Assembly (NCBI GenBank): GCA_945862385.1
Contig: CAMAXV010000002.1
Span: 1-64,000, forward strand
Direction: 5' to 3'
Origin: Chitinophaga pinensis
Lineage (GTDB): Bacteria > Bacteroidota > Bacteroidia > Chitinophagales > Chitinophagaceae
DNA length: 64,000 nt
Part shown: positions 1 to 64,000 of the stretch, piece by piece
Layout of the letters: each line of letters opens with the position of its first letter
Position numbering within the stretch: the first letter of the stretch is position 1
The notes under the pieces: model-generated
What the model was told of the DNA's origin: nothing
The model's database searches: none
The model's input: only the letters and a program-made list of their open reading frames with translations
Made by a program: the position numbers and the translations under genes

Positions 1-2057
1 TAACCAGCCCTCAGTTTGAGGTAGTTAATCATTTTATTATTCTGCAGGAAGCTCCATGCTGTAGTAGGCAGGTAAGAAATACTTGCAGAAGGATAGAAGA
101 TGGAACGGTTGGCCTGCTCGAGGTTAGATGACCAGGAGTTACGTCCACCTACGGTAAGGAACGCATACTCACGGAAGCTCAACAAACCTTGTGCAAATGC
201 ACCCAAAGAAAGTGTCCTTGATTTGAAATCAAGTCTGTTACCACCCTCAGAGAGGTTATCATGGATAATGAAGTTATCATGATCGAACAGTCCGTATACA
301 AGTTGTTGTGTAGAACGCTGACCGTTCTGCTCATACAGACGCTCCTGTGAGTTAACACCTGCGTCAACATTCAGACGGAAATCCTTGTTCAGGTCTGTCT
401 GATAAGCAGTGATCAAAGAGTGATCCCAAATGGTATTGAAACCGTTAACAGTCCTGTGCATACCCAATTGGAAATCTGCACCACCAACTACACCACCTTT
501 GTTCTGGTTGTAGTAGTTGTAGTCAGAGTACTGATCATAACCTACGCGGTAGAGTACATTCCAATCTTTGGCAATGTCATACTTCAAAGACATATTACCG
601 AAAATCCTGTTGATTTTTTGTCCTGTGAAAGAGTTCTTCACAGTCCAGATTGGGTGCTGGATATCATTACCACCCCTGTAATAGGTAGAAGATTTATCCA
701 GTGGATTCTCGTAAGGTAATTTGAAGAGATCAACTGCACGTGGCGTGTAGATCAGGTTTCCAAACACTGAAGATGCACTTGGGTTTGAACCAAATGAAGT
801 AGCAGTTGGAGGGGATTTGAAATCAGTGATTGCGTAGTTGAAAGTACCGTTTACAGTGAATTTGTTGGAAAGCTTCACGTTACCACCCAAACCAAAAGTA
901 TTTTTGATCAGTCTGTTACCTGGAGTAAAACCTTCGTCGTCCATGTAAGAGTAGTTGGCATTGAATGAACCTGCAGAACCAACTGAGCTGGAAACACCAA
1001 CTGAAGTTGTGCGGATCAAACCGGTTTGGAAGAATTGCTCAACTGAGTTATTGGACTCATATGCAATTTTAGCACCAACGAACTGAGGGAATGCTGTTCT
1101 CCATGGCGTACCAAATGCTGAAGATGCAGAGCGGTCGTAAGGATGGTTCACTGAATCTGGCGGAGTTTTGAACTTACCACCCCAGTTGGAGAAGAAAGCA
1201 AAACCTACACCATTGTCAAAACCACCACCCCATGAATCCTGATAATCAGGCAGGTTGGCAACCTTGTTAGCGAAAAGTGACTGGGTAACAGTTACTTCAT
1301 TCTTTTTGTTTGTCCTCCTGGATGAACCATTCTTGGTGGTTACGATTACCACACCATTACGTCCAAGTTCACCATAGAGTGTAGTTGCACTCAGACCTTT
1401 CAGTACGCTGATGTTCTCGATGCTGTTTGGATCGAGGTCAAGGAAACGACTGGAGGTTGTGTTACCATAAACGAAACTTGCCTGAGAATTGGTAGAAGCG
1501 TCGAAGGGAACCCCGTCTACAACGAAAAGTGGTGTAGAGCTACCGGAAATGGTGTTTACACCGCGGATAACGATGTTTGTACCAGAACCGGACATACCAC
1601 TTGAGTTGAGGATGTCAACACCTGGAGCCTTACCATTCAACAAACGTACAACGTCACCATCGGGACGAAGTTCGAGTGCTTTTTTGTCTACCGAAGCAAC
1701 CGCATATCCAAGGGCTTTCTTTTCCCTGCGGATACCCTGGGCTGTTACTACAACTTCCTGCATCGCATTGGAAGCTGATTTCAGGGAGATGTTGGATAGG
1801 TTAGATCCGGCACGAACCGTGATACGGTCGTAGCCAATGTAAGTTACCTCCAAAGTTGTGTTGAGGTCCTTAACGGAAAGCGAAAATGTACCATCAGCAG
1901 CTGTTGTAGTTCCCGTCTGGGAGCCTGCTACTTTGATGGATACACCTGACAAGGGAGCGCCTTCGGCGTCTGATACCTTGCCCTTAACTACTGTTTGCGC
2001 AAATACCCCTGGTATTGCAAAAAGCAAACAGCACATGAACAGTGTAAGTTTTCTCAT
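1..2057 (-). CDS. SusC/RagA-family TonB-dependent receptor, N-terminal part (cut by window edge)
   Basis: The frame is open from an ATG at 2057 to the left edge, about 685 residues; the rest of the barrel lies outside. A signal peptide (residues 1-20, ending VFAQ) is followed by a carboxypeptidase-D-regulatory-like beta-sandwich (about 22-105, TVVKGKVSDAEG), a TonB plug (about 110-230, with LNGKAPGVDI and VIRGVNT) and barrel strands. SusC proteins import oligosaccharides or peptides across the outer membrane with a SusD lipoprotein lid, using TonB energy. A susD would be expected just beyond base 1. The substrate cannot be read from the sequence. Confidence 0.93.
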   Translation of the reverse strand, partial: MRKLTLFMCCLLFAIPGVFAQTVVKGKVSDAEGAPLSGVSIKVAGSQTGTTTAADGTFSLSVKDLNTTLEVTYIGYDRITVRAGSNLSNISLKSASNAMQEVVVTAQGIRREKKALGYAVASVDKKALELRPDGDVVRLLNGKAPGVDILNSSGMSGSGTNIVIRGVNTISGSSTPLFVVDGVPFDASTNSQASFVYGNTTSSRFLDLDPNSIENISVLKGLSATTLYGELGRNGVVIVTTKNGSSRRTNKKNEVTVTQSLFANKVANLPDYQDSWGGGFDNGVGFAFFSNWGGKFKTPPDSVNHPYDRSASSAFGTPWRTAFPQFVGAKIAYESNNSVEQFFQTGLIRTTSVGVSSSVGSAGSFNANYSYMDDEGFTPGNRLIKNTFGLGGNVKLSNKFTVNGTFNYAITDFKSPPTATSFGSNPSASSVFGNLIYTPRAVDLFKLPYENPLDKSSTYYRGGNDIQHPIWTVKNSFTGQKINRIFGNMSLKYDIAKDWNVLYRVGYDQYSDYNYYNQNKGGVVGGADFQLGMHRTVNGFNTIWDHSLITAYQTDLNKDFRLNVDAGVNSQERLYEQNGQRSTQQLVYGLFDHDNFIIHDNLSEGGNRLDFKSRTLSLGAFAQGLLSFREYAFLTVGGRNSWSSNLEQANRSIFYPSASISYLPTTAWSFLQNNKMINYLKLRAG

Positions 2058-2097
2058 GCAGTTGATTTTTGATTATAAAACGATAAATGTCCAATTG

Positions 2098-2105
2098 CGA
2101 ATATA
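2098..2105 (-). promoter_or_regulatory. Possible -7 element for the SusC gene
   Basis: On the minus strand TATATTCG lies 40 bases before the ATG and matches the Bacteroidota -7 consensus TAnnTTTG except for one base. I see no convincing TTG about 19 bases upstream, so this is weak. The rest of 2058-2202 is AT-rich with no clear hairpin. Confidence 0.25.
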
Positions 2106-2202
2106 AAGCAAAAATCGATTTTCAGACTGAAATGTTAAAAAAAGATGATTTTTTGTTTAAATATTTCGAATTTAAAGTGAACAAGAAAGATAGTAATTCT
2201 TA

Positions 2203-2889
2203 CTAATTTCTGTCTCTGCTGCTCAGGTAAATAAGGATGTATTGAATCAGCGTAACCAAGGAGGAAACAGCAGCCACAACATAAGTCATTGCAGCCCAAT
2301 GCAATGCATCTTTCGCCTGAATCAGCTCTTGTCCGTTGGAAATCCCGGATTGTTGAAGCCAGGAAAGTCCTCGCTTGCTGGCGTCAAACTCTACTGGCAG
2401 CGTGACCAACGAAAAAATTGTTGTGGTGCCAAACAGAATTATACCCCCAAAAAGGAGCCCAGGGAAGGTATTTATAAGTAAAATTCCTGCCAGCAACACC
2501 CACTGGATGAACATGGAACTGAACTGCACAATAGGTACCAGCCTGCTTCTGAGCATAAGCCATGGGTAAGACCTGGCATGCTGTACGGCATGTCCGCATT
2601 CATGCGCAGCCACTGCAGCAGCAGACACGCTGGCCTGGTGGTAAACTTCCGGACTTAAAGACACGGTTTTGGTGAGCGGATTGTAATGATCAGAAAGAAA
2701 TCCCTGTCCAAGTTCAACCCTAACATTAAAAATGCCGTTGTCTTTGAGCATCTGAACGGCAACATCCCGTCCTGTTAATCCTGAACGTATCCTAACTGTT
2801 CCGTACTGGTTAAATTTTGACTTCAGCCTGAGGGATACCAGCATGCCTACGCCTACAAAAAGGAGGGATATGATGTATATGGAACCCAT
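2203..2889 (-). CDS. YugP-family membrane zinc metallopeptidase
   Basis: A 228-residue membrane protein. The start at 2889 (MGSIYIISLLFVG) puts the first membrane segment at the N-terminus; an in-frame upstream start at 2928 adds 13 residues that do not look like a family N-terminus. The HExxH motif is visible as AHECGHAVQH (around residue 90), followed by SRLVPIVQ and two further hydrophobic stretches. This is the layout of the neutral zinc metallopeptidase family (YugP, DUF2140-like naming in databases varies). The physiological substrate is unknown. It is a single gene, divergent from radA. Confidence 0.85.
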   Translation of the reverse strand: MGSIYIISLLFVGVGMLVSLRLKSKFNQYGTVRIRSGLTGRDVAVQMLKDNGIFNVRVELGQGFLSDHYNPLTKTVSLSPEVYHQASVSAAAVAAHECGHAVQHARSYPWLMLRSRLVPIVQFSSMFIQWVLLAGILLINTFPGLLFGGIILFGTTTIFSLVTLPVEFDASKRGLSWLQQSGISNGQELIQAKDALHWAAMTYVVAAVSSLVTLIQYILIYLSSRDRN

Positions 2890-3016
2890 TTGAGTTAATT
2901 TGATGCAAATTACACAGCTGATAATCAAATGATTGTGAAAGATTTGATAAAAATTTGAAAACCTTGTAAAAGATTTGTCTGTTCCGAAAAGTTATGCACA
3001 GGAGCAAAAATTTATT

Positions 3017-3045
3017 TTGTACTGTGTCCACAATTTGTAATTTAG
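3017..3045 (+). promoter_or_regulatory. Possible promoter for a short transcript upstream of radA
   Basis: TTG at 3017-3019, an 18-base spacer and TAATTTAG at 3038-3045 fit the Bacteroidota promoter with one mismatch in the -7 element. Transcription would start near 3051 and meet the terminator at 3074-3102 after about 50 bases, so this would give a tiny RNA or an attenuated leader of radA. Confidence 0.3.
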
Positions 3046-3073
3046 CTGAAGAATTTAATGGGTTAGTAAGTAC

Positions 3074-3102
3074 AAGGGTTGGTGTCTACCAACCCTTTTT
3101 TT
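3074..3102 (+). terminator. Rho-independent terminator with no gene in front of it
   Basis: A perfect 10-bp stem (AAGGGTTGGT at 3074-3083 with ACCAACCCTT at 3088-3097), loop GTCT, is followed by a run of seven T (3096-3102) on the plus strand. No plus-strand coding gene precedes it in the window; radA starts 71 bases later. It is either the end of a small RNA or a leader attenuator for radA. Confidence 0.75.
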
Positions 3103-3173
3103 ATGGTGAAATTCCCACCTTATCCTGTTGTTTTTAACGGGTAACATAAGTCAATGATTTATATCTTCACCCC

Positions 3174-4538
3174 ATGAGTAAAATCAAAAAAGCTTTTTTC
3201 TGTAAAAATTGTGGATACGAGTCTCCAAAATGGGCAGGGAAATGTCCGGCCTGTCAGGAATGGAACAGCTTTACGGAAGAGATCATTCATAAGGAAAGTG
3301 GCAAGCAAAAAGAGGACTGGAAAGAAAATACCCGGAGTGGCAGCAAAAGCGTTGTGCTTCATGAGGTAGAATCACAGGAAAAAGACAGGATTGTATCAAA
3401 AGATGAGGAGCTTAATCGGGTGCTTGGGGGTGGAATTGTTGCAGGCAGTCTGGTTTTGGTGGCCGGTGAACCCGGAATAGGTAAATCTACCCTGTTCCTG
3501 CAAGATGCGTTGCAGATGCAGGAGCTTAGAATCCTTTATGTAAGCGGAGAAGAAAGTGAACAGCAAATCAAAATGCGTGCAAACAGGATTAACGTGGCCC
3601 ATGATGAATTCTATTTACTCACCGAAACATCAACACAGGTCATCTTCCAGGAAATAAAAAAAATAAAACCTCAGCTGGTAGTCATCGACTCCATTCAAAC
3701 GCTGCAATCACCTTATATCGATTCATCCCCCGGCACAATCTCACAGATAAGGGAATGCACAGCCGAATTTCAACGCTTTGCCAAGGAAACACAAACACCT
3801 GTTTTTCTAATCGGGCATATTACCAAAGATGGTAGTATAGCCGGACCAAAACTGCTGGAACACATGGTGGATACTGTTTTACAGTTTGAAGGCGACCAAC
3901 ATTATGCCTACAGGATTTTAAGGACTACCAAGAACAGGTTTGGATCAACCGCAGAACTCGGTATTTATGAGATGACCGGCACTGGCATGAAACCCGTCAC
4001 CAATCCGTCAGATATCCTGATCAATCAAAAAGAAGAACAATTGAGTGGCATAGCTATTGGAGCAACCATGGAAGGACTGCGTCCGCTGCTTATTGAAGTT
4101 CAGGCCCTTGTTACACCTTCTGTGTATGGAACTCCTCAGCGAACTGCCAGTGGTTTCGACCTTCGCAGGCTGCAACTTTTACTTGCGGTGCTGGAGAAAA
4201 GAGGAGGATTTCAATTTGGAAGCAAAGATGTGTTTGTGAATATTGCAGGCGGACTCAAAATTGAAGATCCTGCCATTGATCTGGCCATGGTTTTTGCCTT
4301 GCTGAGTTCTTATGAGGATATACCCCTGTCACAAAAAATCTGTTTTGCGGGTGAAGTAGGTCTTAGCGGCGAGATCCGGGCTGTTAACCGCATAGATCAA
4401 CGCATTTCAGAAGCGGCCAAACTTGGATTTGACAGCATCGTTATCAGTAAATACAACCGAAAAGGAGATCAGCACAAAGGCATTAAAACAATTGATGTAG
4501 CCCTTGTGGAAGAGATTTACAGAACTATTTTTCAATGA
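3174..4538 (+). CDS. radA: DNA repair protein RadA
   Basis: 454 residues, the usual RadA length. It has an N-terminal C4 zinc finger (C10, C13, C24, C27), a RecA-like ATPase with Walker A GEPGIGKS (98-105), the RadA-specific KNRFG motif (253-257) and a C-terminal Lon-protease-like domain (from about 290, without proteolytic function in the family). RadA is a branch-migration helicase acting in recombinational repair and natural transformation. It overlaps comF by 4 bases (ATGA), so the two are translationally coupled. An orphan terminator lies 71 bases upstream. Confidence 0.98.
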   Translation: MSKIKKAFFCKNCGYESPKWAGKCPACQEWNSFTEEIIHKESGKQKEDWKENTRSGSKSVVLHEVESQEKDRIVSKDEELNRVLGGGIVAGSLVLVAGEPGIGKSTLFLQDALQMQELRILYVSGEESEQQIKMRANRINVAHDEFYLLTETSTQVIFQEIKKIKPQLVVIDSIQTLQSPYIDSSPGTISQIRECTAEFQRFAKETQTPVFLIGHITKDGSIAGPKLLEHMVDTVLQFEGDQHYAYRILRTTKNRFGSTAELGIYEMTGTGMKPVTNPSDILINQKEEQLSGIAIGATMEGLRPLLIEVQALVTPSVYGTPQRTASGFDLRRLQLLLAVLEKRGGFQFGSKDVFVNIAGGLKIEDPAIDLAMVFALLSSYEDIPLSQKICFAGEVGLSGEIRAVNRIDQRISEAAKLGFDSIVISKYNRKGDQHKGIKTIDVALVEEIYRTIFQ

Positions 4539-5260
4539 CCCATGTTATCACAGAAAAGATCATCAAGTCAGTAGGCTATTACTCACAGTCAGTAAGTAAC
4601 CTTATTTTCCCAAGACTTTGTTTTGGATGCGACCAGTCATCAGTTGAAGAAAATCAATTCTTCTGCGTGGCATGTATGACAGACCTGCCTTTCACGGAAT
4701 TTGAAAAAATCAGAGATAACCCGGTTGAAAAACTATTTTGGGGAAGGGTAAAAGCATCCTTTGCAACCAGCACTTTCTTCTACCAGGAAGAAACACCAAT
4801 CCAAAAAGCCATTCACAGGATTAAATATGACAACCAACGTGAACTGGGTTTGTTCTTCGGAGAGCTTATGGGGTTCAGACTTACAGCGTTGACAACATTC
4901 CATAAAATTGATTACCTGATACCCATGCCACTCCATCCCAAAAAGGAAAAAGACAGGGGATATAACCAGGCGTCTCTGCTTTGCAAGGGAATGTCAAAAG
5001 CAACAGGAATTCCATGCCATGAGAAGTTTTTAAAACGAAATACGCATACTGCAACGCAAACCAAAAAAAGCAGGATTGAAAGATGGGATAATGTGTCTGA
5101 TGTTTTTGGGGTAAATAAAGATCCCGCGATACTTGGGAAAAACATCCTGTTGGTTGATGACGTCATCACAACCGGCGCATCCACTGAAGCATGTATTCAA
5201 ACCCTCCTGGATGCAGGAATTGGACAGGTTTCAGTAAGTAGTTTGGCTTTCACATTATAA
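4535..5260 (+). CDS. comF: ComF-family phosphoribosyltransferase-like protein
   Basis: 241 residues. An N-terminal double zinc-knuckle (CFGC then CVAC) precedes a type I phosphoribosyltransferase fold carrying the PRPP loop ILLVDDVITTGAS and the conserved PMPLHPKKEKDRGYNQA segment. ComF proteins are needed for DNA uptake in competent bacteria; the enzymatic role is unproven. It starts inside the radA stop codon, which supports co-expression of a recombination and uptake pair. Confidence 0.93.
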   Translation: MTHVITEKIIKSVGYYSQSVSNLIFPRLCFGCDQSSVEENQFFCVACMTDLPFTEFEKIRDNPVEKLFWGRVKASFATSTFFYQEETPIQKAIHRIKYDNQRELGLFFGELMGFRLTALTTFHKIDYLIPMPLHPKKEKDRGYNQASLLCKGMSKATGIPCHEKFLKRNTHTATQTKKSRIERWDNVSDVFGVNKDPAILGKNILLVDDVITTGASTEACIQTLLDAGIGQVSVSSLAFTL

Positions 5261-5373
5261 AAGGAACACCAATTGACGTTGAACAAATCAGGCATTTTAT
5301 TGTTTAAAGTCAAGTTATCACGAAAATCAATCCGTTTTTTGTGTAACCAATTGCTCAAATGATGTCTGTTTTT

Positions 5374-5391
5374 TGAAATTGATTAATTTCA
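5374..5391. repeat. Small inverted repeat upstream of the peroxidase gene
   Basis: TGAAATT (5374-5380) and AATTTCA (5385-5391) form a perfect 7-base inverted repeat about 55 bases before the start of the glutathione peroxidase gene. It could be an operator, but such AT-rich repeats arise easily by chance. Confidence 0.25.
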
Positions 5392-5446
5392 CATTCTTGA
5401 AACCGACAAATATTCAGCATCAATTGCCCAACTAAAAAATAATACA

Positions 5447-5965
5447 ATGACTAAAATTCTTCTTATTGCATTCGCCTTCTTTGCTGCAGGACCAGCCTCG
5501 GTTCATAAATTCAAGGTCTCTTCGATTGAAGGGGAAAAAATTGATTTTTCAAGTTTCAAGGGAAAGAAAATTCTTATCGTCAACACAGCATCAAAATGTG
5601 GTTATACACCACAATATGCAGACCTGGAAAGGCTTCACAAAGCATACAAGGATAAACTTGTTATAGTTGGATTCCCTGCAAATAATTTTGGTGGTCAGGA
5701 ACCCGGATCAAATGAGCAGATAGCAGAATTCTGTCAGAAAAATTACGGTGTCAGCTTTATCATGGCAGAAAAAGTTTCAGTGAAAGGAGAAGATACCCAC
5801 CCTCTCTTCAAATGGTTGACACAAAAAGCAGAGAATGGTGTGATGGATGCTGAAATCAAATGGAACTTTACCAAATTTCTGCTGGATGAGAAAGGCAAAT
5901 TGATTGGTGTATTCCCAAGCAAGGTAAATCCCATGGGAGAAGAGATTACAAAACTTTTGAATTAA
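5447..5965 (+). CDS. Glutathione peroxidase family thiol peroxidase (cysteine type)
   Basis: 172 residues with a short hydrophobic leader (1-17) that suggests export to the periplasm. The peroxidatic centre is NTASKCGYT with C51 in place of selenocysteine. Family motifs FPANNFGGQEPGSNEQI (Q84) and WNFTKFL (W139, N140) complete the catalytic tetrad, and C96 is the likely resolving cysteine of thioredoxin-dependent members. It reduces hydroperoxides, probably with thioredoxin rather than glutathione (inference from family). It stands alone, with its own terminator at 5994-6035. Confidence 0.93.
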   Translation: MTKILLIAFAFFAAGPASVHKFKVSSIEGEKIDFSSFKGKKILIVNTASKCGYTPQYADLERLHKAYKDKLVIVGFPANNFGGQEPGSNEQIAEFCQKNYGVSFIMAEKVSVKGEDTHPLFKWLTQKAENGVMDAEIKWNFTKFLLDEKGKLIGVFPSKVNPMGEEITKLLN

Positions 5966-5993
5966 GACATTATAGTTTTTTACACATCAATTG

Positions 5994-6035
5994 TGCAAGA
6001 ATCCCCTCCTGAATAAGAGGGGATTCTTGCATTTT
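5994..6035 (+). terminator. Rho-independent terminator of the peroxidase gene
   Basis: A perfect 15-bp stem (5994-6008 with 6017-6031, TGCAAGAATCCCCTC), 8-base loop, followed by TTTT. It starts 28 bases after the stop codon of the peroxidase gene. Confidence 0.85.
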
Positions 6036-6110
6036 ACCTAAAAAGAGAGCAAAGAAGGGCTATTTTTTGATTTAAAATCACTGGCCCTGACCTAAGATTT
6101 TGCATTCCCC

Positions 6111-6118
6111 TAATTTTG
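6111..6118 (+). promoter_or_regulatory. -7 promoter element of holB
   Basis: TAATTTTG is an exact match to TAnnTTTG and ends only 4 bases before the holB ATG. If it is used, the mRNA would be leaderless or nearly so. No TTG is seen at the ideal distance upstream. Confidence 0.45.
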
Positions 6119-6122
6119 CAGG

Positions 6123-7322
6123 ATGCAATTCAAGTCCATCCCAGGCCAGCAAGCTGTTAAACAGCAATTGGCAGCGCTTGTTAACCAAAACAGGCTGAGT
6201 CATGCCTTGCTCTTTCTTGGTAAAGAAGGAAGCGGTGCACTGCAACTGGCAATGGCGCTGGCCCAATTCATAGTATGCGACAGAAATAAAATTCCATCAC
6301 CGGATACAACAGCTTCTCTATTCGGAGAACCTGAGCTGCCATCAACAACTGTATTATTTGATGATTCCTGTGGAACATGCCCGTCCTGCATGAGAGCAGC
6401 AAAACTTATTCATCCAGACATACACTTCTCTTACCCTACTATTACAAAGGCCGGACTGGACAAACCTGTCTGTACAGATTTCATTGGTGAATGGAGGAGT
6501 TTTATTGCACAGATACCATTTGGAAACGGGTATGATTGGCTCCAGAGTCTTGGCGCTGAAAATAAACAGGGCAATATAACGGCACACGAATGCGAAGACA
6601 TCAATAGAAAACTTAACCTGAAGAGTTTTGAGAGCGGGTATAAGATACTGATACAATGGCTGCCCGAATACCTCGGCAACTCAGGCAATAAACTGCTCAA
6701 ACTTGTTGAAGAGCCTCCTGCTAAAACGCTTTTTATTTTTGTTGCCGAAGATGAATCAAAGATTCTTCAAACCATACTTTCCAGAACACAGCTTGTAAAG
6801 ATAAACAGGCTAAACAATGAAGAAGTGCAGCAATGGCTTATCAATGAACAGGGTGTACCCAAATCAAAGGCGGTTTCTGTTGCATCAATGGCAAATGGCA
6901 ACCTGCGAGAGGCGTTCCAGCAGTTAAACCATGCAGATCAGGATTGGCAGGAAATGCTGCGAGAGTGGCTTAATGCCATGTTGAAAAATGGACCTGCGGC
7001 CCAGGTGCAATGGGTTGAACAAGTCAGCAAACTGGGACGCGAGAAACAAAAACAATTCCTTATTTACTTCATTCACCTCTTATCAATCGCTGTAAGGATG
7101 TCTGCGTCATCACAATCCCCGGAAGCAGCAGAACAGGAAATTGATTTCGCGTCTCGGCTTATCAGGCTTGCAGCTACAGAACAACTTGAAGCCATAGTCC
7201 AGGAACTCAATGACTCGGTCTATTATATTGAACGAAATGCGAACCCCAAAATTCTGTTCATGGCCCTCACCATCAAAATTTATCACATAATAAGGGATAA
7301 AGCCTTAATTTTGGTTCATTGA
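6123..7322 (+). CDS. holB: DNA polymerase III subunit delta'
   Basis: 399 residues. The N-terminus (FKSIPGQQAVKQQL, LSHALLFLGKEGSG) is the clamp-loader AAA+ domain, whose Walker A is degenerate as is normal for delta'. A zinc module carries CGTCPSC plus an upstream cysteine, and ILSRTQ is the SRC-like motif. Delta' is a rigid stator subunit of the clamp loader at the replication fork. ricT follows after 8 bases, an arrangement common in bacteria. Confidence 0.93.
   Translation: MQFKSIPGQQAVKQQLAALVNQNRLSHALLFLGKEGSGALQLAMALAQFIVCDRNKIPSPDTTASLFGEPELPSTTVLFDDSCGTCPSCMRAAKLIHPDIHFSYPTITKAGLDKPVCTDFIGEWRSFIAQIPFGNGYDWLQSLGAENKQGNITAHECEDINRKLNLKSFESGYKILIQWLPEYLGNSGNKLLKLVEEPPAKTLFIFVAEDESKILQTILSRTQLVKINRLNNEEVQQWLINEQGVPKSKAVSVASMANGNLREAFQQLNHADQDWQEMLREWLNAMLKNGPAAQVQWVEQVSKLGREKQKQFLIYFIHLLSIAVRMSASSQSPEAAEQEIDFASRLIRLAATEQLEAIVQELNDSVYYIERNANPKILFMALTIKIYHIIRDKALILVH
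7306..7313 (+). promoter_or_regulatory. Possible internal -7 element for ricT
   Basis: TAATTTTG, an exact TAnnTTTG match, lies inside the last codons of holB and 17 bases before the ricT ATG. It could give ricT its own transcript in addition to read-through from holB. Confidence 0.35.
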
Positions 7323-7330
7323 TATAGATT

Positions 7331-8740
7331 ATGGGATGTAGTTCATGTGGCACTAAAGATGGTAAACCAAGCGGTTGCAAAAGCAACGGAGGCTGCAGTA
7401 CAGGTGGCTGCAACAGACTCAATGTGCACGACTGGCTGGCTAATCTGCCATTTACAGATCCTTCCATATCCTGCAGGATTGTGGAGGTAACTTTCAATAA
7501 CGGCAGCAGAAAAGAATATTTCAAGAATACTACTTTACACCATTTTAGCAAAGGTGAAATGGTAAGTGTGGAAGGCATTGGCGGTTTTGACGTAGGCATG
7601 GTCAACCTCAGCGGCGAGCTGGTCAGGATGCAGCTAAAGAAAAAAAGAATTCCGGAAGACAGTGCAGACATCAAAAAAATATTGCGCAGAGCTACTGAAG
7701 TCGACATCCAGAAAATGGAGGAGAACAAGTCTCGCGAAAAAGAGGCTCTTGCCAGGTCCCGTGCCGTTGCAAAACAGCTCAAATTGGTGATGAAGATATG
7801 TGAGGTGGACTTTCAGGCAGACGGCAGAAAGGCTACATTTTTCTATACGGCTGAAGACAGGGTCGACTTCCGGGAACTCATCAAGATCTATGCTTCAGAA
7901 TTCAAGGTAAAAGTTGAAATGAAGCAGATAGGCGCAAGGCAGGAATCTGCTAAAGTAGGCGGTATTGGAAGTTGCGGAAGAGAACTTTGTTGCAGCACCT
8001 GGCTGAACGAGTTCAAAAGTGTAACAACTACCATGGCTCGTTATCAGAACCTGAGTATCAACCAGACTAAACTAAGTGGACAGTGTGGAAGGCTGAAATG
8101 TTGTTTAAACTATGAACTGGATACATACCTTGATGCACTGCAGCATTTTCCTGACCATGTGGATGTGCTGCTGACTGCAAAGGGAAATGCACACCTCAGC
8201 AAAAAAGATATTTTCAAGAACTTGATGTGGTACACACTGCCAGACAGCAACAAGCAGTACCCACTAACAATTGAGACAGTGAAGCGAATTAAGGCGATGA
8301 ACGACAATGGTCAGCGCCCTGAAGAGCTGGAAACAGCTGAAGTAACTGTTTCACCAGGCAAGGTTAAGGAAGTGGAGCCCCAGTTTGTGGATGTGGTAGG
8401 GCAAATCAGTCTTCGCTCATTGGAAAGAAATGCTCAAAAGCGAAAAGGTGCGAGTGCCAAACCCAATAAACCCGCACAGCCAGGAAGGGATAAACCTGCT
8501 GAAAGTACCCATCAGGTGCAAAAATCAGGGTCACGACCGCCGGTAAGGGAAAAAAATCAGGATGCCAAGCAAGCACAGGGCAGACCAGGTGGTGAAAATC
8601 GTGACAAGTCACGGGAAAACAGACCACAGGGTAATAAAGGTCAGGGACAGCCCCCAAGAGAAAAACAAAGGCAAAATCGTCCGGCTGAAAATGAGCCCAG
8701 ACAAAGGCCTACCATTGAATCAAAAAGGGAGAACCCCTAA
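7331..8740 (+). CDS. ricT: PSP1/RicT-family protein with cysteine-rich head and long basic tail
   Basis: 469 residues, much longer than Bacillus RicT (YaaT, about 275). The N-terminus is cysteine-rich (C3, C6, C16, C22, C27). The PSP1 core spans about 45-330, with GSCGRELCCSTW and SGQCGRLKCCLNYE, the conserved cysteine motifs that bind an iron-sulfur cluster in RicT. From about residue 350 the chain is a low-complexity tail rich in K, R, P, Q and G, probably disordered and possibly RNA-binding. In Bacillus RicT acts with RicA and RicF on mRNA maturation by RNase Y; no partner gene is present here. Confidence 0.88.
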   Translation: MGCSSCGTKDGKPSGCKSNGGCSTGGCNRLNVHDWLANLPFTDPSISCRIVEVTFNNGSRKEYFKNTTLHHFSKGEMVSVEGIGGFDVGMVNLSGELVRMQLKKKRIPEDSADIKKILRRATEVDIQKMEENKSREKEALARSRAVAKQLKLVMKICEVDFQADGRKATFFYTAEDRVDFRELIKIYASEFKVKVEMKQIGARQESAKVGGIGSCGRELCCSTWLNEFKSVTTTMARYQNLSINQTKLSGQCGRLKCCLNYELDTYLDALQHFPDHVDVLLTAKGNAHLSKKDIFKNLMWYTLPDSNKQYPLTIETVKRIKAMNDNGQRPEELETAEVTVSPGKVKEVEPQFVDVVGQISLRSLERNAQKRKGASAKPNKPAQPGRDKPAESTHQVQKSGSRPPVREKNQDAKQAQGRPGGENRDKSRENRPQGNKGQGQPPREKQRQNRPAENEPRQRPTIESKRENP

Positions 8741-8788
8741 TTGGATTTTATTTCCAGCCAGATTTAATATTATATCATCTGTATCAAT

Positions 8789-9682
8789 TCAACGGTAAAG
8801 GAGATAACATAATATCCAGACAGCAGGCGCTGCTAGGATGATGGAATCAAACCTGTCTAAAAATCCGCCATGGCCGGGCATAAAGGAACCGCTGTCTTTT
8901 ACACCAGCCATCCTCTTCAGCCTACTTTCCAACAAATCCCCAAAAGTCCCTGCGATTGCAACAACGGTGGTAACTAACATCCATTCGAATCCTTTGGCGC
9001 CATAAAACCATCCAAACAAGGATATCAAAGCAATACTGAGGACGATTCCCCCCAGTGTACCTTCCCAGGTTTTCTTGGGAGACCATTTGCTGAGTGGCGT
9101 TTTTCCAATAAATGACCCAACAATGTAGGCCATGGTATCATTAATCCAGATCCCAAAAACCAAGAGGAGGCAAATGACCTTTCCACTGAAACCAGACAAA
9201 GCGTTGACAAAAAAGCTGCTGTCGTGCGACTGCCCCCATATCCAACCCGACCGCAAATTAACCAACATAGCAAGAGGAATCGATACATAAGCTAATCCAA
9301 TCAATGACCAGCCAAGATTCCAGCGATTAAATGCTTTGGTACGGTATAACTCAAAAAGAAAGACAATGAAGCTAATCCGCATTATACGCCAACCTGCCTC
9401 TGAAATGTGATACCCCCCGATATCAAGGCTTTCAGCATTTGCTGCCAACAACATCCCCCAACCCAGAAAGGCCAAAGAGATAGGCAATACAGGTGATTTT
9501 TTCGATGATGCAACACCAATCCTTTCTACTAGTTTACGAAACTCATTACATGCCCCAAAATGAACAATGGAGAACAATATCACAAAACTCCACTCATTCC
9601 ACAACAATCCCGTCAGCATGACAACTGCGTATAATACAGCAGTTTGTGTTCTTGTCTTGAAGACCTCTTTATTCAGTGCCAT
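8789..9682 (-). CDS. cdsA: Phosphatidate cytidylyltransferase
   Basis: 297 residues with about eight membrane segments. The CDS signature is complete near the C-terminus: SRLKRMAGVKDSG followed by MPGHGGFLDR. The enzyme makes CDP-diacylglycerol from phosphatidate and CTP in the inner membrane, the precursor of all phospholipids. Its start overlaps the end of the upstream CPBP gene by 14 bases, so they form an operon. psd, about 4 kb away, acts later in the same pathway. Confidence 0.95.
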   Translation of the reverse strand: MALNKEVFKTRTQTAVLYAVVMLTGLLWNEWSFVILFSIVHFGACNEFRKLVERIGVASSKKSPVLPISLAFLGWGMLLAANAESLDIGGYHISEAGWRIMRISFIVFLFELYRTKAFNRWNLGWSLIGLAYVSIPLAMLVNLRSGWIWGQSHDSSFFVNALSGFSGKVICLLLVFGIWINDTMAYIVGSFIGKTPLSKWSPKKTWEGTLGGIVLSIALISLFGWFYGAKGFEWMLVTTVVAIAGTFGDLLESRLKRMAGVKDSGSFMPGHGGFLDRFDSIILAAPAVWILCYLLYR

Positions 9683-10577
9683 GTGCTACGCTTTTTTCAA
9701 ATTTCCCATAAACAAACCAAACCAAAGCCATGGCAAACAGTCCCCACCAAAGTGGAAATTTATCGTCCATGCCATCTGCCAGTGACTCCCCCTTCATACG
9801 GAGATAATAGACCTGTCCAACTGCAACAGCATTATTCACAAAATGAGCAAGAATAGGAACCCAGATATTACGGCTTGTTGCGTACATCATACCGAGCATA
9901 ACACCCATGGCTGTTCTCGCAAGGAGTCCGTAAAAGGAAAAATGAATGGCGCTGAATAAAAGCGAGGTAATGATGATGCTGACCCAGATATTCCCGGTTG
10001 AACGCTGCATCATATTCTGAAATCCAGCCCTGAAAAATACTTCTTCAACAACTGCAGGTACCGCAGCCATTACAACCAGGGATATGAGCAGGTCTGATAT
10101 GGATTCCATGCGAGACATGACTTCCAGCTGTTGCAAATACCTGGTTTCCATTTCCGTAAAATATGTTTTCAGGGAGGAAGTCAGCGGAATCATCTCATTG
10201 AGTGTGGCCAGTGAACCGGCAATCAGCATTGTAATAATCATCAGCAAAACAGCCCAGCCGAATGCCGGCAAAGGTGTTTTTTGTCTGAAACCCATGTATT
10301 GCAAGGGTTTTGGATTGATTATGCGGACTGCTGCATAGGTTGGAAGCAGAAACATCAGCACTGACAATACTGTTTGGACTGTTCTGACAGGATTAACAAA
10401 TGCCGGATTAGTCAGGTTCATTTGCATATCAGCCATATCCTGACCCGTCATCAGTTTCCACACAAAAACAGACGCAAGACCACCAAGCATTGCTCCTGCC
10501 CCCATAAGGGCTATTAAAATAAATAATCCTGCCTTGTGGGTAATACCTGGCCTGTTGTTCTCGATTTGTTCCTGCAT
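9669..10577 (-). CDS. CPBP-family intramembrane glutamic protease
   Basis: 302 residues from the ATG at 10577 (MQEQIENNRPG); a farther in-frame start at 10622 would run into dusB and was rejected. It has about eight membrane segments and all three CPBP motifs: EEVFFR (EExxxR), FSAIH (FxxxH) and HFVNN. Relatives include Rce1 prenyl-protein endopeptidases and bacteriocin self-immunity proteins; the substrate here is unknown. It is coupled to cdsA by overlap. Only 21 bases separate its start from divergent dusB, so its promoter must lie inside dusB; TATCTTTA at 10603-10610 (minus strand) is one mismatch from a -7 element. Confidence 0.9.
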   Translation of the reverse strand: MQEQIENNRPGITHKAGLFILIALMGAGAMLGGLASVFVWKLMTGQDMADMQMNLTNPAFVNPVRTVQTVLSVLMFLLPTYAAVRIINPKPLQYMGFRQKTPLPAFGWAVLLMIITMLIAGSLATLNEMIPLTSSLKTYFTEMETRYLQQLEVMSRMESISDLLISLVVMAAVPAVVEEVFFRAGFQNMMQRSTGNIWVSIIITSLLFSAIHFSFYGLLARTAMGVMLGMMYATSRNIWVPILAHFVNNAVAVGQVYYLRMKGESLADGMDDKFPLWWGLFAMALVWFVYGKFEKSVAHGTE

Positions 10578-10582
10578 AGTCG

Positions 10583-10590
10583 TAATTTTG
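10583..10590 (+). promoter_or_regulatory. -7 promoter element of dusB
   Basis: TAATTTTG, an exact TAnnTTTG match, ends 8 bases before the dusB ATG. The TTG triplets seen upstream are at 14 and 25 bases, neither ideal. Predicted leader is only one to a few bases. Confidence 0.4.
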
Positions 10591-10598
10591 CTTTCCTG

Positions 10599-11603
10599 AT
10601 GGTAAAGATAGGCAACATACAATTACCCGAATTCCCCCTTTTGCTGGCACCCATGGAAGACGTGAGTGACCCACCCTTCCGCGCTGTTTGTAAAAAAAAC
10701 GGAGCAGACATGATGTACACTGAGTTCATCAGTACAGAAGGGCTGATCAGAGATGCACTCAAAAGCAGGCAGAAACTTGACATTTTTGAAGAGGAAAGAC
10801 CGGTGGGAATACAAATTTTTGGCGGGGATGAGGAAGCAATGGCAATCAGTGCGGGCATTGTGAATACAATTAACCCGGATCTCCTTGACATCAATTTTGG
10901 CTGCCCTGTTAAAAAAGTAGTTTGTAAGGGAGCAGGAGCTGCTGTACTCAAAGATATTGATCTGATGGTGCGGCTCACAAAAGCTGTCATCAAATCCTGC
11001 CATGTACCCGTTACTGTTAAAACCAGGCTGGGGTGGGATTTTGACAGCATTAACATCATTGAAGTTGCAGAAAGGCTACAGGATATTGGGGTTCAGGCAC
11101 TTTCGATACATGGGAGAACAAGAAGTCAGCTTTATAAGGGTGAAGCAGACTGGAGCTGGATAGCGAAAGTAAAAGACAACCCCAGAATAAACATCCCCAT
11201 CTTTGGTAATGGTGATATTGATTCACCGGAAAAGGCACTGGAATACCGCAACAGATATGGGGTTGATGGCATCATGATTGGCAGAGCAGCTATCGGTTAT
11301 CCGTGGTTTTTCAGAGAAGTAAAACACTTTTTTGAAACAGGAGAAAAATTAGCACCTCCAAGTTTTGAAGAACGCATTGAAGTAATCAGACAACACCTCC
11401 GTGCATCAGTAGCCTGGAAAGGTCCAAGGATTGGCATTTTTGAAATGCGCAGACACTATGCCAACTACCTCAAGGGCATTCCACACATCAAACCATTGAG
11501 AACACAACTTGTAACACTGAATACACTGGAAGAAATCGAAGATGTGCTCAATAGCCTTAATCCAGCTCATTTCCTGGATACTTCTATTGTTCAGGAAGCA
11601 TAA
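10599..11603 (+). CDS. dusB: tRNA-dihydrouridine synthase, DusB-like
   Basis: 334 residues from the ATG at 10599 (MVKIGNIQLPEF); an upstream in-frame start at 10536 would overlap the divergent gene and the -7 element. TIM-barrel flavoprotein with LAPMEDVSDPPFR near the N-terminus, the active-site INFGCPVKKV (catalytic cysteine) and FMN-binding FGNGDI and GIMIGRAAIG. It reduces specific uridines in tRNA D-loops using NADPH. It heads an operon with ridA, a PLP enzyme and psd. Confidence 0.94.
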   Translation: MVKIGNIQLPEFPLLLAPMEDVSDPPFRAVCKKNGADMMYTEFISTEGLIRDALKSRQKLDIFEEERPVGIQIFGGDEEAMAISAGIVNTINPDLLDINFGCPVKKVVCKGAGAAVLKDIDLMVRLTKAVIKSCHVPVTVKTRLGWDFDSINIIEVAERLQDIGVQALSIHGRTRSQLYKGEADWSWIAKVKDNPRINIPIFGNGDIDSPEKALEYRNRYGVDGIMIGRAAIGYPWFFREVKHFFETGEKLAPPSFEERIEVIRQHLRASVAWKGPRIGIFEMRRHYANYLKGIPHIKPLRTQLVTLNTLEEIEDVLNSLNPAHFLDTSIVQEA

Positions 11604-11642
11604 TATAGTATCATCAACTCATAACTAAGCAGCCAATTCATC

Positions 11643-12113
11643 ATGACTCCCCAGCAAAAATTTGAATCACTAACAGAGCAGATGCCTGTCACCTCCGGAT
11701 CGAAAGGCATTTATAAATCCTGCATAACAGCAGGAACCCTTGTATACACCTCCGGTCATGTTCCATTCGACCAGCACGGAAACAGGATTAAGGGACGGGT
11801 TGGTGCAGGAATGGAAACACTTGAAGCGAAAATGGTGGCGCGTAACGTTGGTCTTTGCATATTGCAAAGTCTGATCAATACTTATGGGAGTCTCAACCGC
11901 ATTAAAAGGGTAATTAAAATTCTGGGCATGGTAAATGCCACACCAGATTTTGCACAACACCCCATTGTAATCAATGGTTGCAGCGAGTTATTCAGAGAGA
12001 TCTGGGGTGATGATCTGGGTGTTGGAACCCGCAGTGCTGTGGGCATGGGTTCATTACCGGATAATGTTCCGGTGGAAATTGAAGCCATTTTTGAACTGGA
12101 AACAGAAGCTTAA
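11643..12113 (+). CDS. RidA/YjgF-family protein
   Basis: 156 residues, slightly longer than E. coli RidA (128). The family C-terminal block GTRSAVGMGSLPDNVPVEIE contains the conserved arginine and the final glutamate-containing strand. RidA proteins hydrolyse reactive enamine and imine intermediates, such as 2-aminoacrylate, released by PLP enzymes. The next gene, 19 bases on, encodes a PLP enzyme of the D-serine dehydratase/D-threonine aldolase family, which makes this a plausible functional pair. Confidence 0.9.
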   Translation: MTPQQKFESLTEQMPVTSGSKGIYKSCITAGTLVYTSGHVPFDQHGNRIKGRVGAGMETLEAKMVARNVGLCILQSLINTYGSLNRIKRVIKILGMVNATPDFAQHPIVINGCSELFREIWGDDLGVGTRSAVGMGSLPDNVPVEIEAIFELETEA

Positions 12114-12132
12114 CCAATTACACAAGGTAATC

Positions 12133-13224
12133 ATGGAAATTTATTCCCAGATAGACACCCCTGCCCTGCTGGTAAACCCGGATATAGTTTCTGCAAACAT
12201 TGCGGAAATGGTCCGCATGGCCGGAAATGCAGACAGACTTCGACCGCATATCAAGACGCATAAGTCGGCAGTTGGTATTCGCATGATGTTAAATGCCGGT
12301 ATCACAAAATTCAAATGTGCCACGATTGCAGAAGCGGAATTGCTGGCCAGCAATAAAGCACCTGACGTACTGCTTGCCCATCAGCCAGTAGGTCCAAAAA
12401 TCCATCGGCTTTATGAATTATCCGAAGCATTTCCCGAAACGAAATTTTCATGTATTGTAGATGATATTGAGAATGCTGCGCTTATTGGTATAATATTTGA
12501 TGAACATAGCCGTAAAATCAGGGTTTTTGCAGACATCAATGTTGGCATGAACAGAACCGGAATCAGTCCGGATGAAAGGGCACTTGATCTTATTAAGCAA
12601 ATTCACAGTGCCAACGGATTGGTGTTCGGCGGATTACATGTCTATGACGGACAGCACAGACAACCCGATTTCAGTGAACGGGAAAAGGCTTGTGATAACG
12701 CATTTGAGCCTGTTTATGCATTGATTGAAATGATGCAGGCTGCAGGGTTGGAAAAGCCACATATTATTGCAGGAGGCTCTCCAACTTTTTCCATTCATGC
12801 CAACCGGCCAGACCGTGAATGCAGTCCCGGCACCAATATTTTCTGGGACTACGGCTACAGCCAGATCTGTCAGGAACAAAATTTTACTCCTGCAGTCAAT
12901 ATACTGACGCGTGTCATATCATTACCGGCAAAAAACAGAATTTGTGTTGACCTCGGACATAAGGCAGTGGCAGCTGAAAATGAAATCAGCAAAAGGGTTG
13001 TATTTCCGGATCACCCGCAATTAAAAGCTGTCAGTCAAAGTGAGGAACACCTTGTACTGGAAGCGGGTGCAGACCATACAATCAGGGTTGGAGATGTGCT
13101 GTTAGGCATACCTTATCATATTTGTCCAACTGTAGCCCTCCATGAAGGATTGAATGAAATTAAAGATGGCAGATTGACCGGAATATGGGAGATTGAAGCA
13201 CGAAAAAGAAGGATCAGCTACTAA
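12133..13224 (+). CDS. D-serine dehydratase / D-threonine aldolase family PLP enzyme
   Basis: 363 residues from the ATG at 12133 (MEIYSQIDTPALLV); farther upstream in-frame starts lie inside ridA. The fold is that of fungal-type alanine racemase: PLP lysine in RPHIKTHKS (about residue 41), GGLHVYDGQHR, GGSPTF for phosphate binding, and a C-terminal metal site YHICPT. The H-x-C pair resembles the zinc site of eukaryotic-type D-serine dehydratases, whereas some D-threonine aldolases have H-x-D, so I lean to dehydratase without being sure. Neighbouring ridA supports an enamine-releasing reaction. Confidence 0.85.
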   Translation: MEIYSQIDTPALLVNPDIVSANIAEMVRMAGNADRLRPHIKTHKSAVGIRMMLNAGITKFKCATIAEAELLASNKAPDVLLAHQPVGPKIHRLYELSEAFPETKFSCIVDDIENAALIGIIFDEHSRKIRVFADINVGMNRTGISPDERALDLIKQIHSANGLVFGGLHVYDGQHRQPDFSEREKACDNAFEPVYALIEMMQAAGLEKPHIIAGGSPTFSIHANRPDRECSPGTNIFWDYGYSQICQEQNFTPAVNILTRVISLPAKNRICVDLGHKAVAAENEISKRVVFPDHPQLKAVSQSEEHLVLEAGADHTIRVGDVLLGIPYHICPTVALHEGLNEIKDGRLTGIWEIEARKRRISY

Positions 13225-13228
13225 TTAC

Positions 13229-13236
13229 TACATTTG
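13229..13236 (+). promoter_or_regulatory. Possible -7 element for psd
   Basis: TACATTTG is an exact TAnnTTTG match located 18 bases before the psd ATG, just after the stop of the upstream gene. No TTG at the ideal distance is seen. Confidence 0.35.
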
Positions 13237-13254
13237 CAGACCTAAACCCAAAAC

Positions 13255-13914
13255 ATGACCATACATAAGGAAGGCTATAAAACCATTACAACTATCGGAC
13301 TTGGTGCATTTACTTTGATTTTTTTATCGCTCAGATTGCTCCATCCCGAGCAACCAATTGTTCATTATATACTTTCAGTAGTATTGGTAGCATTCTGGCT
13401 TTTTATCGTTTCTTTTTTCAGAATTCCCTCCAGGACCTTCACTTATGACGAAAATGCCGTAGTGTCTCCTGCCGATGGAAAAGTAGTGGTGATTGAAGAA
13501 GTCTTTGATACGGAATATTTCAATGATAAAAGATTGCAGGTGTCTGTGTTTATGAGTCCTGCCAATGTGCACGTTAACCGCTATCCGTTTTCAGGCAAGG
13601 TGTTATACAGCAAATACCACAAAGGAAAATACCTGGTAGCCTGGGATCCCAAATCTTCCACAGAAAACGAGCGCCACAGTATCGTTCTTGAAAGCCCCAA
13701 GGCAAAAGTACTTGTAAAGCAGATTGCCGGTGCGCTCGCTAAGCGGATCATGAACTATGCTGTTGTTGATGCTGATGCAAAACAAAACGAGGAGCTGGGC
13801 TTCATCAAGTTTGGCAGCCGCGTAGACCTGCTCTTACCAATTGGCACAAAAGTCAATGTTAAAATTGGCGATAATGTGAAAAACGGAGTTTCTGTGCTTG
13901 CCACGCTGGCATAA
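13255..13914 (+). CDS. psd: Phosphatidylserine decarboxylase proenzyme (short, archaeal-type)
   Basis: 219 residues. Two N-terminal membrane helices (about 13-55) are followed by SPADGKV, FMSPANVHVNRYP and the self-cleavage site FGSRVDLLLP. Cleavage between G187 and S188 would create the pyruvoyl cofactor. The enzyme converts phosphatidylserine to phosphatidylethanolamine in the inner membrane. Its TAA directly abuts the stop codon of the opposing HAD gene, with no base between. Confidence 0.95.
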   Translation: MTIHKEGYKTITTIGLGAFTLIFLSLRLLHPEQPIVHYILSVVLVAFWLFIVSFFRIPSRTFTYDENAVVSPADGKVVVIEEVFDTEYFNDKRLQVSVFMSPANVHVNRYPFSGKVLYSKYHKGKYLVAWDPKSSTENERHSIVLESPKAKVLVKQIAGALAKRIMNYAVVDADAKQNEELGFIKFGSRVDLLLPIGTKVNVKIGDNVKNGVSVLATLA

Positions 13915-14622
13915 TTACAGGATATCCTTTAATTCACCAAGGTCTTTAAGAATATAGGTTGGTTTTACTTTAGATCCTTCCGGAACTTCTGCGTGCACAT
14001 AAGCGGCGTCAATACCGGCGTTGAGGGCACCAAGGATATCAACTTCGAGCGTATCCCCTATCATGATACTTTCTGTTGCGTTTGCCCCTGTAGTTTTGAG
14101 TGCATATTCAAATATGGCAGCATGCGGTTTCATGATGCCGGCCTGTTCAGAGGTAATCATCTCCTGGAAATAATGATCAATACCACTATTCCTGATTTTC
14201 ATGTGCTGGGTTTTTTCAAAACCATTGGTGATCAGGTGGATGGGATATCCTTTCTGTGTAAGGTAATCGAGTATTTCAATGCAATATGGGAAAAGGTTGG
14301 TCTTCGTGGGTAAAATTTCGAGGTATCGTTCACTCATCAATTTTGCAAGTGGCTCGTCAGTGAGTTTGAATTCCACGAGCGTCCTCCACATCCTTCTCCA
14401 GCGCAATTCCTCCCTGTTGATATGCCCCTTGCGGAAACGATCCCAGTATATCTCGTTATAATGATGATAGGTAGCATGAAATTTATTAAAATCAGCCCCG
14501 GATTGTTCACCAAGATTCAGCTCATGATAAAGGATATTCAGTGTTGCTCTGGAATTTGTTTCGAAGTCCCACAACGTATGATCCAAATCAAAAAAAACCT
14601 GGCTGTATTGTTTTACTTTCAT
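13915..14622 (-). CDS. HAD-family hydrolase, YjjG-type nucleotidase
   Basis: 235 residues from the ATG at 14622 (MKVKQYSQVFFDLD). HAD motif I is FFDLDHTLWDFE, motif II LITNGFEKTQ, motif III lysine in MKPH, and motif IV MIGDTLEVDI. The helical cap between motifs I and II and the WDFE after motif I match the YjjG subgroup, which dephosphorylates (d)UMP/dTMP and non-canonical pyrimidine nucleotides (known for E. coli). The substrate here is inferred from the subgroup only. It converges with psd without any spacer. Confidence 0.88.
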   Translation of the reverse strand: MKVKQYSQVFFDLDHTLWDFETNSRATLNILYHELNLGEQSGADFNKFHATYHHYNEIYWDRFRKGHINREELRWRRMWRTLVEFKLTDEPLAKLMSERYLEILPTKTNLFPYCIEILDYLTQKGYPIHLITNGFEKTQHMKIRNSGIDHYFQEMITSEQAGIMKPHAAIFEYALKTTGANATESIMIGDTLEVDILGALNAGIDAAYVHAEVPEGSKVKPTYILKDLGELKDIL

Positions 14623-14628
14623 AAGATG

Positions 14629-14636
14629 CAAATTTA
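14629..14636 (-). promoter_or_regulatory. -7 promoter element of the HAD gene
   Basis: On the minus strand TAAATTTG, an exact match, ends 6 bases before the ATG at 14622, so the transcript should have almost no leader. It lies back to back with the promoter of the divergent SDR gene. Confidence 0.45.
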
Positions 14637-14653
14637 CACAACCTTTGAATGCC

Positions 14654-14661
14654 TACCTTTG
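14654..14661 (+). promoter_or_regulatory. -7 promoter element of the SDR gene
   Basis: TACCTTTG, an exact TAnnTTTG match, lies 14 bases before the ATG at 14676. It also decides the start: an in-frame ATG at 14649 would be upstream of the transcription start. Confidence 0.45.
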
Positions 14662-14675
14662 AAAAAAATACCGCG

Positions 14676-15374
14676 ATGAATGTTTTAATTACCGGTGCTT
14701 CGAGAGGATTGGGAAAGTGTATTGCAGAGCATTTTGCTGCTGAAGGTGCCAACCTTATACTTTGTTCAAGATCTATGCAACAAACAATTAGCTGGCAGCA
14801 ACAACTGATCAATAAACACGGTATATCTGTATCTGCCTTTGATGTTGACATGCGCAATGAAGAGAAAGTGAAAGCATTTGCAGGGGAAATTCTGGCAGCG
14901 GGCATGAACATCGACATCCTCGTTAACAATGCAGGCAGTTACGTTCCCGGATCGGTATGGAATGAGCCGGATGGACAACTTGAAGAAATGCTCCAGGTAA
15001 ACCTGCTTTCAGCATATCACCTCACCAGGGCAATCGTACCATCCATGATAGCCAGGCAATCAGGACATATTTTCAACATGGCTTCTATTGCATCGTTCAT
15101 GGCATACCCCAATGGTGGGTCTTATAGCATAAGTAAATACGCGTTAGCTGGTTTCAGTAAAAATTTAAGGGAGGAATTAAAGACCCACCAGATAAAAGTT
15201 ACCACCATCTATCCTGGCGCAGCTTATACGCCATCCTGGGAAGGAGCAGGTATTCCTGCAGAAAGATTCATGAAACCAGATGATGTAGCCAATATGATTG
15301 TTGCGTCAAGCAAGCTGTCACTTCAGGCATGTGTGGAGGAGATTATACTTAGACCTCAGCTCGGAGACATATAA
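14676..15374 (+). CDS. Short-chain dehydrogenase/reductase
   Basis: 232 residues from the ATG at 14676 (MNVLITGASRGLG). Classical SDR motifs: TGASRGLG for the dinucleotide, VNNAGS, a serine in MASIASF and the catalytic YSISKYA. The length and absence of extra domains resemble FabG-like reductases, but the substrate cannot be assigned. It ends one base before the stop of the convergent response-regulator gene. Confidence 0.9.
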   Translation: MNVLITGASRGLGKCIAEHFAAEGANLILCSRSMQQTISWQQQLINKHGISVSAFDVDMRNEEKVKAFAGEILAAGMNIDILVNNAGSYVPGSVWNEPDGQLEEMLQVNLLSAYHLTRAIVPSMIARQSGHIFNMASIASFMAYPNGGSYSISKYALAGFSKNLREELKTHQIKVTTIYPGAAYTPSWEGAGIPAERFMKPDDVANMIVASSKLSLQACVEEIILRPQLGDI

Positions 15375-15375
15375 G

Positions 15376-16077
15376 TTAATCACTGAATTTGTATCCCACA
15401 CCTCTTACAGAGTGAAAATGCTTGGGTTCGCGCGGATCATCTTCGAAGTATTTTCTGAAGTTGAGGATAAAATTATCTATGGTGCGCGTTGTTGGAAAGA
15501 CCTGATATCCCCAGACAGCCTGAAGGATTTTTTCCCTTGAAACAACTTCATTTTTATACTCAATCATCAGCCTGAGCAGCATAATTTCTTTTTTACTCAA
15601 ACTGAAGTTTTCATGCTTTGCGTTGATTGCGGTCTGCGCTTTAAAGTCAATTACATTTCCACCAAAACTGAAACTATCGCCCAAAGTGGAACGCTCCTGA
15701 AGTTTACGGTTTTTATTGATTAGCTTTTCAACCCTGAGTAAAAGCTCTTCCAGATTAAAGGGTTTTGTCAGGTAATCATCAGCACCTTTTTTAAGTCCGA
15801 GTACCCTGTCTGCACTTCCAGACCTTGCGCTGAGCATCAGGATTGGTGTTTCAATATTCTTTAATCTGATGTGTTCACAAACATTGAACCCATCAAGTTC
15901 TGGCAGCATCACGTCTAATAGTATAAGATCAAAGTACTCATTTTCAACCTTCTTAAGTGCTATGGAGCCTGTACTCGCTGATGTAACTTCGTATCCTTCC
16001 AACTCCAGATTAAGCTTTAGTGCCTCCTGGAGATTTTCCTCATCTTCAACTACAAGAATGGACAATTTATTCATCAT
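15376..16077 (-). CDS. OmpR/PhoB-family response regulator
   Basis: About 233 residues, starting at 16077 or 16074 (MNKLSILVVEDEENL). The receiver domain has the acidic pair after VVED, phospho-acceptor D54 (ILLDVMLPEL) and K104 (YLTKPF). A winged-helix DNA-binding domain fills the second half (TIDNFILNFRKYFEDDP, HSVRGVGYKF). It follows the histidine kinase gene by 2-5 bases and shares an operon with gldH. Target genes are unknown. Confidence 0.95.
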   Translation of the reverse strand: MMNKLSILVVEDEENLQEALKLNLELEGYEVTSASTGSIALKKVENEYFDLILLDVMLPELDGFNVCEHIRLKNIETPILMLSARSGSADRVLGLKKGADDYLTKPFNLEELLLRVEKLINKNRKLQERSTLGDSFSFGGNVIDFKAQTAINAKHENFSLSKKEIMLLRLMIEYKNEVVSREKILQAVWGYQVFPTTRTIDNFILNFRKYFEDDPREPKHFHSVRGVGYKFSD

Positions 16078-16079
16078 AA

Positions 16080-17060
16080 TTAAAATTTGGGAAGTTGTAC
16101 CTTGAAAACACATCCGGAGGGGTAATTGTTCTCTAACTTCACAAACCCTTTATGATCCTGGATAATTTTTGCACTGAGGTAAAGACCCAGACCCGTTCCT
16201 TTTGTCTTGCGTTTTGATTCATCACCCATCCTGTAAAACTTATCAAACACTTTCTTCTTTTCGGCATCGGGAATACCCTCACCTTCATCTGCAATTTCAA
16301 CCTGAACCAAATCCGGAAGATCAAGAAGGCGCATAGAAATACTTTTCTCCTGTGGTGTATACTTGATGGCATTCTCTATCAGGTTGTTCACAACAAGCTG
16401 AATAAGAAACTCCTCACCATAAGCCATGATGTCTTCCGGAATTTCAACATTAAAGTTGCGCAACGGATAACGCCTTTTGAAAGCTGAAACAGACCTGTTG
16501 ATAAGCGCACTGCAATTAAATTCTTCACGGGTCATTTTATAACCGCCGGATTCAAGTTGAGCGCTCAACAGGATATTGTTGCATAATGAATCGAGACGTT
16601 CTGTTTCATTGATAGAATCCTGCAGGATCTTGAGCTGCTTTTGTTCATCAAGCCTGTGTCTTACCAGTGTTTCCAGTCCAAGCTTTGTTATAGCAATCGG
16701 TGTTTTAAGTTCGTGGGTAACCGCCATCATGAAATTACGCTGCTGTTGATGGTAGTATAGCTGCCTCTTGATGGCGAGGTAAACAAAAAAAGCACCTAGG
16801 ATTGTCAGAACGAAAAATGTAAGTCCTTCACCCAGGTATTGCTTGGCATTTCGGCTATGCTCATCCTCAAATTTTTTGAGGGTCTCCAATGAAATGGTTT
16901 TGAATTTAAGGTACTGATCTGTATGGTAAGCAAGCATGCTGTCGTTCAGCTGATCAAGCTCAAAATACCACCAACCCAATGCCGCTATCAGGTAAACAAG
17001 CAACAGCCAGTAAATGGCATAAATGGTTTTGAGAGGGATTCTGCTCATAAAGTTATACAT
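16080..17060 (-). CDS. Sensor histidine kinase
   Basis: 326 residues. Two membrane helices (about 11-31 and 79-97) enclose a periplasmic segment of about 45 residues. Then come HisKA with H116 in AVTHELKTP, the N box NNLIENAIKYTP, and ATP-lid motifs DEGEGIP and GTGLGLYL. The short periplasmic loop has no recognisable ligand-binding fold. It partners the response regulator that follows at 16077. gldH ends one base before its start. Confidence 0.95.
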   Translation of the reverse strand: MYNFMSRIPLKTIYAIYWLLLVYLIAALGWWYFELDQLNDSMLAYHTDQYLKFKTISLETLKKFEDEHSRNAKQYLGEGLTFFVLTILGAFFVYLAIKRQLYYHQQQRNFMMAVTHELKTPIAITKLGLETLVRHRLDEQKQLKILQDSINETERLDSLCNNILLSAQLESGGYKMTREEFNCSALINRSVSAFKRRYPLRNFNVEIPEDIMAYGEEFLIQLVVNNLIENAIKYTPQEKSISMRLLDLPDLVQVEIADEGEGIPDAEKKKVFDKFYRMGDESKRKTKGTGLGLYLSAKIIQDHKGFVKLENNYPSGCVFKVQLPKF

Positions 17061-17061
17061 G

Positions 17062-17529
17062 TCAATTGGATTTTTCCAACCTGATACCAGCGTTCAGCAC
17101 ATGTTCAAGTGGATCTGTTCTCATGTCTTGTCTGAATCTTACAGTATAGGTCCCTTGTTTGCTAAAGCGGACAGGCTCTTTGTAAAGCAATATTCTATGG
17201 TCAAAGATATTATCCATCCCTGTACCCAGCCAATTTTGTCCGGCTGCAAGTTTGAACTCAAAACGTTCAGTCCGGATAACTGAATCTCCCGGAAGCTGGC
17301 TATCTACACTAACCCAGAGGTTATTAAAAGCATATGCATTATCATGTCTGAAAAGAAAATAGAGCCGATAGGCAGACGCCGTATCACTGATGTCAAACTT
17401 AAATTCAGGTTGAAATGCATATTCCCACTTTTGAGCAGGCATAAATGTTATTTTTTCATACAAACCAGTCTGCATGCACGCAGAAAGCATAATAGAAAAA
17501 ACGGCAACAATTAATAATTTCTTAGACAT
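17062..17529 (-). CDS. gldH: Gliding motility lipoprotein GldH
   Basis: 155 residues with a lipoprotein signal peptide and lipobox LSAC (cysteine 18). The remainder (YRLYFLFRHDNAYAFNNLW, GTGMDNIFDHRILL) matches the GldH pattern. GldH is one of the lipoproteins required for Bacteroidota gliding and linked to type 9 secretion. Here it is first in an operon with a histidine kinase and a response regulator, rather than beside ricT as in many relatives. Confidence 0.85.
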   Translation of the reverse strand: MSKKLLIVAVFSIMLSACMQTGLYEKITFMPAQKWEYAFQPEFKFDISDTASAYRLYFLFRHDNAYAFNNLWVSVDSQLPGDSVIRTERFEFKLAAGQNWLGTGMDNIFDHRILLYKEPVRFSKQGTYTVRFRQDMRTDPLEHVLNAGIRLEKSN

Positions 17530-17533
17530 AGCT

Positions 17534-17541
17534 CAAAGTTA
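17534..17541 (-). promoter_or_regulatory. -7 promoter element of gldH
   Basis: TAACTTTG on the minus strand is an exact match and ends 4 bases before the gldH ATG, which predicts a leaderless mRNA. No TTG at the ideal spacing is seen. Confidence 0.45.
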
Positions 17542-17575
17542 ATTATCTAAGCGCATATCCATGTTTGTATTGGCG

Positions 17576-18451
17576 CTATAAAACATTTAAAACCTGTTCC
17601 TTTGCTTTTTCCAGTTCATCCTTCATCTCTACAACACATTTCTGTATGGTTGCATCATATGCTTTGGAACCCGTGGTATTAATTTCTCTTCCAATCTCCT
17701 GAAGCAGAAACGACAGTTTTCTTCCCTTCGAAATTTCTTTTTCAGATAGCAGTGTTCTGAAGTAGGAACAATGGTTAGACAACCTGACCTGTTCTTCGGT
17801 AAGATCAATTTTTTCAAGGTAATAAATCATTTCCTGTTCGAATCTATTCATATCGACTGATTCTTTAACTGCGTGTTCTTCGAGCAACTTCAATAAATTT
17901 TCCCTGATTTTTTTCTTGCGCAGTGGTTCAAGTTCCATAACACTGGTTTGCAGCTTTTCAATGTTACTGATGCGAAGTAACAATTCCTTTTCAAGCGCCT
18001 CACCTTCATCATCTTTGTGTTTATTAATCATAGCAACAGCTTCAGCTAATGTTGTTTTCAAAACCTGCCATTCTGTTTCTGTGATTATTTCTGATGAAGC
18101 CGCTACAACTTCAGGTAACCGTAAGATAGAGGCCAGCAACTGAGCATCATCAGCTTCCATCTGATCTGCAAGACTTTTCAGTTGCTTGTAGTAGGCTGAT
18201 GCCAGATCAATATTGATGGCTGATGGTCTTGAAGCCCCGTTTTGTTTTATGGATATGTTACATTCCACACTACCTCTTATCATTGATTCAGACAAGTGGT
18301 TTCTGATTTCAAATTCATAAGGTTTAAGCTGAGGTGGCAGTTTGAGTAATAAATCGAATTGTTTACCATTGAGTGAACGCAACTCCACTACAAATACTTT
18401 CTCCTGAATTGTTTGTTCTGACCTGCCATAACCAGTCATGGATCTGAGCAT
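17576..18451 (-). CDS. yicC: YicC-family endoribonuclease
   Basis: 291 residues from the ATG at 18451 (MLRSMTGYGRSEQ); MTGYGR is the standard family N-terminus. The frame stays open upstream to 18550, but that part carries a terminator hairpin and is unlikely to be translated. The C-terminal DUF1732 domain ends with LQEIGREINTTGSKA and the KDELEKAKEQVLNV helix. YicC cleaves or guides decay of small RNAs in E. coli. Confidence 0.93.
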   Translation of the reverse strand: MLRSMTGYGRSEQTIQEKVFVVELRSLNGKQFDLLLKLPPQLKPYEFEIRNHLSESMIRGSVECNISIKQNGASRPSAINIDLASAYYKQLKSLADQMEADDAQLLASILRLPEVVAASSEIITETEWQVLKTTLAEAVAMINKHKDDEGEALEKELLLRISNIEKLQTSVMELEPLRKKKIRENLLKLLEEHAVKESVDMNRFEQEMIYYLEKIDLTEEQVRLSNHCSYFRTLLSEKEISKGRKLSFLLQEIGREINTTGSKAYDATIQKCVVEMKDELEKAKEQVLNVL

Positions 18452-18472
18452 ATTAAATAAATTGTGGAATGT

Positions 18473-18503
18473 AAAAAAAGAGCGCCCGAATGTTTTCGGG
18501 CGC
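18473..18503 (-). terminator. Minus-strand rho-independent terminator just upstream of yicC
   Basis: A GC-rich perfect 9-bp stem (18482-18490 with 18495-18503, GCGCCCGAA on the plus strand), loop TGTT, is followed on the minus strand by TCTTTTTTT. It lies 22 bases before the yicC ATG. The nearest minus-strand gene behind it is the epimerase that ends at 19684, beyond the opposing lpxD, so it may end a long antisense 3' extension or a small RNA encoded at 18504-18690. Confidence 0.75.
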
Positions 18504-18689
18504 CGATATATAGATGGGTTATTAAGTACGGGAAATAAATCCCTACACAATATTAAAAATATATTTCATGAGAATAAAATTTTATACTGATTATTTTATT
18601 CACAAAAAAAATAATGCATGTGAATTACTGATTTCAATACCTGTGTTTTAAAAATTATAACAAATAAAAAATACAGTAAAAGTCATCGC

Positions 18690-18697
18690 TATCTTTG
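18690..18697 (+). promoter_or_regulatory. -7 promoter element of lpxD
   Basis: TATCTTTG, an exact TAnnTTTG match, lies 14 bases before the ATG at 18712. It argues against the alternative GTG start at 18697, which it overlaps. Confidence 0.45.
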
Positions 18698-18711
18698 TGA
18701 AAATTACTGTC

Positions 18712-19665
18712 ATGAAATTTCCTGCACCTGTTTCCATTGAATGGATAGCGCAACTGATTAATGCCACAGTGCACGGGAATGCAAAAGCATCAGCGCTTGG
18801 AATCAATGAAATCCATCGTGTAGAAACAGGAGATCTGGTATTTGTTGACCATCCCAAATATTATAAACAATGCATTGATTCTGATGCATCATTTATCATC
18901 ATCAACCAGCTTACTGATTTCCCACCTCATAAATCATTGCTTTTGGTTGATGAACCTTTTGAAGCCTATTTGAAAATAGTGAATCATTTCAGGCCATTCA
19001 TTCCTGCAGACAAACCAATATCATCAGCAGCAGTTATTGGAGAAAGCAGTTACATTGCACCAAATGTTTTTATTGGTCAAGATGTTGTCATTGGCAACAA
19101 TTGTATTATACAACCCAATGTTACGATTATGGATAACTGTATCATTGGTGATCGTGTAGTCATTCAAGCCGGATCAGTGATAGGCGGTGATGCATTTTAT
19201 TACAATGGAAAAAAGAACAGGGAGGTCTGGTACAAAAGAATGAATAGTTGCGGAAGGGTAATACTGATGGATGACGTGGAAGTTGGCGCAGGTTGTACAA
19301 TTGACCGCGGCGTAACGCATGACACTATAATTGGACAGGGCACTAAACTTGATAACATGGTGCATATAGGACATGACGTTGTTGTAGGAAAGAATTGCCT
19401 GTTCGCTGCTCAGGTTGCCATTGGCGGTGCTACCGTCATTGAAGATGGCGTAATTCTTTGGGGACAGGTTGGAGTGAGCAAGACCCTTACGATTGGTGCA
19501 AATGCAGTTGTAATGGCTCAGAGTGGTGTAGCGTCAAGCCTTGAAGGTGGTAAAGTTTATTTTGGATATCCTGTAGATGAAGCAATCACCAGAAAAAGGG
19601 AAATGGTCTGGATCAAAAGAATTCCTGAGATGTGGGAGATGCTGAAGCGCTTAAAGGAAGACTAA
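18712..19665 (+). CDS. lpxD: UDP-3-O-acylglucosamine N-acyltransferase (LpxD)
   Basis: 317 residues from the ATG at 18712. An N-terminal uridine-binding LpxD domain (about 1-100) precedes a left-handed beta-helix of hexapeptide repeats ([36 protein letters not shown] with the catalytic histidine) and a C-terminal helix. It adds the N-linked hydroxyacyl chain in lipid A synthesis. It is single and not in an lpx operon, so it may be one of two LpxD paralogues, as occurs in some Bacteroidota. Confidence 0.9.
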
Positions 19666-19683
19666 TTTTTACAGTATTGAATT

Positions 19684-20682
19684 TTACTTTCCGCTTTTAT
19701 TTCCTGACTCAAGTTGCAAATAATATTGACATGCGTCATGTATGGTTTCAGCTAATGGCCTGAATCTAAATCCTTGCAGTGCATTCAGAATTTTAGTGTT
19801 GTCAAAATGTACTTTTTGTTGAGCCGTGTCAGCAGTCTCCCGAGTTAACAGAGGATCTTTGCCGGTAAGCATCCCCTTTACCCGCTCAATCCGCCAAACA
19901 AGTGATGCCATCCATGGTTCTACTTTCCTGTGAGGAGGCCTCTTGCCAAAACCATTCGCCATTGTTGTAAACAAATCACGGTATGTCCAGTTTTCTGCAG
20001 AAAGAATAAACCTTTCAGCAACTATTTCACTCTCCATTAACTGTACCATTGCATTTGCCACATCATAAGCATCTACAAATCCGCTTACACCTTCTGTATA
20101 CCAGGGGAATTCATTATAAGCATTTCTGAAGGTAGCTGATGAGCCCGTCTCCCAGTTTCCCTTACCCAATATGATAACGGGATTTACAATGACCGCATTA
20201 AGTCCTTCAGCTACAGCCCGCCAAACTTCCAGTTCAGCAAGGTATTTCGTTTTCCCGTATACTGAGGGGTTCGACTGATCATCCCAACGCATATTTTCAG
20301 TAACCACCTGATTATTACGCTTGCGCCCCAGAGCTGCCACAGAACTTACATGAACAAGTTTTTCAATACCCGTTTCAAGTGCTGCATTTACCACATTGGA
20401 GGTGCCCTCCACATTGATCTTCATCAGATCACCGGCTCTGCCCGGACTGAATGAAACCAGACCTGCGCAGTGATATACCCTGCGGCAATCTTTCATAACA
20501 TCTTGTAAAAGACAAACATCAAAAATATCTCCCCTGACCCATTCTACATTGTCAGCCTCTTCGTTTGTGAGGTTTCCCTTACCATTTCGATAAAGTGCTA
20601 CAACCTGTTGCCCCTCGCTTAACAGTTGCCTAATGAGGTAGGAACCAAGCAATCCGGAAGCACCTGTGATAAAATTTTTCAT
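19684..20682 (-). CDS. NAD-dependent epimerase/dehydratase family protein (extended SDR)
   Basis: 332 residues. Rossmann motif TGASGLLGSYL, the HCAGLVSFSP segment, a serine in HVSSVAALG and the catalytic YGKTKY mark an extended SDR. The closest general resemblance is to dihydroflavonol-4-reductase-like and 3-beta-hydroxysteroid-dehydrogenase-like epimerases. The substrate is not identifiable. The gene begins 3 bases after pheS ends, so it is co-transcribed with pheS, and it converges on lpxD with an 18-base gap. Confidence 0.87.
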   Translation of the reverse strand: MKNFITGASGLLGSYLIRQLLSEGQQVVALYRNGKGNLTNEEADNVEWVRGDIFDVCLLQDVMKDCRRVYHCAGLVSFSPGRAGDLMKINVEGTSNVVNAALETGIEKLVHVSSVAALGRKRNNQVVTENMRWDDQSNPSVYGKTKYLAELEVWRAVAEGLNAVIVNPVIILGKGNWETGSSATFRNAYNEFPWYTEGVSGFVDAYDVANAMVQLMESEIVAERFILSAENWTYRDLFTTMANGFGKRPPHRKVEPWMASLVWRIERVKGMLTGKDPLLTRETADTAQQKVHFDNTKILNALQGFRFRPLAETIHDACQYYLQLESGNKSGK

Positions 20683-20685
20683 GGG

Positions 20686-21714
20686 TTAAACGCCTGAAAA
20701 CTGTTCCAGAAAACGCACGTCATTCTCACTGAACAACCGGATATCTGTAATGCCATACTTGAGCAGAGCCGGCCTTTCAACACCCATTCCGAATGCAAAG
20801 CCGGTATATTTCTCCGGATCAATACCGCAGTTTTGAAGCACGTTGGGGTGCACCATGCCACAACCCAATATCTCCAGCCATCCGGTTCGCTTGCATACTG
20901 CGCAGCCATCACCCTTACAGAGCAGACAACTGATATCCATTTCTGCACTGGGCTCTGTGAATGGAAAATAACTTGGCCTAAACCTGATGCTGACATCATT
21001 GCCAAACATTTCCTTCACAAAGAAGTAAAGTGTTTGTTTAAGGTCTGCAAAAGAAACATTTTCATCAATATAAAGGCCTTCTACCTGATGAAAAAAACAA
21101 TGCGACCTGGCACTTATTGTTTCATTGCGGTATACCCTACCCGGACAAATAATTCTGATGGGAGGTTTTTGTCTTTCCATCTCTCTGATCTGAACATTGC
21201 TCGTATGTGTTCGCAATAAAATTGCGGGATCAGTAGAAAGGTAAAAGGTGTCCTGCATATCACGCGCAGGATGATTTTCGTCAAGATTCAGTGCGGTAAA
21301 ATTGTGCCAGTCGTCTTCTATCTCCGGTCCTTCTGCCACAGTAAATGACAAGCGCTGAAAAATGTCTACAATCCTGTTCCGCATGAGCGTTACAGGATGT
21401 CTGCTCCCAGAGGGCAAAGGAATGCCTGGGAGTGATATATCTGGCATATCGGCTGATTCACCGGATATAGCATCAATACGCTGCTTCTCATTATTGTATT
21501 TTTCTTCAGCAAGGCTTTTGAATGCATTGAGGGTTTGTCCGAATGATTTTTTCTCTTCTGGCGGCACCTGCTTCATTTCCCCTGCAATGGCTTTTACAAG
21601 ACCTTTGACACCAAGAAATCTGATTCTGAATTGCTCAAGGGATTCCGCATCATTTGCAGTGAAGACATTAATCTCTTCAGTGTAATTGTTTATTTGCCGG
21701 AGTAGTTCTTCCAT
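20686..21714 (-). CDS. pheS: Phenylalanine-tRNA ligase alpha subunit
   Basis: 342 residues from the ATG at 21714 (MEELLRQINNYTEEI). N-terminal coiled-coil arm, then class II motif 2 (GRVYRNE...ARSHCFFHQVEGL) and motif 3 (FGMGVERPALLKYGI). With PheT it charges tRNA-Phe; pheT is not in the window. A near-consensus -7 element (TATCTTCG on the minus strand, 21719-21726) lies just upstream. Confidence 0.98.
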   Translation of the reverse strand: MEELLRQINNYTEEINVFTANDAESLEQFRIRFLGVKGLVKAIAGEMKQVPPEEKKSFGQTLNAFKSLAEEKYNNEKQRIDAISGESADMPDISLPGIPLPSGSRHPVTLMRNRIVDIFQRLSFTVAEGPEIEDDWHNFTALNLDENHPARDMQDTFYLSTDPAILLRTHTSNVQIREMERQKPPIRIICPGRVYRNETISARSHCFFHQVEGLYIDENVSFADLKQTLYFFVKEMFGNDVSIRFRPSYFPFTEPSAEMDISCLLCKGDGCAVCKRTGWLEILGCGMVHPNVLQNCGIDPEKYTGFAFGMGVERPALLKYGITDIRLFSENDVRFLEQFSGV

Positions 21715-21804
21715 ATCGCGAAGATAACAAATCAGGGAGGATAAGCGCAGGATATCAATCAACCATTTTTTTGCAAAAGCACCGGCATTATCATCAGTTT
21801 ACAG

Positions 21805-21812
21805 TAGGTTTG
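21805..21812 (+). promoter_or_regulatory. -7 promoter element of the arginase-fold gene
   Basis: TAGGTTTG, an exact TAnnTTTG match, lies 15 bases before the ATG at 21828. The remaining divergent interval 21715-21804 shows no clear hairpin. Confidence 0.4.
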
Positions 21813-21827
21813 TTTAAATTTTGATAC

Positions 21828-22958
21828 ATGCAGATTCAGCATTTAGCAGATTTTTTGGAACCGGTAAACCTGGCCTGGGTTACAGAAGATGCAGATTTGA
21901 AAGAAGGACAGATGGGCCGTTCTATCATTTTGTTTGAGGATGAATGGCCAGACCTATCTCAGGCAGATCTCGTCATTGCCAGCTGTGATGACATGCGGGG
22001 AGATGGGATCATGGTTGACATGAAAGCCGGTACCAATAAGATCAGAAAAGCATTTTATTCGCTCTTTTACTGGCATAAAAGTATACGGATTGCAGACATT
22101 GGCCATATCAAAACCGGAGCAAATATAACAGATACTTATGCAGCTATTCGAACAGTGGCCAGTGAGGTAAACAAGGCTGGTAAATATTTTCTCTTACTTG
22201 GAGGCACACAGGATATGACTTTGGCGCTATATGAAGTATTCAGGCAATCCGGCAGGCAGGTTGAAGTTACAGGTGTTGATGCATTCATAGATTTGTCGAT
22301 AGATAACCCGGTTAAATCGAAAAATTTTTTAATGGAAATGCTAACCGGCGACCCTAACCATATCAGACATTACAATCATATCGGCTTTCAAAGTTATTTT
22401 GTACATCCCAAAATGCTCGAAACCATGGATCAGCTTCGGTTTGATTGTTACAGACTGGGCAGGGTAAAAGAAAATATTGAAGAGATGGAACCCGTATTGC
22501 GCAGCACTGAACTGCTGAGTTTTGACCTTGCATGCCTGAATGCTGCTGTTTCCCCCGGTAGTGTGAGTCCAAATGGATTCAATGGTGAAGAAGCCTGCAC
22601 ACTCATGCGCCATGCAGGGATGAGTCAACTGCTCAAAATTGCGGGAATTTTTGGATACAATCAGCACACTGATGAGTCAGGATTGCTTGCCACACAGGTT
22701 GCCCAAATGATCTGGTATTACATAGACGGAATCCAGTTTGGGAGAAATGAAGCATCCCTTGAGAATAAAGACATGTTTATAGCATGTCACATTGCTTTTG
22801 CCCAGGTCGAAACGACCTTTATCAAAAGTAAAAAAACGGGCAGGTGGTGGATGCTCATGCCTGATGGCCGTTATGTTCCCTGTTCTTACAGCGACTTTCA
22901 GCAGGCTGGTGAAAATGAAATTCCCGAAAGGTGGTTGAGGATTCAGGAAAGAAATTAA
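21828..22958 (+). CDS. Arginase/formimidoylglutamase-fold protein with altered metal-binding motifs
   Basis: 376 residues. The central strands align with the ureohydrolase fold, but the metal motifs are degenerate: GGTQD where active enzymes have GGDHS, DAFIDL where they have DAHxD, and SFDLACLN where they have SFDxDxxD. An insertion (RHYNHIGFQSYF) and a C-terminal extension (WWMLMPDGRYVPC) are unusual. Databases often label such Bacteroidota proteins formimidoylglutamase; the residues make Mn-dependent hydrolysis doubtful. dacB follows after 17 bases. Confidence 0.75.
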   Translation: MQIQHLADFLEPVNLAWVTEDADLKEGQMGRSIILFEDEWPDLSQADLVIASCDDMRGDGIMVDMKAGTNKIRKAFYSLFYWHKSIRIADIGHIKTGANITDTYAAIRTVASEVNKAGKYFLLLGGTQDMTLALYEVFRQSGRQVEVTGVDAFIDLSIDNPVKSKNFLMEMLTGDPNHIRHYNHIGFQSYFVHPKMLETMDQLRFDCYRLGRVKENIEEMEPVLRSTELLSFDLACLNAAVSPGSVSPNGFNGEEACTLMRHAGMSQLLKIAGIFGYNQHTDESGLLATQVAQMIWYYIDGIQFGRNEASLENKDMFIACHIAFAQVETTFIKSKKTGRWWMLMPDGRYVPCSYSDFQQAGENEIPERWLRIQERN

Positions 22959-22975
22959 TCATTTAAACTTGATTT

Positions 22976-24304
22976 ATGAAAAGGTTGATAGCCGGTTTCG
23001 GATTGCTTTTTTTAAGTTCATGCTCAACACAATACCGCATTGGCAAAACTGTTAACTCCCTGTTTTTAAAAGACGCTGTCATGCAGGCAGCACACATTGG
23101 CATTGCCGTGCAGGACCCTGATGCACAAAAGTATCTGTACAGATACCAGTCTGCAAAAAGGTTTACACCAGCGAGCAATACAAAAATTCTGAGTTGCTAT
23201 GCTGCCATGAAATACTTGCCTGCAAAATTACCAGCAGCAATCATCACGGAACTCGATACTGCCGTATTGCTTACCCCAACCGGAGACCCCAGCTTCCTGC
23301 ATCCAGAATTTGCAGAACAACCACTTTTTGATACGCTGAGAAGTATGACAAAACCTGTTTACCTGAATACAAGCGTCTGGAAATCCGGTGCACTTGGTTC
23401 TGGCTGGAGCTGGGATGATTTCAGTGAGGCATACATGACTGAAAGAAGTTGTTTACCCGTTTATGGTAATGTTATTCAGTGGTTTCAGGAAAAATCTGTC
23501 AAGGAAAATCCGACATTTCCAGGCGATACGGTTGACATATTTATTTACTCAATTCCGGAAGTGGATGGGCCTGTTGATTTCAGCAAGCCCGGGGATCGTT
23601 TTGATGTTTCCAGAAATCAACATACAAATGCATTTACCTTAAAAGAGGGTAAGGAGTCAATGGCTTCATCTAAAGTACCCTTCATTACAGATGGTATGGA
23701 AACAGGGTTAAAAGTATTAAAAGACACCCTGCATAAAACCATCGGGATAGCCGACCAGTCTTTAATCAAAGCTGCATCGGGAGGAACAGCAGATACTGTT
23801 TTTTCAAGATTAACTGATTCAGTTTTGCAAAAAATGATGCACCGCAGTGATAATTTTTATGCAGATATGCTGCTACTTATGGTGAGTCAGCAAAAGTTAA
23901 AATCAATGGATGAAGATGCAATCATCAACAACATTATCAAACAGGACTTTAACCTATTACCACAATCGGTCAATTGGGTTGACGGCAGCGGACTCAGCAG
24001 GTATAATCAGCTTACACCTGAAAGTCTGGTATATATCTTGAACAAGTTGAAGGATGAACAACCATGGGACCGCATAAAACAAATATTCCCTTCTGACGGG
24101 GTGGGCACACTGAGTTTTTATAAAAAAAGGACTGATGATTTTATCATTGCTAAAACCGGAACCCTCAGCGGTGTAATTTGTTTAAGTGGCTATGTAAAAT
24201 CAAAAAAAGGAAAGTGGCTTACTTTTTCAATCATGGTCAATAACCACAACACCCCAAATGCGGTAATCAGAAAAAAAATGGAAGCACTGCTCGAATCACT
24301 TTAA
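22976..24304 (+). CDS. dacB: D-alanyl-D-alanine carboxypeptidase/endopeptidase (PBP4 family), lipoprotein
   Basis: 442 residues. A lipoprotein signal with lipobox LSSC (C16) anchors it to a membrane. Penicillin-binding motifs are SNTK (S67, K70), SDN (about 291) and KTG (about 393). PBP4 enzymes trim or cleave peptidoglycan cross-links in the periplasm. Its TAA (24302-24304) overlaps the mutL stop on the other strand; the four bases TTAA serve both genes. Confidence 0.92.
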   Translation: MKRLIAGFGLLFLSSCSTQYRIGKTVNSLFLKDAVMQAAHIGIAVQDPDAQKYLYRYQSAKRFTPASNTKILSCYAAMKYLPAKLPAAIITELDTAVLLTPTGDPSFLHPEFAEQPLFDTLRSMTKPVYLNTSVWKSGALGSGWSWDDFSEAYMTERSCLPVYGNVIQWFQEKSVKENPTFPGDTVDIFIYSIPEVDGPVDFSKPGDRFDVSRNQHTNAFTLKEGKESMASSKVPFITDGMETGLKVLKDTLHKTIGIADQSLIKAASGGTADTVFSRLTDSVLQKMMHRSDNFYADMLLLMVSQQKLKSMDEDAIINNIIKQDFNLLPQSVNWVDGSGLSRYNQLTPESLVYILNKLKDEQPWDRIKQIFPSDGVGTLSFYKKRTDDFIIAKTGTLSGVICLSGYVKSKKGKWLTFSIMVNNHNTPNAVIRKKMEALLESL

Positions 24305-26163
24305 ATACCAAAGCTCTCAATCAGGAAGTCATTTTTAACTTCGATAAATATAGGTTTCCCATCAAAATGAATCGTTGATTGCTGACAAAGGGAAAGTCGC
24401 TCAACGATATCCCTCATAGTCTCTTCAGCAAGTCTGGCTCCTGATTTCACAGCATGTTTTCTGGCCATGGCCCTGGACATGCGTTCCCTGTATTGCTGAT
24501 GCAACATGGAGGTTGAATCTTTTACGTCTTCCAGAATCATCTCCAGCACCTGTTGGTCATTGTCTGTAGGATGATCTGCAGGTGCGCCTTGCAATAAAAA
24601 GGTATTGCTTCCAAAGGGTTCAAGCTGATAACCCATATGAAGCAAATCAGGCAAAATTGATTGGATTACCTGCGCATCAATGGGAGATAAATTAATGACT
24701 TGCGGGAACAGGCTTTGTTGTATGGCCATTCCCTTTCCCTGCCAGGCTGACTTAAATTTCTCGAAAAGCACCTGCTGGTGAGCCAGTTGTTGGTGAAGAA
24801 TGGTTATACCCTGATGCTGCTCGAAAACGATATAGGTCTGATGTAACTGAAAAACCGGACTGGTAAACAACAATTGCAGGGAAGCATTTCCAGGCCTCGA
24901 TCTCCACTTCTCCATTTCTGTTTCAAGCTGGTTACTTATTTGTGGCATATCAGCCTGAACAACTTGCTTTTCTTTTGGAGAAGACTCGAAAAAATCTTTC
25001 CAGTTGCTCAGGTTGCTGGAAGAGCCAATGCGGTGAGCCTGGTGCCGCTGAATGAATGATTTATAAATGCCACCGCCCTCCGCCTCCAATTTATTTTCTG
25101 TAGTATATGGCTTCACTACTGCGTCAAGCTGCTGAATGGATGGTTCCAGGTTGAAATCCATAGAAGGAGCTATACTGAACTGAGCAAGCGCATGTCTTAT
25201 AGCAGACCGGATAAAGGCGTATACAATCTTCTCATCAACAAATTTTATTTCCTGTTTTGTTGGGTGAACGTTTACATCAACCTGCGCCGGATCCAGCTCA
25301 ATAAATAAAGCGAAAAAGGGGAAACTTCCCTGTGGAATCATCTCTTCATAAGCACTTACAATAGCATGACTCAGGTACGGATTCCGGACATATCGCTTGT
25401 TGACAAAAAGATATTGCTCCCCCCTTGTTTTCTTTGCTGTTGCAGGTTTACCGATATATCCGGAAACATCCAGGTAGTCTGTTTTTTCTTTGACTGCAAC
25501 AAGCTGACTTGTGAGACTGTTCCCAAAGAGCTGAATAATGCGCTGCTTCAGCACACCACGCTCCAAGTGAAAAATTTCCTGACCATTATTTGTCATGGAG
25601 AAAAATACTTCAGGAAATGCAAGGGCTACGTGCGTAAATTCCTCGGAGATGTATCGCAACTCCACAGCATTACTGCGCAAAAAATTCCTACGTGCCGGAA
25701 CATTAAAAAAGAGATTCTTCATGGCCACCGAAGTGCCCTGTGAAAAAGCACATGGCTGCTGCCTTGTTACCACACTGTTTTCCAGCTCGAGCTCAGTCCC
25801 CATCTCATCAGACACACGCCTTGTTTTCAGGATTACCTGCGCCACAGCTGCAATTGATGCAAGTGCTTCACCCCTGAACCCCATTGTACTGAGTCTGAAT
25901 AAATCATCAACTGCACTGATTTTAGAAGTAGCGTGCCTTCCGAAGCAATTCCGCGCGTCTGTTTCACTCATCCCAACACCATCATCTATAACCTGCAACA
26001 AAGACTTCCCGGCATCCTCCACAATCAGCCTGACTGAAGTTGCCCCTGCATCAACCGCATTTTCCAGCAATTCCTTCACAGCACTCGCAGGCCGCTGAAT
26101 TACCTCACCAGCAGCAATCTGATTGGCAAGATGAGCAGGAAGTGTCTGAATTTTGTTTTCCAT
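24301..26163 (-). CDS. mutL: DNA mismatch repair protein MutL
   Basis: 620 residues from the ATG at 26163 (MENKIQTLPAHLANQI). The GHKL ATPase is intact (ENAVDAGAT, DDGVGM, FGRHATSKI, GFRGEALASI). In the C-terminal dimerisation domain the endonuclease motif DQHAxxExxxxE appears as HQQLAHQQVLFE, and the late cysteine-rich zinc motif is CQQSTIHFDGKP. The protein therefore seems to lack nicking activity, as in E. coli MutL. It starts 69 bases from the divergent GH3 gene. Confidence 0.95.
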   Translation of the reverse strand: MENKIQTLPAHLANQIAAGEVIQRPASAVKELLENAVDAGATSVRLIVEDAGKSLLQVIDDGVGMSETDARNCFGRHATSKISAVDDLFRLSTMGFRGEALASIAAVAQVILKTRRVSDEMGTELELENSVVTRQQPCAFSQGTSVAMKNLFFNVPARRNFLRSNAVELRYISEEFTHVALAFPEVFFSMTNNGQEIFHLERGVLKQRIIQLFGNSLTSQLVAVKEKTDYLDVSGYIGKPATAKKTRGEQYLFVNKRYVRNPYLSHAIVSAYEEMIPQGSFPFFALFIELDPAQVDVNVHPTKQEIKFVDEKIVYAFIRSAIRHALAQFSIAPSMDFNLEPSIQQLDAVVKPYTTENKLEAEGGGIYKSFIQRHQAHRIGSSSNLSNWKDFFESSPKEKQVVQADMPQISNQLETEMEKWRSRPGNASLQLLFTSPVFQLHQTYIVFEQHQGITILHQQLAHQQVLFEKFKSAWQGKGMAIQQSLFPQVINLSPIDAQVIQSILPDLLHMGYQLEPFGSNTFLLQGAPADHPTDNDQQVLEMILEDVKDSTSMLHQQYRERMSRAMARKHAVKSGARLAEETMRDIVERLSLCQQSTIHFDGKPIFIEVKNDFLIESFGI

Positions 26164-26232
26164 GGGCGGATGCATGAGTTTTAGTATGTTAGGGTTTGGA
26201 CAAAATGCATAACTTACAAAATTAATAAATCC

Positions 26233-29163
26233 ATGCGTATGTTCAAGATAAGATCAGTAATCTCCTGCCTGCTCCTGGGCATTGTTTTTCAAACTAATGC
26301 TCAAAATAGCAACAGTTGGGTGGATAGTGTTATGAAAAGTCTTTCACCTGATGAAAAAATTGCACAGCTGATCATGGTAAGACTCTCTTCCATTGATTTG
26401 AGAACAAGAACCATCAGCTATTACGATTCCATTGTTGAAAGAGATATCAGGAAATACAATATTGGCGGCATATGCCTGTTTCAGGGTCCCGCAGTAAAGC
26501 AGGCAGCACTTGTCAATTCTTTTCAGTCGTTTGCAAAAACACCCATACTCATCGCAATTGATGGTGAAACTGGGGTGGGCATGAGGGTTGACAGCGTAAC
26601 ACCATTACCGAAAATGATGATGCTGGGAGCATTGAGAGACAGTTCACTGGTTTACAGGTATGGTAAATGGGTGGCAGAGCAATGCAAACAAATGGGCATT
26701 CAGGTCAATTTTGCGCCTGTAGTTGATGTAAATAACAATCCTGATAACCCTGTAATCAACGACAGGTCTTTCGGAGAAAATAAATACACAGTAGCCCGGA
26801 TGGCCACACAATATATGCTGGGAATGAAGGATGCAGGCATTATGGGTAGCGCCAAACATTTTCCTGGACATGGAGATGTTGCGGTAGATTCCCACCTCGA
26901 CCTGCCAGTAATCAATAAAAATAGAGCGGAACTGGATACCCTGGAATTATATCCCTTTAAAAAAATTATTGAGGCCGGTGTTGAAAGTGTTATGGTAGGG
27001 CATCTTTTTATCCCTGCCATTGATAACACGCCAAAGCGGGCGTCTTCTGTTTCTGAGAAAAATGTAACCGGTCTGTTAAGAAATGAGCTTGGATTCAATG
27101 GATTGACATTTACCGATGCACTTGAAATGAAAGGAGTTGCAGCTGAATTCCCCGATGGAGCGGCTGGGGTTGAATCCCTTATAGCAGGCAATGATATGCT
27201 TTGCCTGCCCGGTGAAGTAGGAACTGTAATTCAGAAAGTGAAGGACGCCATTGCTGCGAACAGACTCAGCTGGGAAAAAATAGACGGACATGTAAAGAAA
27301 GTGTTAGAAGCCAAGTATGCCCATGGGCTGTCTGAATTGAAGCCTGTTTCCCTTTTAAATTTGACACAAAGACTCAATGAACACAGTGATGCCATAAAAA
27401 AGGAGGTTGCAGAAAAGGCCATTACCTTAGGCAGACTAGGTGACCCCAGCTCCTTTCCACTCAAACAGGAAACAGCAGAAAATAAAGGAGGTAAAAAGAA
27501 CATAGTTCTGATTGACTATGCCAAAAATCGGAATACACAGTTTGCCGCACTGATGAGGAGAAATTACAATGCAGATGTTTTTCTGGTAGACAATTCCAGT
27601 TCAGCTGCTTATGCAGACAGCCTTATGCAGGTTATTCAGTCTGATTATGATCATGTGATTATGGCCATTCATGAACTTCCCAGATATCCGGCTAACAATT
27701 TCAACATGAACAAAGTTGTTGTAAACCTGTTCAACAGGATAGCAGTACTTAAATCAACTAACCTGTTCATTTTTGGCAATCCATATGCTGCTAAAAGTTT
27801 TTGTACGCTTAACAATATCCTCCTTTGTTATGATGACGATCCCATTACACATGTTGCAGCAGCTGCAATGCTTAAGGGAGAAATCAGTCCTGAAGGCATC
27901 CTGCCCGTGTCGGTGTGTGAAAATCTACCAGCAGGAACCAGTCTCAAAACTACTGGCGATATGTTTACAGCTCATGAATCAAAATCTGTTATTGGCATAG
28001 AGAAAATATCCAAAATAGATTCAGTAATCAATGATGCCATTGCAAGAAAAGCAGCACCCGGCATGGCACTGCTGGTGGTGAAAAATAACAGGATAATTAT
28101 GGAAAAAACTTATGGCAACATGAGTTATACCAGTTCGGGGAAAGTAACACAGGAAACAGTTTTTGACATGGCTTCGGTAACTAAGATTTGTGCTACAACA
28201 CTTTCTGTGATGAAACTTTATGACGAAGGCAAAATCGACCTGGAAAAAACGCTGGGTGATTATATTCCATGGTCAAAAAACACCAATAAAGAAGGCTTAA
28301 GGATTAGGGACATATTGTTGCACGAAGCCAGGCTCAAAGCATGGATACCTTTTTATAAGGAAATAGCAGACAGCACCACGATGAAAGCCCTGCCAGGTTA
28401 TTTCAGTAAGAGACAAGACAATGGTTTTGGTATAAAAGTTGATGATTCCCTTTTTATGCTAACAGCATGGAGAGATACCATGATAAGTAGAATTTTAACC
28501 TCCCCACTTGAAAAAAAGAAAACGTATATATACAGTGACAATGACTTTATCTTTCTTGGCGAACTTGTCAAATCTATTAGTGGATTGTCATTGGAACAAT
28601 ATGCCTGGAAGCATTTTTATGCCCCACTGGGCTTGAGAAGTACCGGGTTCAACCCAACCGGTTTTATGAGTAAACAAACAATTGCCCCAACAGAACAAGA
28701 TCCGTATTTCAGGGAAAGACTTGTTCAGGGATATGTACATGATCCCGGTGCAGCTATGTTTGGAGGTATATCAGGGCACGCAGGACTTTTCAGCAATGCA
28801 TATGAAACAGCAGTACTGATGAGTGTTGTTATGAATGGCGGAAAGCTTCACGGAAAAAGGTTTTTTTCAGACAGCACAGTGAAACTTTTTACTGCATATC
28901 AGAGTGACATCAGCAGACGCGGACTGGGTTTTGACAAACCAGAGAAAGACAATAACACCAGAAAATACCCCTATCCGGCACTTGCTGTTTCAGCCTCAAC
29001 ATTTGGTCATACCGGTTTTACAGGCACATGCACCTGGGCTGACCCTGAAAAGGGAATTGTATTTGTACTGCTCGCTAACAGGGTACATCCAACAGCAAGC
29101 AATACGTTCGGAGAACTCAATGTAAGGGGAAAGGTGATGGAAGAAGTGTTTACAGCATATTGA
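26233..29163 (+). CDS. GH3 beta-N-acetylhexosaminidase fused to a serine beta-lactamase-like domain
   Basis: 976 residues with a signal peptide (cleavage near TNAQ). Residues about 30-380 are a NagZ-type GH3 barrel with the His/Asp dyad motif KHFPGHGD (208-215) and catalytic aspartate in FTDALEMKG. A linker domain (about 385-590) precedes a beta-lactamase/esterase fold with SVTK (S648), a YSDNDF motif and a late HTGFTG motif. The fusion is typical of Bacteroidota and probably acts in the periplasm on muropeptides or amino-sugar glycans. Its end overlaps convergent crtB by 14 bases. Confidence 0.9.
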   Translation: MRMFKIRSVISCLLLGIVFQTNAQNSNSWVDSVMKSLSPDEKIAQLIMVRLSSIDLRTRTISYYDSIVERDIRKYNIGGICLFQGPAVKQAALVNSFQSFAKTPILIAIDGETGVGMRVDSVTPLPKMMMLGALRDSSLVYRYGKWVAEQCKQMGIQVNFAPVVDVNNNPDNPVINDRSFGENKYTVARMATQYMLGMKDAGIMGSAKHFPGHGDVAVDSHLDLPVINKNRAELDTLELYPFKKIIEAGVESVMVGHLFIPAIDNTPKRASSVSEKNVTGLLRNELGFNGLTFTDALEMKGVAAEFPDGAAGVESLIAGNDMLCLPGEVGTVIQKVKDAIAANRLSWEKIDGHVKKVLEAKYAHGLSELKPVSLLNLTQRLNEHSDAIKKEVAEKAITLGRLGDPSSFPLKQETAENKGGKKNIVLIDYAKNRNTQFAALMRRNYNADVFLVDNSSSAAYADSLMQVIQSDYDHVIMAIHELPRYPANNFNMNKVVVNLFNRIAVLKSTNLFIFGNPYAAKSFCTLNNILLCYDDDPITHVAAAAMLKGEISPEGILPVSVCENLPAGTSLKTTGDMFTAHESKSVIGIEKISKIDSVINDAIARKAAPGMALLVVKNNRIIMEKTYGNMSYTSSGKVTQETVFDMASVTKICATTLSVMKLYDEGKIDLEKTLGDYIPWSKNTNKEGLRIRDILLHEARLKAWIPFYKEIADSTTMKALPGYFSKRQDNGFGIKVDDSLFMLTAWRDTMISRILTSPLEKKKTYIYSDNDFIFLGELVKSISGLSLEQYAWKHFYAPLGLRSTGFNPTGFMSKQTIAPTEQDPYFRERLVQGYVHDPGAAMFGGISGHAGLFSNAYETAVLMSVVMNGGKLHGKRFFSDSTVKLFTAYQSDISRRGLGFDKPEKDNNTRKYPYPALAVSASTFGHTGFTGTCTWADPEKGIVFVLLANRVHPTASNTFGELNVRGKVMEEVFTAY

Positions 29164-29986
29164 GCTGGGTTCTGACAACAACTTTGGCGGCAACCCAGGC
29201 TTTTTGATAGTTGGGTATCCTGATTCTTTCTTCAAGAATACGCTGAGGTTGAACTGCCTTGATTTTTTTGAAAAGACTCAGGTAGTACTTATATGCGAGG
29301 TATACACCAAATCTTGCTTTTAATGGCAGCTTTGTGATTCCATCATAAGCAGCATTGAAATCATTTTGTATATCAGCTTCAATTTCTGCTTTCATTTTAT
29401 CTGTAAAATCTCTGAAATCCACTCCAGGAAAATATACTCGGTTTAGTTGCTGATAATCAGCTTTTACATCCCTTAAGAAATTAACTTTCTGGAATGCAGC
29501 ACCCAGCGCCTGTGCACTTGGCTTGAGCTTCTCGTATTCATCTTTATCGCCATCACAGAAAACATACAAACACATCAATCCAACGACTTCTGCACTTCCA
29601 TAAATATATTCAGCATAACCGTTTGCATCGTAAGTTGACTTGTTCAAATCAAATTCCATGCTTTTGAAAAAGGCCTCAATCAGTTCCGGATCAATATTGT
29701 ATTTGTTGACTGTAATCTGGAAACTATGTAAAATAGGATTAAGGCTGATTTTTTGCTCAATGGCAATGTATGTCTCTTTTTTAAATGCAGCAAGGAGAGA
29801 TGACTTGTCGTATCCGTGAAATGTATCAACGATTTCATCCGCAAACCTAACCAGGCCATAAATATCATAGATAGGCCCTCTGAGGTCTTTGTGCAGTAAA
29901 CGGATTGCACTGCTGAAAGATGTACTATACCTTTCAGTTGTTATCCTGCTGCAATCATGTGCTACCTGATGAAAAACTCCAATCAT
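29150..29986 (-). CDS. crtB: Phytoene synthase
   Basis: 278 residues. Trans-isoprenyl diphosphate synthase head-to-head fold with both aspartate-rich motifs, FADEIVD and RDVKADYQ, and the squalene/phytoene synthase signature around LGAAFQKVNFLRD. It condenses two geranylgeranyl diphosphates to phytoene. It is the last gene of the sigma-crtI-crtB block, 79 bases after crtI. Later carotenoid genes (lycopene cyclase, hydroxylase) are not in the window. Confidence 0.94.
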   Translation of the reverse strand: MIGVFHQVAHDCSRITTERYSTSFSSAIRLLHKDLRGPIYDIYGLVRFADEIVDTFHGYDKSSLLAAFKKETYIAIEQKISLNPILHSFQITVNKYNIDPELIEAFFKSMEFDLNKSTYDANGYAEYIYGSAEVVGLMCLYVFCDGDKDEYEKLKPSAQALGAAFQKVNFLRDVKADYQQLNRVYFPGVDFRDFTDKMKAEIEADIQNDFNAAYDGITKLPLKARFGVYLAYKYYLSLFKKIKAVQPQRILEERIRIPNYQKAWVAAKVVVRTQLNML

Positions 29987-30065
29987 ATGAATTTAATTAA
30001 TTCAACCGTTTAACAATGTACGCTTTCAATAGGACTTATCATAAACAATTCAGAACAATTGAATA

Positions 30066-31544
30066 TTATTTTTGTTCAGCGTTTATGAGCTTTGCCACTA
30101 CCTCACCACTAATCAGGCTTGGTGGCACTCCGGGTCCTGGTACCGTCAACTGACCTGTATAATAGAGATTACTTACTTTTTTACTCCTGCAAGACGGCTT
30201 TAAAATGGCAGTCTGCATAAGTGTATTGGCTAAGCCGTAAGCATTACCTTTAAATGCATTGTAATCATTTACAAAGTCTGAATAGGCATAAGCGCGTTTA
30301 TATACAATATGTTTTCTGATATCTACCCCAGAGCGCTCAAGAAGTCTTTCACATAACATATCAAAATAATGGTTTCTAATTTTATCATCATCTCCATTCA
30401 AGCCAGCTGCAACAGGTATCAGAAAGAAAAGATTTTCACAACCTTCAGGTGCCTGAGATGAATCAGTAACTGAAGTAGCGCTCAGGTAAAACAAAGGATC
30501 AGTCGGCCATTGAGGGTCAGTATAAATTTCAGCAGCGTGCTTGCCAAAAGGCACATCAAAGAATAGCGAATGGTGTTGAAGTGCGGGAATTTTTGTGTTC
30601 ACACCAACATAATAAATGAGGCAACCCGGAGCCATCACACGTTTTTCCCAATATGCATTGGTATAGCTTCTATACTGCGGATCAAGTAACTGTGTTTCTA
30701 TGAAATTATAATCAGCAGCACCAACCACTACATCTGCCTGATAATACATGCCATCAGCAGTTTTTACACCTCTCGCTTTGTCCTCAACAACATCAATAGC
30801 AGTAATTGTTGTATTGAAATGAAACTTCACTCCCTGCTGAACTGCTAATTTATGCATCCCTTCAACAATCTTATACATTCCACCCTTTGGAAACCAGGTC
30901 CCTAGCTTTACATCTGCATAGTTCATGAGGCTATATAAAGCAGGTGTATTTTCAGGAAGTGCCCCCAGAAACAGGACAGGAAATTCCATCATCTGTCTGA
31001 TTTGTGGATGCTTAAAATATTTTCCTATATGGGCTTTGATGTCATTAAATACATCAAGCTTGAAAAGACCTGCTATCAATTCAGCATCGAGAAATTCAAG
31101 GATGGATTGTCCGGGTTTAAATACAAGCTTGTTGATACCAACCTTGTATTTATACGCAGCCTCTTCCATAAATGCATCCAGTTTTTGACCAGCACCAGGC
31201 TCAAGTGATTCAAAAAGTAATTTGAGTGAGTTGTAATCAGCCGGAACATCCATTTCCCCCTGGTCCCAATAAATTCTGTATGATGGATCCAGTCTTATTA
31301 ATTCATAAAAATCAGAAGTCTGTCTTCCAAAAGAAGCAAAATAACGGTCAAACACATCAGGCATCCAATACCAGCTGGGTCCCATATCAAATGTGAAGCC
31401 ATCAGTTTTAAAATGTCTGGCCCTTCCTCCGGGCTGGTCATGTTTTTCTACAACAGTAACATCCCACCCTAATTTCGCAAGAAAAGAAGCAGCGGAAAGA
31501 CCTGCAAACCCTGCACCAACAACAACCACTTTTTGAGACACCAA
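30066..31544 (-). CDS. crtI: Phytoene desaturase
   Basis: 492 residues from a TTG at 31544, or 491 from the adjacent GTG at 31541. The N-terminal FAD-binding motif is VVGAGFAGLSAA, with EKHDQPGGRAR, and the C-terminal carotenoid signature ends in YYTGQLTVPGPGVPPSLISG. The enzyme introduces the double bonds that convert phytoene to lycopene or related products. It follows the ECF sigma gene by 7 bases, so transcription is shared. Confidence 0.95.
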   Translation of the reverse strand: MVSQKVVVVGAGFAGLSAASFLAKLGWDVTVVEKHDQPGGRARHFKTDGFTFDMGPSWYWMPDVFDRYFASFGRQTSDFYELIRLDPSYRIYWDQGEMDVPADYNSLKLLFESLEPGAGQKLDAFMEEAAYKYKVGINKLVFKPGQSILEFLDAELIAGLFKLDVFNDIKAHIGKYFKHPQIRQMMEFPVLFLGALPENTPALYSLMNYADVKLGTWFPKGGMYKIVEGMHKLAVQQGVKFHFNTTITAIDVVEDKARGVKTADGMYYQADVVVGAADYNFIETQLLDPQYRSYTNAYWEKRVMAPGCLIYYVGVNTKIPALQHHSLFFDVPFGKHAAEIYTDPQWPTDPLFYLSATSVTDSSQAPEGCENLFFLIPVAAGLNGDDDKIRNHYFDMLCERLLERSGVDIRKHIVYKRAYAYSDFVNDYNAFKGNAYGLANTLMQTAILKPSCRSKKVSNLYYTGQLTVPGPGVPPSLISGEVVAKLINAEQK

Positions 31545-31551
31545 TGTAATT

Positions 31552-32052
31552 TTAGAATTTGTTCAGTTCTGATTTCAACAACCTGCGGGCGAAATGAATC
31601 CTGCTTTTGATGGTTCCAAGAGGTTCATTGAGCATATCAGCAATTTCATGATACTTATACCCTTCAAAATACAACATAAAAGGTTGCCTGAAAATGCTCG
31701 GCAATTCATAGATTGCCTTGTTAATATCTTTGATACGTATTGTTGCTTCAGCTCCATTGGGCACAGCGGCCTGATTATGATCCAAGAGGAATTCATTGGG
31801 AGTACTATCAAAAATGGTATTTTGTTTGGATTTTCTCCTGTAATTGTTGATGAAAATATTGCGCATGATCGTATAAAGCCATGCCTTTATATTAGTACCA
31901 ACACTGTACTTTTCCTGATTGGACAATGCCCTGAACATGGTTTCCTGAAGCAGGTCTTTTGCAGATTCCTGATCCTTTGTTAAGGTCACTGCAAAAGGAC
32001 GCAGGTATTCTGAATTTTGAAGCAAGAGCTGGTTGAATTCCTGAGTTGACAT
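31552..32052 (-). CDS. ECF-type RNA polymerase sigma factor of the carotenoid operon
   Basis: 166 residues containing only sigma region 2 (KDLLQETMFRALS, AWLYTIMRNIFINNYRR) and region 4 (ELPSIFRQPFMLYFEGY, EIADMLNEPLGTIKSRI). No anti-sigma gene is adjacent. It lies between carH and crtI, like the LitS sigma factor that works under LitR in Streptomyces (family knowledge). The ATG at 32052 follows a consensus promoter overlapped by an inverted repeat. Confidence 0.92.
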   Translation of the reverse strand: MSTQEFNQLLLQNSEYLRPFAVTLTKDQESAKDLLQETMFRALSNQEKYSVGTNIKAWLYTIMRNIFINNYRRKSKQNTIFDSTPNEFLLDHNQAAVPNGAEATIRIKDINKAIYELPSIFRQPFMLYFEGYKYHEIADMLNEPLGTIKSRIHFARRLLKSELNKF

Positions 32053-32056
32053 GTTC

Positions 32057-32093
32057 TTTTGTTTAAATATTCAATAATCAAATTTAAACAAAA
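32057..32093. promoter_or_regulatory. Probable CarH operator: perfect 12-base inverted repeat
   Basis: TTTTGTTTAAAT (32057-32068) and ATTTAAACAAAA (32082-32093) are exact reverse complements with a 13-base spacer. The right arm overlaps the -7 element of the sigma-crtIB promoter, and the left arm lies near the predicted transcription start, so a protein bound here would block transcription. The inner half-site TTAAACA fits the nTnnACA pattern I recall for Thermus CarH. Confidence 0.6.
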
Positions 32094-32108
32094 TTGGCAG
32101 ATGCACAA
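32079..32108 (-). promoter_or_regulatory. Promoter of the sigma-crtI-crtB operon
   Basis: On the minus strand TTG (32106-32108), a 19-base spacer and TAAATTTG (32079-32086) match the Bacteroidota promoter exactly. Transcription would begin near 32072, giving a leader of about 20 bases before the ATG at 32052. Confidence 0.7.
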
Positions 32109-32115
32109 GGATTTC

Positions 32116-32145
32116 TGTTTAATTTTTTTAAAAAATGCTTAAACA
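32116..32145. repeat. Second inverted pair of the TGTTTAA half-site
   Basis: TGTTTAA (32116-32122) and TTAAACA (32139-32145) repeat the half-site of the main operator with nearly the same centre spacing (23 against 24 bases). It lies just upstream of the -33 element. A fifth copy, TTAAACA at 32207-32213, overlaps the carH stop codon. Confidence 0.45.
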
Positions 32146-32206
32146 TTTTTAATGTGCTGATAACCAGCCCAATACACATATTAGTTTAAAGAAAAAATAC
32201 TAAAAC

Positions 32207-33088
32207 TTAAACAAGATTGGTAATAAACTCTGTAACTTCCTGTAAGGACTTCTTGAAATGAATTTGGGCAGGAATCTTTTTCTCGTATGTTGCTGCTAGC
32301 CTTCCTGATATAATTAAAGGAATATTTCCAAACCTTTTGAGTGATTGGTGAATGAACTTGTCGAAGTTGAAAACACTTGATACAGAAGTAAGGTGGGTAT
32401 ATATGAAGTCTGGATTCTTATATTTCGCAACATATTCTACGTCATCCATAGGAACATTTGCACCAAGATATAAGACACGGAGTCCCCTGCTTTTCAGCAG
32501 ATACTGTATGAAAAGAAGTCCTAACTCATGGTATTCCCCTTCTGGAAGAAAGAGCAATCCTGTTTTTTTGAGTTGGAAAAGTGGGTTTACTGCTTCCGTT
32601 CCAACTATAAGTTTCTGTCTGATAATATTGGAAACAAGGTGTTCCTGAGCCGGATTTATGTGACCTGTGATCCACAAAACACCAATTCTTTCCATAAAAG
32701 GAAAAATAATCTGGTGAATCGTTTTTTCAATCCCTTTGGCCCGGATATATTCTTCCATACTATCTTCGAACCCTTCAAGATTCATATCCACCATTGCCTG
32801 AATGAGGGCATTAACTATACGCTCCTGTTGTGCATGTATATTATTAATGCTCAAAATCTTATTCCGCATATCATCTTCCTTCATGCGATCAATGTGCGAA
32901 ATTTTGAACCCGTATTTGTTAAGTAGAGAGATATTCAGGATTTTCTTTAACTCTTCATTATTGTAATAACGAATGTTGGTATCTGTCCTTTGGGGTTTAA
33001 GAAAATGGTAACGCTGTTCCCAGATACGTATCGTATGGGCCTTGATGCCAGTAAGATTCTCAAGATCTTTTATGGTAAATGCATTCAT
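32207..33088 (-). CDS. carH: CarH/LitR-type MerR regulator with B12-binding light-sensor domain
   Basis: 293 residues. An N-terminal MerR winged helix (TIKDLENLTGIKAHTIRIWE, residues 5-24) is followed by a four-helix cap with the W-x9-EH motif (W139, E149, H150) and a cobalamin-binding Rossmann domain whose likely axial histidine is H187 (GEYHELG). In CarH proteins adenosylcobalamin holds the repressor tetramer in the dark, and light breaks it up. Its position beside the sigma-crtIB operon fits light-induced carotenoid synthesis. It is transcribed separately; the interval to the sigma gene is 154 bases. Confidence 0.9.
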   Translation of the reverse strand: MNAFTIKDLENLTGIKAHTIRIWEQRYHFLKPQRTDTNIRYYNNEELKKILNISLLNKYGFKISHIDRMKEDDMRNKILSINNIHAQQERIVNALIQAMVDMNLEGFEDSMEEYIRAKGIEKTIHQIIFPFMERIGVLWITGHINPAQEHLVSNIIRQKLIVGTEAVNPLFQLKKTGLLFLPEGEYHELGLLFIQYLLKSRGLRVLYLGANVPMDDVEYVAKYKNPDFIYTHLTSVSSVFNFDKFIHQSLKRFGNIPLIISGRLAATYEKKIPAQIHFKKSLQEVTEFITNLV

Positions 33089-33179
33089 TCTGCTAATAAC
33101 ACAATTTTAGGGGGAATGTTCAGTTTATCAGACTTAGTTAAACTGCTTAGAAACATCACCAGATCAATTTCACAGTTCG

Positions 33180-33187
33180 CAAAGTTA
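33180..33187 (-). promoter_or_regulatory. Possible -7 element of carH
   Basis: TAACTTTG on the minus strand is an exact match, predicting a leader of about 85 bases before the carH ATG at 33088. The nearest TTG upstream is only 11 bases away, too close. The interval 33188-33274 holds no other recognisable signal. Confidence 0.35.
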
Positions 33188-33274
33188 AATAATTGGTACA
33201 AATTGTCTAAAAATGATGAAAATGAAGACTATTGTTGAATTTTGTCCAAGATTTTCACCTAAAGAGTCAACAAA

Positions 33275-33303
33275 TAAAAAAGCCCTTTTGACTAAAAAAG
33301 GGC
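33275..33303 (-). terminator. Rho-independent terminator of the polysaccharide operon
   Basis: On the minus strand an 8-bp stem (GCCCTTTT with AAAAGGGC, plus coordinates 33282-33289 and 33296-33303), 6-base loop, is followed by TTTTTT. It lies 27 bases after the stop codon of the last gene of the 22-gene operon. Confidence 0.8.
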
Positions 33304-33330
33304 ACAAATATTTTAAAAAAAAATAAAATA

Positions 33331-34065
33331 TTATCTCAATTGTTTCAATTTAGCGCTATCCAGGGCTTTTGCGAGTGACTTTGTAAGCTTCAGCTCTTGC
33401 AAAGCTGCAAGATGCCGCTCGTGGTGAAGATCTGTTCCAAGCAGATCAATCATACCTTCTTCTGCCATCCATTCGGCAGCTCTCCTTACATGCGGACCAT
33501 AATAATTTGAAAATGATAATAAGTTAGCCTGGAAAATGAGTCCGGCATCATGCAATTCCTGTAAAGCTTTTCGCTGGGTGTGGTAAAAATTGTAGCGCTC
33601 TGGGTGTGCAAAAACAGGCTGGTATCCCTGCAACTGCATTTCAAAAAAAACTTCCTTCAATTGCAAAGGAGGCTGGATGAAAGAAATTTCAACTAGCACC
33701 CAGTTGTCCCGGATACACAACAATGGATCTTTATCCTTGAGCAATTGTTCAAAATTACCATCAATCAGGTATTCAGCTGCTATATTTACCTTATTGTGAA
33801 TGCCTGAATCCTGCAATGCATTCATGAGCCTGTTTGAACCACCTGTAATTGACGTTTTGTCATTACGCCATATATCCTCCATCACATGGGGAGTGGCAGT
33901 AAACTCACTGTATCCAAGTTCAATAAGGCCATTGACGAGTTTAACTGAAAGCTCACTGTCTGCTGCCCCATCGTCAACTCCCGGCATAATATGGGAATGC
34001 ACATCAGTTGTCAACTCATGGAATGGAAATATGGAAAAACTCTTTTTTTTGAAAAAAGAAAACAC
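33331..34065 (-). CDS. YwqE/CpsB-type PHP-fold tyrosine-protein phosphatase
   Basis: 244 residues from a GTG at 34065 (MFSFFKKKSF). PHP-domain metal motifs: DVHSHIMPGVDDGA, ATPH, FAHPERY and LGTDLHH. This family (YwqE, CpsB, Wzb-equivalents) dephosphorylates the tyrosine-rich tail of the Wzc-type kinase, allowing the cycles needed for polymer export. It is the last gene of the polysaccharide operon; its kinase is the third gene, some 20 kb upstream in the same transcript. Confidence 0.92.
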   Translation of the reverse strand: MFSFFKKKSFSIFPFHELTTDVHSHIMPGVDDGAADSELSVKLVNGLIELGYSEFTATPHVMEDIWRNDKTSITGGSNRLMNALQDSGIHNKVNIAAEYLIDGNFEQLLKDKDPLLCIRDNWVLVEISFIQPPLQLKEVFFEMQLQGYQPVFAHPERYNFYHTQRKALQELHDAGLIFQANLLSFSNYYGPHVRRAAEWMAEEGMIDLLGTDLHHERHLAALQELKLTKSLAKALDSAKLKQLR

Positions 34066-34074
34066 GTGTATTAA

Positions 34075-35010
34075 TTAAGGATGAGCAACCATTGTCTGAT
34101 ATTCACTGTAAACTTTTTCTAGACCTTCACGCAAACTGACTTTGTATGTCCAGCCTAACCCTGTCAACTTGGATACATCCATGAGTTTTCGAGGTGTACC
34201 ATCTGGTTTTGATGAATCATAGACCAGGTCACCGGTAAAACCAACTACCTCCCTTACCATCATGGCCAAATCCGTTATGGTTAAGTCAATCCCTGTCCCA
34301 ATGTTAACAAGACCTGCCTCATTGTAATGATCCATCAGGTAAACACAGGCATCAGCCAGATCATCAGCATGTAAAAACTCCCTGCGTGGCGTTCCACTTC
34401 CCCAGATTACAACCTCTTTGGCACCTGCAATTTTTGCCTCATGAAATTTGCGAATGAATGTTGGCAGAACATGTGCATTTTCGAGATCGTAATTATCATT
34501 TGGCCCATACAGATTAGTTGGCATTACCGAAATGAAATTACAGCCATACTGGTCTCTGTATGCATCACACAACTTAATACCGGCAATCTTAGCAATGGCA
34601 TAAGGCTCATTGGTGTGTTCAAGTGGACCGCTGAGCAAATACTCTTCCTTGAGTGGCTGTGGTGCCATCTTGGGATAAATACAAGATGATCCCAGGAATA
34701 ATAATTTTTTCACCCCTGTTGCATAGGCAGAATGAATAACATTATTCTGGATCATCAGATTCTCATACAAAAACTGCCCCCTGTATGTGTTATTTGCATG
34801 GATACCCCCAACCCGTGCTGCAGCCAGAAAAACGTATGCAGGCCTTTCTATCTCAAAAAATTCATTCACAGCTTCCTGCGTTCGCAGATCAAGTTGAGAA
34901 GAAGTCCTGGTCAATATATTTTCATAACCAAGTTTTACAAGATTTCGGTGGATTGCAGATCCCACCATACCTCGATGACCGGCTATATAAATTTTATCAA
35001 ACTTATTCAT
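34075..35010 (-). CDS. fcl: GDP-L-fucose synthase
   Basis: 311 residues from the ATG at 35010 ([14 protein letters not shown]); two other in-frame ATGs lie at 35016 and 35019. Extended SDR with [10 protein letters not shown], the serine in FLGSSCIYP and catalytic YAIAK. With Gmd it makes GDP-L-fucose by epimerising and reducing GDP-4-keto-6-deoxymannose. It overlaps gmd by 8 bases. The pair predicts fucose in the polymer. Confidence 0.96.
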
Positions 35011-36118
35011 GAGCATCATTCACAATAAAACCGGAATCTTTGAGCAGTTTCTCCTTTTTGAACAACTCAACATCACTTTCCACCATATCTTTTACCAGCA
35101 TTGGGAGGTCATACTTCGGCTGCCAGCCCAGTTTGGTCATTGCCTTTGTAGGATCACCAATCAACAAATCAACTTCAGTTGGTCTGAAATATTTGGGATC
35201 GACCGCAACCACTTCCTTGCCAGCCGGAACCTGAAACTCCGGATTATCTGAAGCTATGACATACCCCTTTTCCTCAACACCATGCCCCCTGAATTCAAGT
35301 GTAATGCCAACTTCTGCAAAAGCCATCCTGATAAATTCACGAACAGGAGTTGTTATCCCTGTTGCAATAACGTAATCCTCCGGCTGATCCTGCTGCAGTA
35401 TTCTCCACATTGCCTCTACATAATCCTTGGCATGACCCCAATCTCTTCGGGCATCAAGATTTCCGAGGTATATTTTGTCTTGCATACCCAATGCAATTTT
35501 TGCAACACCCCTTGTTATCTTTCTGGTAACAAAAGTTTCACCGCGCAGGGGACTTTCATGATTAAACAAAATACCATTTACAGCAAACATATTATATGCC
35601 TCTCTGTAATTGACAGTTATCCAGTAGGCATATAACTTTGCTACTCCGTATGGAGAACGGGGATAAAAAGGTGTTGTTTCTTTCTGAGGTACTTCCTGAA
35701 CCAACCCATACAATTCAGAAGTTGAAGCCTGATATATTTTTGTTTTGGCTGTTAGTCCCAATAGCCTTACCGCTTCCAGGATTCTCAAAGTACCAATGCC
35801 ATCAGCATTTGCTGTGTACTCTGGCGTATCAAAACTCACTTTAACATGGCTCATGGCTGCCAGGTTGTAAATCTCATCAGGCTGCGTTTCCTGAATGATT
35901 CTGATCAGATTGGTAGAGTCCGTAAGATCTCCGTAATGCAGTGTAAGTTTTATGCCTTTTTCATGCGGATCCTGATACAGGTGATCAATCCGGGCAGTAT
36001 TAAAAAGGGAGGATCGGCGTTTAATTCCATGAACAACATACCCTTTGCTCAGCAATAATTCTGTGAGATATGCCCCATCCTGGCCGTTTACACCTGTAAC
36101 CAATGCTACTTTTGCCAT
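35003..36118 (-). CDS. gmd: GDP-mannose 4,6-dehydratase
   Basis: 371 residues. Rossmann motif [11 protein letters not shown], the family stretch [12 protein letters not shown], catalytic triad region with [10 protein letters not shown] and YGVAK, and [16 protein letters not shown]. It converts GDP-mannose to GDP-4-keto-6-deoxymannose, the first step to GDP-fucose. Its ATG lies 13 bases inside the preceding glycosyltransferase gene. Confidence 0.97.
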
Positions 36119-36861
36119 TTAAATATGAATTGTTTTAATTTAGTTAGCGGTTTCAAAATTAAGGTAAATAAATGAGGTTTAAGTCCATTCACTTCCCATG
36201 CTATCCTGTCTTCTCTATTGGCAATTAATCTTAGTCGGATTGAACGACTACTTATTCCTCCAATACGCATTTTTACAATTAACATGTCTAAATAAAATGG
36301 GTTGAGACTATTTTTTAATAGGAAGCGCAACATAAGCTCATAATCTGCCGCAATTTTAAAACGGGTATTGTACAATCCATATTGTTTGTATAAAGTATTT
36401 CTAACAAAAAAAGTAGGATGTGGTGGACTCCAACCTGTAAAAAAATTTTCTTTTTTATAAATACCTGCTTTCCAATATCTAATTACCTTGTTTAAGTCAT
36501 GCCTGAGTACGTAAACTAAATTTCCATATATAATATCCATCTTAGAATCATGAAATGAACACATTATTTCATGAAGTACGTGTTTAGATGCATAAACATC
36601 ATCTGCATTCAAAATTCCGATTATCTCACCTGTAGCCAGACCAATACCCTTGTTCATGGCATGATATAAACCATCATCCTTTTCTGATATTACCTTTGAA
36701 ACATGAGGATATCCAGCAACTATGTCAAGCGTATTGTCATCAGAAAGTCCATCTACAATAATATGCTCAATTTCTGGCCATGTCTGACCAGCTACACTGT
36801 CAAGTGTATCTTTTATAGTCTCGGCAGCATTCCTGCAAACAGTAATGATTGAAATCTTCAA
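36106..36861 (-). CDS. Glycosyltransferase family 2
   Basis: 251 residues from a TTG at 36861 ([16 protein letters not shown]). GT-A fold with [23 protein letters not shown] and the DXD-like NADD motif, the WcaA/EpsE-type pattern. Transfers one sugar in assembly of the repeat unit; donor and linkage unknown. The start overlaps the stop of the acetyltransferase gene as TTGA. Confidence 0.9.
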
Positions 36862-37412
36862 AAGCGCTTACGTTTTTTAACTGCGGGATTACCCTGATAA
36901 ACTGTATTTGCTTCCATGTCTGTTGTAATAACAGAACCTGCAGTGAGAACAGATTGTTCAGCTGCATGAACACCCGGACAAACAACTGAGCATGCGCCAA
37001 TCCAGACTCCTTCTGCTAAAACAACTGACTTTGCCATAAGCTCAAAATCAGGAGAGCTGAAATTGTGGTTTCCCGTACAAATAAACGCACCCTGAGAAAT
37101 ACAACTGTTACTTCCTATGTATACCTGCTCCATGTTGTCTATCCAGCAATTTTCACCTAACCAAACATTGTCACCCATAATAAGCTTCCAGGGGAATTTA
37201 ATTATCACACCTGGTCTGATTCGTGGCGATTTGCCAATCTTGGCTCCAAAAAGTACTAAAATCATTTTCCTGAATCCGCTGAACGGAATCAGTGGGTTGC
37301 GAACAAAAAGCAGACTGCAAAAAAACCAAAGGAGCTGTTTCAGGTATGAAGCACCAATGGTGTGTTTATAGGCTCTATTGTGTTCATCATAGCTGCTCAA
37401 ATCAACTTTCAT
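36858..37412 (-). CDS. WcaF-like colanic-acid-type O-acetyltransferase
   Basis: 184 residues with left-handed beta-helix hexapeptide repeats in the C-terminal half (MGDNVWLGENCWIDN, VYIGSNSCISQGAFIC) and the catalytic histidine in TGNHNF. The N-terminal hydrophobic stretch (QLLWFFCSLLF) fits WcaF-type enzymes. It would acetylate a sugar of the polymer repeat. ATG at 37412, overlapping the TGA of the previous gene. Confidence 0.88.
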   Translation of the reverse strand: MKVDLSSYDEHNRAYKHTIGASYLKQLLWFFCSLLFVRNPLIPFSGFRKMILVLFGAKIGKSPRIRPGVIIKFPWKLIMGDNVWLGENCWIDNMEQVYIGSNSCISQGAFICTGNHNFSSPDFELMAKSVVLAEGVWIGACSVVCPGVHAAEQSVLTAGSVITTDMEANTVYQGNPAVKKRKRF

Positions 37413-38527
37413 CAGCTCGTAAATAATTTGTCATAATAATATTCCGATTGCATCTCATCAACATATTGCTTTGCTTTTTGCAAGGCACCCTGCCGGAATT
37501 CCTCCCAACAGGAACTATCCAACTTTACAAAGGTATTGATAGCATCAAGAAATAAATTATCAACTAATGGGATATCCATTCCTGCCTTACAACTCAACAA
37601 ATTTCTCCATGGAGTTTGATCGCTGATCAAAACAGGACAACCTACAGACAACGCTTCAAAAATAGCGTGTCCAAAACTTTCTCCTTGAGTTGGCAAAACA
37701 AACAAATGAACTTTTTCCATTAATTTTAATACTTCTGCGGGCTCTAAATCAAAATACCATGAAACTTTTATTGTTCCGGGGAGGTTTTCAGCCATGTGTT
37801 GACATAACTTAAAGTACGCAGGATCTTCTCTGATAACAGCGATTTCCAACTCTACTTCACCTTCCACATTATTCAAAATGCTGAGTAAAAATGAAAGGTT
37901 TTTAATCCGATGAAGACGTGCAGAAAAGAGGATACGGAGGTGTCCCGGTTGTTTATTAAAAGGCAACAATCCGGATATAACTTGTATGGGAATATTGGGT
38001 GCGGCAATGACATTTCGCACCATTGGAAATATTTTCCTGATTTCAACTTCTTCCTCGGAATTGGCAGCATGAAAAGTTACGTATTTCTCAACGCCCAGTA
38101 CCCGTAAAAACAAACAATAAATATATTTCTTCAAGGGTTTGTGTGCAAGTGCACTTGCTTTCAACATACCCCTTGGTGCAATGATAACTTTGCCAGACGG
38201 GTATGCCAGCCAAAGAGGAATAAACATATTTGAAAACATGGAATTAAGATAAATGCGGTCTGGATTTACATAAGCTATATTTTTTCTAACAACCCCTATA
38301 GTCATTTTACCGGGGGAATAATAATATACATGGATGTTGTCTTGCTTCTGCCACTGGTCTGGCAATATTCCAGAAAATGCTGTCGATGAATGAAGGTCCC
38401 TGTCTGATGTAAATACAAATATTTCATGAGACGCACGAAGGTGATTTACCAGATTTATGATTGACCTTACGGGACCGCCAGCCCTGAATGCGGGAGTGAA
38501 CCAATCTGTAAAAATGAGAATTCTCAA
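37412..38527 (-). CDS. Glycosyltransferase family 4 (GT-B)
   Basis: 371 residues from a TTG at 38527 (MRILIFTDWFTPAFRAGG). The N-terminal glycine-rich loop GGPVRSI and the C-terminal GT4 donor motif LPTQGESFGHAIFEAL (E-x7-E) are present. Starts in the asnB stop codon (TTGA), so it is translationally coupled. The sugar donor cannot be deduced. Confidence 0.9.
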   Translation of the reverse strand: MRILIFTDWFTPAFRAGGPVRSIINLVNHLRASHEIFVFTSDRDLHSSTAFSGILPDQWQKQDNIHVYYYSPGKMTIGVVRKNIAYVNPDRIYLNSMFSNMFIPLWLAYPSGKVIIAPRGMLKASALAHKPLKKYIYCLFLRVLGVEKYVTFHAANSEEEVEIRKIFPMVRNVIAAPNIPIQVISGLLPFNKQPGHLRILFSARLHRIKNLSFLLSILNNVEGEVELEIAVIREDPAYFKLCQHMAENLPGTIKVSWYFDLEPAEVLKLMEKVHLFVLPTQGESFGHAIFEALSVGCPVLISDQTPWRNLLSCKAGMDIPLVDNLFLDAINTFVKLDSSCWEEFRQGALQKAKQYVDEMQSEYYYDKLFTS

Positions 38528-40383
38528 TTGAGGTTATTTTTTTGTAACCAGGATCCCAAAACCACAAAAGACCACATGGTAGTCCATTTTTCTCCTGAAC
38601 GTTCGCGTAAAAATTGCTTCCACGCCTTAAGTAAATTTTTATGGTCTATAAAATCATATGCTGAAAGCGAAATAATAGCCTGATCACATACTTCAAAAAG
38701 TGAGCTGCGCATCCACCTGTCCATTGGCAAAACAAACCCTTTTTTGGCTCTGCGGTTTATACCTTCGGGTAGAAGGGGATTCAAAGTATCTATCAGTAAT
38801 TGCTTTGGATATTTACTCAGCTTAATCGCATCAGGTAAACCCAACATAAATTCTATCAGCTTCTGATCAAAAAAAGGCTCCCTGATTTCCAAACCATTGG
38901 CCATTCCCATCTGATCATTATCGCGCAACAAAGTATTTGCTGCATAATAATTAAGTTCGGCTAAACTGTAATTGCTGATGCAATAATCATCAACTGACTG
39001 AATTTCTTTTAAGTCTCTCGTTAATGTAAGTGAAGGATTATAATCCAGCTTTGTAAACCTGGATACATCAGCCATGCTCATCATTTGTCTTAATGCAGGA
39101 TAGCAATCCTGAACCTGATGTGTTTTTGAAGACAACATTTTAGACAATCCAAATGCAAAAGAAGATGTTGAATGTTGAAGCAAGGAAGAAATATTCTTCC
39201 TAAAATAATATGTACAATCAAAAAGTACCCTCCATTTCTGCAACAACTTTGCATACCTAAAACCGGGATATCCTGCGAACAATTCATCCCCGCCGAGACC
39301 GGAAAGCATCACTTTCATTCCAGCCCTGGCTGCAGCTGCTGAAATCAAATATGTATTTAAGCCATCTAAAGAGGGGCTATCCAGGTTTGATAAAAAAGCT
39401 GATACCTGATGCTGACAATCATCAGGATGTATGGTAATTGCATGATGATTGGTACTGTATAACCTCGCAAATTCTGCTGCTTCCTTTGACTCATCAAACC
39501 CTTCTTCTTCAAGACTCAAAGTAAATGTGTTAACCGGATTGGAAGAATGTAAAGACGCCAGTGCAACAACAGCAGAAGAATCAATACCTCCGGATAGAAA
39601 TACACCCATTGGTACAACTCCCTGCAACCTTGATACCACAGCTTCGTTCAATAAGTTAAACAAATCTTTCCTTAAAGCAGTAATATTAGGTGTTTGCCGA
39701 AAAACAATGTTTATAGGGCATAGCTTATAGTATGGGGTAAGTTCAGAACCAAACTGAGAAATCTTCAGAAAACAACCGGGTGGTATCTCCTGAACATCCT
39801 GAATAAAAGTAGCAGGATATCCTGCAGATTGATACTGAAGATAACCCGCAACAGTTCTGGTGTCTAATGAATGCTTTACTAATCCGCTTGCAAGCATTGA
39901 CCTAAGCTCAGATGAAAAGACACAGCTATCATTCTTATTGGTAAAGTATAATGGCTTAACACCCATTCTGTCTCTGGCTAACCACAAGATTTGTTCAACT
40001 TTATCCCATAACGCAAAAGCAAAAATACCATTAAACTTATTCACACACGAAATACCCCAAGCAGCAAAGGCAGCAACTAAAACTTCCGTATCTCCGTCAG
40101 AGATAAAATCATAATGAGGTAGTTCCTTTTTGATATCCCTAAAATTATAGATCTCGCCATTGTAAACAAGTACATACCTGCCACTTGGATCAGTAAAAGG
40201 TTGTGCAGAAGCAACAGAAAGATCCATTATAGATAGTCTTGCATGTGCCAATGATATAAAATAATCATGGTAAAATCCATTTCCATCCGGACCTCTGTGA
40301 GTAAGTTGACCAAGCATATGGGTCACACTGCTCACAGAAGAGTCTACCTTACCATTATGCCATATGCCTGCAATACCGCAAAT
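38524..40383 (-). CDS. asnB: Asparagine synthase (glutamine-hydrolysing), apparent ATT start codon
   Basis: 619 residues if translation begins at ATT 40383-40381. The frame reads ATT TGC GGT ATT GCA, giving M-CGIAGIW, the invariant class II amidotransferase N-terminus whose Cys2 is the nucleophile after Met removal. No ATG, GTG or TTG precedes this cysteine after the in-frame TAA nine codons earlier; the first standard start (GTG, 40335) would delete the active site. Other motifs: HRGPDG, YNGEIYN, and the PP-loop LSGGIDSS. It is one of many such enzymes in capsule clusters, perhaps amidating a sugar acid. Confidence 0.93.
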   Translation of the reverse strand: MCGIAGIWHNGKVDSSVSSVTHMLGQLTHRGPDGNGFYHDYFISLAHARLSIMDLSVASAQPFTDPSGRYVLVYNGEIYNFRDIKKELPHYDFISDGDTEVLVAAFAAWGISCVNKFNGIFAFALWDKVEQILWLARDRMGVKPLYFTNKNDSCVFSSELRSMLASGLVKHSLDTRTVAGYLQYQSAGYPATFIQDVQEIPPGCFLKISQFGSELTPYYKLCPINIVFRQTPNITALRKDLFNLLNEAVVSRLQGVVPMGVFLSGGIDSSAVVALASLHSSNPVNTFTLSLEEEGFDESKEAAEFARLYSTNHHAITIHPDDCQHQVSAFLSNLDSPSLDGLNTYLISAAAARAGMKVMLSGLGGDELFAGYPGFRYAKLLQKWRVLFDCTYYFRKNISSLLQHSTSSFAFGLSKMLSSKTHQVQDCYPALRQMMSMADVSRFTKLDYNPSLTLTRDLKEIQSVDDYCISNYSLAELNYYAANTLLRDNDQMGMANGLEIREPFFDQKLIEFMLGLPDAIKLSKYPKQLLIDTLNPLLPEGINRRAKKGFVLPMDRWMRSSLFEVCDQAIISLSAYDFIDHKNLLKAWKQFLRERSGEKWTTMWSFVVLGSWLQKNNLN

Positions 40384-40406
40384 AATGAATGTTTTAAGAG
40401 GTTAAT

Positions 40407-41399
40407 TTAAAGAATTGATGCTGCAACCTTATCATACAACTGTTGATATTGTTCAGCAATACTTATCACATCATATTTTCCTACCAAAGCAAAACCTTTT
40501 TCCCTTAAATCAGTGGTCTGTTGAGGATCATTAATCAATTTAAGTACAGCATTTCTGATAGAAATGATTGAAAAGGGGTCAACAAGTATTGCTGCGTCTT
40601 GCGCAATATCAGACATAGGTGGAATATTACTGGTTATCACAGGTAGTCCTTGCTGAAATGCTTCAATGATGGGTAATCCAAATCCTTCATATGTTGAAGG
40701 AAAAATCAAACAATCAGCCTTTGCATACGCTGATTGCATGGCGTTGTCACTCAATTCTTTGTCACAACTATAAACAACATCAAATTTATTCAACAACTCT
40801 ACTTCCCTCAATGTCAACGAACCAATAATCCTAAGATGAACTTTTAATCCATGCAAAGCTGGAATAATATTTTGTAAGTTTTTATTCGAAGTAGATCCTA
40901 TAAAAAGCAACACAGGATTCCGGGAAATGATTTTGATTGTATCGTTTAGCCCCAATTGCATAACCGGATTGGGTATCACCCATATTTTTGCAGGATCGCA
41001 TTTGACGCATGACAAAATTTCAAGCTTCGTTTTCTCAGAAACAGTAGTTATATACATGCAACGCCTAATAGGTAATTCGAGCAAGAGCCAACGCAACAGC
41101 GTTTTTTTCCACCCCCTGTATGTTTTTAGAAAAATCAGGTCATGTATGGTAAGAATGGTTTGCTTCTTTGGTAATGCTAAAACAGCATAATGATCATGCC
41201 CTGTAATGTGAAAAATACCATCCCGGAATTTTTTTAGATAAAATAAATTAGATAAAATAGATAAAACCCTCCCACCAGAAAATGGCAAACAGAAATGATG
41301 AATGCCATAATTTTTTATTTCAGGCATTATCAACTTAATCACTTTCTCAATGCTGTAAAAGCCCTTGATTGGATGCCGGAAAATATAAGTAAGCTTGAT
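40407..41399 (-). CDS. Glycosyltransferase family 4, apparent ATC start codon
   Basis: 330 residues if read from ATC at 41399-41397 (MKLTYIFRHPIKGFYSIEKV). This N-terminus looks typical of GT4 proteins and lies in frame directly after the polymerase stop codon. No ATG, GTG or TTG occurs between that TAA and a GTG at 41342, which would cut off 19 residues of the first strand. The body has HDLIFLKTYRGW, VIPNPV and the donor motif PSTYEGFGLPIIEAF. Donor sugar unknown. Confidence 0.85.
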   Translation of the reverse strand: MKLTYIFRHPIKGFYSIEKVIKLIMPEIKNYGIHHFCLPFSGGRVLSILSNLFYLKKFRDGIFHITGHDHYAVLALPKKQTILTIHDLIFLKTYRGWKKTLLRWLLLELPIRRCMYITTVSEKTKLEILSCVKCDPAKIWVIPNPVMQLGLNDTIKIISRNPVLLFIGSTSNKNLQNIIPALHGLKVHLRIIGSLTLREVELLNKFDVVYSCDKELSDNAMQSAYAKADCLIFPSTYEGFGLPIIEAFQQGLPVITSNIPPMSDIAQDAAILVDPFSIISIRNAVLKLINDPQQTTDLREKGFALVGKYDVISIAEQYQQLYDKVAASIL

Positions 41400-41408
41400 A
41401 ACTGAGTT

Positions 41409-42806
41409 TTACTTCTTTAAGAGAAAATTATCGAGGTATTTTATCAGGTATTTATTTAAAAGCCAAAATCCAATAGAATAGGTAATTGACCAACCCAAAA
41501 ACTTCGTTGTAGGAATTGGAAAACTCCATGCAAACTGAAAAATAGGAGCGGAATAACACATCCCCCAGATTATGTTATATCCGTTTACTATAAAATACCT
41601 GTACAACCAACCAATCCAGAATCCAAAAAAGAATATCGGAATAAACATATAAATCCTTCCGAAATCCACATAGGACTCTGCAACAGTTCCAAGCGAAAAG
41701 GACGTCCCCTGCTCAGCACCGGCAAATTGAATACCCGTATATTTTGAAGTAAGTTCTGAGTCGTAGATTGGCTTCTTATCTGGAAATAAGAAGCGTGGCT
41801 TTAGTACATGCTCAAATGCATTTTTCAACAACCCACCTTCTTCATGCGGGATATAAGCAGGAACCTGTTTCATTGTAAGCGCAAGGAACTCAACGTATGA
41901 GATCCTGTGTATCAAGCTTTCCAGTCCGGTAGAAAAACTTGAACTGAAATTTTCAGGTGAAAAATCCTCCCGCACTATTTCAATAAACTTAAATAAGTTA
42001 CTAAACTGATCTTCCTGAACAATTATCTGAGTTCGCTCTCCTCCGGTTAAATATTTTCTATACTCACCCTTACTATATGTCCATACTACAGACATAAACA
42101 AAGTAACTATAATGATGCTTGTTACGAGTAAAACAGACTTGAATGAAAATTTGGGAAGAAAAAGGAAATAAGCTCCTATCATCACAAGTATATAATCTTT
42201 AAAAGCGGCCCAGAAACCGCTGAAACTGAGTAGAATCTCTAACACAATAAGTATCAAAACAATTAACCTGTTGGAATCATCAACCAATGTATGTGCTATT
42301 AAGAAGGTAAGTAATACCCATTTCATGTAAGTGACAGATAGTAATAACTGTCCGCCTGGAATGAATATGATGGCATTATTGAGTGCAACAGACAACAAAG
42401 AAACAATGATATAAACAAGCATAATTTTTTGGCCATTATACCTATTGAGCAAACTGTTTAAAATGGAAATATCAATTGATTTTACCCGAAAAACAGCAAT
42501 TTGTATACCCATAAGATAAACAGCCAATGCAGTCAGTCCTATCCATGAAGAGAGAACTATATCACTTTTCCCATAAATATACATTTGCTGTAGCGGTCGA
42601 TTGACCATATCTGCATAAGGAATCAATATGGCAACAACAGACCAATAAAGCAACAGGTTCACAAGCAAGTGCTTGGCTTCATTCATCCGCCAGCAAACAT
42701 GAAATACATAAAGTAATAATACGCCAGCATAAAAAAATAAAAATGGCTCCGATGAAAAGGCTGCAAGCAAGAGAACTATCAGTATGAAAATGACTTTATT
42801 CTTCAA
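41409..42806 (-). CDS. Wzy-like polysaccharide polymerase (multi-pass membrane protein)
   Basis: 465 residues from a TTG at 42806 inside the end of the previous gene. At least ten hydrophobic segments and a large external loop (about residues 250-360, with GGERTQIIV and PHEEGGLLKNAFEHV) give the architecture of O-antigen/exopolysaccharide polymerases. Sequence conservation in Wzy is low, so the call rests on topology, the loop and location. It would join repeat units in the periplasm. Confidence 0.7.
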   Translation of the reverse strand: MKNKVIFILIVLLLAAFSSEPFLFFYAGVLLLYVFHVCWRMNEAKHLLVNLLLYWSVVAILIPYADMVNRPLQQMYIYGKSDIVLSSWIGLTALAVYLMGIQIAVFRVKSIDISILNSLLNRYNGQKIMLVYIIVSLLSVALNNAIIFIPGGQLLLSVTYMKWVLLTFLIAHTLVDDSNRLIVLILIVLEILLSFSGFWAAFKDYILVMIGAYFLFLPKFSFKSVLLVTSIIIVTLFMSVVWTYSKGEYRKYLTGGERTQIIVQEDQFSNLFKFIEIVREDFSPENFSSSFSTGLESLIHRISYVEFLALTMKQVPAYIPHEEGGLLKNAFEHVLKPRFLFPDKKPIYDSELTSKYTGIQFAGAEQGTSFSLGTVAESYVDFGRIYMFIPIFFFGFWIGWLYRYFIVNGYNIIWGMCYSAPIFQFAWSFPIPTTKFLGWSITYSIGFWLLNKYLIKYLDNFLLKK

Positions 42807-44025
42807 TTAAATTTTTTATGTTATCAAGGGACTCTTTGATAGATTGAAATGAAAAGTTTTCAATTGATTGTACAGCATTTCCGGAAAGAATTTTGCGGTG
42901 CGCTTCATTACAACATAACAACATTTTGCTTTCAAGATCATTTAAGTCATCAGATTTAAAGAGGTAACCATTGATACCCTCCTGAACTAGATCATGAGCA
43001 CAACCACATCGACTACTTACTAAAACAGGCGTCCCTGAAGCCAGGGCCTCATTAACTGAAAGACCCCATGTTTCACCTGGTCCCTTAGAAGGTAACACAA
43101 ACACACTGGCCAACCTGTAAAATAATTTTATATTATGCTGATCCTGAAAAGGAAAAAGATGAATTCGGTTAGCAATTGAATCTGTCAGATTACTAATTTG
43201 TGTTTTTATTGTTGACTCGAGTATTCCATCGCCAACCATTACCAGCCTTACGTCATCATGCTTCAAGGCAACTTTGTTAAATGCCTGAATAAGCAATAAA
43301 GGATTCTTCTTATCAATAAATTTACCTGCAAAAAGAAACACAAGATTGTTTGGGTTTATATTCAACCTTTCTTTCAATAAATTCAGGCTGTCATATTCAT
43401 TCGTAGAAAATTCAGCAAAACGAAAATTGTCAACTGCGTGGGGAGACCGGATAATCTGCTTCTCTGTTACTCCAGACTTTATGAAATAGGCATCAGAAGC
43501 AGAACCAGGACTAAGCACATAATCTACATACCTATAAACACACTTAAGCATGGTATACCTCAGTAAGAGCTTCAAGGGATTTGCTGTTGAATCATCAATA
43601 CTTGTGGAATCTCCCCTGAAAACAACAGGAATTCTTCCTTTATAATGCAGCATCATGCTCAAATGACTAAAATAATTCCATCCAAAAATAATGATGAGTG
43701 TAGGGTTATAAGCTGCTGTTTTTTTTATTATGCCGGGATTGACAATAGAAAAAAATGAAGTGAGTTTATTATCAAATGCACAATTATTTAAAAACTCATA
43801 TTTATACCCTTTCAATAAATCAATATTCCATGACCGCTTCTTGCCAAATCCAACATCAAAAGACGCTCCATCTTCTTTACCACTTGTATAAAAAACTTTT
43901 AAGTCATACTCTCCATAGCCTGCAAGAAATTCAAATAGTGGCGCATGATACTGCACCAGATGGGTTGTTATGATCAGGATTCTGTGCGACAAAAATAATG
44001 TTTCATGATTACTTATTGATTGCAT
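42796..44025 (-). CDS. Glycosyltransferase family 4
   Basis: 409 residues with an ATG at 44025, 17 bases inside the preceding gene. The family-like part begins at RILIITTHLVQYHAPLF (about residue 15), so a later start is possible. The GT4 C-terminal domain shows LFAGKFIDKKNP and LPSKGPGETWGLSVNEAL with a following SSRCGCAHDLV. Donor sugar unknown. Confidence 0.9.
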   Translation of the reverse strand: MQSISNHETLFLSHRILIITTHLVQYHAPLFEFLAGYGEYDLKVFYTSGKEDGASFDVGFGKKRSWNIDLLKGYKYEFLNNCAFDNKLTSFFSIVNPGIIKKTAAYNPTLIIIFGWNYFSHLSMMLHYKGRIPVVFRGDSTSIDDSTANPLKLLLRYTMLKCVYRYVDYVLSPGSASDAYFIKSGVTEKQIIRSPHAVDNFRFAEFSTNEYDSLNLLKERLNINPNNLVFLFAGKFIDKKNPLLLIQAFNKVALKHDDVRLVMVGDGILESTIKTQISNLTDSIANRIHLFPFQDQHNIKLFYRLASVFVLPSKGPGETWGLSVNEALASGTPVLVSSRCGCAHDLVQEGINGYLFKSDDLNDLESKMLLCCNEAHRKILSGNAVQSIENFSFQSIKESLDNIKNLIEE

Positions 44026-45277
44026 GCATTATATCACCAAGAGGACTGATTAACTGTTCAACAGAAAGTGATTCAACCTTTTCCTGAATAAAAGACCATT
44101 CCTTGTTGATTGTTTTCAACTTCCATGATATAAACTTTTTTTCAATATCACTGCAGAATGCTTCCTGAGACAATTGCTCATCAAATTCACATACAGATCC
44201 CCAGTATGCTGAACGAATTATTTCATTCACAGAGCAATCCCTGTGCAAAAGCGCAAAAACAGGGGTTTTCATTAAAATAGCATTAAATAACTTACTGGGC
44301 GTATAATGGCGTTCAGTACTGCCCAGAATAAATACTCCGGCTGCATCCCGTACATGAGCAAGAACGTCAAAATAAGACAAGCGCAAAGGATACTCCATAA
44401 TCACCTGACTGCTTAAGCCATATTGACGAGCCAAGTTTGCTATGGATGACTCAATACCTTCAATTTGATTCTTTCCCGTCCCTATAAAATGAATGCAGAC
44501 ATCCGAAAATAAGAGCGGATTACTGGCAATCACTTTGAAAAAAGCAACAAGTAACTCCTTGGACTTAGGCAAAAAAGCACCAGCATAAACGAGTCTGATC
44601 TTCGCATCGTTGCCATACAAATATCCACGTTTGTTCAGCTTTGTCAAAACAGCCTGCTCTGTCCTATCCCATCCATATGGCATAGCATATGTTTTTGCAG
44701 ATGAAATCAAATGTGGATTTCTCTTCAAAACAGGGTTATAATAGGATGCTGATACTCCGGTAATCAGGGATGCAGCAGACACAGCCCATGGTTCAAGTAT
44801 CTTCGCCACTAACGTAGAAAACCAGTGTCTACTGAATTTCTTTTCGGATCCCGGGAAATAATGGACCCATGGATCGATATAATCTATACCATATCTGACA
44901 CCAAATCGCATAAAAAGGACTTTTCCAATAAGCGCCAGGTAAAAAGAGGGAATGAAAATGTAAACAAAATCAATCTTTTCCTGCTTAATTAACTTTGAAG
45001 CCCTTTGTACGAGTTGAAAAAAACCCCTCAAACCAACATCACCAATCATCCTCGGTCTTGTAATAGGTAGTGCAGTAACTTTCTCAATGTGCTGACCTTC
45101 TGGAATGAGTTCCAGTAATTCAGGATCTGGTTTCTCCTCATAATATTGTTCATCTACCGTCAACACAATAGGTTCCCAACCACAATGCGGCAAATGATTG
45201 GCAAACAACCTTACCCTATGGACAGCTGTAAGGTTTGAAGGCGGATAATGAGATGCTATGAGAAGTACCTTTGCGAT
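44009..45277 (-). CDS. Glycosyltransferase (GT-B type), apparent ATC start codon
   Basis: 422 residues if read from ATC at 45277-45275 (MAKVLLIASHYPPSNLTAVH). This is the normal glycosyltransferase N-terminus; it follows the previous gene's TAA in the same frame after a single GTA codon. The first ATG/GTG/TTG is a TTG at 45208, which would remove 23 residues including the first strand and SHYPPSN loop. The C-terminal domain has LVYAGAFLPKSKELL and FILGSTERHYTPSKLFNAI. Donor unknown. Confidence 0.8.
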   Translation of the reverse strand: MAKVLLIASHYPPSNLTAVHRVRLFANHLPHCGWEPIVLTVDEQYYEEKPDPELLELIPEGQHIEKVTALPITRPRMIGDVGLRGFFQLVQRASKLIKQEKIDFVYIFIPSFYLALIGKVLFMRFGVRYGIDYIDPWVHYFPGSEKKFSRHWFSTLVAKILEPWAVSAASLITGVSASYYNPVLKRNPHLISSAKTYAMPYGWDRTEQAVLTKLNKRGYLYGNDAKIRLVYAGAFLPKSKELLVAFFKVIASNPLLFSDVCIHFIGTGKNQIEGIESSIANLARQYGLSSQVIMEYPLRLSYFDVLAHVRDAAGVFILGSTERHYTPSKLFNAILMKTPVFALLHRDCSVNEIIRSAYWGSVCEFDEQLSQEAFCSDIEKKFISWKLKTINKEWSFIQEKVESLSVEQLISPLGDIMHAINK

Positions 45278-45280
45278 TAC

Positions 45281-46468
45281 TTATTTGTTTAAAGCATCTT
45301 CTACCAGACCCGTTATCATCTGCTCCTGTAATTTCCAATCATATTTCCCCATTTCAATTGCAGGTTTATTCACTCCCCTGATCAACATACTTCGGATTAA
45401 TTCAGCATTTGCTGATGTTTTTCCAGCTTCAATATAAGAAATAGAATCACCAAAATTGGACTTTAATTCTAAATGACCTTTCGTAGAAGTTGCAAAAACA
45501 TGCAGATTAAGCTGAAGATAAAGCAATATCTTGTTTGAAACAGTTAGATTCCGACTCAAGGAAAAAGAATCCTCTAAAGCGAGTCCATATTCAAACTGCT
45601 TAACAAAATTAATCATATCACTGTGCTTCATCGATGAATGAATTTTAACATTATGAGGTGTATCATTCAGACATTCCAATAAATACTGCTTATATGAAAT
45701 GGAGCTAAACCCAATGAAATGAATTTCTACAGGAATATCAAGCAGTTTTAAAACATTGATAAAGTCCTCAATACCCCTGTTTGGTCCAACTGTTTGTGAA
45801 AACCAAACCAATGAATTCGGAATTTTCTGAATATGATTATCTTGAATATTGCCAGACGGAAATGAATTATATACAACTGACACTTGACGATCAAATTTGT
45901 AATACTGTTGTAAGGCTTTAGACATTGAATCTGATGGACAAGTAACGTATTCAGCATACTTCAAAGCATGTGCTTCATTTTTCCTGAACAACTTAACAGG
46001 CCTAAAACAATTTGGATAATCTTCAGCATACCAGTCCTCAAAGTCAAAGGCTACTTTCTTTCCTTTTTTCAACAATTGCACGCCAAGCAACAAACCTGCT
46101 TCCTGATGGCAAATAAATAAATCTGCAGGAGTATTTAAAATGCGCTTCAACTGAATACCAGGCAGGTAAATCTCCTGATAAATGGAGGAAATATTAAAAC
46201 ATTTAAAAATATAATTGGCAGCTTTTTTTAATGCCCGAGCAAATGAAACAAGGATACCGTTATTCCAACTATATATGAGTGAAAATGAAGGTAAATAATT
46301 GACAGCATTGTCTATCAGTTTTTTATCCTCCGTTAGTAATAACGGATTATACCAAGTTGTATAAATAGTAACAAAATAACCCCGAGAAGCCAGTGCATTC
46401 GCTTCCTTCCATACCCGGGGATTCGCGGTAAGATGCTGTCCAGTTATAATTGTAATTCTCCTATTCAA
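45281..46468 (-). CDS. Glycosyltransferase (GT-B type)
   Basis: 395 residues from a TTG at 46468 (MNRRITIITGQHLTANPR). The N-terminal motif ITGQHLTANPRVWKEANAL is common in capsule glycosyltransferases; the C-terminal half has SLVWFSQTVGPNRGIED and LSRNLTVSNKILLYLQ, a variant donor site. Forty-four bases separate it from the previous gene, the longest gap in the operon. It ends in the same frame as the next gene, with only TAA and GTA between. Confidence 0.82.
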   Translation of the reverse strand: MNRRITIITGQHLTANPRVWKEANALASRGYFVTIYTTWYNPLLLTEDKKLIDNAVNYLPSFSLIYSWNNGILVSFARALKKAANYIFKCFNISSIYQEIYLPGIQLKRILNTPADLFICHQEAGLLLGVQLLKKGKKVAFDFEDWYAEDYPNCFRPVKLFRKNEAHALKYAEYVTCPSDSMSKALQQYYKFDRQVSVVYNSFPSGNIQDNHIQKIPNSLVWFSQTVGPNRGIEDFINVLKLLDIPVEIHFIGFSSISYKQYLLECLNDTPHNVKIHSSMKHSDMINFVKQFEYGLALEDSFSLSRNLTVSNKILLYLQLNLHVFATSTKGHLELKSNFGDSISYIEAGKTSANAELIRSMLIRGVNKPAIEMGKYDWKLQEQMITGLVEDALNK

Positions 46469-46512
46469 GCCTGTACGTCTACCGAAAAATCAGATGTTTT
46501 ACGATCAAAATA

Positions 46513-47793
46513 CTAAATGAGGAGATTTTTATAAAGCGAAAGATATTGCCCGGCAGTTTCCTCAAAAGTATGCTGATCATCTCGCTTTGTAAAATCAGAT
46601 AAAGGGAAATAATTTTGATGAACATGCTGCATCGCAACGCTCAGAGAATGAATCGTATTCTCCTCATAAATATAAGCATTCGCATAGTCTTCTAATATCT
46701 CCTTGTTTCCCCTGTTATTGGAAGCGAGTATAAATTTGCCCATAGCTTTTGCCTCATGTATGACTAAAGGAGACATTTCTGTAATCCTGGTTGGCACAAC
46801 AACTACATCAAGTTGTGCAAGTTCACGCTGTGCTTCATCGGGTTGAAAAGGATTACACCAGTGGATGTTAGGAAAGAATCGTGTTTTGTTAACCAGACTT
46901 AAAACAAAGGAGTCTTCCAGATTTGAAATATCTGCAAATATCTTTAATTGATTAACATTGTCCTTGATTGAAATAAATGCATCAGTCAGCAGGTCTATGC
47001 CTTTATCTGGAGTTAACCTGCCTAAATAACCCAAAACCAATCCATCACCTTTTTCCCTGACTGAATTAACATCCATAAAAAAAGAACCCGTCTGTATAAG
47101 ATGCAACTTATTGAATGGAACTATTCCCTGCAAAATGCCATGATACCATTTTGTGATAGCAACTAAAGCATTGCTAAGCGTAATTATTTTATGCAGAGTC
47201 TGGATATGTTCGAAAACAATTGAATAACTGTTACACATAGTAGAAAGCTTTCCTGACAGGAAGGCTGCTCTCATATTATTATTATAAAGGAACACAGATA
47301 ATAAAATTACAGGTTGAGTGAAAACACCAACCTTTTTCCTTGTAAGAAAACATTTAGTACACTTTAAAGCATCAGGAAGACCATCACACTCAATGTTTCC
47401 CAAGTATCTGAGATCTTGCATAAAACATGAGTACCTCAATACATGAAGGGTAGTTACTACAGGGATATTTAGCTTTCGGAAAAATTCAAGATCCAGCACG
47501 GTAAAGCCATCAGGCGCTGTTAATTCATGAACATGAAACAAATCAGGTTGCTCATCACTGATGATTTGTTCAAGCAGTTTAAATCTTGCTTCTTTACCAC
47601 TAACGGAAGTAGGAACAGGGATGATTCTGATGCCCTTATAGATATAAGTTGTAGCAAATTCTTCAGCGGAACTGTTTAAAACAAAACAGGATATGTTGTT
47701 TTTTTGTAACTCACAGATCAGTCGATAAACATAGATTTCAGTTCCACCAGTATGCCTGGGAAGAAAAGAAGAAAGTAAGAATCCAACCTTCAT
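46513..47793 (-). CDS. Glycosyltransferase family 4
   Basis: 426 residues. N-terminal FLPRHTGGTEIYVYRL, a HVHEL motif in the first domain, an inserted cysteine cluster (CDGLPDALKCTKCF) found in a subset of GT4 enzymes, and VLGYLGRLTPDKGIDLL in the donor domain. The usual E-x7-E appears as RITEMSPLVIHEA. ATG at 47793 overlaps the previous TGA. Confidence 0.9.
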   Translation of the reverse strand: MKVGFLLSSFLPRHTGGTEIYVYRLICELQKNNISCFVLNSSAEEFATTYIYKGIRIIPVPTSVSGKEARFKLLEQIISDEQPDLFHVHELTAPDGFTVLDLEFFRKLNIPVVTTLHVLRYSCFMQDLRYLGNIECDGLPDALKCTKCFLTRKKVGVFTQPVILLSVFLYNNNMRAAFLSGKLSTMCNSYSIVFEHIQTLHKIITLSNALVAITKWYHGILQGIVPFNKLHLIQTGSFFMDVNSVREKGDGLVLGYLGRLTPDKGIDLLTDAFISIKDNVNQLKIFADISNLEDSFVLSLVNKTRFFPNIHWCNPFQPDEAQRELAQLDVVVVPTRITEMSPLVIHEAKAMGKFILASNNRGNKEILEDYANAYIYEENTIHSLSVAMQHVHQNYFPLSDFTKRDDQHTFEETAGQYLSLYKNLLI

Positions 47794-48653
47794 CAGGCAA
47801 TCAATGCTTTTAGAAAATCGGAAAAACGAAAGTCAACTTCCATAAGAGCCTTCTTCATAACAGCAAATGACCTAGTTTTAAAAGCATATGATATGGTATT
47901 AAGAAGAAATCTTCTTTTTGATTTATCGATTAACATGATCTTCTCGCTTTCCAATAGAGGAACATCTCTCCTGGAAAGAACATCTTTGAAATACAGGTAT
48001 CCATAAATCAGGTATTCATATCCTTTATTGATTTCCTGGCCTGCATGTATTCTGTAATTCAAAAAATCAAAATCCAACAAAAGTACATCTGAATGGGCAG
48101 CAGCAAGAAGGTTGTAGTACATGTCTCCTGCAACACCATAGCAAACAGGAAACCCGCCTATTCGCTCAAAAAGTTTTCGCGAAATCAATGTACCACCCGG
48201 ACCAATGTGCAAAATCGACTTTTCAAATAAATGAAACCTGTATGCCTCATTCGGACTCAATTGTTTACACACGTTGGGAGAAGACATTTTATTGATGACA
48301 AAAAAGTCTATGTTATTATGTGCGCTGACTATTCTGGAAAGGTATTCCAGCGTGCCGTCTTTTATTGTATCATCAGAATCTACAAATAAAATATAATTGC
48401 CTGTTGCCAAACTGGCGGCTTTATTTCGATTCGGAAATTGACCAAGGTTTTCTGCATTTTTATGAATCTGTACATTGTTAAATTTAGATTGATAAGAAGC
48501 AGCTATTTCAAAAGTGCTATCAGACGAACAATCATCTAACAAAATCAGTTCATAATCCTGATAACCTTGCAACAATATACTTTCAAGGGCATCTTGAATA
48601 TATTGTTCCCGGTTGTAGGATGTAACTATGATGGAAAAAAAGGGAACCGACAT
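47793..48653 (-). CDS. Glycosyltransferase family 2
   Basis: 286 residues. GT-A motifs FSIIVTSYNREQYI, LLDDCSSDST and the metal-binding FVDSDDTI are clear. It adds one sugar in the cytoplasm at the inner membrane. The start lies 28 bases inside the preceding gene. Confidence 0.93.
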   Translation of the reverse strand: MSVPFFSIIVTSYNREQYIQDALESILLQGYQDYELILLDDCSSDSTFEIAASYQSKFNNVQIHKNAENLGQFPNRNKAASLATGNYILFVDSDDTIKDGTLEYLSRIVSAHNNIDFFVINKMSSPNVCKQLSPNEAYRFHLFEKSILHIGPGGTLISRKLFERIGGFPVCYGVAGDMYYNLLAAAHSDVLLLDFDFLNYRIHAGQEINKGYEYLIYGYLYFKDVLSRRDVPLLESEKIMLIDKSKRRFLLNTISYAFKTRSFAVMKKALMEVDFRFSDFLKALIA

Positions 48654-49819
48654 ATCGATTTAATTCTGCGAAGCATGATGGTTACTGCATTAGGTATCCT
48701 GATGTGATCGAGTCGGCTTCCATAAATCTTTCTCTTTATACGTTCTCGTCTTCCTGCAATTTTCAATGCATAATTTTCAAATTCACCAACTTGTTTGTAT
48801 GGATCAAACAGCGTTGCTGCAAGACTTGATGCATTTGAAGACAGCTGTTGCGATTTTAATTTCGAGGCATAAATTGCAGAGAGTGCATTTGCATATGTCA
48901 AAGCTGACGAATCATTCAATACATAACCTGTTCTTTCGTCTATTACAAGGTCACTGACATTGTCTGACCAATTCGCAACAACAGGTATCAATCCTGATTT
49001 CATGCCTTCAATAAGCGAAACAGGAACCCCTTCATGCTGAGATGGGAGCAAAAAAACATTCGCTTCTGTAAGGACTTCTGCCAGTTTTTCCTGGGTTAAA
49101 TAACCATGGTATTCAGGAATGTTTACCGAACTATTCCACCATTTCAATAATTCATTATTGGAAAAACCATGACCAACAAGGTGCCACTTTACAGGTACAG
49201 CAAGTGATTGGAGCAAACGATCTATATCCCTGATTAAATCTACCCCTTTATTGGGGTCATTCAAATGCTCTGCAATTACAAGTATCTCTAGTTTATCAAA
49301 TGATTTTTGACAGTATGTAAAGTCTTTAACAGGAAATCTGAAGTAATAACAATTGGCAATTCCGGAATAACTTTCTATAAGTTTTTGATAGGATGGCTTA
49401 CTTATACAAAGTGTGCTGTCTATATCGTTTTTATGACAATGAAATAAGTTAAAATAGTAATCATAATTTCCATGTAACATATATATAAGGGGATTGGTTA
49501 ACCCCAAATGAGAAACCATTCCCAGCTCAAACCAATCATGTGCTACTAGAACTGCAGATTCAGGCATTTTCCTTGCAAGCCTACTGAATACATTATTTAG
49601 ATTTTCATAACGGGAATAGGTAAAACCCAACTCAGTGCAATCTCCCCCAATGGCTTTAATTGTCCAATCAGGAAATCTCTCCTTTTCAATTACATAGACA
49701 ATATGATTGCGAATATGTAAGTTATCAGAATACAAAACCAGATTCCTGACAACATGATATACACCTCCATAATGGCCATTCAGAAAATGATAGACGTCAA
49801 CAGGCGGTTGTTCTGCCAC
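48626..49819 (-). CDS. Glycosyltransferase family 4
   Basis: 397 residues from a GTG at 49819, one base after the previous stop. N-terminal FLNGHYGGVYHVVRNL, and donor site LPSQHEGVPVSLIEGMKSG (E-x7-E). The C-terminus is basic (RRERIKRKIYGSR), which suits membrane association. Donor sugar unknown. Confidence 0.92.
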   Translation of the reverse strand: MAEQPPVDVYHFLNGHYGGVYHVVRNLVLYSDNLHIRNHIVYVIEKERFPDWTIKAIGGDCTELGFTYSRYENLNNVFSRLARKMPESAVLVAHDWFELGMVSHLGLTNPLIYMLHGNYDYYFNLFHCHKNDIDSTLCISKPSYQKLIESYSGIANCYYFRFPVKDFTYCQKSFDKLEILVIAEHLNDPNKGVDLIRDIDRLLQSLAVPVKWHLVGHGFSNNELLKWWNSSVNIPEYHGYLTQEKLAEVLTEANVFLLPSQHEGVPVSLIEGMKSGLIPVVANWSDNVSDLVIDERTGYVLNDSSALTYANALSAIYASKLKSQQLSSNASSLAATLFDPYKQVGEFENYALKIAGRRERIKRKIYGSRLDHIRIPNAVTIMLRRIKSICRFPFFPS

Positions 49820-49820
49820 T

Positions 49821-50618
49821 TTAGTTATACTCCGGAATTAATCCTATTTTCTGCATGATCCTTTTGGGATAATACCTGATGCTCCACAATACTTTATAAT
49901 AAAAATAATACAACCTGTAGTGCTCAGAAAGGTAACTATCCATTTCCTTTCTGATGATGCTGTGACTTCCTGACTGAGAAGAGATTCCCTGAAGGTTGAA
50001 AGTAGAAACTGTAGTATTTACATACCGATATGTTACATTACCGCCAATGATAGTATCCAGAAAAAATGCCCAATCTGATACAATTGAATAGGAAGTATTG
50101 TATTTCCCATATTTCATGAACAGGTCGCGCCTGATTAATGTGGAAGGATGAGGCAGCGTATCAAACATGAAATAACGCGCATTGAGTCTATTGGGATAAT
50201 ACTGAATTCGGGTATTGTGGTTATCAGCCACAGCCATATTGCCATAAATAATTTCGGCCTGCCCACTGATTTCTGCAATATTCTTCAAACTGTCTCCACT
50301 GTAAAAAAAATCTCCACTGTTTAAAAAAAGGAGATATTGTCCATTAGCAATTTGAATTCCTTTATTCATGGCATCATAAATACCATTATCCTTTTCAGAA
50401 ATCAGGCGATTAAGGCTGCTTCCCAACGAATGTAAATAATCAATACTGCCATCAATTGAATCACCATCAATAACTATAAATTCAAATGATTGAAAGGATT
50501 GTGACAATACAGAATCAACCGTATTTTTAAGACCATTTAGGTTGTTGAGGTTTATGGTTATGACTGAAATCAATACATTACCCTTAATCACTATATGACT
50601 ATTGTTTAGTTCTGACAT
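49821..50618 (-). CDS. Glycosyltransferase family 2
   Basis: 265 residues from the ATG at 50618 (MSELNNSHIVIKG); a start farther upstream would add residues unlike the family. VISVITINLNNLNGL, DGDSIDGSIDYL, SEKDNGIYDAMNKGI and FLNSGDFF are the GT-A and DXD-like motifs of WcaE/WcaA-type enzymes. It overlaps the methyltransferase gene by 20 bases. Confidence 0.92.
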   Translation of the reverse strand: MSELNNSHIVIKGNVLISVITINLNNLNGLKNTVDSVLSQSFQSFEFIVIDGDSIDGSIDYLHSLGSSLNRLISEKDNGIYDAMNKGIQIANGQYLLFLNSGDFFYSGDSLKNIAEISGQAEIIYGNMAVADNHNTRIQYYPNRLNARYFMFDTLPHPSTLIRRDLFMKYGKYNTSYSIVSDWAFFLDTIIGGNVTYRYVNTTVSTFNLQGISSQSGSHSIIRKEMDSYLSEHYRLYYFYYKVLWSIRYYPKRIMQKIGLIPEYN

Positions 50619-51969
50619 ACACAGCATCAGCCTGAAGGACGCTTCCTGTTTTTTTGGAAACAAGCTGTTCTATATTACCATTGTATTTAAAACCTAATTG
50701 ATTCATCTGCGAATTAATCTCATCAAACAATGGCTGATTATGATAAAGCTCCACAAATGAAACTTCAATAATGACATAATCCGCAATTGAAAACAAGACT
50801 TGTCCACCGGCAATCACCTGTTTCTCAAATCCCTGAACATCGACTTTAACCAATATGGGTTTGTCCAAACCCGAAGCATCAATCAATGTGTCCAACCTGC
50901 TCATAGTCAAATTGATCAAGTTTGCATTCCCGGTATAGGGAAACTCATTAATATGAGCATCAGACATGGGCAACACACTTGATGAATAAGAATATTCATT
51001 GGCATAAAACGCTACTTCACCCTCTATATCCCCCAATGCATAATTATACGCTGTGAAATTCTGATAATTTTTGTAACGATTTTTTAGCGCCTGATAAACT
51101 TCAGGTAAAGGTTCAAAAGCGATTACCGTTAATTTATTATTGCGTTTAAGCATCTGATCAATAAAATCTCCTACACTTGCACCAATATCGATGACTGTAT
51201 TGACAGAAATTGAATCAAGAACGGCTGGATGATCTGGAGGTGCAACAGGAGGTTTGTCAGAATACTTTTTGATCAGTTTCAGTATTGTATACGTCAAAAA
51301 TTTAAACACTGAAAATACCTTATTCGTTACTCTACGAACCGCATTCACATAAATCACTTCTGCATCCCCCTGAATTTTAACTGGCTGCAGAATCCCCTTC
51401 CTAAAGTCATATTGCACTGAAAAAAATATTTCTTTAGGCAAACACATGATAACATCATATTCTATGACAACCTCATGTTTTGGATATTTGATTTTGAGAC
51501 TATGGATTACCGCATCTATTCTGGGCCATTCTTCAGGGTGATGAGGCTCAGGTACTATTCCCATAAAAAAACGGGCATCATCAATGAGTACAATATCGTC
51601 ATCTTTTTCTTTGATAGCATGCAATTCCCACATCAGCGGACACTCAGCAGTTATCTTGCTGACACCACCACACCAATGTCCATCCAGCCAATAAATACAT
51701 GAGCCTGTGAGCTTTTCTGAAATCTTCCCTAGCTCTACTGTGCTATCCCCGTTGATAAACCTGATATTGGTTTTACCACCTGCACGCATAGCTGCCTCGC
51801 TACTCAATTCAGGATTAACTTCAATAGTAAAAACATTTTTAAAATAAGCTGATGCCCATATGGAAGTTTCACCCATATAAGTACCCGTTTCAATAAAATT
51901 ACAATATTGAAATTTTTCCTGAATGCTGTAAATCAATTTCTTCGGTGCAGAAAATTCGATTGCCCCCAC
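50599..51969 (-). CDS. Double methyltransferase: N-terminal class I domain plus C-terminal FkbM domain
   Basis: 456 residues from a GTG at 51969. The first half (about 20-190) has a class I SAM-binding pattern, FIETGTYMGETS and VFTIEVNPE, and VLIDDARFF. The second half (about 255-450) is an FkbM-type methyltransferase with VIDIGASVGDFID, AFEPLPEVY and KVDVQGFEKQVI. Two different methyltransferase domains in one chain, directly after wzt, suggest modification or capping of the glycan. Functions of the separate domains are not proven. Confidence 0.85.
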   Translation of the reverse strand: MGAIEFSAPKKLIYSIQEKFQYCNFIETGTYMGETSIWASAYFKNVFTIEVNPELSSEAAMRAGGKTNIRFINGDSTVELGKISEKLTGSCIYWLDGHWCGGVSKITAECPLMWELHAIKEKDDDIVLIDDARFFMGIVPEPHHPEEWPRIDAVIHSLKIKYPKHEVVIEYDVIMCLPKEIFFSVQYDFRKGILQPVKIQGDAEVIYVNAVRRVTNKVFSVFKFLTYTILKLIKKYSDKPPVAPPDHPAVLDSISVNTVIDIGASVGDFIDQMLKRNNKLTVIAFEPLPEVYQALKNRYKNYQNFTAYNYALGDIEGEVAFYANEYSYSSSVLPMSDAHINEFPYTGNANLINLTMSRLDTLIDASGLDKPILVKVDVQGFEKQVIAGGQVLFSIADYVIIEVSFVELYHNQPLFDEINSQMNQLGFKYNGNIEQLVSKKTGSVLQADAVYVRTKQ

Positions 51970-51976
51970 AGTTGAA

Positions 51977-53257
<1,281 letters not shown>

Positions 53258-53275
53258 TTCAATGAATTAATCAAA

Positions 53276-54169
53276 CTACACAGTATCCATAAATGTCTTC
53301 TCAACTTTGCCAAACAAAAACAGACCAAAAACCAAAAGCAGTAAAATAAAAATTCCGCTGTATATCAAGTGCATCGCATCAAAACTTCCCGCACCAAGTA
53401 GTGCGTACCGAAAGGCCTCTACTAAGGGGGTAAGCGGATTGATTGATAGCCAGAATTTCAAATCTGGACTTTTTACAGCAGACATTGGAAAAACAACAGG
53501 GGTAGCATACATCAAAAGCTGCACACCAAAAGTCACCAAAACTGTGAAATCACGGTATTTTGTGGTTAAAGATGAAATGATAATACCCAAGCCTAATCCC
53601 ATGCCAGCCATCATCAATATTATTACAGGAATAAAAAATAAAAAATAGCCTGAATGGATTTCGATACCATTGATTGCATACCAGATCATTGCTGCAACCA
53701 ATAGCAAAAGTTGAATTCCAAATTTGACCATATTACTTAAGACTACAGAAAGAGGCATGACCAACCTCGGAAAATAGACCTTTCCAAAGATATAAGCATT
53801 CGCCACAAACGTATTCGACGTTGCAATTAAACAGGAGGAAAAATAATTCCAGATTGTTATCCCACTCAGATAAAAAATCAAAGGAGGTAACCCATCTGTA
53901 GATATTTCAGCTATCCTGGAAAATACCACAACAAAAATAAGTGTAGTAAATAAAGGCTGAATGAAATGCCAGAGAGGTCCGAGAACTGTCTGCTTATATT
54001 GAGCTGCAAAGTCACGTCTAATAAACATCCACATGAGATCCCTGTAACGCCAGACTTCTCTGAGATTGATCTCGAATAAATCAGTCCTGGGCTTTATGAT
54101 CAAATCCCATATTTCCTGCTCTTCGATATTTACCAGATTCTTGGTGTTCAGATTTTGATTTTTATCCAA
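53276..54169 (-). CDS. wzm: Polysaccharide ABC transporter permease (Wzm/KpsM type)
   Basis: 297 residues from a TTG at 54169 overlapping the end of wzc. Six membrane segments and the ABC-2 signature (RRDFAAQYKQTVLGPLW, AFRYALLGAG near the end) are visible. With Wzt it moves the lipid-linked glycan across the inner membrane. Confidence 0.94.
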   Translation of the reverse strand: MDKNQNLNTKNLVNIEEQEIWDLIIKPRTDLFEINLREVWRYRDLMWMFIRRDFAAQYKQTVLGPLWHFIQPLFTTLIFVVVFSRIAEISTDGLPPLIFYLSGITIWNYFSSCLIATSNTFVANAYIFGKVYFPRLVMPLSVVLSNMVKFGIQLLLLVAAMIWYAINGIEIHSGYFLFFIPVIILMMAGMGLGLGIIISSLTTKYRDFTVLVTFGVQLLMYATPVVFPMSAVKSPDLKFWLSINPLTPLVEAFRYALLGAGSFDAMHLIYSGIFILLLLVFGLFLFGKVEKTFMDTV

Positions 54170-56570
54170 AAAATCTCTTTAGACGTTTAAATTTTCCCGG
54201 GGTATCTCTTTCAAAATAGTGATCAAGATGGTTCCTGTAACCATATCCGCCATAACCATAATTCAGGTATCCTGCATAGTTATTATATCCTAGAGGTGTC
54301 TTAACATCATTTATCACCAAAGATAAATGCGGAAGTTTTCTGTCTGCATAAATTGATTGTAAAAGCGTAAGCTGCTTCTTGAATGTATAATTATGTCTTA
54401 CAACAAATAAGGTTGCGTCTGCGTAATTCCCCAATACGTATCCATCACTCACCAGTCCAACTGGAGGTGAGTCAACAATGACCATGTTAAAATCCTGCTC
54501 CAGCTGGGTAAACAATTGTTTCAATTTTTTACTCAGTATCAATTCAGCAGGATTAGGAGGTACCAGTCCACATGGAATAATATACAGGTTATCCACTCCT
54601 TCTACCTTTTGAATGATATCATTCAGATCAGCTTTGCCAATTAAAAAATGTGTTAACCCTTTTTTGTCAGACAATGACATACCCAATCCCTTCATCAAAC
54701 GCGGTTTTCGTATGTCAAACTCAAGCAAGACAGTCTTTTTCCCAGATACAGCCACAACGGCAGCCATATTTGTTGCTATGAAGGATTTACCCTCACCACT
54801 CATGGAGGAAGTGACCAAAATGACATTTGATTTTTTCCCTTCACTCAGGATATACTGAAGACTGGTTCGTACAATTCTAAATTGCTCTGAAATGAACTTT
54901 CTGTCACGTGCACTAATCACAAGTGTTTCATCCCCCGCAACATGCCCTATTTCTCCCAGTATAGGCACTGCAGTAACCGACTCTATATCCTGCTTTGAAC
55001 GCACCTTGTCATTCAGGAATTCAAACAGGAATGCCAGTACTACAGGTATTAAAATGCCAATCAAAACTGCCGTCGTATAAAATGAACGGGGCTGTGGCGT
55101 AACCTGCTGTCCTGAAGAATATGCTGACTCAAGTAACTGTATGTTAGACAATGTTGATGCTGTACTGATAGAAGTCTGTAATTTTTTTTGCAATAAAGTG
55201 GCATACAACTCCTCCATTACTTTTTGTTGTCTGGTAATGTCAAGTAACTGTCTTTCCTTTCGGGGCATATCCCGAAGCTCAGACTTTGATTGCAATTCAT
55301 TTAGTTTAAGACTTTCCTGAACAGCAGCATAACTATCCTTTATATGCATTAGCGATAGGATGATCTCGCTTCTTAGTTTATCTAAAGACAAATTATAATC
55401 TCTTATAATAGGACTCTCAGCAGGAATTGTTTGCAATGAAATTTCTTTTTGCAAAAGAAGTTTATTGTAATCAGCAATTAAGTTGCCTGTATTTCCTGAT
55501 GTTATTTCTGCAAACAATGGGATTATTTTTCCCGCATTTTTTACATCAGTTACATAGCCTACCATGAAATCAACCATTTTTATTCTAATGGTCTGCTCAG
55601 CAATTTTCTCACCTGAGGTCTGTAAACTTTCAAAATAACCGGATGCCTGCTCAGAAAGCACAACTGCCTTGTTAGCTTCCCTGAACTGCTGCAACTGCAG
55701 CTCCAAGATACCAAGATCCTTTTTAGAATCATTTAACTGCGCTTCGATAAAATCAAGTGCACTTATCGCACCTTCACGCTTATCTTTTAAACTGTACTCC
55801 TGGTATGCATTCAGGAATCCATCTACCACATCCTCCGCAACTTTAGGATGCTCAGCATAATAAACAAAATTCAACACATTACCTCCCTTCGTCACCACCC
55901 CAACCTGAATGCCTCCAGCCAATGCCCTTGCTAAGTCCAGCTCCGGTGTCCAGTTTATCAAAAACTCTTTGTTACTCCCAAAGTTAGGCACACGCTTTTC
56001 CAGCCGAAAAACTCCCAATCTATGCTTAAAGTTTACACCAAAAGGGACTGGCACATTCAAACCTGTGATATTAAATTGTTTCTCATCGAGAATTGTAACA
56101 TCTAAAGAAAACCCTGCTGAGGAATCATGAATAGCCAGAATGTGAAGCCTTACTGGACTTTGGGGATTATGGATAAGTCTGTTCCTGAGCTTCCCTTTAT
56201 AATAATAAGTTTGCTGTAAATCAGCACTTCTGACAACAAGACGTGCCAGCGCAGTAGACTTGATAAGCTCCACCTGGTCATCCATCAAACGGGTATTTAC
56301 AGATGCTGTTACAACCTCCCCCAACTTTTCTCCAAAAACATTACTTCCAGATTTATCTGTTTTAATCAATACCCTGCCGGAAGCAGAATAAACCGGATTA
56401 ATATAACGTAAGCGGGTATAAGCTATACTAATTGTAATACCAACACTTACCAGTAACCAGGGAATAAGATAAAAATATTTTAAAATGAACTCCTGTACTG
56501 TATAATTGCTGCGCTGGTTTCCCAACCTGCCCGTTAAGTGCGAATAAGTATATAGATCATTATTGGACAT
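54162..56570 (-). CDS. wzc: Wzc-type polysaccharide co-polymerase and tyrosine autokinase
   Basis: 802 residues from the ATG at 56570. A Wzz domain with two membrane helices (about 35-60 and 500-520) encloses a long periplasmic coiled coil with a GNVR-like region. The cytoplasmic BY-kinase has Walker A SMSGEGKS (589-596), VLLEFDIRKPRL and VIVDSPP. The tail (762-785) carries eight tyrosines in 24 residues. Cycles of phosphorylation and removal by the YwqE-type phosphatase control polymer length and export. Confidence 0.95.
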   Translation of the reverse strand: MSNNDLYTYSHLTGRLGNQRSNYTVQEFILKYFYLIPWLLVSVGITISIAYTRLRYINPVYSASGRVLIKTDKSGSNVFGEKLGEVVTASVNTRLMDDQVELIKSTALARLVVRSADLQQTYYYKGKLRNRLIHNPQSPVRLHILAIHDSSAGFSLDVTILDEKQFNITGLNVPVPFGVNFKHRLGVFRLEKRVPNFGSNKEFLINWTPELDLARALAGGIQVGVVTKGGNVLNFVYYAEHPKVAEDVVDGFLNAYQEYSLKDKREGAISALDFIEAQLNDSKKDLGILELQLQQFREANKAVVLSEQASGYFESLQTSGEKIAEQTIRIKMVDFMVGYVTDVKNAGKIIPLFAEITSGNTGNLIADYNKLLLQKEISLQTIPAESPIIRDYNLSLDKLRSEIILSLMHIKDSYAAVQESLKLNELQSKSELRDMPRKERQLLDITRQQKVMEELYATLLQKKLQTSISTASTLSNIQLLESAYSSGQQVTPQPRSFYTTAVLIGILIPVVLAFLFEFLNDKVRSKQDIESVTAVPILGEIGHVAGDETLVISARDRKFISEQFRIVRTSLQYILSEGKKSNVILVTSSMSGEGKSFIATNMAAVVAVSGKKTVLLEFDIRKPRLMKGLGMSLSDKKGLTHFLIGKADLNDIIQKVEGVDNLYIIPCGLVPPNPAELILSKKLKQLFTQLEQDFNMVIVDSPPVGLVSDGYVLGNYADATLFVVRHNYTFKKQLTLLQSIYADRKLPHLSLVINDVKTPLGYNNYAGYLNYGYGGYGYRNHLDHYFERDTPGKFKRLKRFFG

Positions 56571-56585
56571 CAGCACGAAATAAGA

Positions 56586-57377
56586 TCATCGAAAAATGTT
56601 GATCAGGAATGCAGTTGCGGTAATTAAACTCAAAATAAGACTTGCATTTCGCAACCAGGCCTGATCACTACCGTTAACTTTACCCTTCCTCATGTCTACA
56701 AAAACCATGTCATTCTGCTGCAGATAGTAATAAGGGGAATTAAATACATCCGGTTTCGTAATATCCATTCTTGCAAAAACACGTTTGCCCTCCTGCTCTC
56801 TTATGATTAGTATATTTTCCCGCCTTGCATAATAGGTCAAATCACCAGCCATAGTCAGGACCTCAAAGATGTTGGTATTGGGTCTGCTCAATTGATACAC
56901 TCCGGGCCTGACAACATCACCGAATACCGTTACTTTCATATTCAGGAACTGTATGACATAATATGGATTTGTAAGGTATTTGTCCTTCAGTCTGCTGTTA
57001 AGCACTGCACCAATACCTTCTTTTGTAAGACCTTCAATTTTCAGTTTACCTAACTGAGGAAAATAAATCATACCCTCATTATCCACCTCATACAGATTCC
57101 CCGATAAAGTAGTTGTTGAGCTTGATGGCAGGCCCTGTTGCAGATTCAAGTTAGCTCCAGTAGTGACATTGAAAATGGAACTGGCTGCTGCGTTATCACT
57201 GTAAACGACAATGCTCAACTGATCTCCCTTTTGCACCCGCTGCTCTGGAACTTTAACAGTGCTAAACCTGGCCGTATCAATCTCGCCCTGTAAAACCTGC
57301 AGTTGTTTGTAGGTAGTACAGGAAGCCAGTGAGTAAATCACAACAAGAAAAAATAAAAATTGTCTCAATAGGCGCAT
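56586..57377 (-). CDS. wza: Polysaccharide export outer-membrane lipoprotein (Wza family)
   Basis: 263 residues with lipobox LASC (C20). A poly-export domain (about 45-135, QKGDQLSIVVYS) and one SLBB domain (about 145-235, VTVFGDVVRPGVYQL) are followed by a C-terminal hydrophobic helix (SLILSLITATAFLI). It is shorter than E. coli Wza (379), like other Bacteroidota members. It forms the outer-membrane exit channel. ATG directly abuts the upxY stop. Confidence 0.93.
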   Translation of the reverse strand: MRLLRQFLFFLVVIYSLASCTTYKQLQVLQGEIDTARFSTVKVPEQRVQKGDQLSIVVYSDNAAASSIFNVTTGANLNLQQGLPSSSTTTLSGNLYEVDNEGMIYFPQLGKLKIEGLTKEGIGAVLNSRLKDKYLTNPYYVIQFLNMKVTVFGDVVRPGVYQLSRPNTNIFEVLTMAGDLTYYARRENILIIREQEGKRVFARMDITKPDVFNSPYYYLQQNDMVFVDMRKGKVNGSDQAWLRNASLILSLITATAFLINIFR

Positions 57378-57881
57378 TTAAACTTTTGCAATTGCCTTTT
57401 TATCAAATTTGGCGGTAAGTATGAAACCCAGACTTTCTATCCGGACCTCTACAATATTATTTCCCATAACACGCAAAACCCTCCCCTTGGCTCCCATCAT
57501 CACCCCAGCACTGATTACAACTTCATCTGCAGGCTGCACATCGATGCTTTTCACTTCAACATCATCATATTCAGATAAAAACCGCTTGATGGCAACAATT
57601 TCATCATCCTTGACTACTGCAGGCTTTTTATTCCAGTAAACAAAATTCAATACCCCATCCACATACCTGACCTCAGGCCTCATTGTATCTTCAATATGAA
57701 CAAATACATAACTCTTGAAAAGAGGCTCCTCTACTACCTTTATCCTATCGCTCCACTTTCTCCTTACTTTATTAAGGGGACAATAAGACTCAAATCCAAG
57801 CTGCGTAAGGGCTTTGTGCACCTTTTTCTCCCAGCGGGGTTTAGTATACAATGCAAACCAGCACTTTTCAGGTTTAGCCAT
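57378..57881 (-). CDS. UpxY/NusG-like transcription antitermination factor
   Basis: 167 residues. An NGN domain (WFALYTKPRWEKKVHKAL, residues 7-24) and a C-terminal KOW domain (VVISAGVMMGAKGRVLRV) make a specialised NusG paralogue. In Bacteroides, UpxY proteins at the head of capsule operons prevent early termination in the leader. Here it is the first gene of a 24.5-kb operon, and no UpxZ-like repressor gene follows. The 156-base interval before it carries the probable promoter and leader. Confidence 0.92.
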   Translation of the reverse strand: MAKPEKCWFALYTKPRWEKKVHKALTQLGFESYCPLNKVRRKWSDRIKVVEEPLFKSYVFVHIEDTMRPEVRYVDGVLNFVYWNKKPAVVKDDEIVAIKRFLSEYDDVEVKSIDVQPADEVVISAGVMMGAKGRVLRVMGNNIVEVRIESLGFILTAKFDKKAIAKV

Positions 57882-57957
57882 ATTTTCTTATTCAATGCTT
57901 CGCCGCCTCAGTCACATGCCCCAGCATGCAACCGAGCATTAGAATTAAAAGGCATTA

Positions 57958-57994
57958 CCCGTGGTTTTTCTCTTTAAATCAAATAAACAACGGG
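57958..57994 (-). promoter_or_regulatory. Imperfect hairpin in the leader of the polysaccharide operon
   Basis: CCCGTGGTTT (57958-57967) and AAACAACGGG (57985-57994) pair with one mismatch around a 17-base loop, about 80 bases before the upxY ATG. A TTG followed after 15 bases by TTTATTTG on the minus strand lies at its upstream edge and could be the promoter. Either reading is tentative; it may be an RNA target of the UpxY protein. Confidence 0.25.
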
Positions 57995-58037
57995 CACAAT
58001 AACAAGTTTCTTTTGCCAATTCAATATTGCGCATCTG

Positions 58038-59582
58038 CTAATTCAAAGGTATATCGCGTTTCAACAAATTTTCCCTGTTGGCCATCTCCCAGGCTGTATG
58101 AAAAACAAGTTGAGCCCTTTTAGCAAGAAGTGGATAGTTGATTTTATCTGGGGTATCAGAAGGCTTATGGTAATCAGCCTTCAGCATACCATCATAATAA
58201 AAAATGATGGGCACTCCTTTTGCGGCAAAATTAAAGTGGTCGCTACGATAATATATCCTGTTTGGGTCTTTGGGGTCATTGAATTTGTAATCAAGCACAA
58301 GCTTGGTATACTTCGTGTTTACGCCCTCACTGATAGGCTTCAATTCAGAACTCAGCTTATCATCGCCAACCACATATACATAGTTCAGTGTATCGGCCAT
58401 GAGTCTCTCTGTGTCTGTTCGCCCAATCATATCAATGTTGAGATCTGCAGTGGTTTTATCCATCGGAATCGTTGGATGTTCTGAAAAATACTCAGATCCC
58501 CACAGACCTTTCTCCTCACCACTCACTGCAAGAAAAAGAATATTCCTTCTCGGACCTTTGCCCTCAGCTTTTGCCTTTACAAATGCCTCTGCAATTTCCA
58601 ATACACCCACTGTTCCGGAACCATCATCATCAGCACCATAATAAATCACATCGCCACGCTTACCCAGATGATCATAGTGTGCAGAAATCACCAGCCACTC
58701 ATTACTTTTATCAGAACCCTCAATATATGCCAGCACATTGCTGCTCGACAATTCTTCAGTTTTTTTGGAATAGGCAAGTTTTACATTCGCCTTGATAACA
58801 GTACCGGTCACTTTACCTGTTTTTCCTGTATTTACCCAGGCATTCCAGCAAGAATCACCACCAGCAATAGCCTTCGCAACACTGTCGGAAACCGTAAATG
58901 TGTTGGGGTAATGCTCAGTTTTAAATAAATCAGTATACTGCTGCCCTCCACTTCCACCTGGCCTCCGGGGGAATCCCTTGGCAGCAATGATCACAGCAGC
59001 AGCACCTTTTGACCTTGCAGCAGCTATTTTACCATAAACGCTTGACGCATTCCTCCAACCCTGGGCTGCAGGTTTAAAGCCGGCAGGTGCACCATCCAGC
59101 AGCAAAACTGCTTTCCCCATTACATTAAGTCCCGCATAATCATCCACACTTCCCTCCACAATGCCATGGCCAGCAAATACTACTTCTGAAAAATAAGTGG
59201 TAGCTGTTGAATTGTAAAAACTGAATGGCAAATAATCTTTACTCGCATCAAAAGATTTTCCATTAACTACCAACTCAGAGGTTTCAGAGACATCCTTGAA
59301 AACGGGAAATGACTGCTGATAACTAGTTCCATTGCCTGGCTTAAGTCCAATAGACCTGAAATGCTGCTCTATATAAGCTGCAGCCTTCCTTTGCCCCTCT
59401 GATGCGGTTTCCCTGCCTTCCATCTCTTTACCGGCAACAATATAGAGATGCCTGCTCAAATCTTCTGATGTAATTGTGGCAGCATATTTAGAAGGATCAG
59501 GCAATTTTACCTGTTTCTTCTTTTGTGCTGACGCACTGATGAAGATTAATACTAAAAACAAGGATGACAGAAACCTATTCAT
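58038..59582 (-). CDS. M28-family zinc aminopeptidase, exported
   Basis: 514 residues from the ATG at 59582 (MNRFLSSLFLVLIFISASAQ); another ATG at 59600 adds six residues. A signal peptide is followed by the N-terminal TITSEDLSRHLY region, a protease-associated insert (about 130-260) and the M28 catalytic domain with zinc ligands in HYDHLG, DDDGSG, EEKGLWGSEY, NIDMIGR and SDHFNF. It cleaves N-terminal amino acids in the periplasm or outside. It follows rpiB by 10-28 bases. Confidence 0.93.
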   Translation of the reverse strand: MNRFLSSLFLVLIFISASAQKKKQVKLPDPSKYAATITSEDLSRHLYIVAGKEMEGRETASEGQRKAAAYIEQHFRSIGLKPGNGTSYQQSFPVFKDVSETSELVVNGKSFDASKDYLPFSFYNSTATTYFSEVVFAGHGIVEGSVDDYAGLNVMGKAVLLLDGAPAGFKPAAQGWRNASSVYGKIAAARSKGAAAVIIAAKGFPRRPGGSGGQQYTDLFKTEHYPNTFTVSDSVAKAIAGGDSCWNAWVNTGKTGKVTGTVIKANVKLAYSKKTEELSSSNVLAYIEGSDKSNEWLVISAHYDHLGKRGDVIYYGADDDGSGTVGVLEIAEAFVKAKAEGKGPRRNILFLAVSGEEKGLWGSEYFSEHPTIPMDKTTADLNIDMIGRTDTERLMADTLNYVYVVGDDKLSSELKPISEGVNTKYTKLVLDYKFNDPKDPNRIYYRSDHFNFAAKGVPIIFYYDGMLKADYHKPSDTPDKINYPLLAKRAQLVFHTAWEMANRENLLKRDIPLN

Positions 59583-59609
59583 GGTGATTGTTTTATTCAT
59601 TCTAACGCA

Positions 59610-60032
59610 TTAAATTTTTTCCACTCTGGCCTGATGTCTCCCACCTTCAAATGGAGTTGACACAAAAACATCTGTCATCTCCATGGCAGCCTCAACTGAA
59701 ACAAATCTGGCAGGCAAACAAATTACATTGGCATTGTTATGTGAACGGGCAAGCACTGCAATCTCCTTCTCCCAGCATAAAGCCGCCCTTACGCCTGCGT
59801 GTTTGTTCGCTGTTATACAAACACCATTAGCCGATCCACATACCAGAATTCCAAACTGTGCGGCACCATGTTCCACGGAATCTGCTACCGCATGTGCATA
59901 ATCAGGATAATCACAGGAAGCCTCGGAAAATGTTCCGCAATCCTCAACTTCAAAGCCGCTTCTCAACAAATGTTCTCTAAGCAAATCCTTATACCTGAAG
60001 CCTGCATGGTCTGAACCTACAGCTATTCTCAT
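59610..60032 (-). CDS. rpiB: Ribose 5-phosphate isomerase B
   Basis: 140 residues. IAVGSDHAGF at the N-terminus, the catalytic cysteine loop ILVCGSANGVCI, and ARSHNNANVICL match RpiB/LacAB. It interconverts ribose 5-phosphate and ribulose 5-phosphate. It lies between tatC and the M28 peptidase, 33 bases after tatC. Confidence 0.94.
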   Translation of the reverse strand: MRIAVGSDHAGFRYKDLLREHLLRSGFEVEDCGTFSEASCDYPDYAHAVADSVEHGAAQFGILVCGSANGVCITANKHAGVRAALCWEKEIAVLARSHNNANVICLPARFVSVEAAMEMTDVFVSTPFEGGRHQARVEKI

Positions 60033-60065
60033 GGTTTTATTTTTTTAACGTCACAATACCTGATA

Positions 60066-60926
60066 CTATTCCCATTCTTCATCCTGCTTTTTCTTCACAC
60101 GAGCTGCAATGACTATACTGATTTCGTAAAGCAAAGCAAGTGGAATAACCACAATCAACTGAGATCCCCAATCCGGTGAAGGCGTTATAATGGCTGCCAA
60201 TACAAGCAATACAACATACGCATACTTGCGGTAAGTTCTGAGAAAATTGGGGGTGATGATACCAAGCTTAGCTAAAAGCCAGGTGGCCATTGGGAGTTCA
60301 AATGCAATTCCTGCTCCAAGTGCAATGTCAATCAGGGTATCAAGATAATCTGTAAGCGTGGGCCTGTAATCAATTACACCCATTCCGCCAATGGTATAAT
60401 TGGAAAGAAAATTGAATGTAAAGGGAGCGAGCAAAAAATAGCCAAAGCCTACACCAATAAAAAAGAACATACTCACCCAGAAAATAATCCCTTGGGTATA
60501 TTTCAACTCTGTAGGCTTGAGTGCAGGTCTGATGAACTTCCAAACCTCCCAGAACACATAGGGCAAAGCCACAAGAAGCCCACCTGCTACAGCTATCGTG
60601 ATGCTAGACATAAAGGTACCACTGATGGATGTTACCTGTAAGTTTAACTTCATGGGTGGCATACAAAGTGAATCCCCCATCCCCAAAGCATGACTCAGCT
60701 TGCAAAACAATTGATAGGATATAAAGTCATTGCGGGTTGGACCCATGATAACTTTATCAAAAATCTCATCTATGTAAACAAAAAAGAGAATGGCACTGGT
60801 AATGATTGCAAGCACAGATCTGACTATGTGCCAACGTAAAACTTCCAGATGATCTATGAAACTCATCTCTGATTCATCGCCACCAATACTCCTGAGCCTT
60901 TTAAAAAACGATCCTTGTTCCGACAA
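60066..60926 (-). CDS. tatC: Sec-independent protein translocase TatC
   Basis: 286 residues from a TTG at 60926; an ATG at 60866 would remove the 20-residue cytoplasmic head. Six membrane segments, MSFIDHLEVLRWHIVRS (conserved N-terminal helix) and TPSPDWGSQL before the last helices are diagnostic. The first periplasmic loop is long, as in other Bacteroidota. TatC recognises twin-arginine signal peptides; tatA is not in the window. Confidence 0.95.
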   Translation of the reverse strand: MSEQGSFFKRLRSIGGDESEMSFIDHLEVLRWHIVRSVLAIITSAILFFVYIDEIFDKVIMGPTRNDFISYQLFCKLSHALGMGDSLCMPPMKLNLQVTSISGTFMSSITIAVAGGLLVALPYVFWEVWKFIRPALKPTELKYTQGIIFWVSMFFFIGVGFGYFLLAPFTFNFLSNYTIGGMGVIDYRPTLTDYLDTLIDIALGAGIAFELPMATWLLAKLGIITPNFLRTYRKYAYVVLLVLAAIITPSPDWGSQLIVVIPLALLYEISIVIAARVKKKQDEEWE

Positions 60927-61009
60927 TGCTTATATTTTTGGATTAGCTAAGTTACAAAAAAAAGGGAGGAAGGCACAAACTGGATATGGATAAAGGGTTA
61001 AATAATCAC

Positions 61010-61648
61010 TTAAAGTTCAATTCCCTCTATATCAATGCTGATAACTTTCCAGTTACCTTCTATTCTGCTCATCTCAATTTGCCACTCCCCACAAATATTT
61101 CTGCACCCAAGAGGCTGACAATACCTTGTTTTATGCTTACCCGTCAGGATAAGTCTGCCCATCTCAAACCACCGCTCTCCAAATTCAATAGAAATACCGT
61201 GTATCGTAGTATACCGTTGCTTATATTGATTGACCAGGTAGTGAAACTCCGGCTCTGTAAGGTTATTGAGTCTATTCATCCTGACCCTGCGGTTCAATCC
61301 GCGTGGAACAGGAGTTTTTTTATTGATCAGGTTTTCCAAAATTGCCTTGGCTATACTTTCGGGCTCTTTCATGAGCCAGGCATCAGATAACCCGTCATAC
61401 ATAAAACAAAAAACCATATCCGATCCATGTGGAGGAAGTAAAATATCCATAAATACATGGTAAATGAATACATATCTTTTCCGAGGATCCGGGTCCGTTT
61501 CATGAAAAGATAACATGATTCCATTATGAGCGAGCAGGGCTACCCAGCGGTCAATTATTTCCTGTACTTCACCTTCGCTTAAAAGGTTTATGTCTTTGAT
61601 TGATTCATCAAAGCCGATTTTCTCTCTGATACGCAGTATGTTGGTCAT
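61010..61648 (-). CDS. Hypothetical protein, no family recognised
   Basis: 212 residues, no signal peptide, no membrane segment. The N-terminal part has a run of aromatic residues ([17 protein letters not shown]), and the last 100 residues end in a beta-rich pattern ([20 protein letters not shown]) reminiscent of NTF2-like folds, which is only an impression. It lies 83 bases upstream of tatC on the same strand. A perfect 10-base inverted repeat ends 5 bases before its ATG. Confidence 0.75.
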
Positions 61649-61653
61649 TTTAG

Positions 61654-61679
61654 GATGTTTTGATAAAATTCAAAACATC
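61654..61679. repeat. Perfect 10-base inverted repeat at the start of the unknown gene
   Basis: GATGTTTTGA (61654-61663) and TCAAAACATC (61670-61679), 6-base spacer. It has no T run, so it is not a terminator. It sits between the terminator at 61690-61726 and the ATG at 61648, and could be an operator or an RNA hairpin near the start codon. Confidence 0.5.
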
Positions 61680-61689
61680 TCTGGAAAGC

Positions 61690-61726
61690 AAAAAGGGATA
61701 AACAACATGTTTTCATGTGTTTACCC
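61690..61726 (-). terminator. Minus-strand terminator beyond yidD, probably for the sod transcript
   Basis: On the minus strand a 13-bp stem interrupted by two bulged bases (CATG, TGTTTA and CCC segments; plus coordinates 61695-61726), loop of four, is followed by TTTTT. The nearest minus-strand gene behind it is sod, whose stop is at 61997; the oppositely oriented yidD lies between. Confidence 0.6.
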
Positions 61727-61772
61727 CTCTGAATTCTGTGTTTTTAAACGTATTTTCCTAGTTTTACAACTG

Positions 61773-62012
61773 ATGGAAACACCTAAAATAACGTGGAAAA
61801 AGATATCTGTTCTTCCTTTTGTGCTGCTGATAAGGTTTTATAAACTTGCGATTTCGCCCTGGCTGGGTCCAAAATGCAGGTATACACCAACCTGTTCCCA
61901 GTATGCGCTGGACGCACTCAATAAGTACGGCATGTTTAAGGGACTCTGGAAGACCCTCAAACGTTTATCCAGTTGCCACCCCTGGGGAGGCAGTGGTTAT
62001 GACCCTGCCTGA
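61773..62012 (+). CDS. yidD: Membrane protein insertion efficiency factor YidD
   Basis: 79 residues from the ATG at 61773 ([12 protein letters not shown]); an earlier in-frame start at 61590 overlaps the unknown gene and lacks family similarity. The YidD core is present: [20 protein letters not shown], and [12 protein letters not shown] at the end. It helps YidC insert membrane proteins. It is usually next to rnpA; here rnpA is 1.1 kb away on the other strand. Its last 16 bases overlap the end of sod. Confidence 0.93.
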
Positions 62013-62602
62013 AAACGCTCAGTAACCTTGCTCCAGTTTACTACAGACCAAAAAGCCGATAAATAATCTGCACGTCTGTTTTGATATTTCAGGTAGTACG
62101 CATGCTCCCAAACGTCAACACCCAAAAGCGGAGTACCCTTTACCTCAGCAACATCCATTAAAGGATTATCCTGATTGGGGGTAGATGAGATTTCAAGTTT
62201 GCCATCTTTCAACAACAACCAGGCCCAGCCACTTCCAAAACGAGTCATCCCTGCAGCACTTAACTTTTCCTTAAAGGCATCAAAAGAACCGAAAGCAGCA
62301 TCAATTGCCTCACCTAAAGCTCCCTCTGGCTTTCCTCCTGCACCCGGTGCGAGACTTTCCCAGAAAAATGTATGATTCCAGTGACCACCACCATTGTTTC
62401 TTACTGCTGGCGAAATTGAACCAGCTGAGGCTACCAGCTCTTCAAGCGATTTGCCTTCATGCGGAGTTCCTGCAACTGCCTTATTCAAATTATCTACATA
62501 TGCCTGGTGGTGCTTACCATGATGTATCTGCATGGTTAGCGTGTCTATATGCGGTTCCAGCGCATCATGTGCGAATGGTAAAGCGGGTAATGTAAATGAC
62601 AT
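61997..62602 (-). CDS. Superoxide dismutase (Mn/Fe family)
   Basis: 201 residues. Metal ligands H27, H77 ([11 protein letters not shown]), D163 and H167 (DVWEHAYY) are all present. The GGHWNH form points to the manganese or cambialistic type rather than strict iron. No signal peptide, so cytoplasmic. It has its own promoter and converges on yidD with overlapping ends. Confidence 0.96.
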
Positions 62603-62620
62603 AAGTTTTATTTTAGACTA

Positions 62621-62648
62621 CAAAGATAGGAAAAGACAAACATGCAAA
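62621..62648 (-). promoter_or_regulatory. Promoter of the superoxide dismutase gene
   Basis: On the minus strand TTTG at 62645-62648 and an exact TATCTTTG at 62621-62628, separated by 16 bases, lie 18 bases before the ATG. The spacer is somewhat short. Confidence 0.5.
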
Positions 62649-62694
62649 GAGTGGAAAGGGAAAAGGCACGAAGGGAACAATCGTGCATTTTGGA

Positions 62695-63135
62695 TCAATG
62701 ACGTTTTGACCGGAAGAAAGACTTCATCAATTCCGCAGCCTCATCTGCCAATAAACCTGTTAATAATTGTGTCTTTGGATGGAACGGGTTCCGGTCTTCT
62801 GTATAAACATGATGTCCGTTCTTTACATCACTTGCCCCCCACACAACACGTCCTGTCTTACTCCAGTGTAAAGCCCCGGCACACATCAGACAGGGCTCAA
62901 CAGTCACATAGAGCGTAGCATCAGGAAGGTATTTGGAACCCAGGGCATTGAATGCTGACGTAAGTGCAATGATCTCAGCATGCGCTGTTGGATCATTTAA
63001 CTTCTCAACCATATTATAGCCTCTGGAAACTATTTTACCATCGATCACAACAATTGCTCCTACTGGCACCTCTCCTTCGTCATACGCTCTCTCAGCCTCT
63101 TTCAGAGCCATGCGCATAAAATATTCATCTTTCAT
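62695..63135 (-). CDS. tadA: tRNA-specific adenosine deaminase
   Basis: 146 residues. Zinc deaminase motifs HAE (H52, E54) and PCLMC (C82, C85) with the family N-terminus YFMRMALKEAERA. TadA converts the wobble adenosine of tRNA-Arg(ACG) to inosine. It lies 31 bases after rnpA. Confidence 0.93.
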   Translation of the reverse strand: MKDEYFMRMALKEAERAYDEGEVPVGAIVVIDGKIVSRGYNMVEKLNDPTAHAEIIALTSAFNALGSKYLPDATLYVTVEPCLMCAGALHWSKTGRVVWGASDVKNGHHVYTEDRNPFHPKTQLLTGLLADEAAELMKSFFRSKRH

Positions 63136-63166
63136 ACTTATGCTTTAAAGTTTAGAAATATGCTCA

Positions 63167-63574
63167 TCACAGCGATTCACCGTATTGCCTGATCCTGTTC
63201 TCCAATTGTTTCAAACCCGCCTCAATGGCTGTATATAAAACTGGATAGGCTGCTATCTCAGTATTTAGGTAGACAAAAAATATATCCATGTGTACGCCCG
63301 ACTCCTGAAGCTGATGTGTTAAAACATGCTTTTGCAATCTGTATGCTTCCCTGATACGTCTCTTCAGCAGATTCCTGTCCACAGCCCTTTTAAAATGTCT
63401 TGAACCTACAGAAACACCCATCTGAAGGCAGGATCCGTCAGTAAAATCTGATAACCTGCTGAAGTGATAATAAATAAGCAATGGCTGAATCCGCAACTTA
63501 CTGCCTTTCTCAAACAATTGCCTGATTCGGGTATACGACTTTAAACGGTCTGCCTTGGATAAGGTCTGCTTCAT
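63167..63574 (-). CDS. rnpA: Ribonuclease P protein component
   Basis: 135 residues. The RNA-binding signature FKRAVDRNLLKRRIREAYR is clear, preceded by MGVSVGSRHF. It assists the RNase P RNA in trimming tRNA 5' ends. It follows rpmH by 61 bases in the classic rpmH-rnpA order. Confidence 0.95.
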   Translation of the reverse strand: MKQTLSKADRLKSYTRIRQLFEKGSKLRIQPLLIYYHFSRLSDFTDGSCLQMGVSVGSRHFKRAVDRNLLKRRIREAYRLQKHVLTHQLQESGVHMDIFFVYLNTEIAAYPVLYTAIEAGLKQLENRIRQYGESL

Positions 63575-63635
63575 ATAAACAAAAATAGCTCCGGAATAAA
63601 ACCCGAAGCTATAATTATGTGAATAATCACCTGGA

Positions 63636-63791
63636 TTATTTCAATCTGCTTTCGTCGGAAACTGTAAGCTTTTTACGGCCTTTTTTCCTTCTGCTTGCCA
63701 AAACGGCACGTCCGTTGGCTGATTCCATGCGCTTACGGAAACCATGTACTGATTTTCTGCGTCTGCGATGCGGTTGAAATGTACGTTTCAT
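63636..63791 (-). CDS. rpmH: 50S ribosomal protein L34
   Basis: 51 residues, read from an ATG at 63791 to a TAA at 63636. The sequence begins [18 protein letters not shown] and continues [15 protein letters not shown], the L34 pattern. It is the first gene of the rpmH-rnpA operon. Confidence 0.97.
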
Positions 63792-63895
63792 GATTCTTTT
63801 TTTTCCTTTGGGGTTGAATAAATGACCGGGAGAAGCGGTCCATTCTGTTCAAAATTGCTACGGGTCACCACACCTGTAGCCTTGTGAAAGGATGG

Positions 63896-63926
63896 CAAAG
63901 TTAGTACTTTTTTTTATTTGAAGCAA
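63896..63926 (-). promoter_or_regulatory. Promoter of rpmH-rnpA
   Basis: On the minus strand TTG (63924-63926), a 20-base spacer and TAACTTTG (63896-63903) match the Bacteroidota consensus. The predicted leader is about 95 bases. I saw no DnaA-box cluster between here and the window edge, so no sign of a replication origin. Confidence 0.65.
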
Positions 63927-64000
63927 AAAAGGATGGGGAATTGCATGAAAGTGATGTCACGTTACGGCAATTCAACATGATTTGCCTTCACCTTAGCACC

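Follow-up and report, generated by a model that had tools for sequence, protein, structure and literature searches.

Putative AUU and AUC start codons in a polysaccharide gene cluster of Chitinophaga: an amidotransferase gene and a conserved glycosyltransferase start

The locus and the asnB reading frame

The window, i.e., the whole 64,000-nucleotide stretch of Chitinophaga pinensis DNA analysed here, carries on its minus strand a polysaccharide cluster (33331-56576) with unusually many weak starts (TTG, GTG, ATC and ATT). It includes asnB (38524-40383, minus strand; stop 38526-38524), which encodes an asparagine-synthase-like class II glutamine amidotransferase and which, going by its cluster context, is suggested to amidate a sugar or a glycan. 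On its upstream side, asnB is adjoined by GTb (40407-41399, minus strand), a GT4 glycosyltransferase gene (Glycos_transf_1). Two other genes of interest are GTc (42796-44025), which has an ATG start in the window, and GTa (IAKVLLIASHYPPSNLTAVHR..., 44009-45277, minus strand), whose product is glycosyltransferase-like by eye and has no match in Pfam at 0.001. The gene that follows asnB (37412-38527, minus strand) encodes a glycosyltransferase, and its TTG start overlaps the asnB stop (TTGA); going by coordinates, such TTGA stop/start overlaps are located at 38527 and 36861.

On the minus strand, the beginning of the asnB frame reads TAA (40404-40402) CCT CTT AAA ACA TTC ATT ATT (40383-40381) TGC GGT ATT GCA, and the frame continues without interruption as far as the stop at 38524, for a total of 619 codons. 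Its product matches GATase_7 (136.5 bits) and Asn_synthase (229.8 bits), reaches 395.9 bits against TIGR01536 (cut-off 267.1) and contains the sequence SGGIDSS, which fits SGG-x-DSS, the nucleotide-loop motif of asparagine synthase. Frame and domain matches thus bear out the first-pass annotation, made from the sequence alone, which had read an ATT in the place of ATG before the CGIAG of a class II amidotransferase. The accompanying claim, that no ATG, GTG or TTG lies between the upstream in-frame stop and the Cys, is confirmed over the six codons from this stop to ATT 40383. The first canonical codon of the frame is GTG 40335. It is indeed the start used in the mechanical ORF list, with loss of the active-site Cys, as had been anticipated for a standard gene caller.

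For the Cys to be at position 2 (CGIAG), the initiator has to be ATT 40383; a further ATT is located one codon before it (40386-40384). In all 15 homologous ORFs compared, the alignment extends 5' beyond GTG 40335 and takes in the CGI motif region. The start contexts were scored with a matrix derived from 102 ATG genes of the genome, in which an A peak (0.57 at -11) is present and a G-rich Shine-Dalgarno (SD) sequence is absent. ATT 40383 scores 2.15, at the 81st percentile of the ATG genes and the 98th percentile of random sites, compared with the 8th percentile of the ATG genes for GTG 40335; the model prefers ATT 40383 to both ATT 40386 and GTG 40335. No SD sequence is found before ATT 40383 (anti-SD duplex of +1.7 kcal/mol), and the RNA folding of the start regions is unremarkable. 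As the Cys must follow the initiator, as the frame holds no other usable start and as the context is start-like, ATT 40383 (40381-40383, minus strand) is supported as the best reading of the asnB initiator, in keeping with the initial proposal of an ATT adjoining the catalytic Cys.

ATT before the catalytic Cys in other genomes

The asnB protein has a match in 34 of the 41 genus genomes searched, and 37 at E 1e-140 or better in 394 family genomes. Of 75 loci examined, 64 have a readable N-terminus, which starts with ATG (56 loci), TTG (five), GTG (two) or, in the window only, ATT; the other 11 are without. The nearest homologues, at 46-54% identity, have TTG, ATG or GTG before the Cys. Since ATT is found in a single genome whose nearest relatives have canonical codons, the asnB ATT appears not to be conserved and, taken alone, could be a recent mutation or an error. 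The comparison of first codons in relatives, proposed with the first-pass annotation, therefore fails to extend the ATT of asnB beyond the window; at the neighbouring GTb, an ATC is kept in nine genomes (see below).

Non-ATG starts are more frequent in the nearest asnB group (7/11) than in the remainder (1/53), with a Fisher p of 4e-6 that is overstated, as the group was picked by similarity and omits L015 (ATG), which lies inside the group on the tree. The group also contains four or five closely related TTG members, and four start-codon changes are counted in the 46-row tree. When related loci were searched for in genome contigs, no close relative of the locus was confirmed.

Two patterns were searched for more widely. 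ATH-CGIAG, a pattern that does not cover variants like CGITG, is found at 41 places in the 394 family genomes, more often than by chance (four for the reversed control), and the window is the sole amidotransferase among the 30 places read (11 further ones are unread). ATT-CGI..HRGPD is found in 15 stretches over 84,980 genomes. Nine of these are false, with an ATG two codons earlier (eight MCGICGI and one MSGICGI), and one is no gene. The five others (L066, L069, L070, L071 and L075) are candidate ATT-start amidotransferases of unrelated bacteria in other phyla, their sources being Gemmatimonadales UBA7835, Marininema halotolerans, Sphingomonas sp. PL-96, a Bacillota MAG and Sphingomonas hankookensis; three of the five come from named strains, not labelled MAG. 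An in-frame ATG is located 14 and 20 codons upstream in L070 and L075, respectively, and 25 bases upstream of the ATT are visible in L069. An SD-like purine pairing is found in all five candidates, its end being located 6-8 bases 5' of the ATT, with anti-SD duplexes of -5.8 to -11.6 kcal/mol; shuffled sequences are as low in fractions of 0.002 to 0.127, so that this pairing is striking in only some of them. This amidotransferase class thus appears to have acquired ATT starts on several occasions, though rarely. The same kind of scan in viral contigs yields 43 stretches with ATG and none with GTG or ATT. As a separate observation, L064, L065, L067, L068, L074, L076, L077 and L078 are amidotransferases with MCGICGI, in which CGI is doubled at the catalytic N-terminus.

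A conserved ATC at the start of GTb

GTb probably begins with ATC 41399 (41397-41399, minus strand), followed by KLTYIFRHPIKGFYSIEKV. Its first canonical codon is GTG 41342, and starting there would drop 19 conserved codons. A homologue is found at E 1e-30 in 25 of the 41 genus genomes, and the N-terminus was read at 19 loci; six genomes are unread, two with the N-terminus missing or unaligned and four with matches that have no start reading. The start column is ATC in nine of the 19 loci (G000, G032, G036, G040, G013, G019, G023, G005 and G028), and the ten other loci have a canonical codon in this column or at most eight codons away. Eight of the nine ATC loci have no ATG, GTG or TTG from the preceding in-frame stop to the ATC, and, downstream, they first reach a canonical codon 19 to 68 codons in; the ninth, G023, has a TTG 22 codons upstream of the ATC. 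The in-frame stop is separated from the ATC by no more than four triplets in G000, G032, G019 and G005, so that little else can be the start. An ATT is located three codons before the ATC in G005, and another ATC two codons after the start-column ATC in both G032 and G005; because of these additional codons, the exact start is less fixed in these two genomes.

The nine species represent about four divergent lineages, six of the species being at 81-90% identity. Positions -54 to -1 have a nucleotide identity of 37.4% among the six close species, versus 91.4% at +4 to +57. Codons 2-20 have a dN/dS of about 0.13, i.e., purifying selection is seen from codon 2, and the upstream triplets (pS 0.63, pN 0.62) behave as non-coding. 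All nine loci have ATC in the start column, and mixed codons are used in every one of the 12 other columns that are entirely Ile; single-codon usage is found in 7 of the 97 invariant columns, start column included. Given the same codon in all nine genomes and the conservation pattern around it, sequencing error cannot, from these alignments, explain the ATC of GTb. Outside the genus, where 58 genomes match at E 1e-50 and 25 loci were available, a canonical codon is present at most eight codons from the start column in all 24 loci with an aligned N-terminus (L279 being left out). The context of the GTb ATC is at the 46th percentile of the 102 ATG genes, and that of GTG 41342 at the 13th. GTb would thus provide stronger evidence for AUH starts than asnB itself. 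Three GTb homologues contain internal in-frame stops (G217:C1:356891, G216:C65:8949 and G026:C124:508) and are probably decayed copies.

GTa and GTc

GTa begins with ATC 45277 (proposed initiator 45275-45277, minus strand), then AKVLLIASHYPPSNLTAVHR. Its first canonical codon, TTG 45208, lies within conserved coding sequence; the context of the ATC is at the 76th percentile of the 102 ATG genes, and that of the TTG at the 2nd. This ATC is present in one genome only, the homologues having ATG or TTG. The GTc start column is ATG in G006 and G008, ATC in G028 and ATT in G036 and G023. Nothing canonical is found from the AUH codon back to the stop in G028 and G023, a GTG is located far upstream of the ATT in G036, and GTG and TTG are available in G032 and G005. 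GTa and GTc thus appear to agree with AUH starts in the cluster. Two observations can be added: the GTc homologue of G029 (L256 8217-8555) has ACG in the start column and nothing canonical back to the in-frame stop, and in G008 (L255 12198-14927) one 909-codon open frame holds two GTa-like glycosyltransferase matches.

Weak starts in the polysaccharide cluster

Homologues in relatives' contigs are available for 23 of the 58 listed window genes, and among these, coding at least 20 codons 5' of the first canonical codon is supported in exactly three window ORFs, namely asnB, GTb and GTa (by 15, 15 and 9 ORFs, respectively). Starts were surveyed over 264 kb (the window and 200 kb), in 223 ORFs with a length of 100 aa or more. 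TTG or GTG comes first, with no ATG within 20 codons, in 10/20 cluster ORFs versus 20/203 outside (p 3e-5), the first canonical codon being a proxy for the start and the outside ORFs possibly including spurious ones. With asnB and GTb counted, non-ATG starts amount to 12/20 in the cluster versus 20/203 (p 6e-7). The start-context model moreover ranks each of the three AUH codons (asnB, GTb and GTa) above its downstream GTG or TTG. The short upstream stretches of the three genes give weak log-odds for codon usage (0.07 to 1.5); as a genome-wide AUH finder, this measure was rejected, since known cases went unflagged. Altogether, the cluster seems genuinely to use very weak start codons, which do not look like the product of a sequencing slip.

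Translation apparatus and proposed mechanism

We propose that asnB would be translated from AUU 40383 by the ordinary initiator tRNA, giving fMet-Cys, and that removal of the Met would, as expected for this enzyme class, expose the Cys nucleophile. This would be part of a genus habit, in which polysaccharide-cluster genes may be initiated on AUC or AUU without a Shine-Dalgarno sequence, in an A-rich leader and presumably at low efficiency. From what is seen in E. coli and S. aureus, such AUH initiation should be IF3-sensitive. Re-initiation by just-terminated ribosomes may help the AUH starts of the window, where the gap from the preceding stop to the AUH codon is 3 bases for GTa, 9 for GTb and 23 for asnB. 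The GTb gap is 3 bases in G032 and 49-85 bases in G036, G040, G023, G005 and G028, five relatives in view of which a tight coupling to the upstream gene is not general. Weak, SD-independent starts could serve to keep glycan enzymes at low, matched levels.

Neither the tRNAs read nor IF3 show a change expected to facilitate initiation on AUH. One initiator-like CAU tRNA is present among the tRNAs read, and an additional initiator tRNA carrying a GAU anticodon is not found in the 30 loci read by ARAGORN (33 tRNA matches), a weak negative, as the set (two CAU tRNAs, three unread matches, no tRNA-Ile or tRNA-Asn) looks incomplete. An altered IF3 was discarded, as the protein is ordinary-looking and aligns with solved IF3 chains over nearly its whole length. 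Autoregulation of the infC type was also discarded: the infC frame of the genome offers suitable ATG (and TTG) starts, the one in use being a predicted one, and AUH is unneeded there.

Alternative explanations

The ATT of asnB could derive from an ATG or TTG start, either through a mistake in sequencing or consensus building or through a newly arisen mutation that abolished the start (for example, TTG-TGC contracted by two bases); this would fit with the presence of the ATT in one genome and with the canonical codons of its nearest homologues. Such an origin is nevertheless unlikely, since the cluster has two more AUH starts, including one that nine genomes share, and since the asnB frame is intact through 619 codons. 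A start at GTG 40335, which would lead to an ammonia-dependent synthetase devoid of the Cys nucleophile, has in its favour that this is the first in-frame canonical codon; the alignment of all the homologous ORFs further upstream and the poor context of this GTG make it most improbable.

Two other explanations concern the cluster more generally. GTa and GTb could be reached by read-through of the preceding stop, and asnB by frameshifting, as the stop of the preceding gene is an in-frame TAA before both GTa and GTb, and likewise a TAG in G032. However, the preceding ORF is in another frame in G036, G023, G005 and G028, the conservation of GTb starts at the ATC and not earlier in the six close species, and asnB and GTb are in different frames, so that we give this explanation hardly any credit. 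The genes could also start on another unusual codon, up- or downstream, instead of AUH: CTC, CTT, ACC or ACG triplets are close by, and the ACG in the GTc start column of G029 could be seen in the same way. This is very unlikely, as ATC is the sole near-cognate codon common to the four GTb loci with a close upstream stop, and as only ATT 40383 places the Cys of asnB at position 2. From this sequence comparison, initiation of asnB on AUU, as part of an AUH-start habit of the genus in polysaccharide genes, is thus probable (at about 0.8).

Significance and comparison with known systems

The first reading of asnB would therefore be right, at a lower certainty than GTb allows, and the larger finding is, as far as sequences can tell, that a genus lacking SD sequences retains an AUC start in one of its glycan genes. 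One attractive possibility, to which we give an even chance, is that throughout the genus the polysaccharide-cluster genes as a class keep AUC and AUU starts beside UUG and GUG, chosen through upstream context and local re-initiation instead of SD pairing, as a graded code that limits glycan-enzyme dosage. If true, such a code would be unseen by gene callers, which truncate AUH-start proteins; here, it is the catalytic nucleophile of an amidotransferase that is lost. A conserved AUC without SD also raises the question of how so weak a start gets picked, and GTb in nine species would be a natural and testable set of AUC starts.

In E. coli, infC and pcnB have AUU starts, together with SD sequences. 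They resemble asnB by their AUU initiator, with low efficiency and IF3 sensitivity to be expected, and differ from it by their SD, which asnB lacks (+1.7 kcal/mol); moreover, infC has a suitable ATG in the present genome. Within the partial literature covered, no report of AUC or AUU starts in Bacteroidota or in polysaccharide clusters was found by title or abstract. SD-less initiation is described in Flavobacterium johnsoniae, where it is favoured by A at -3, and the absence of SD is shared with the present starts; the terms AUU and non-AUG are absent from the main text of that article (PMC6847099). In S. aureus, cvfC1 (AUU), ccpN and infC (both AUA) are reported to have non-canonical starts, which are conserved for cvfC1 and ccpN and give about 10% of the AUG yield in poor medium, within an S. 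aureus precedent of about 10-30%; these sites carry extended SD motifs, whereas the AUH starts described here are without any SD (PMC13009471). Six conserved Listeria genes are listed with a fixed non-canonical start, including infC (ATT) and rnhC (ATC), both stated to be experimentally confirmed (PMC13068326). These ATT and ATC starts are, like those of the present cluster, fixed in a population, but they concern one species of another phylum and no glycan cluster (PMC13068326). Finally, the Borrelia PncA protein, another gene in another phylum than asnB, is presented as having a mis-annotated AUU start, and the likeness is close in one respect: a needed N-terminus was lost in databases because AUU was ignored (PMC13398362).
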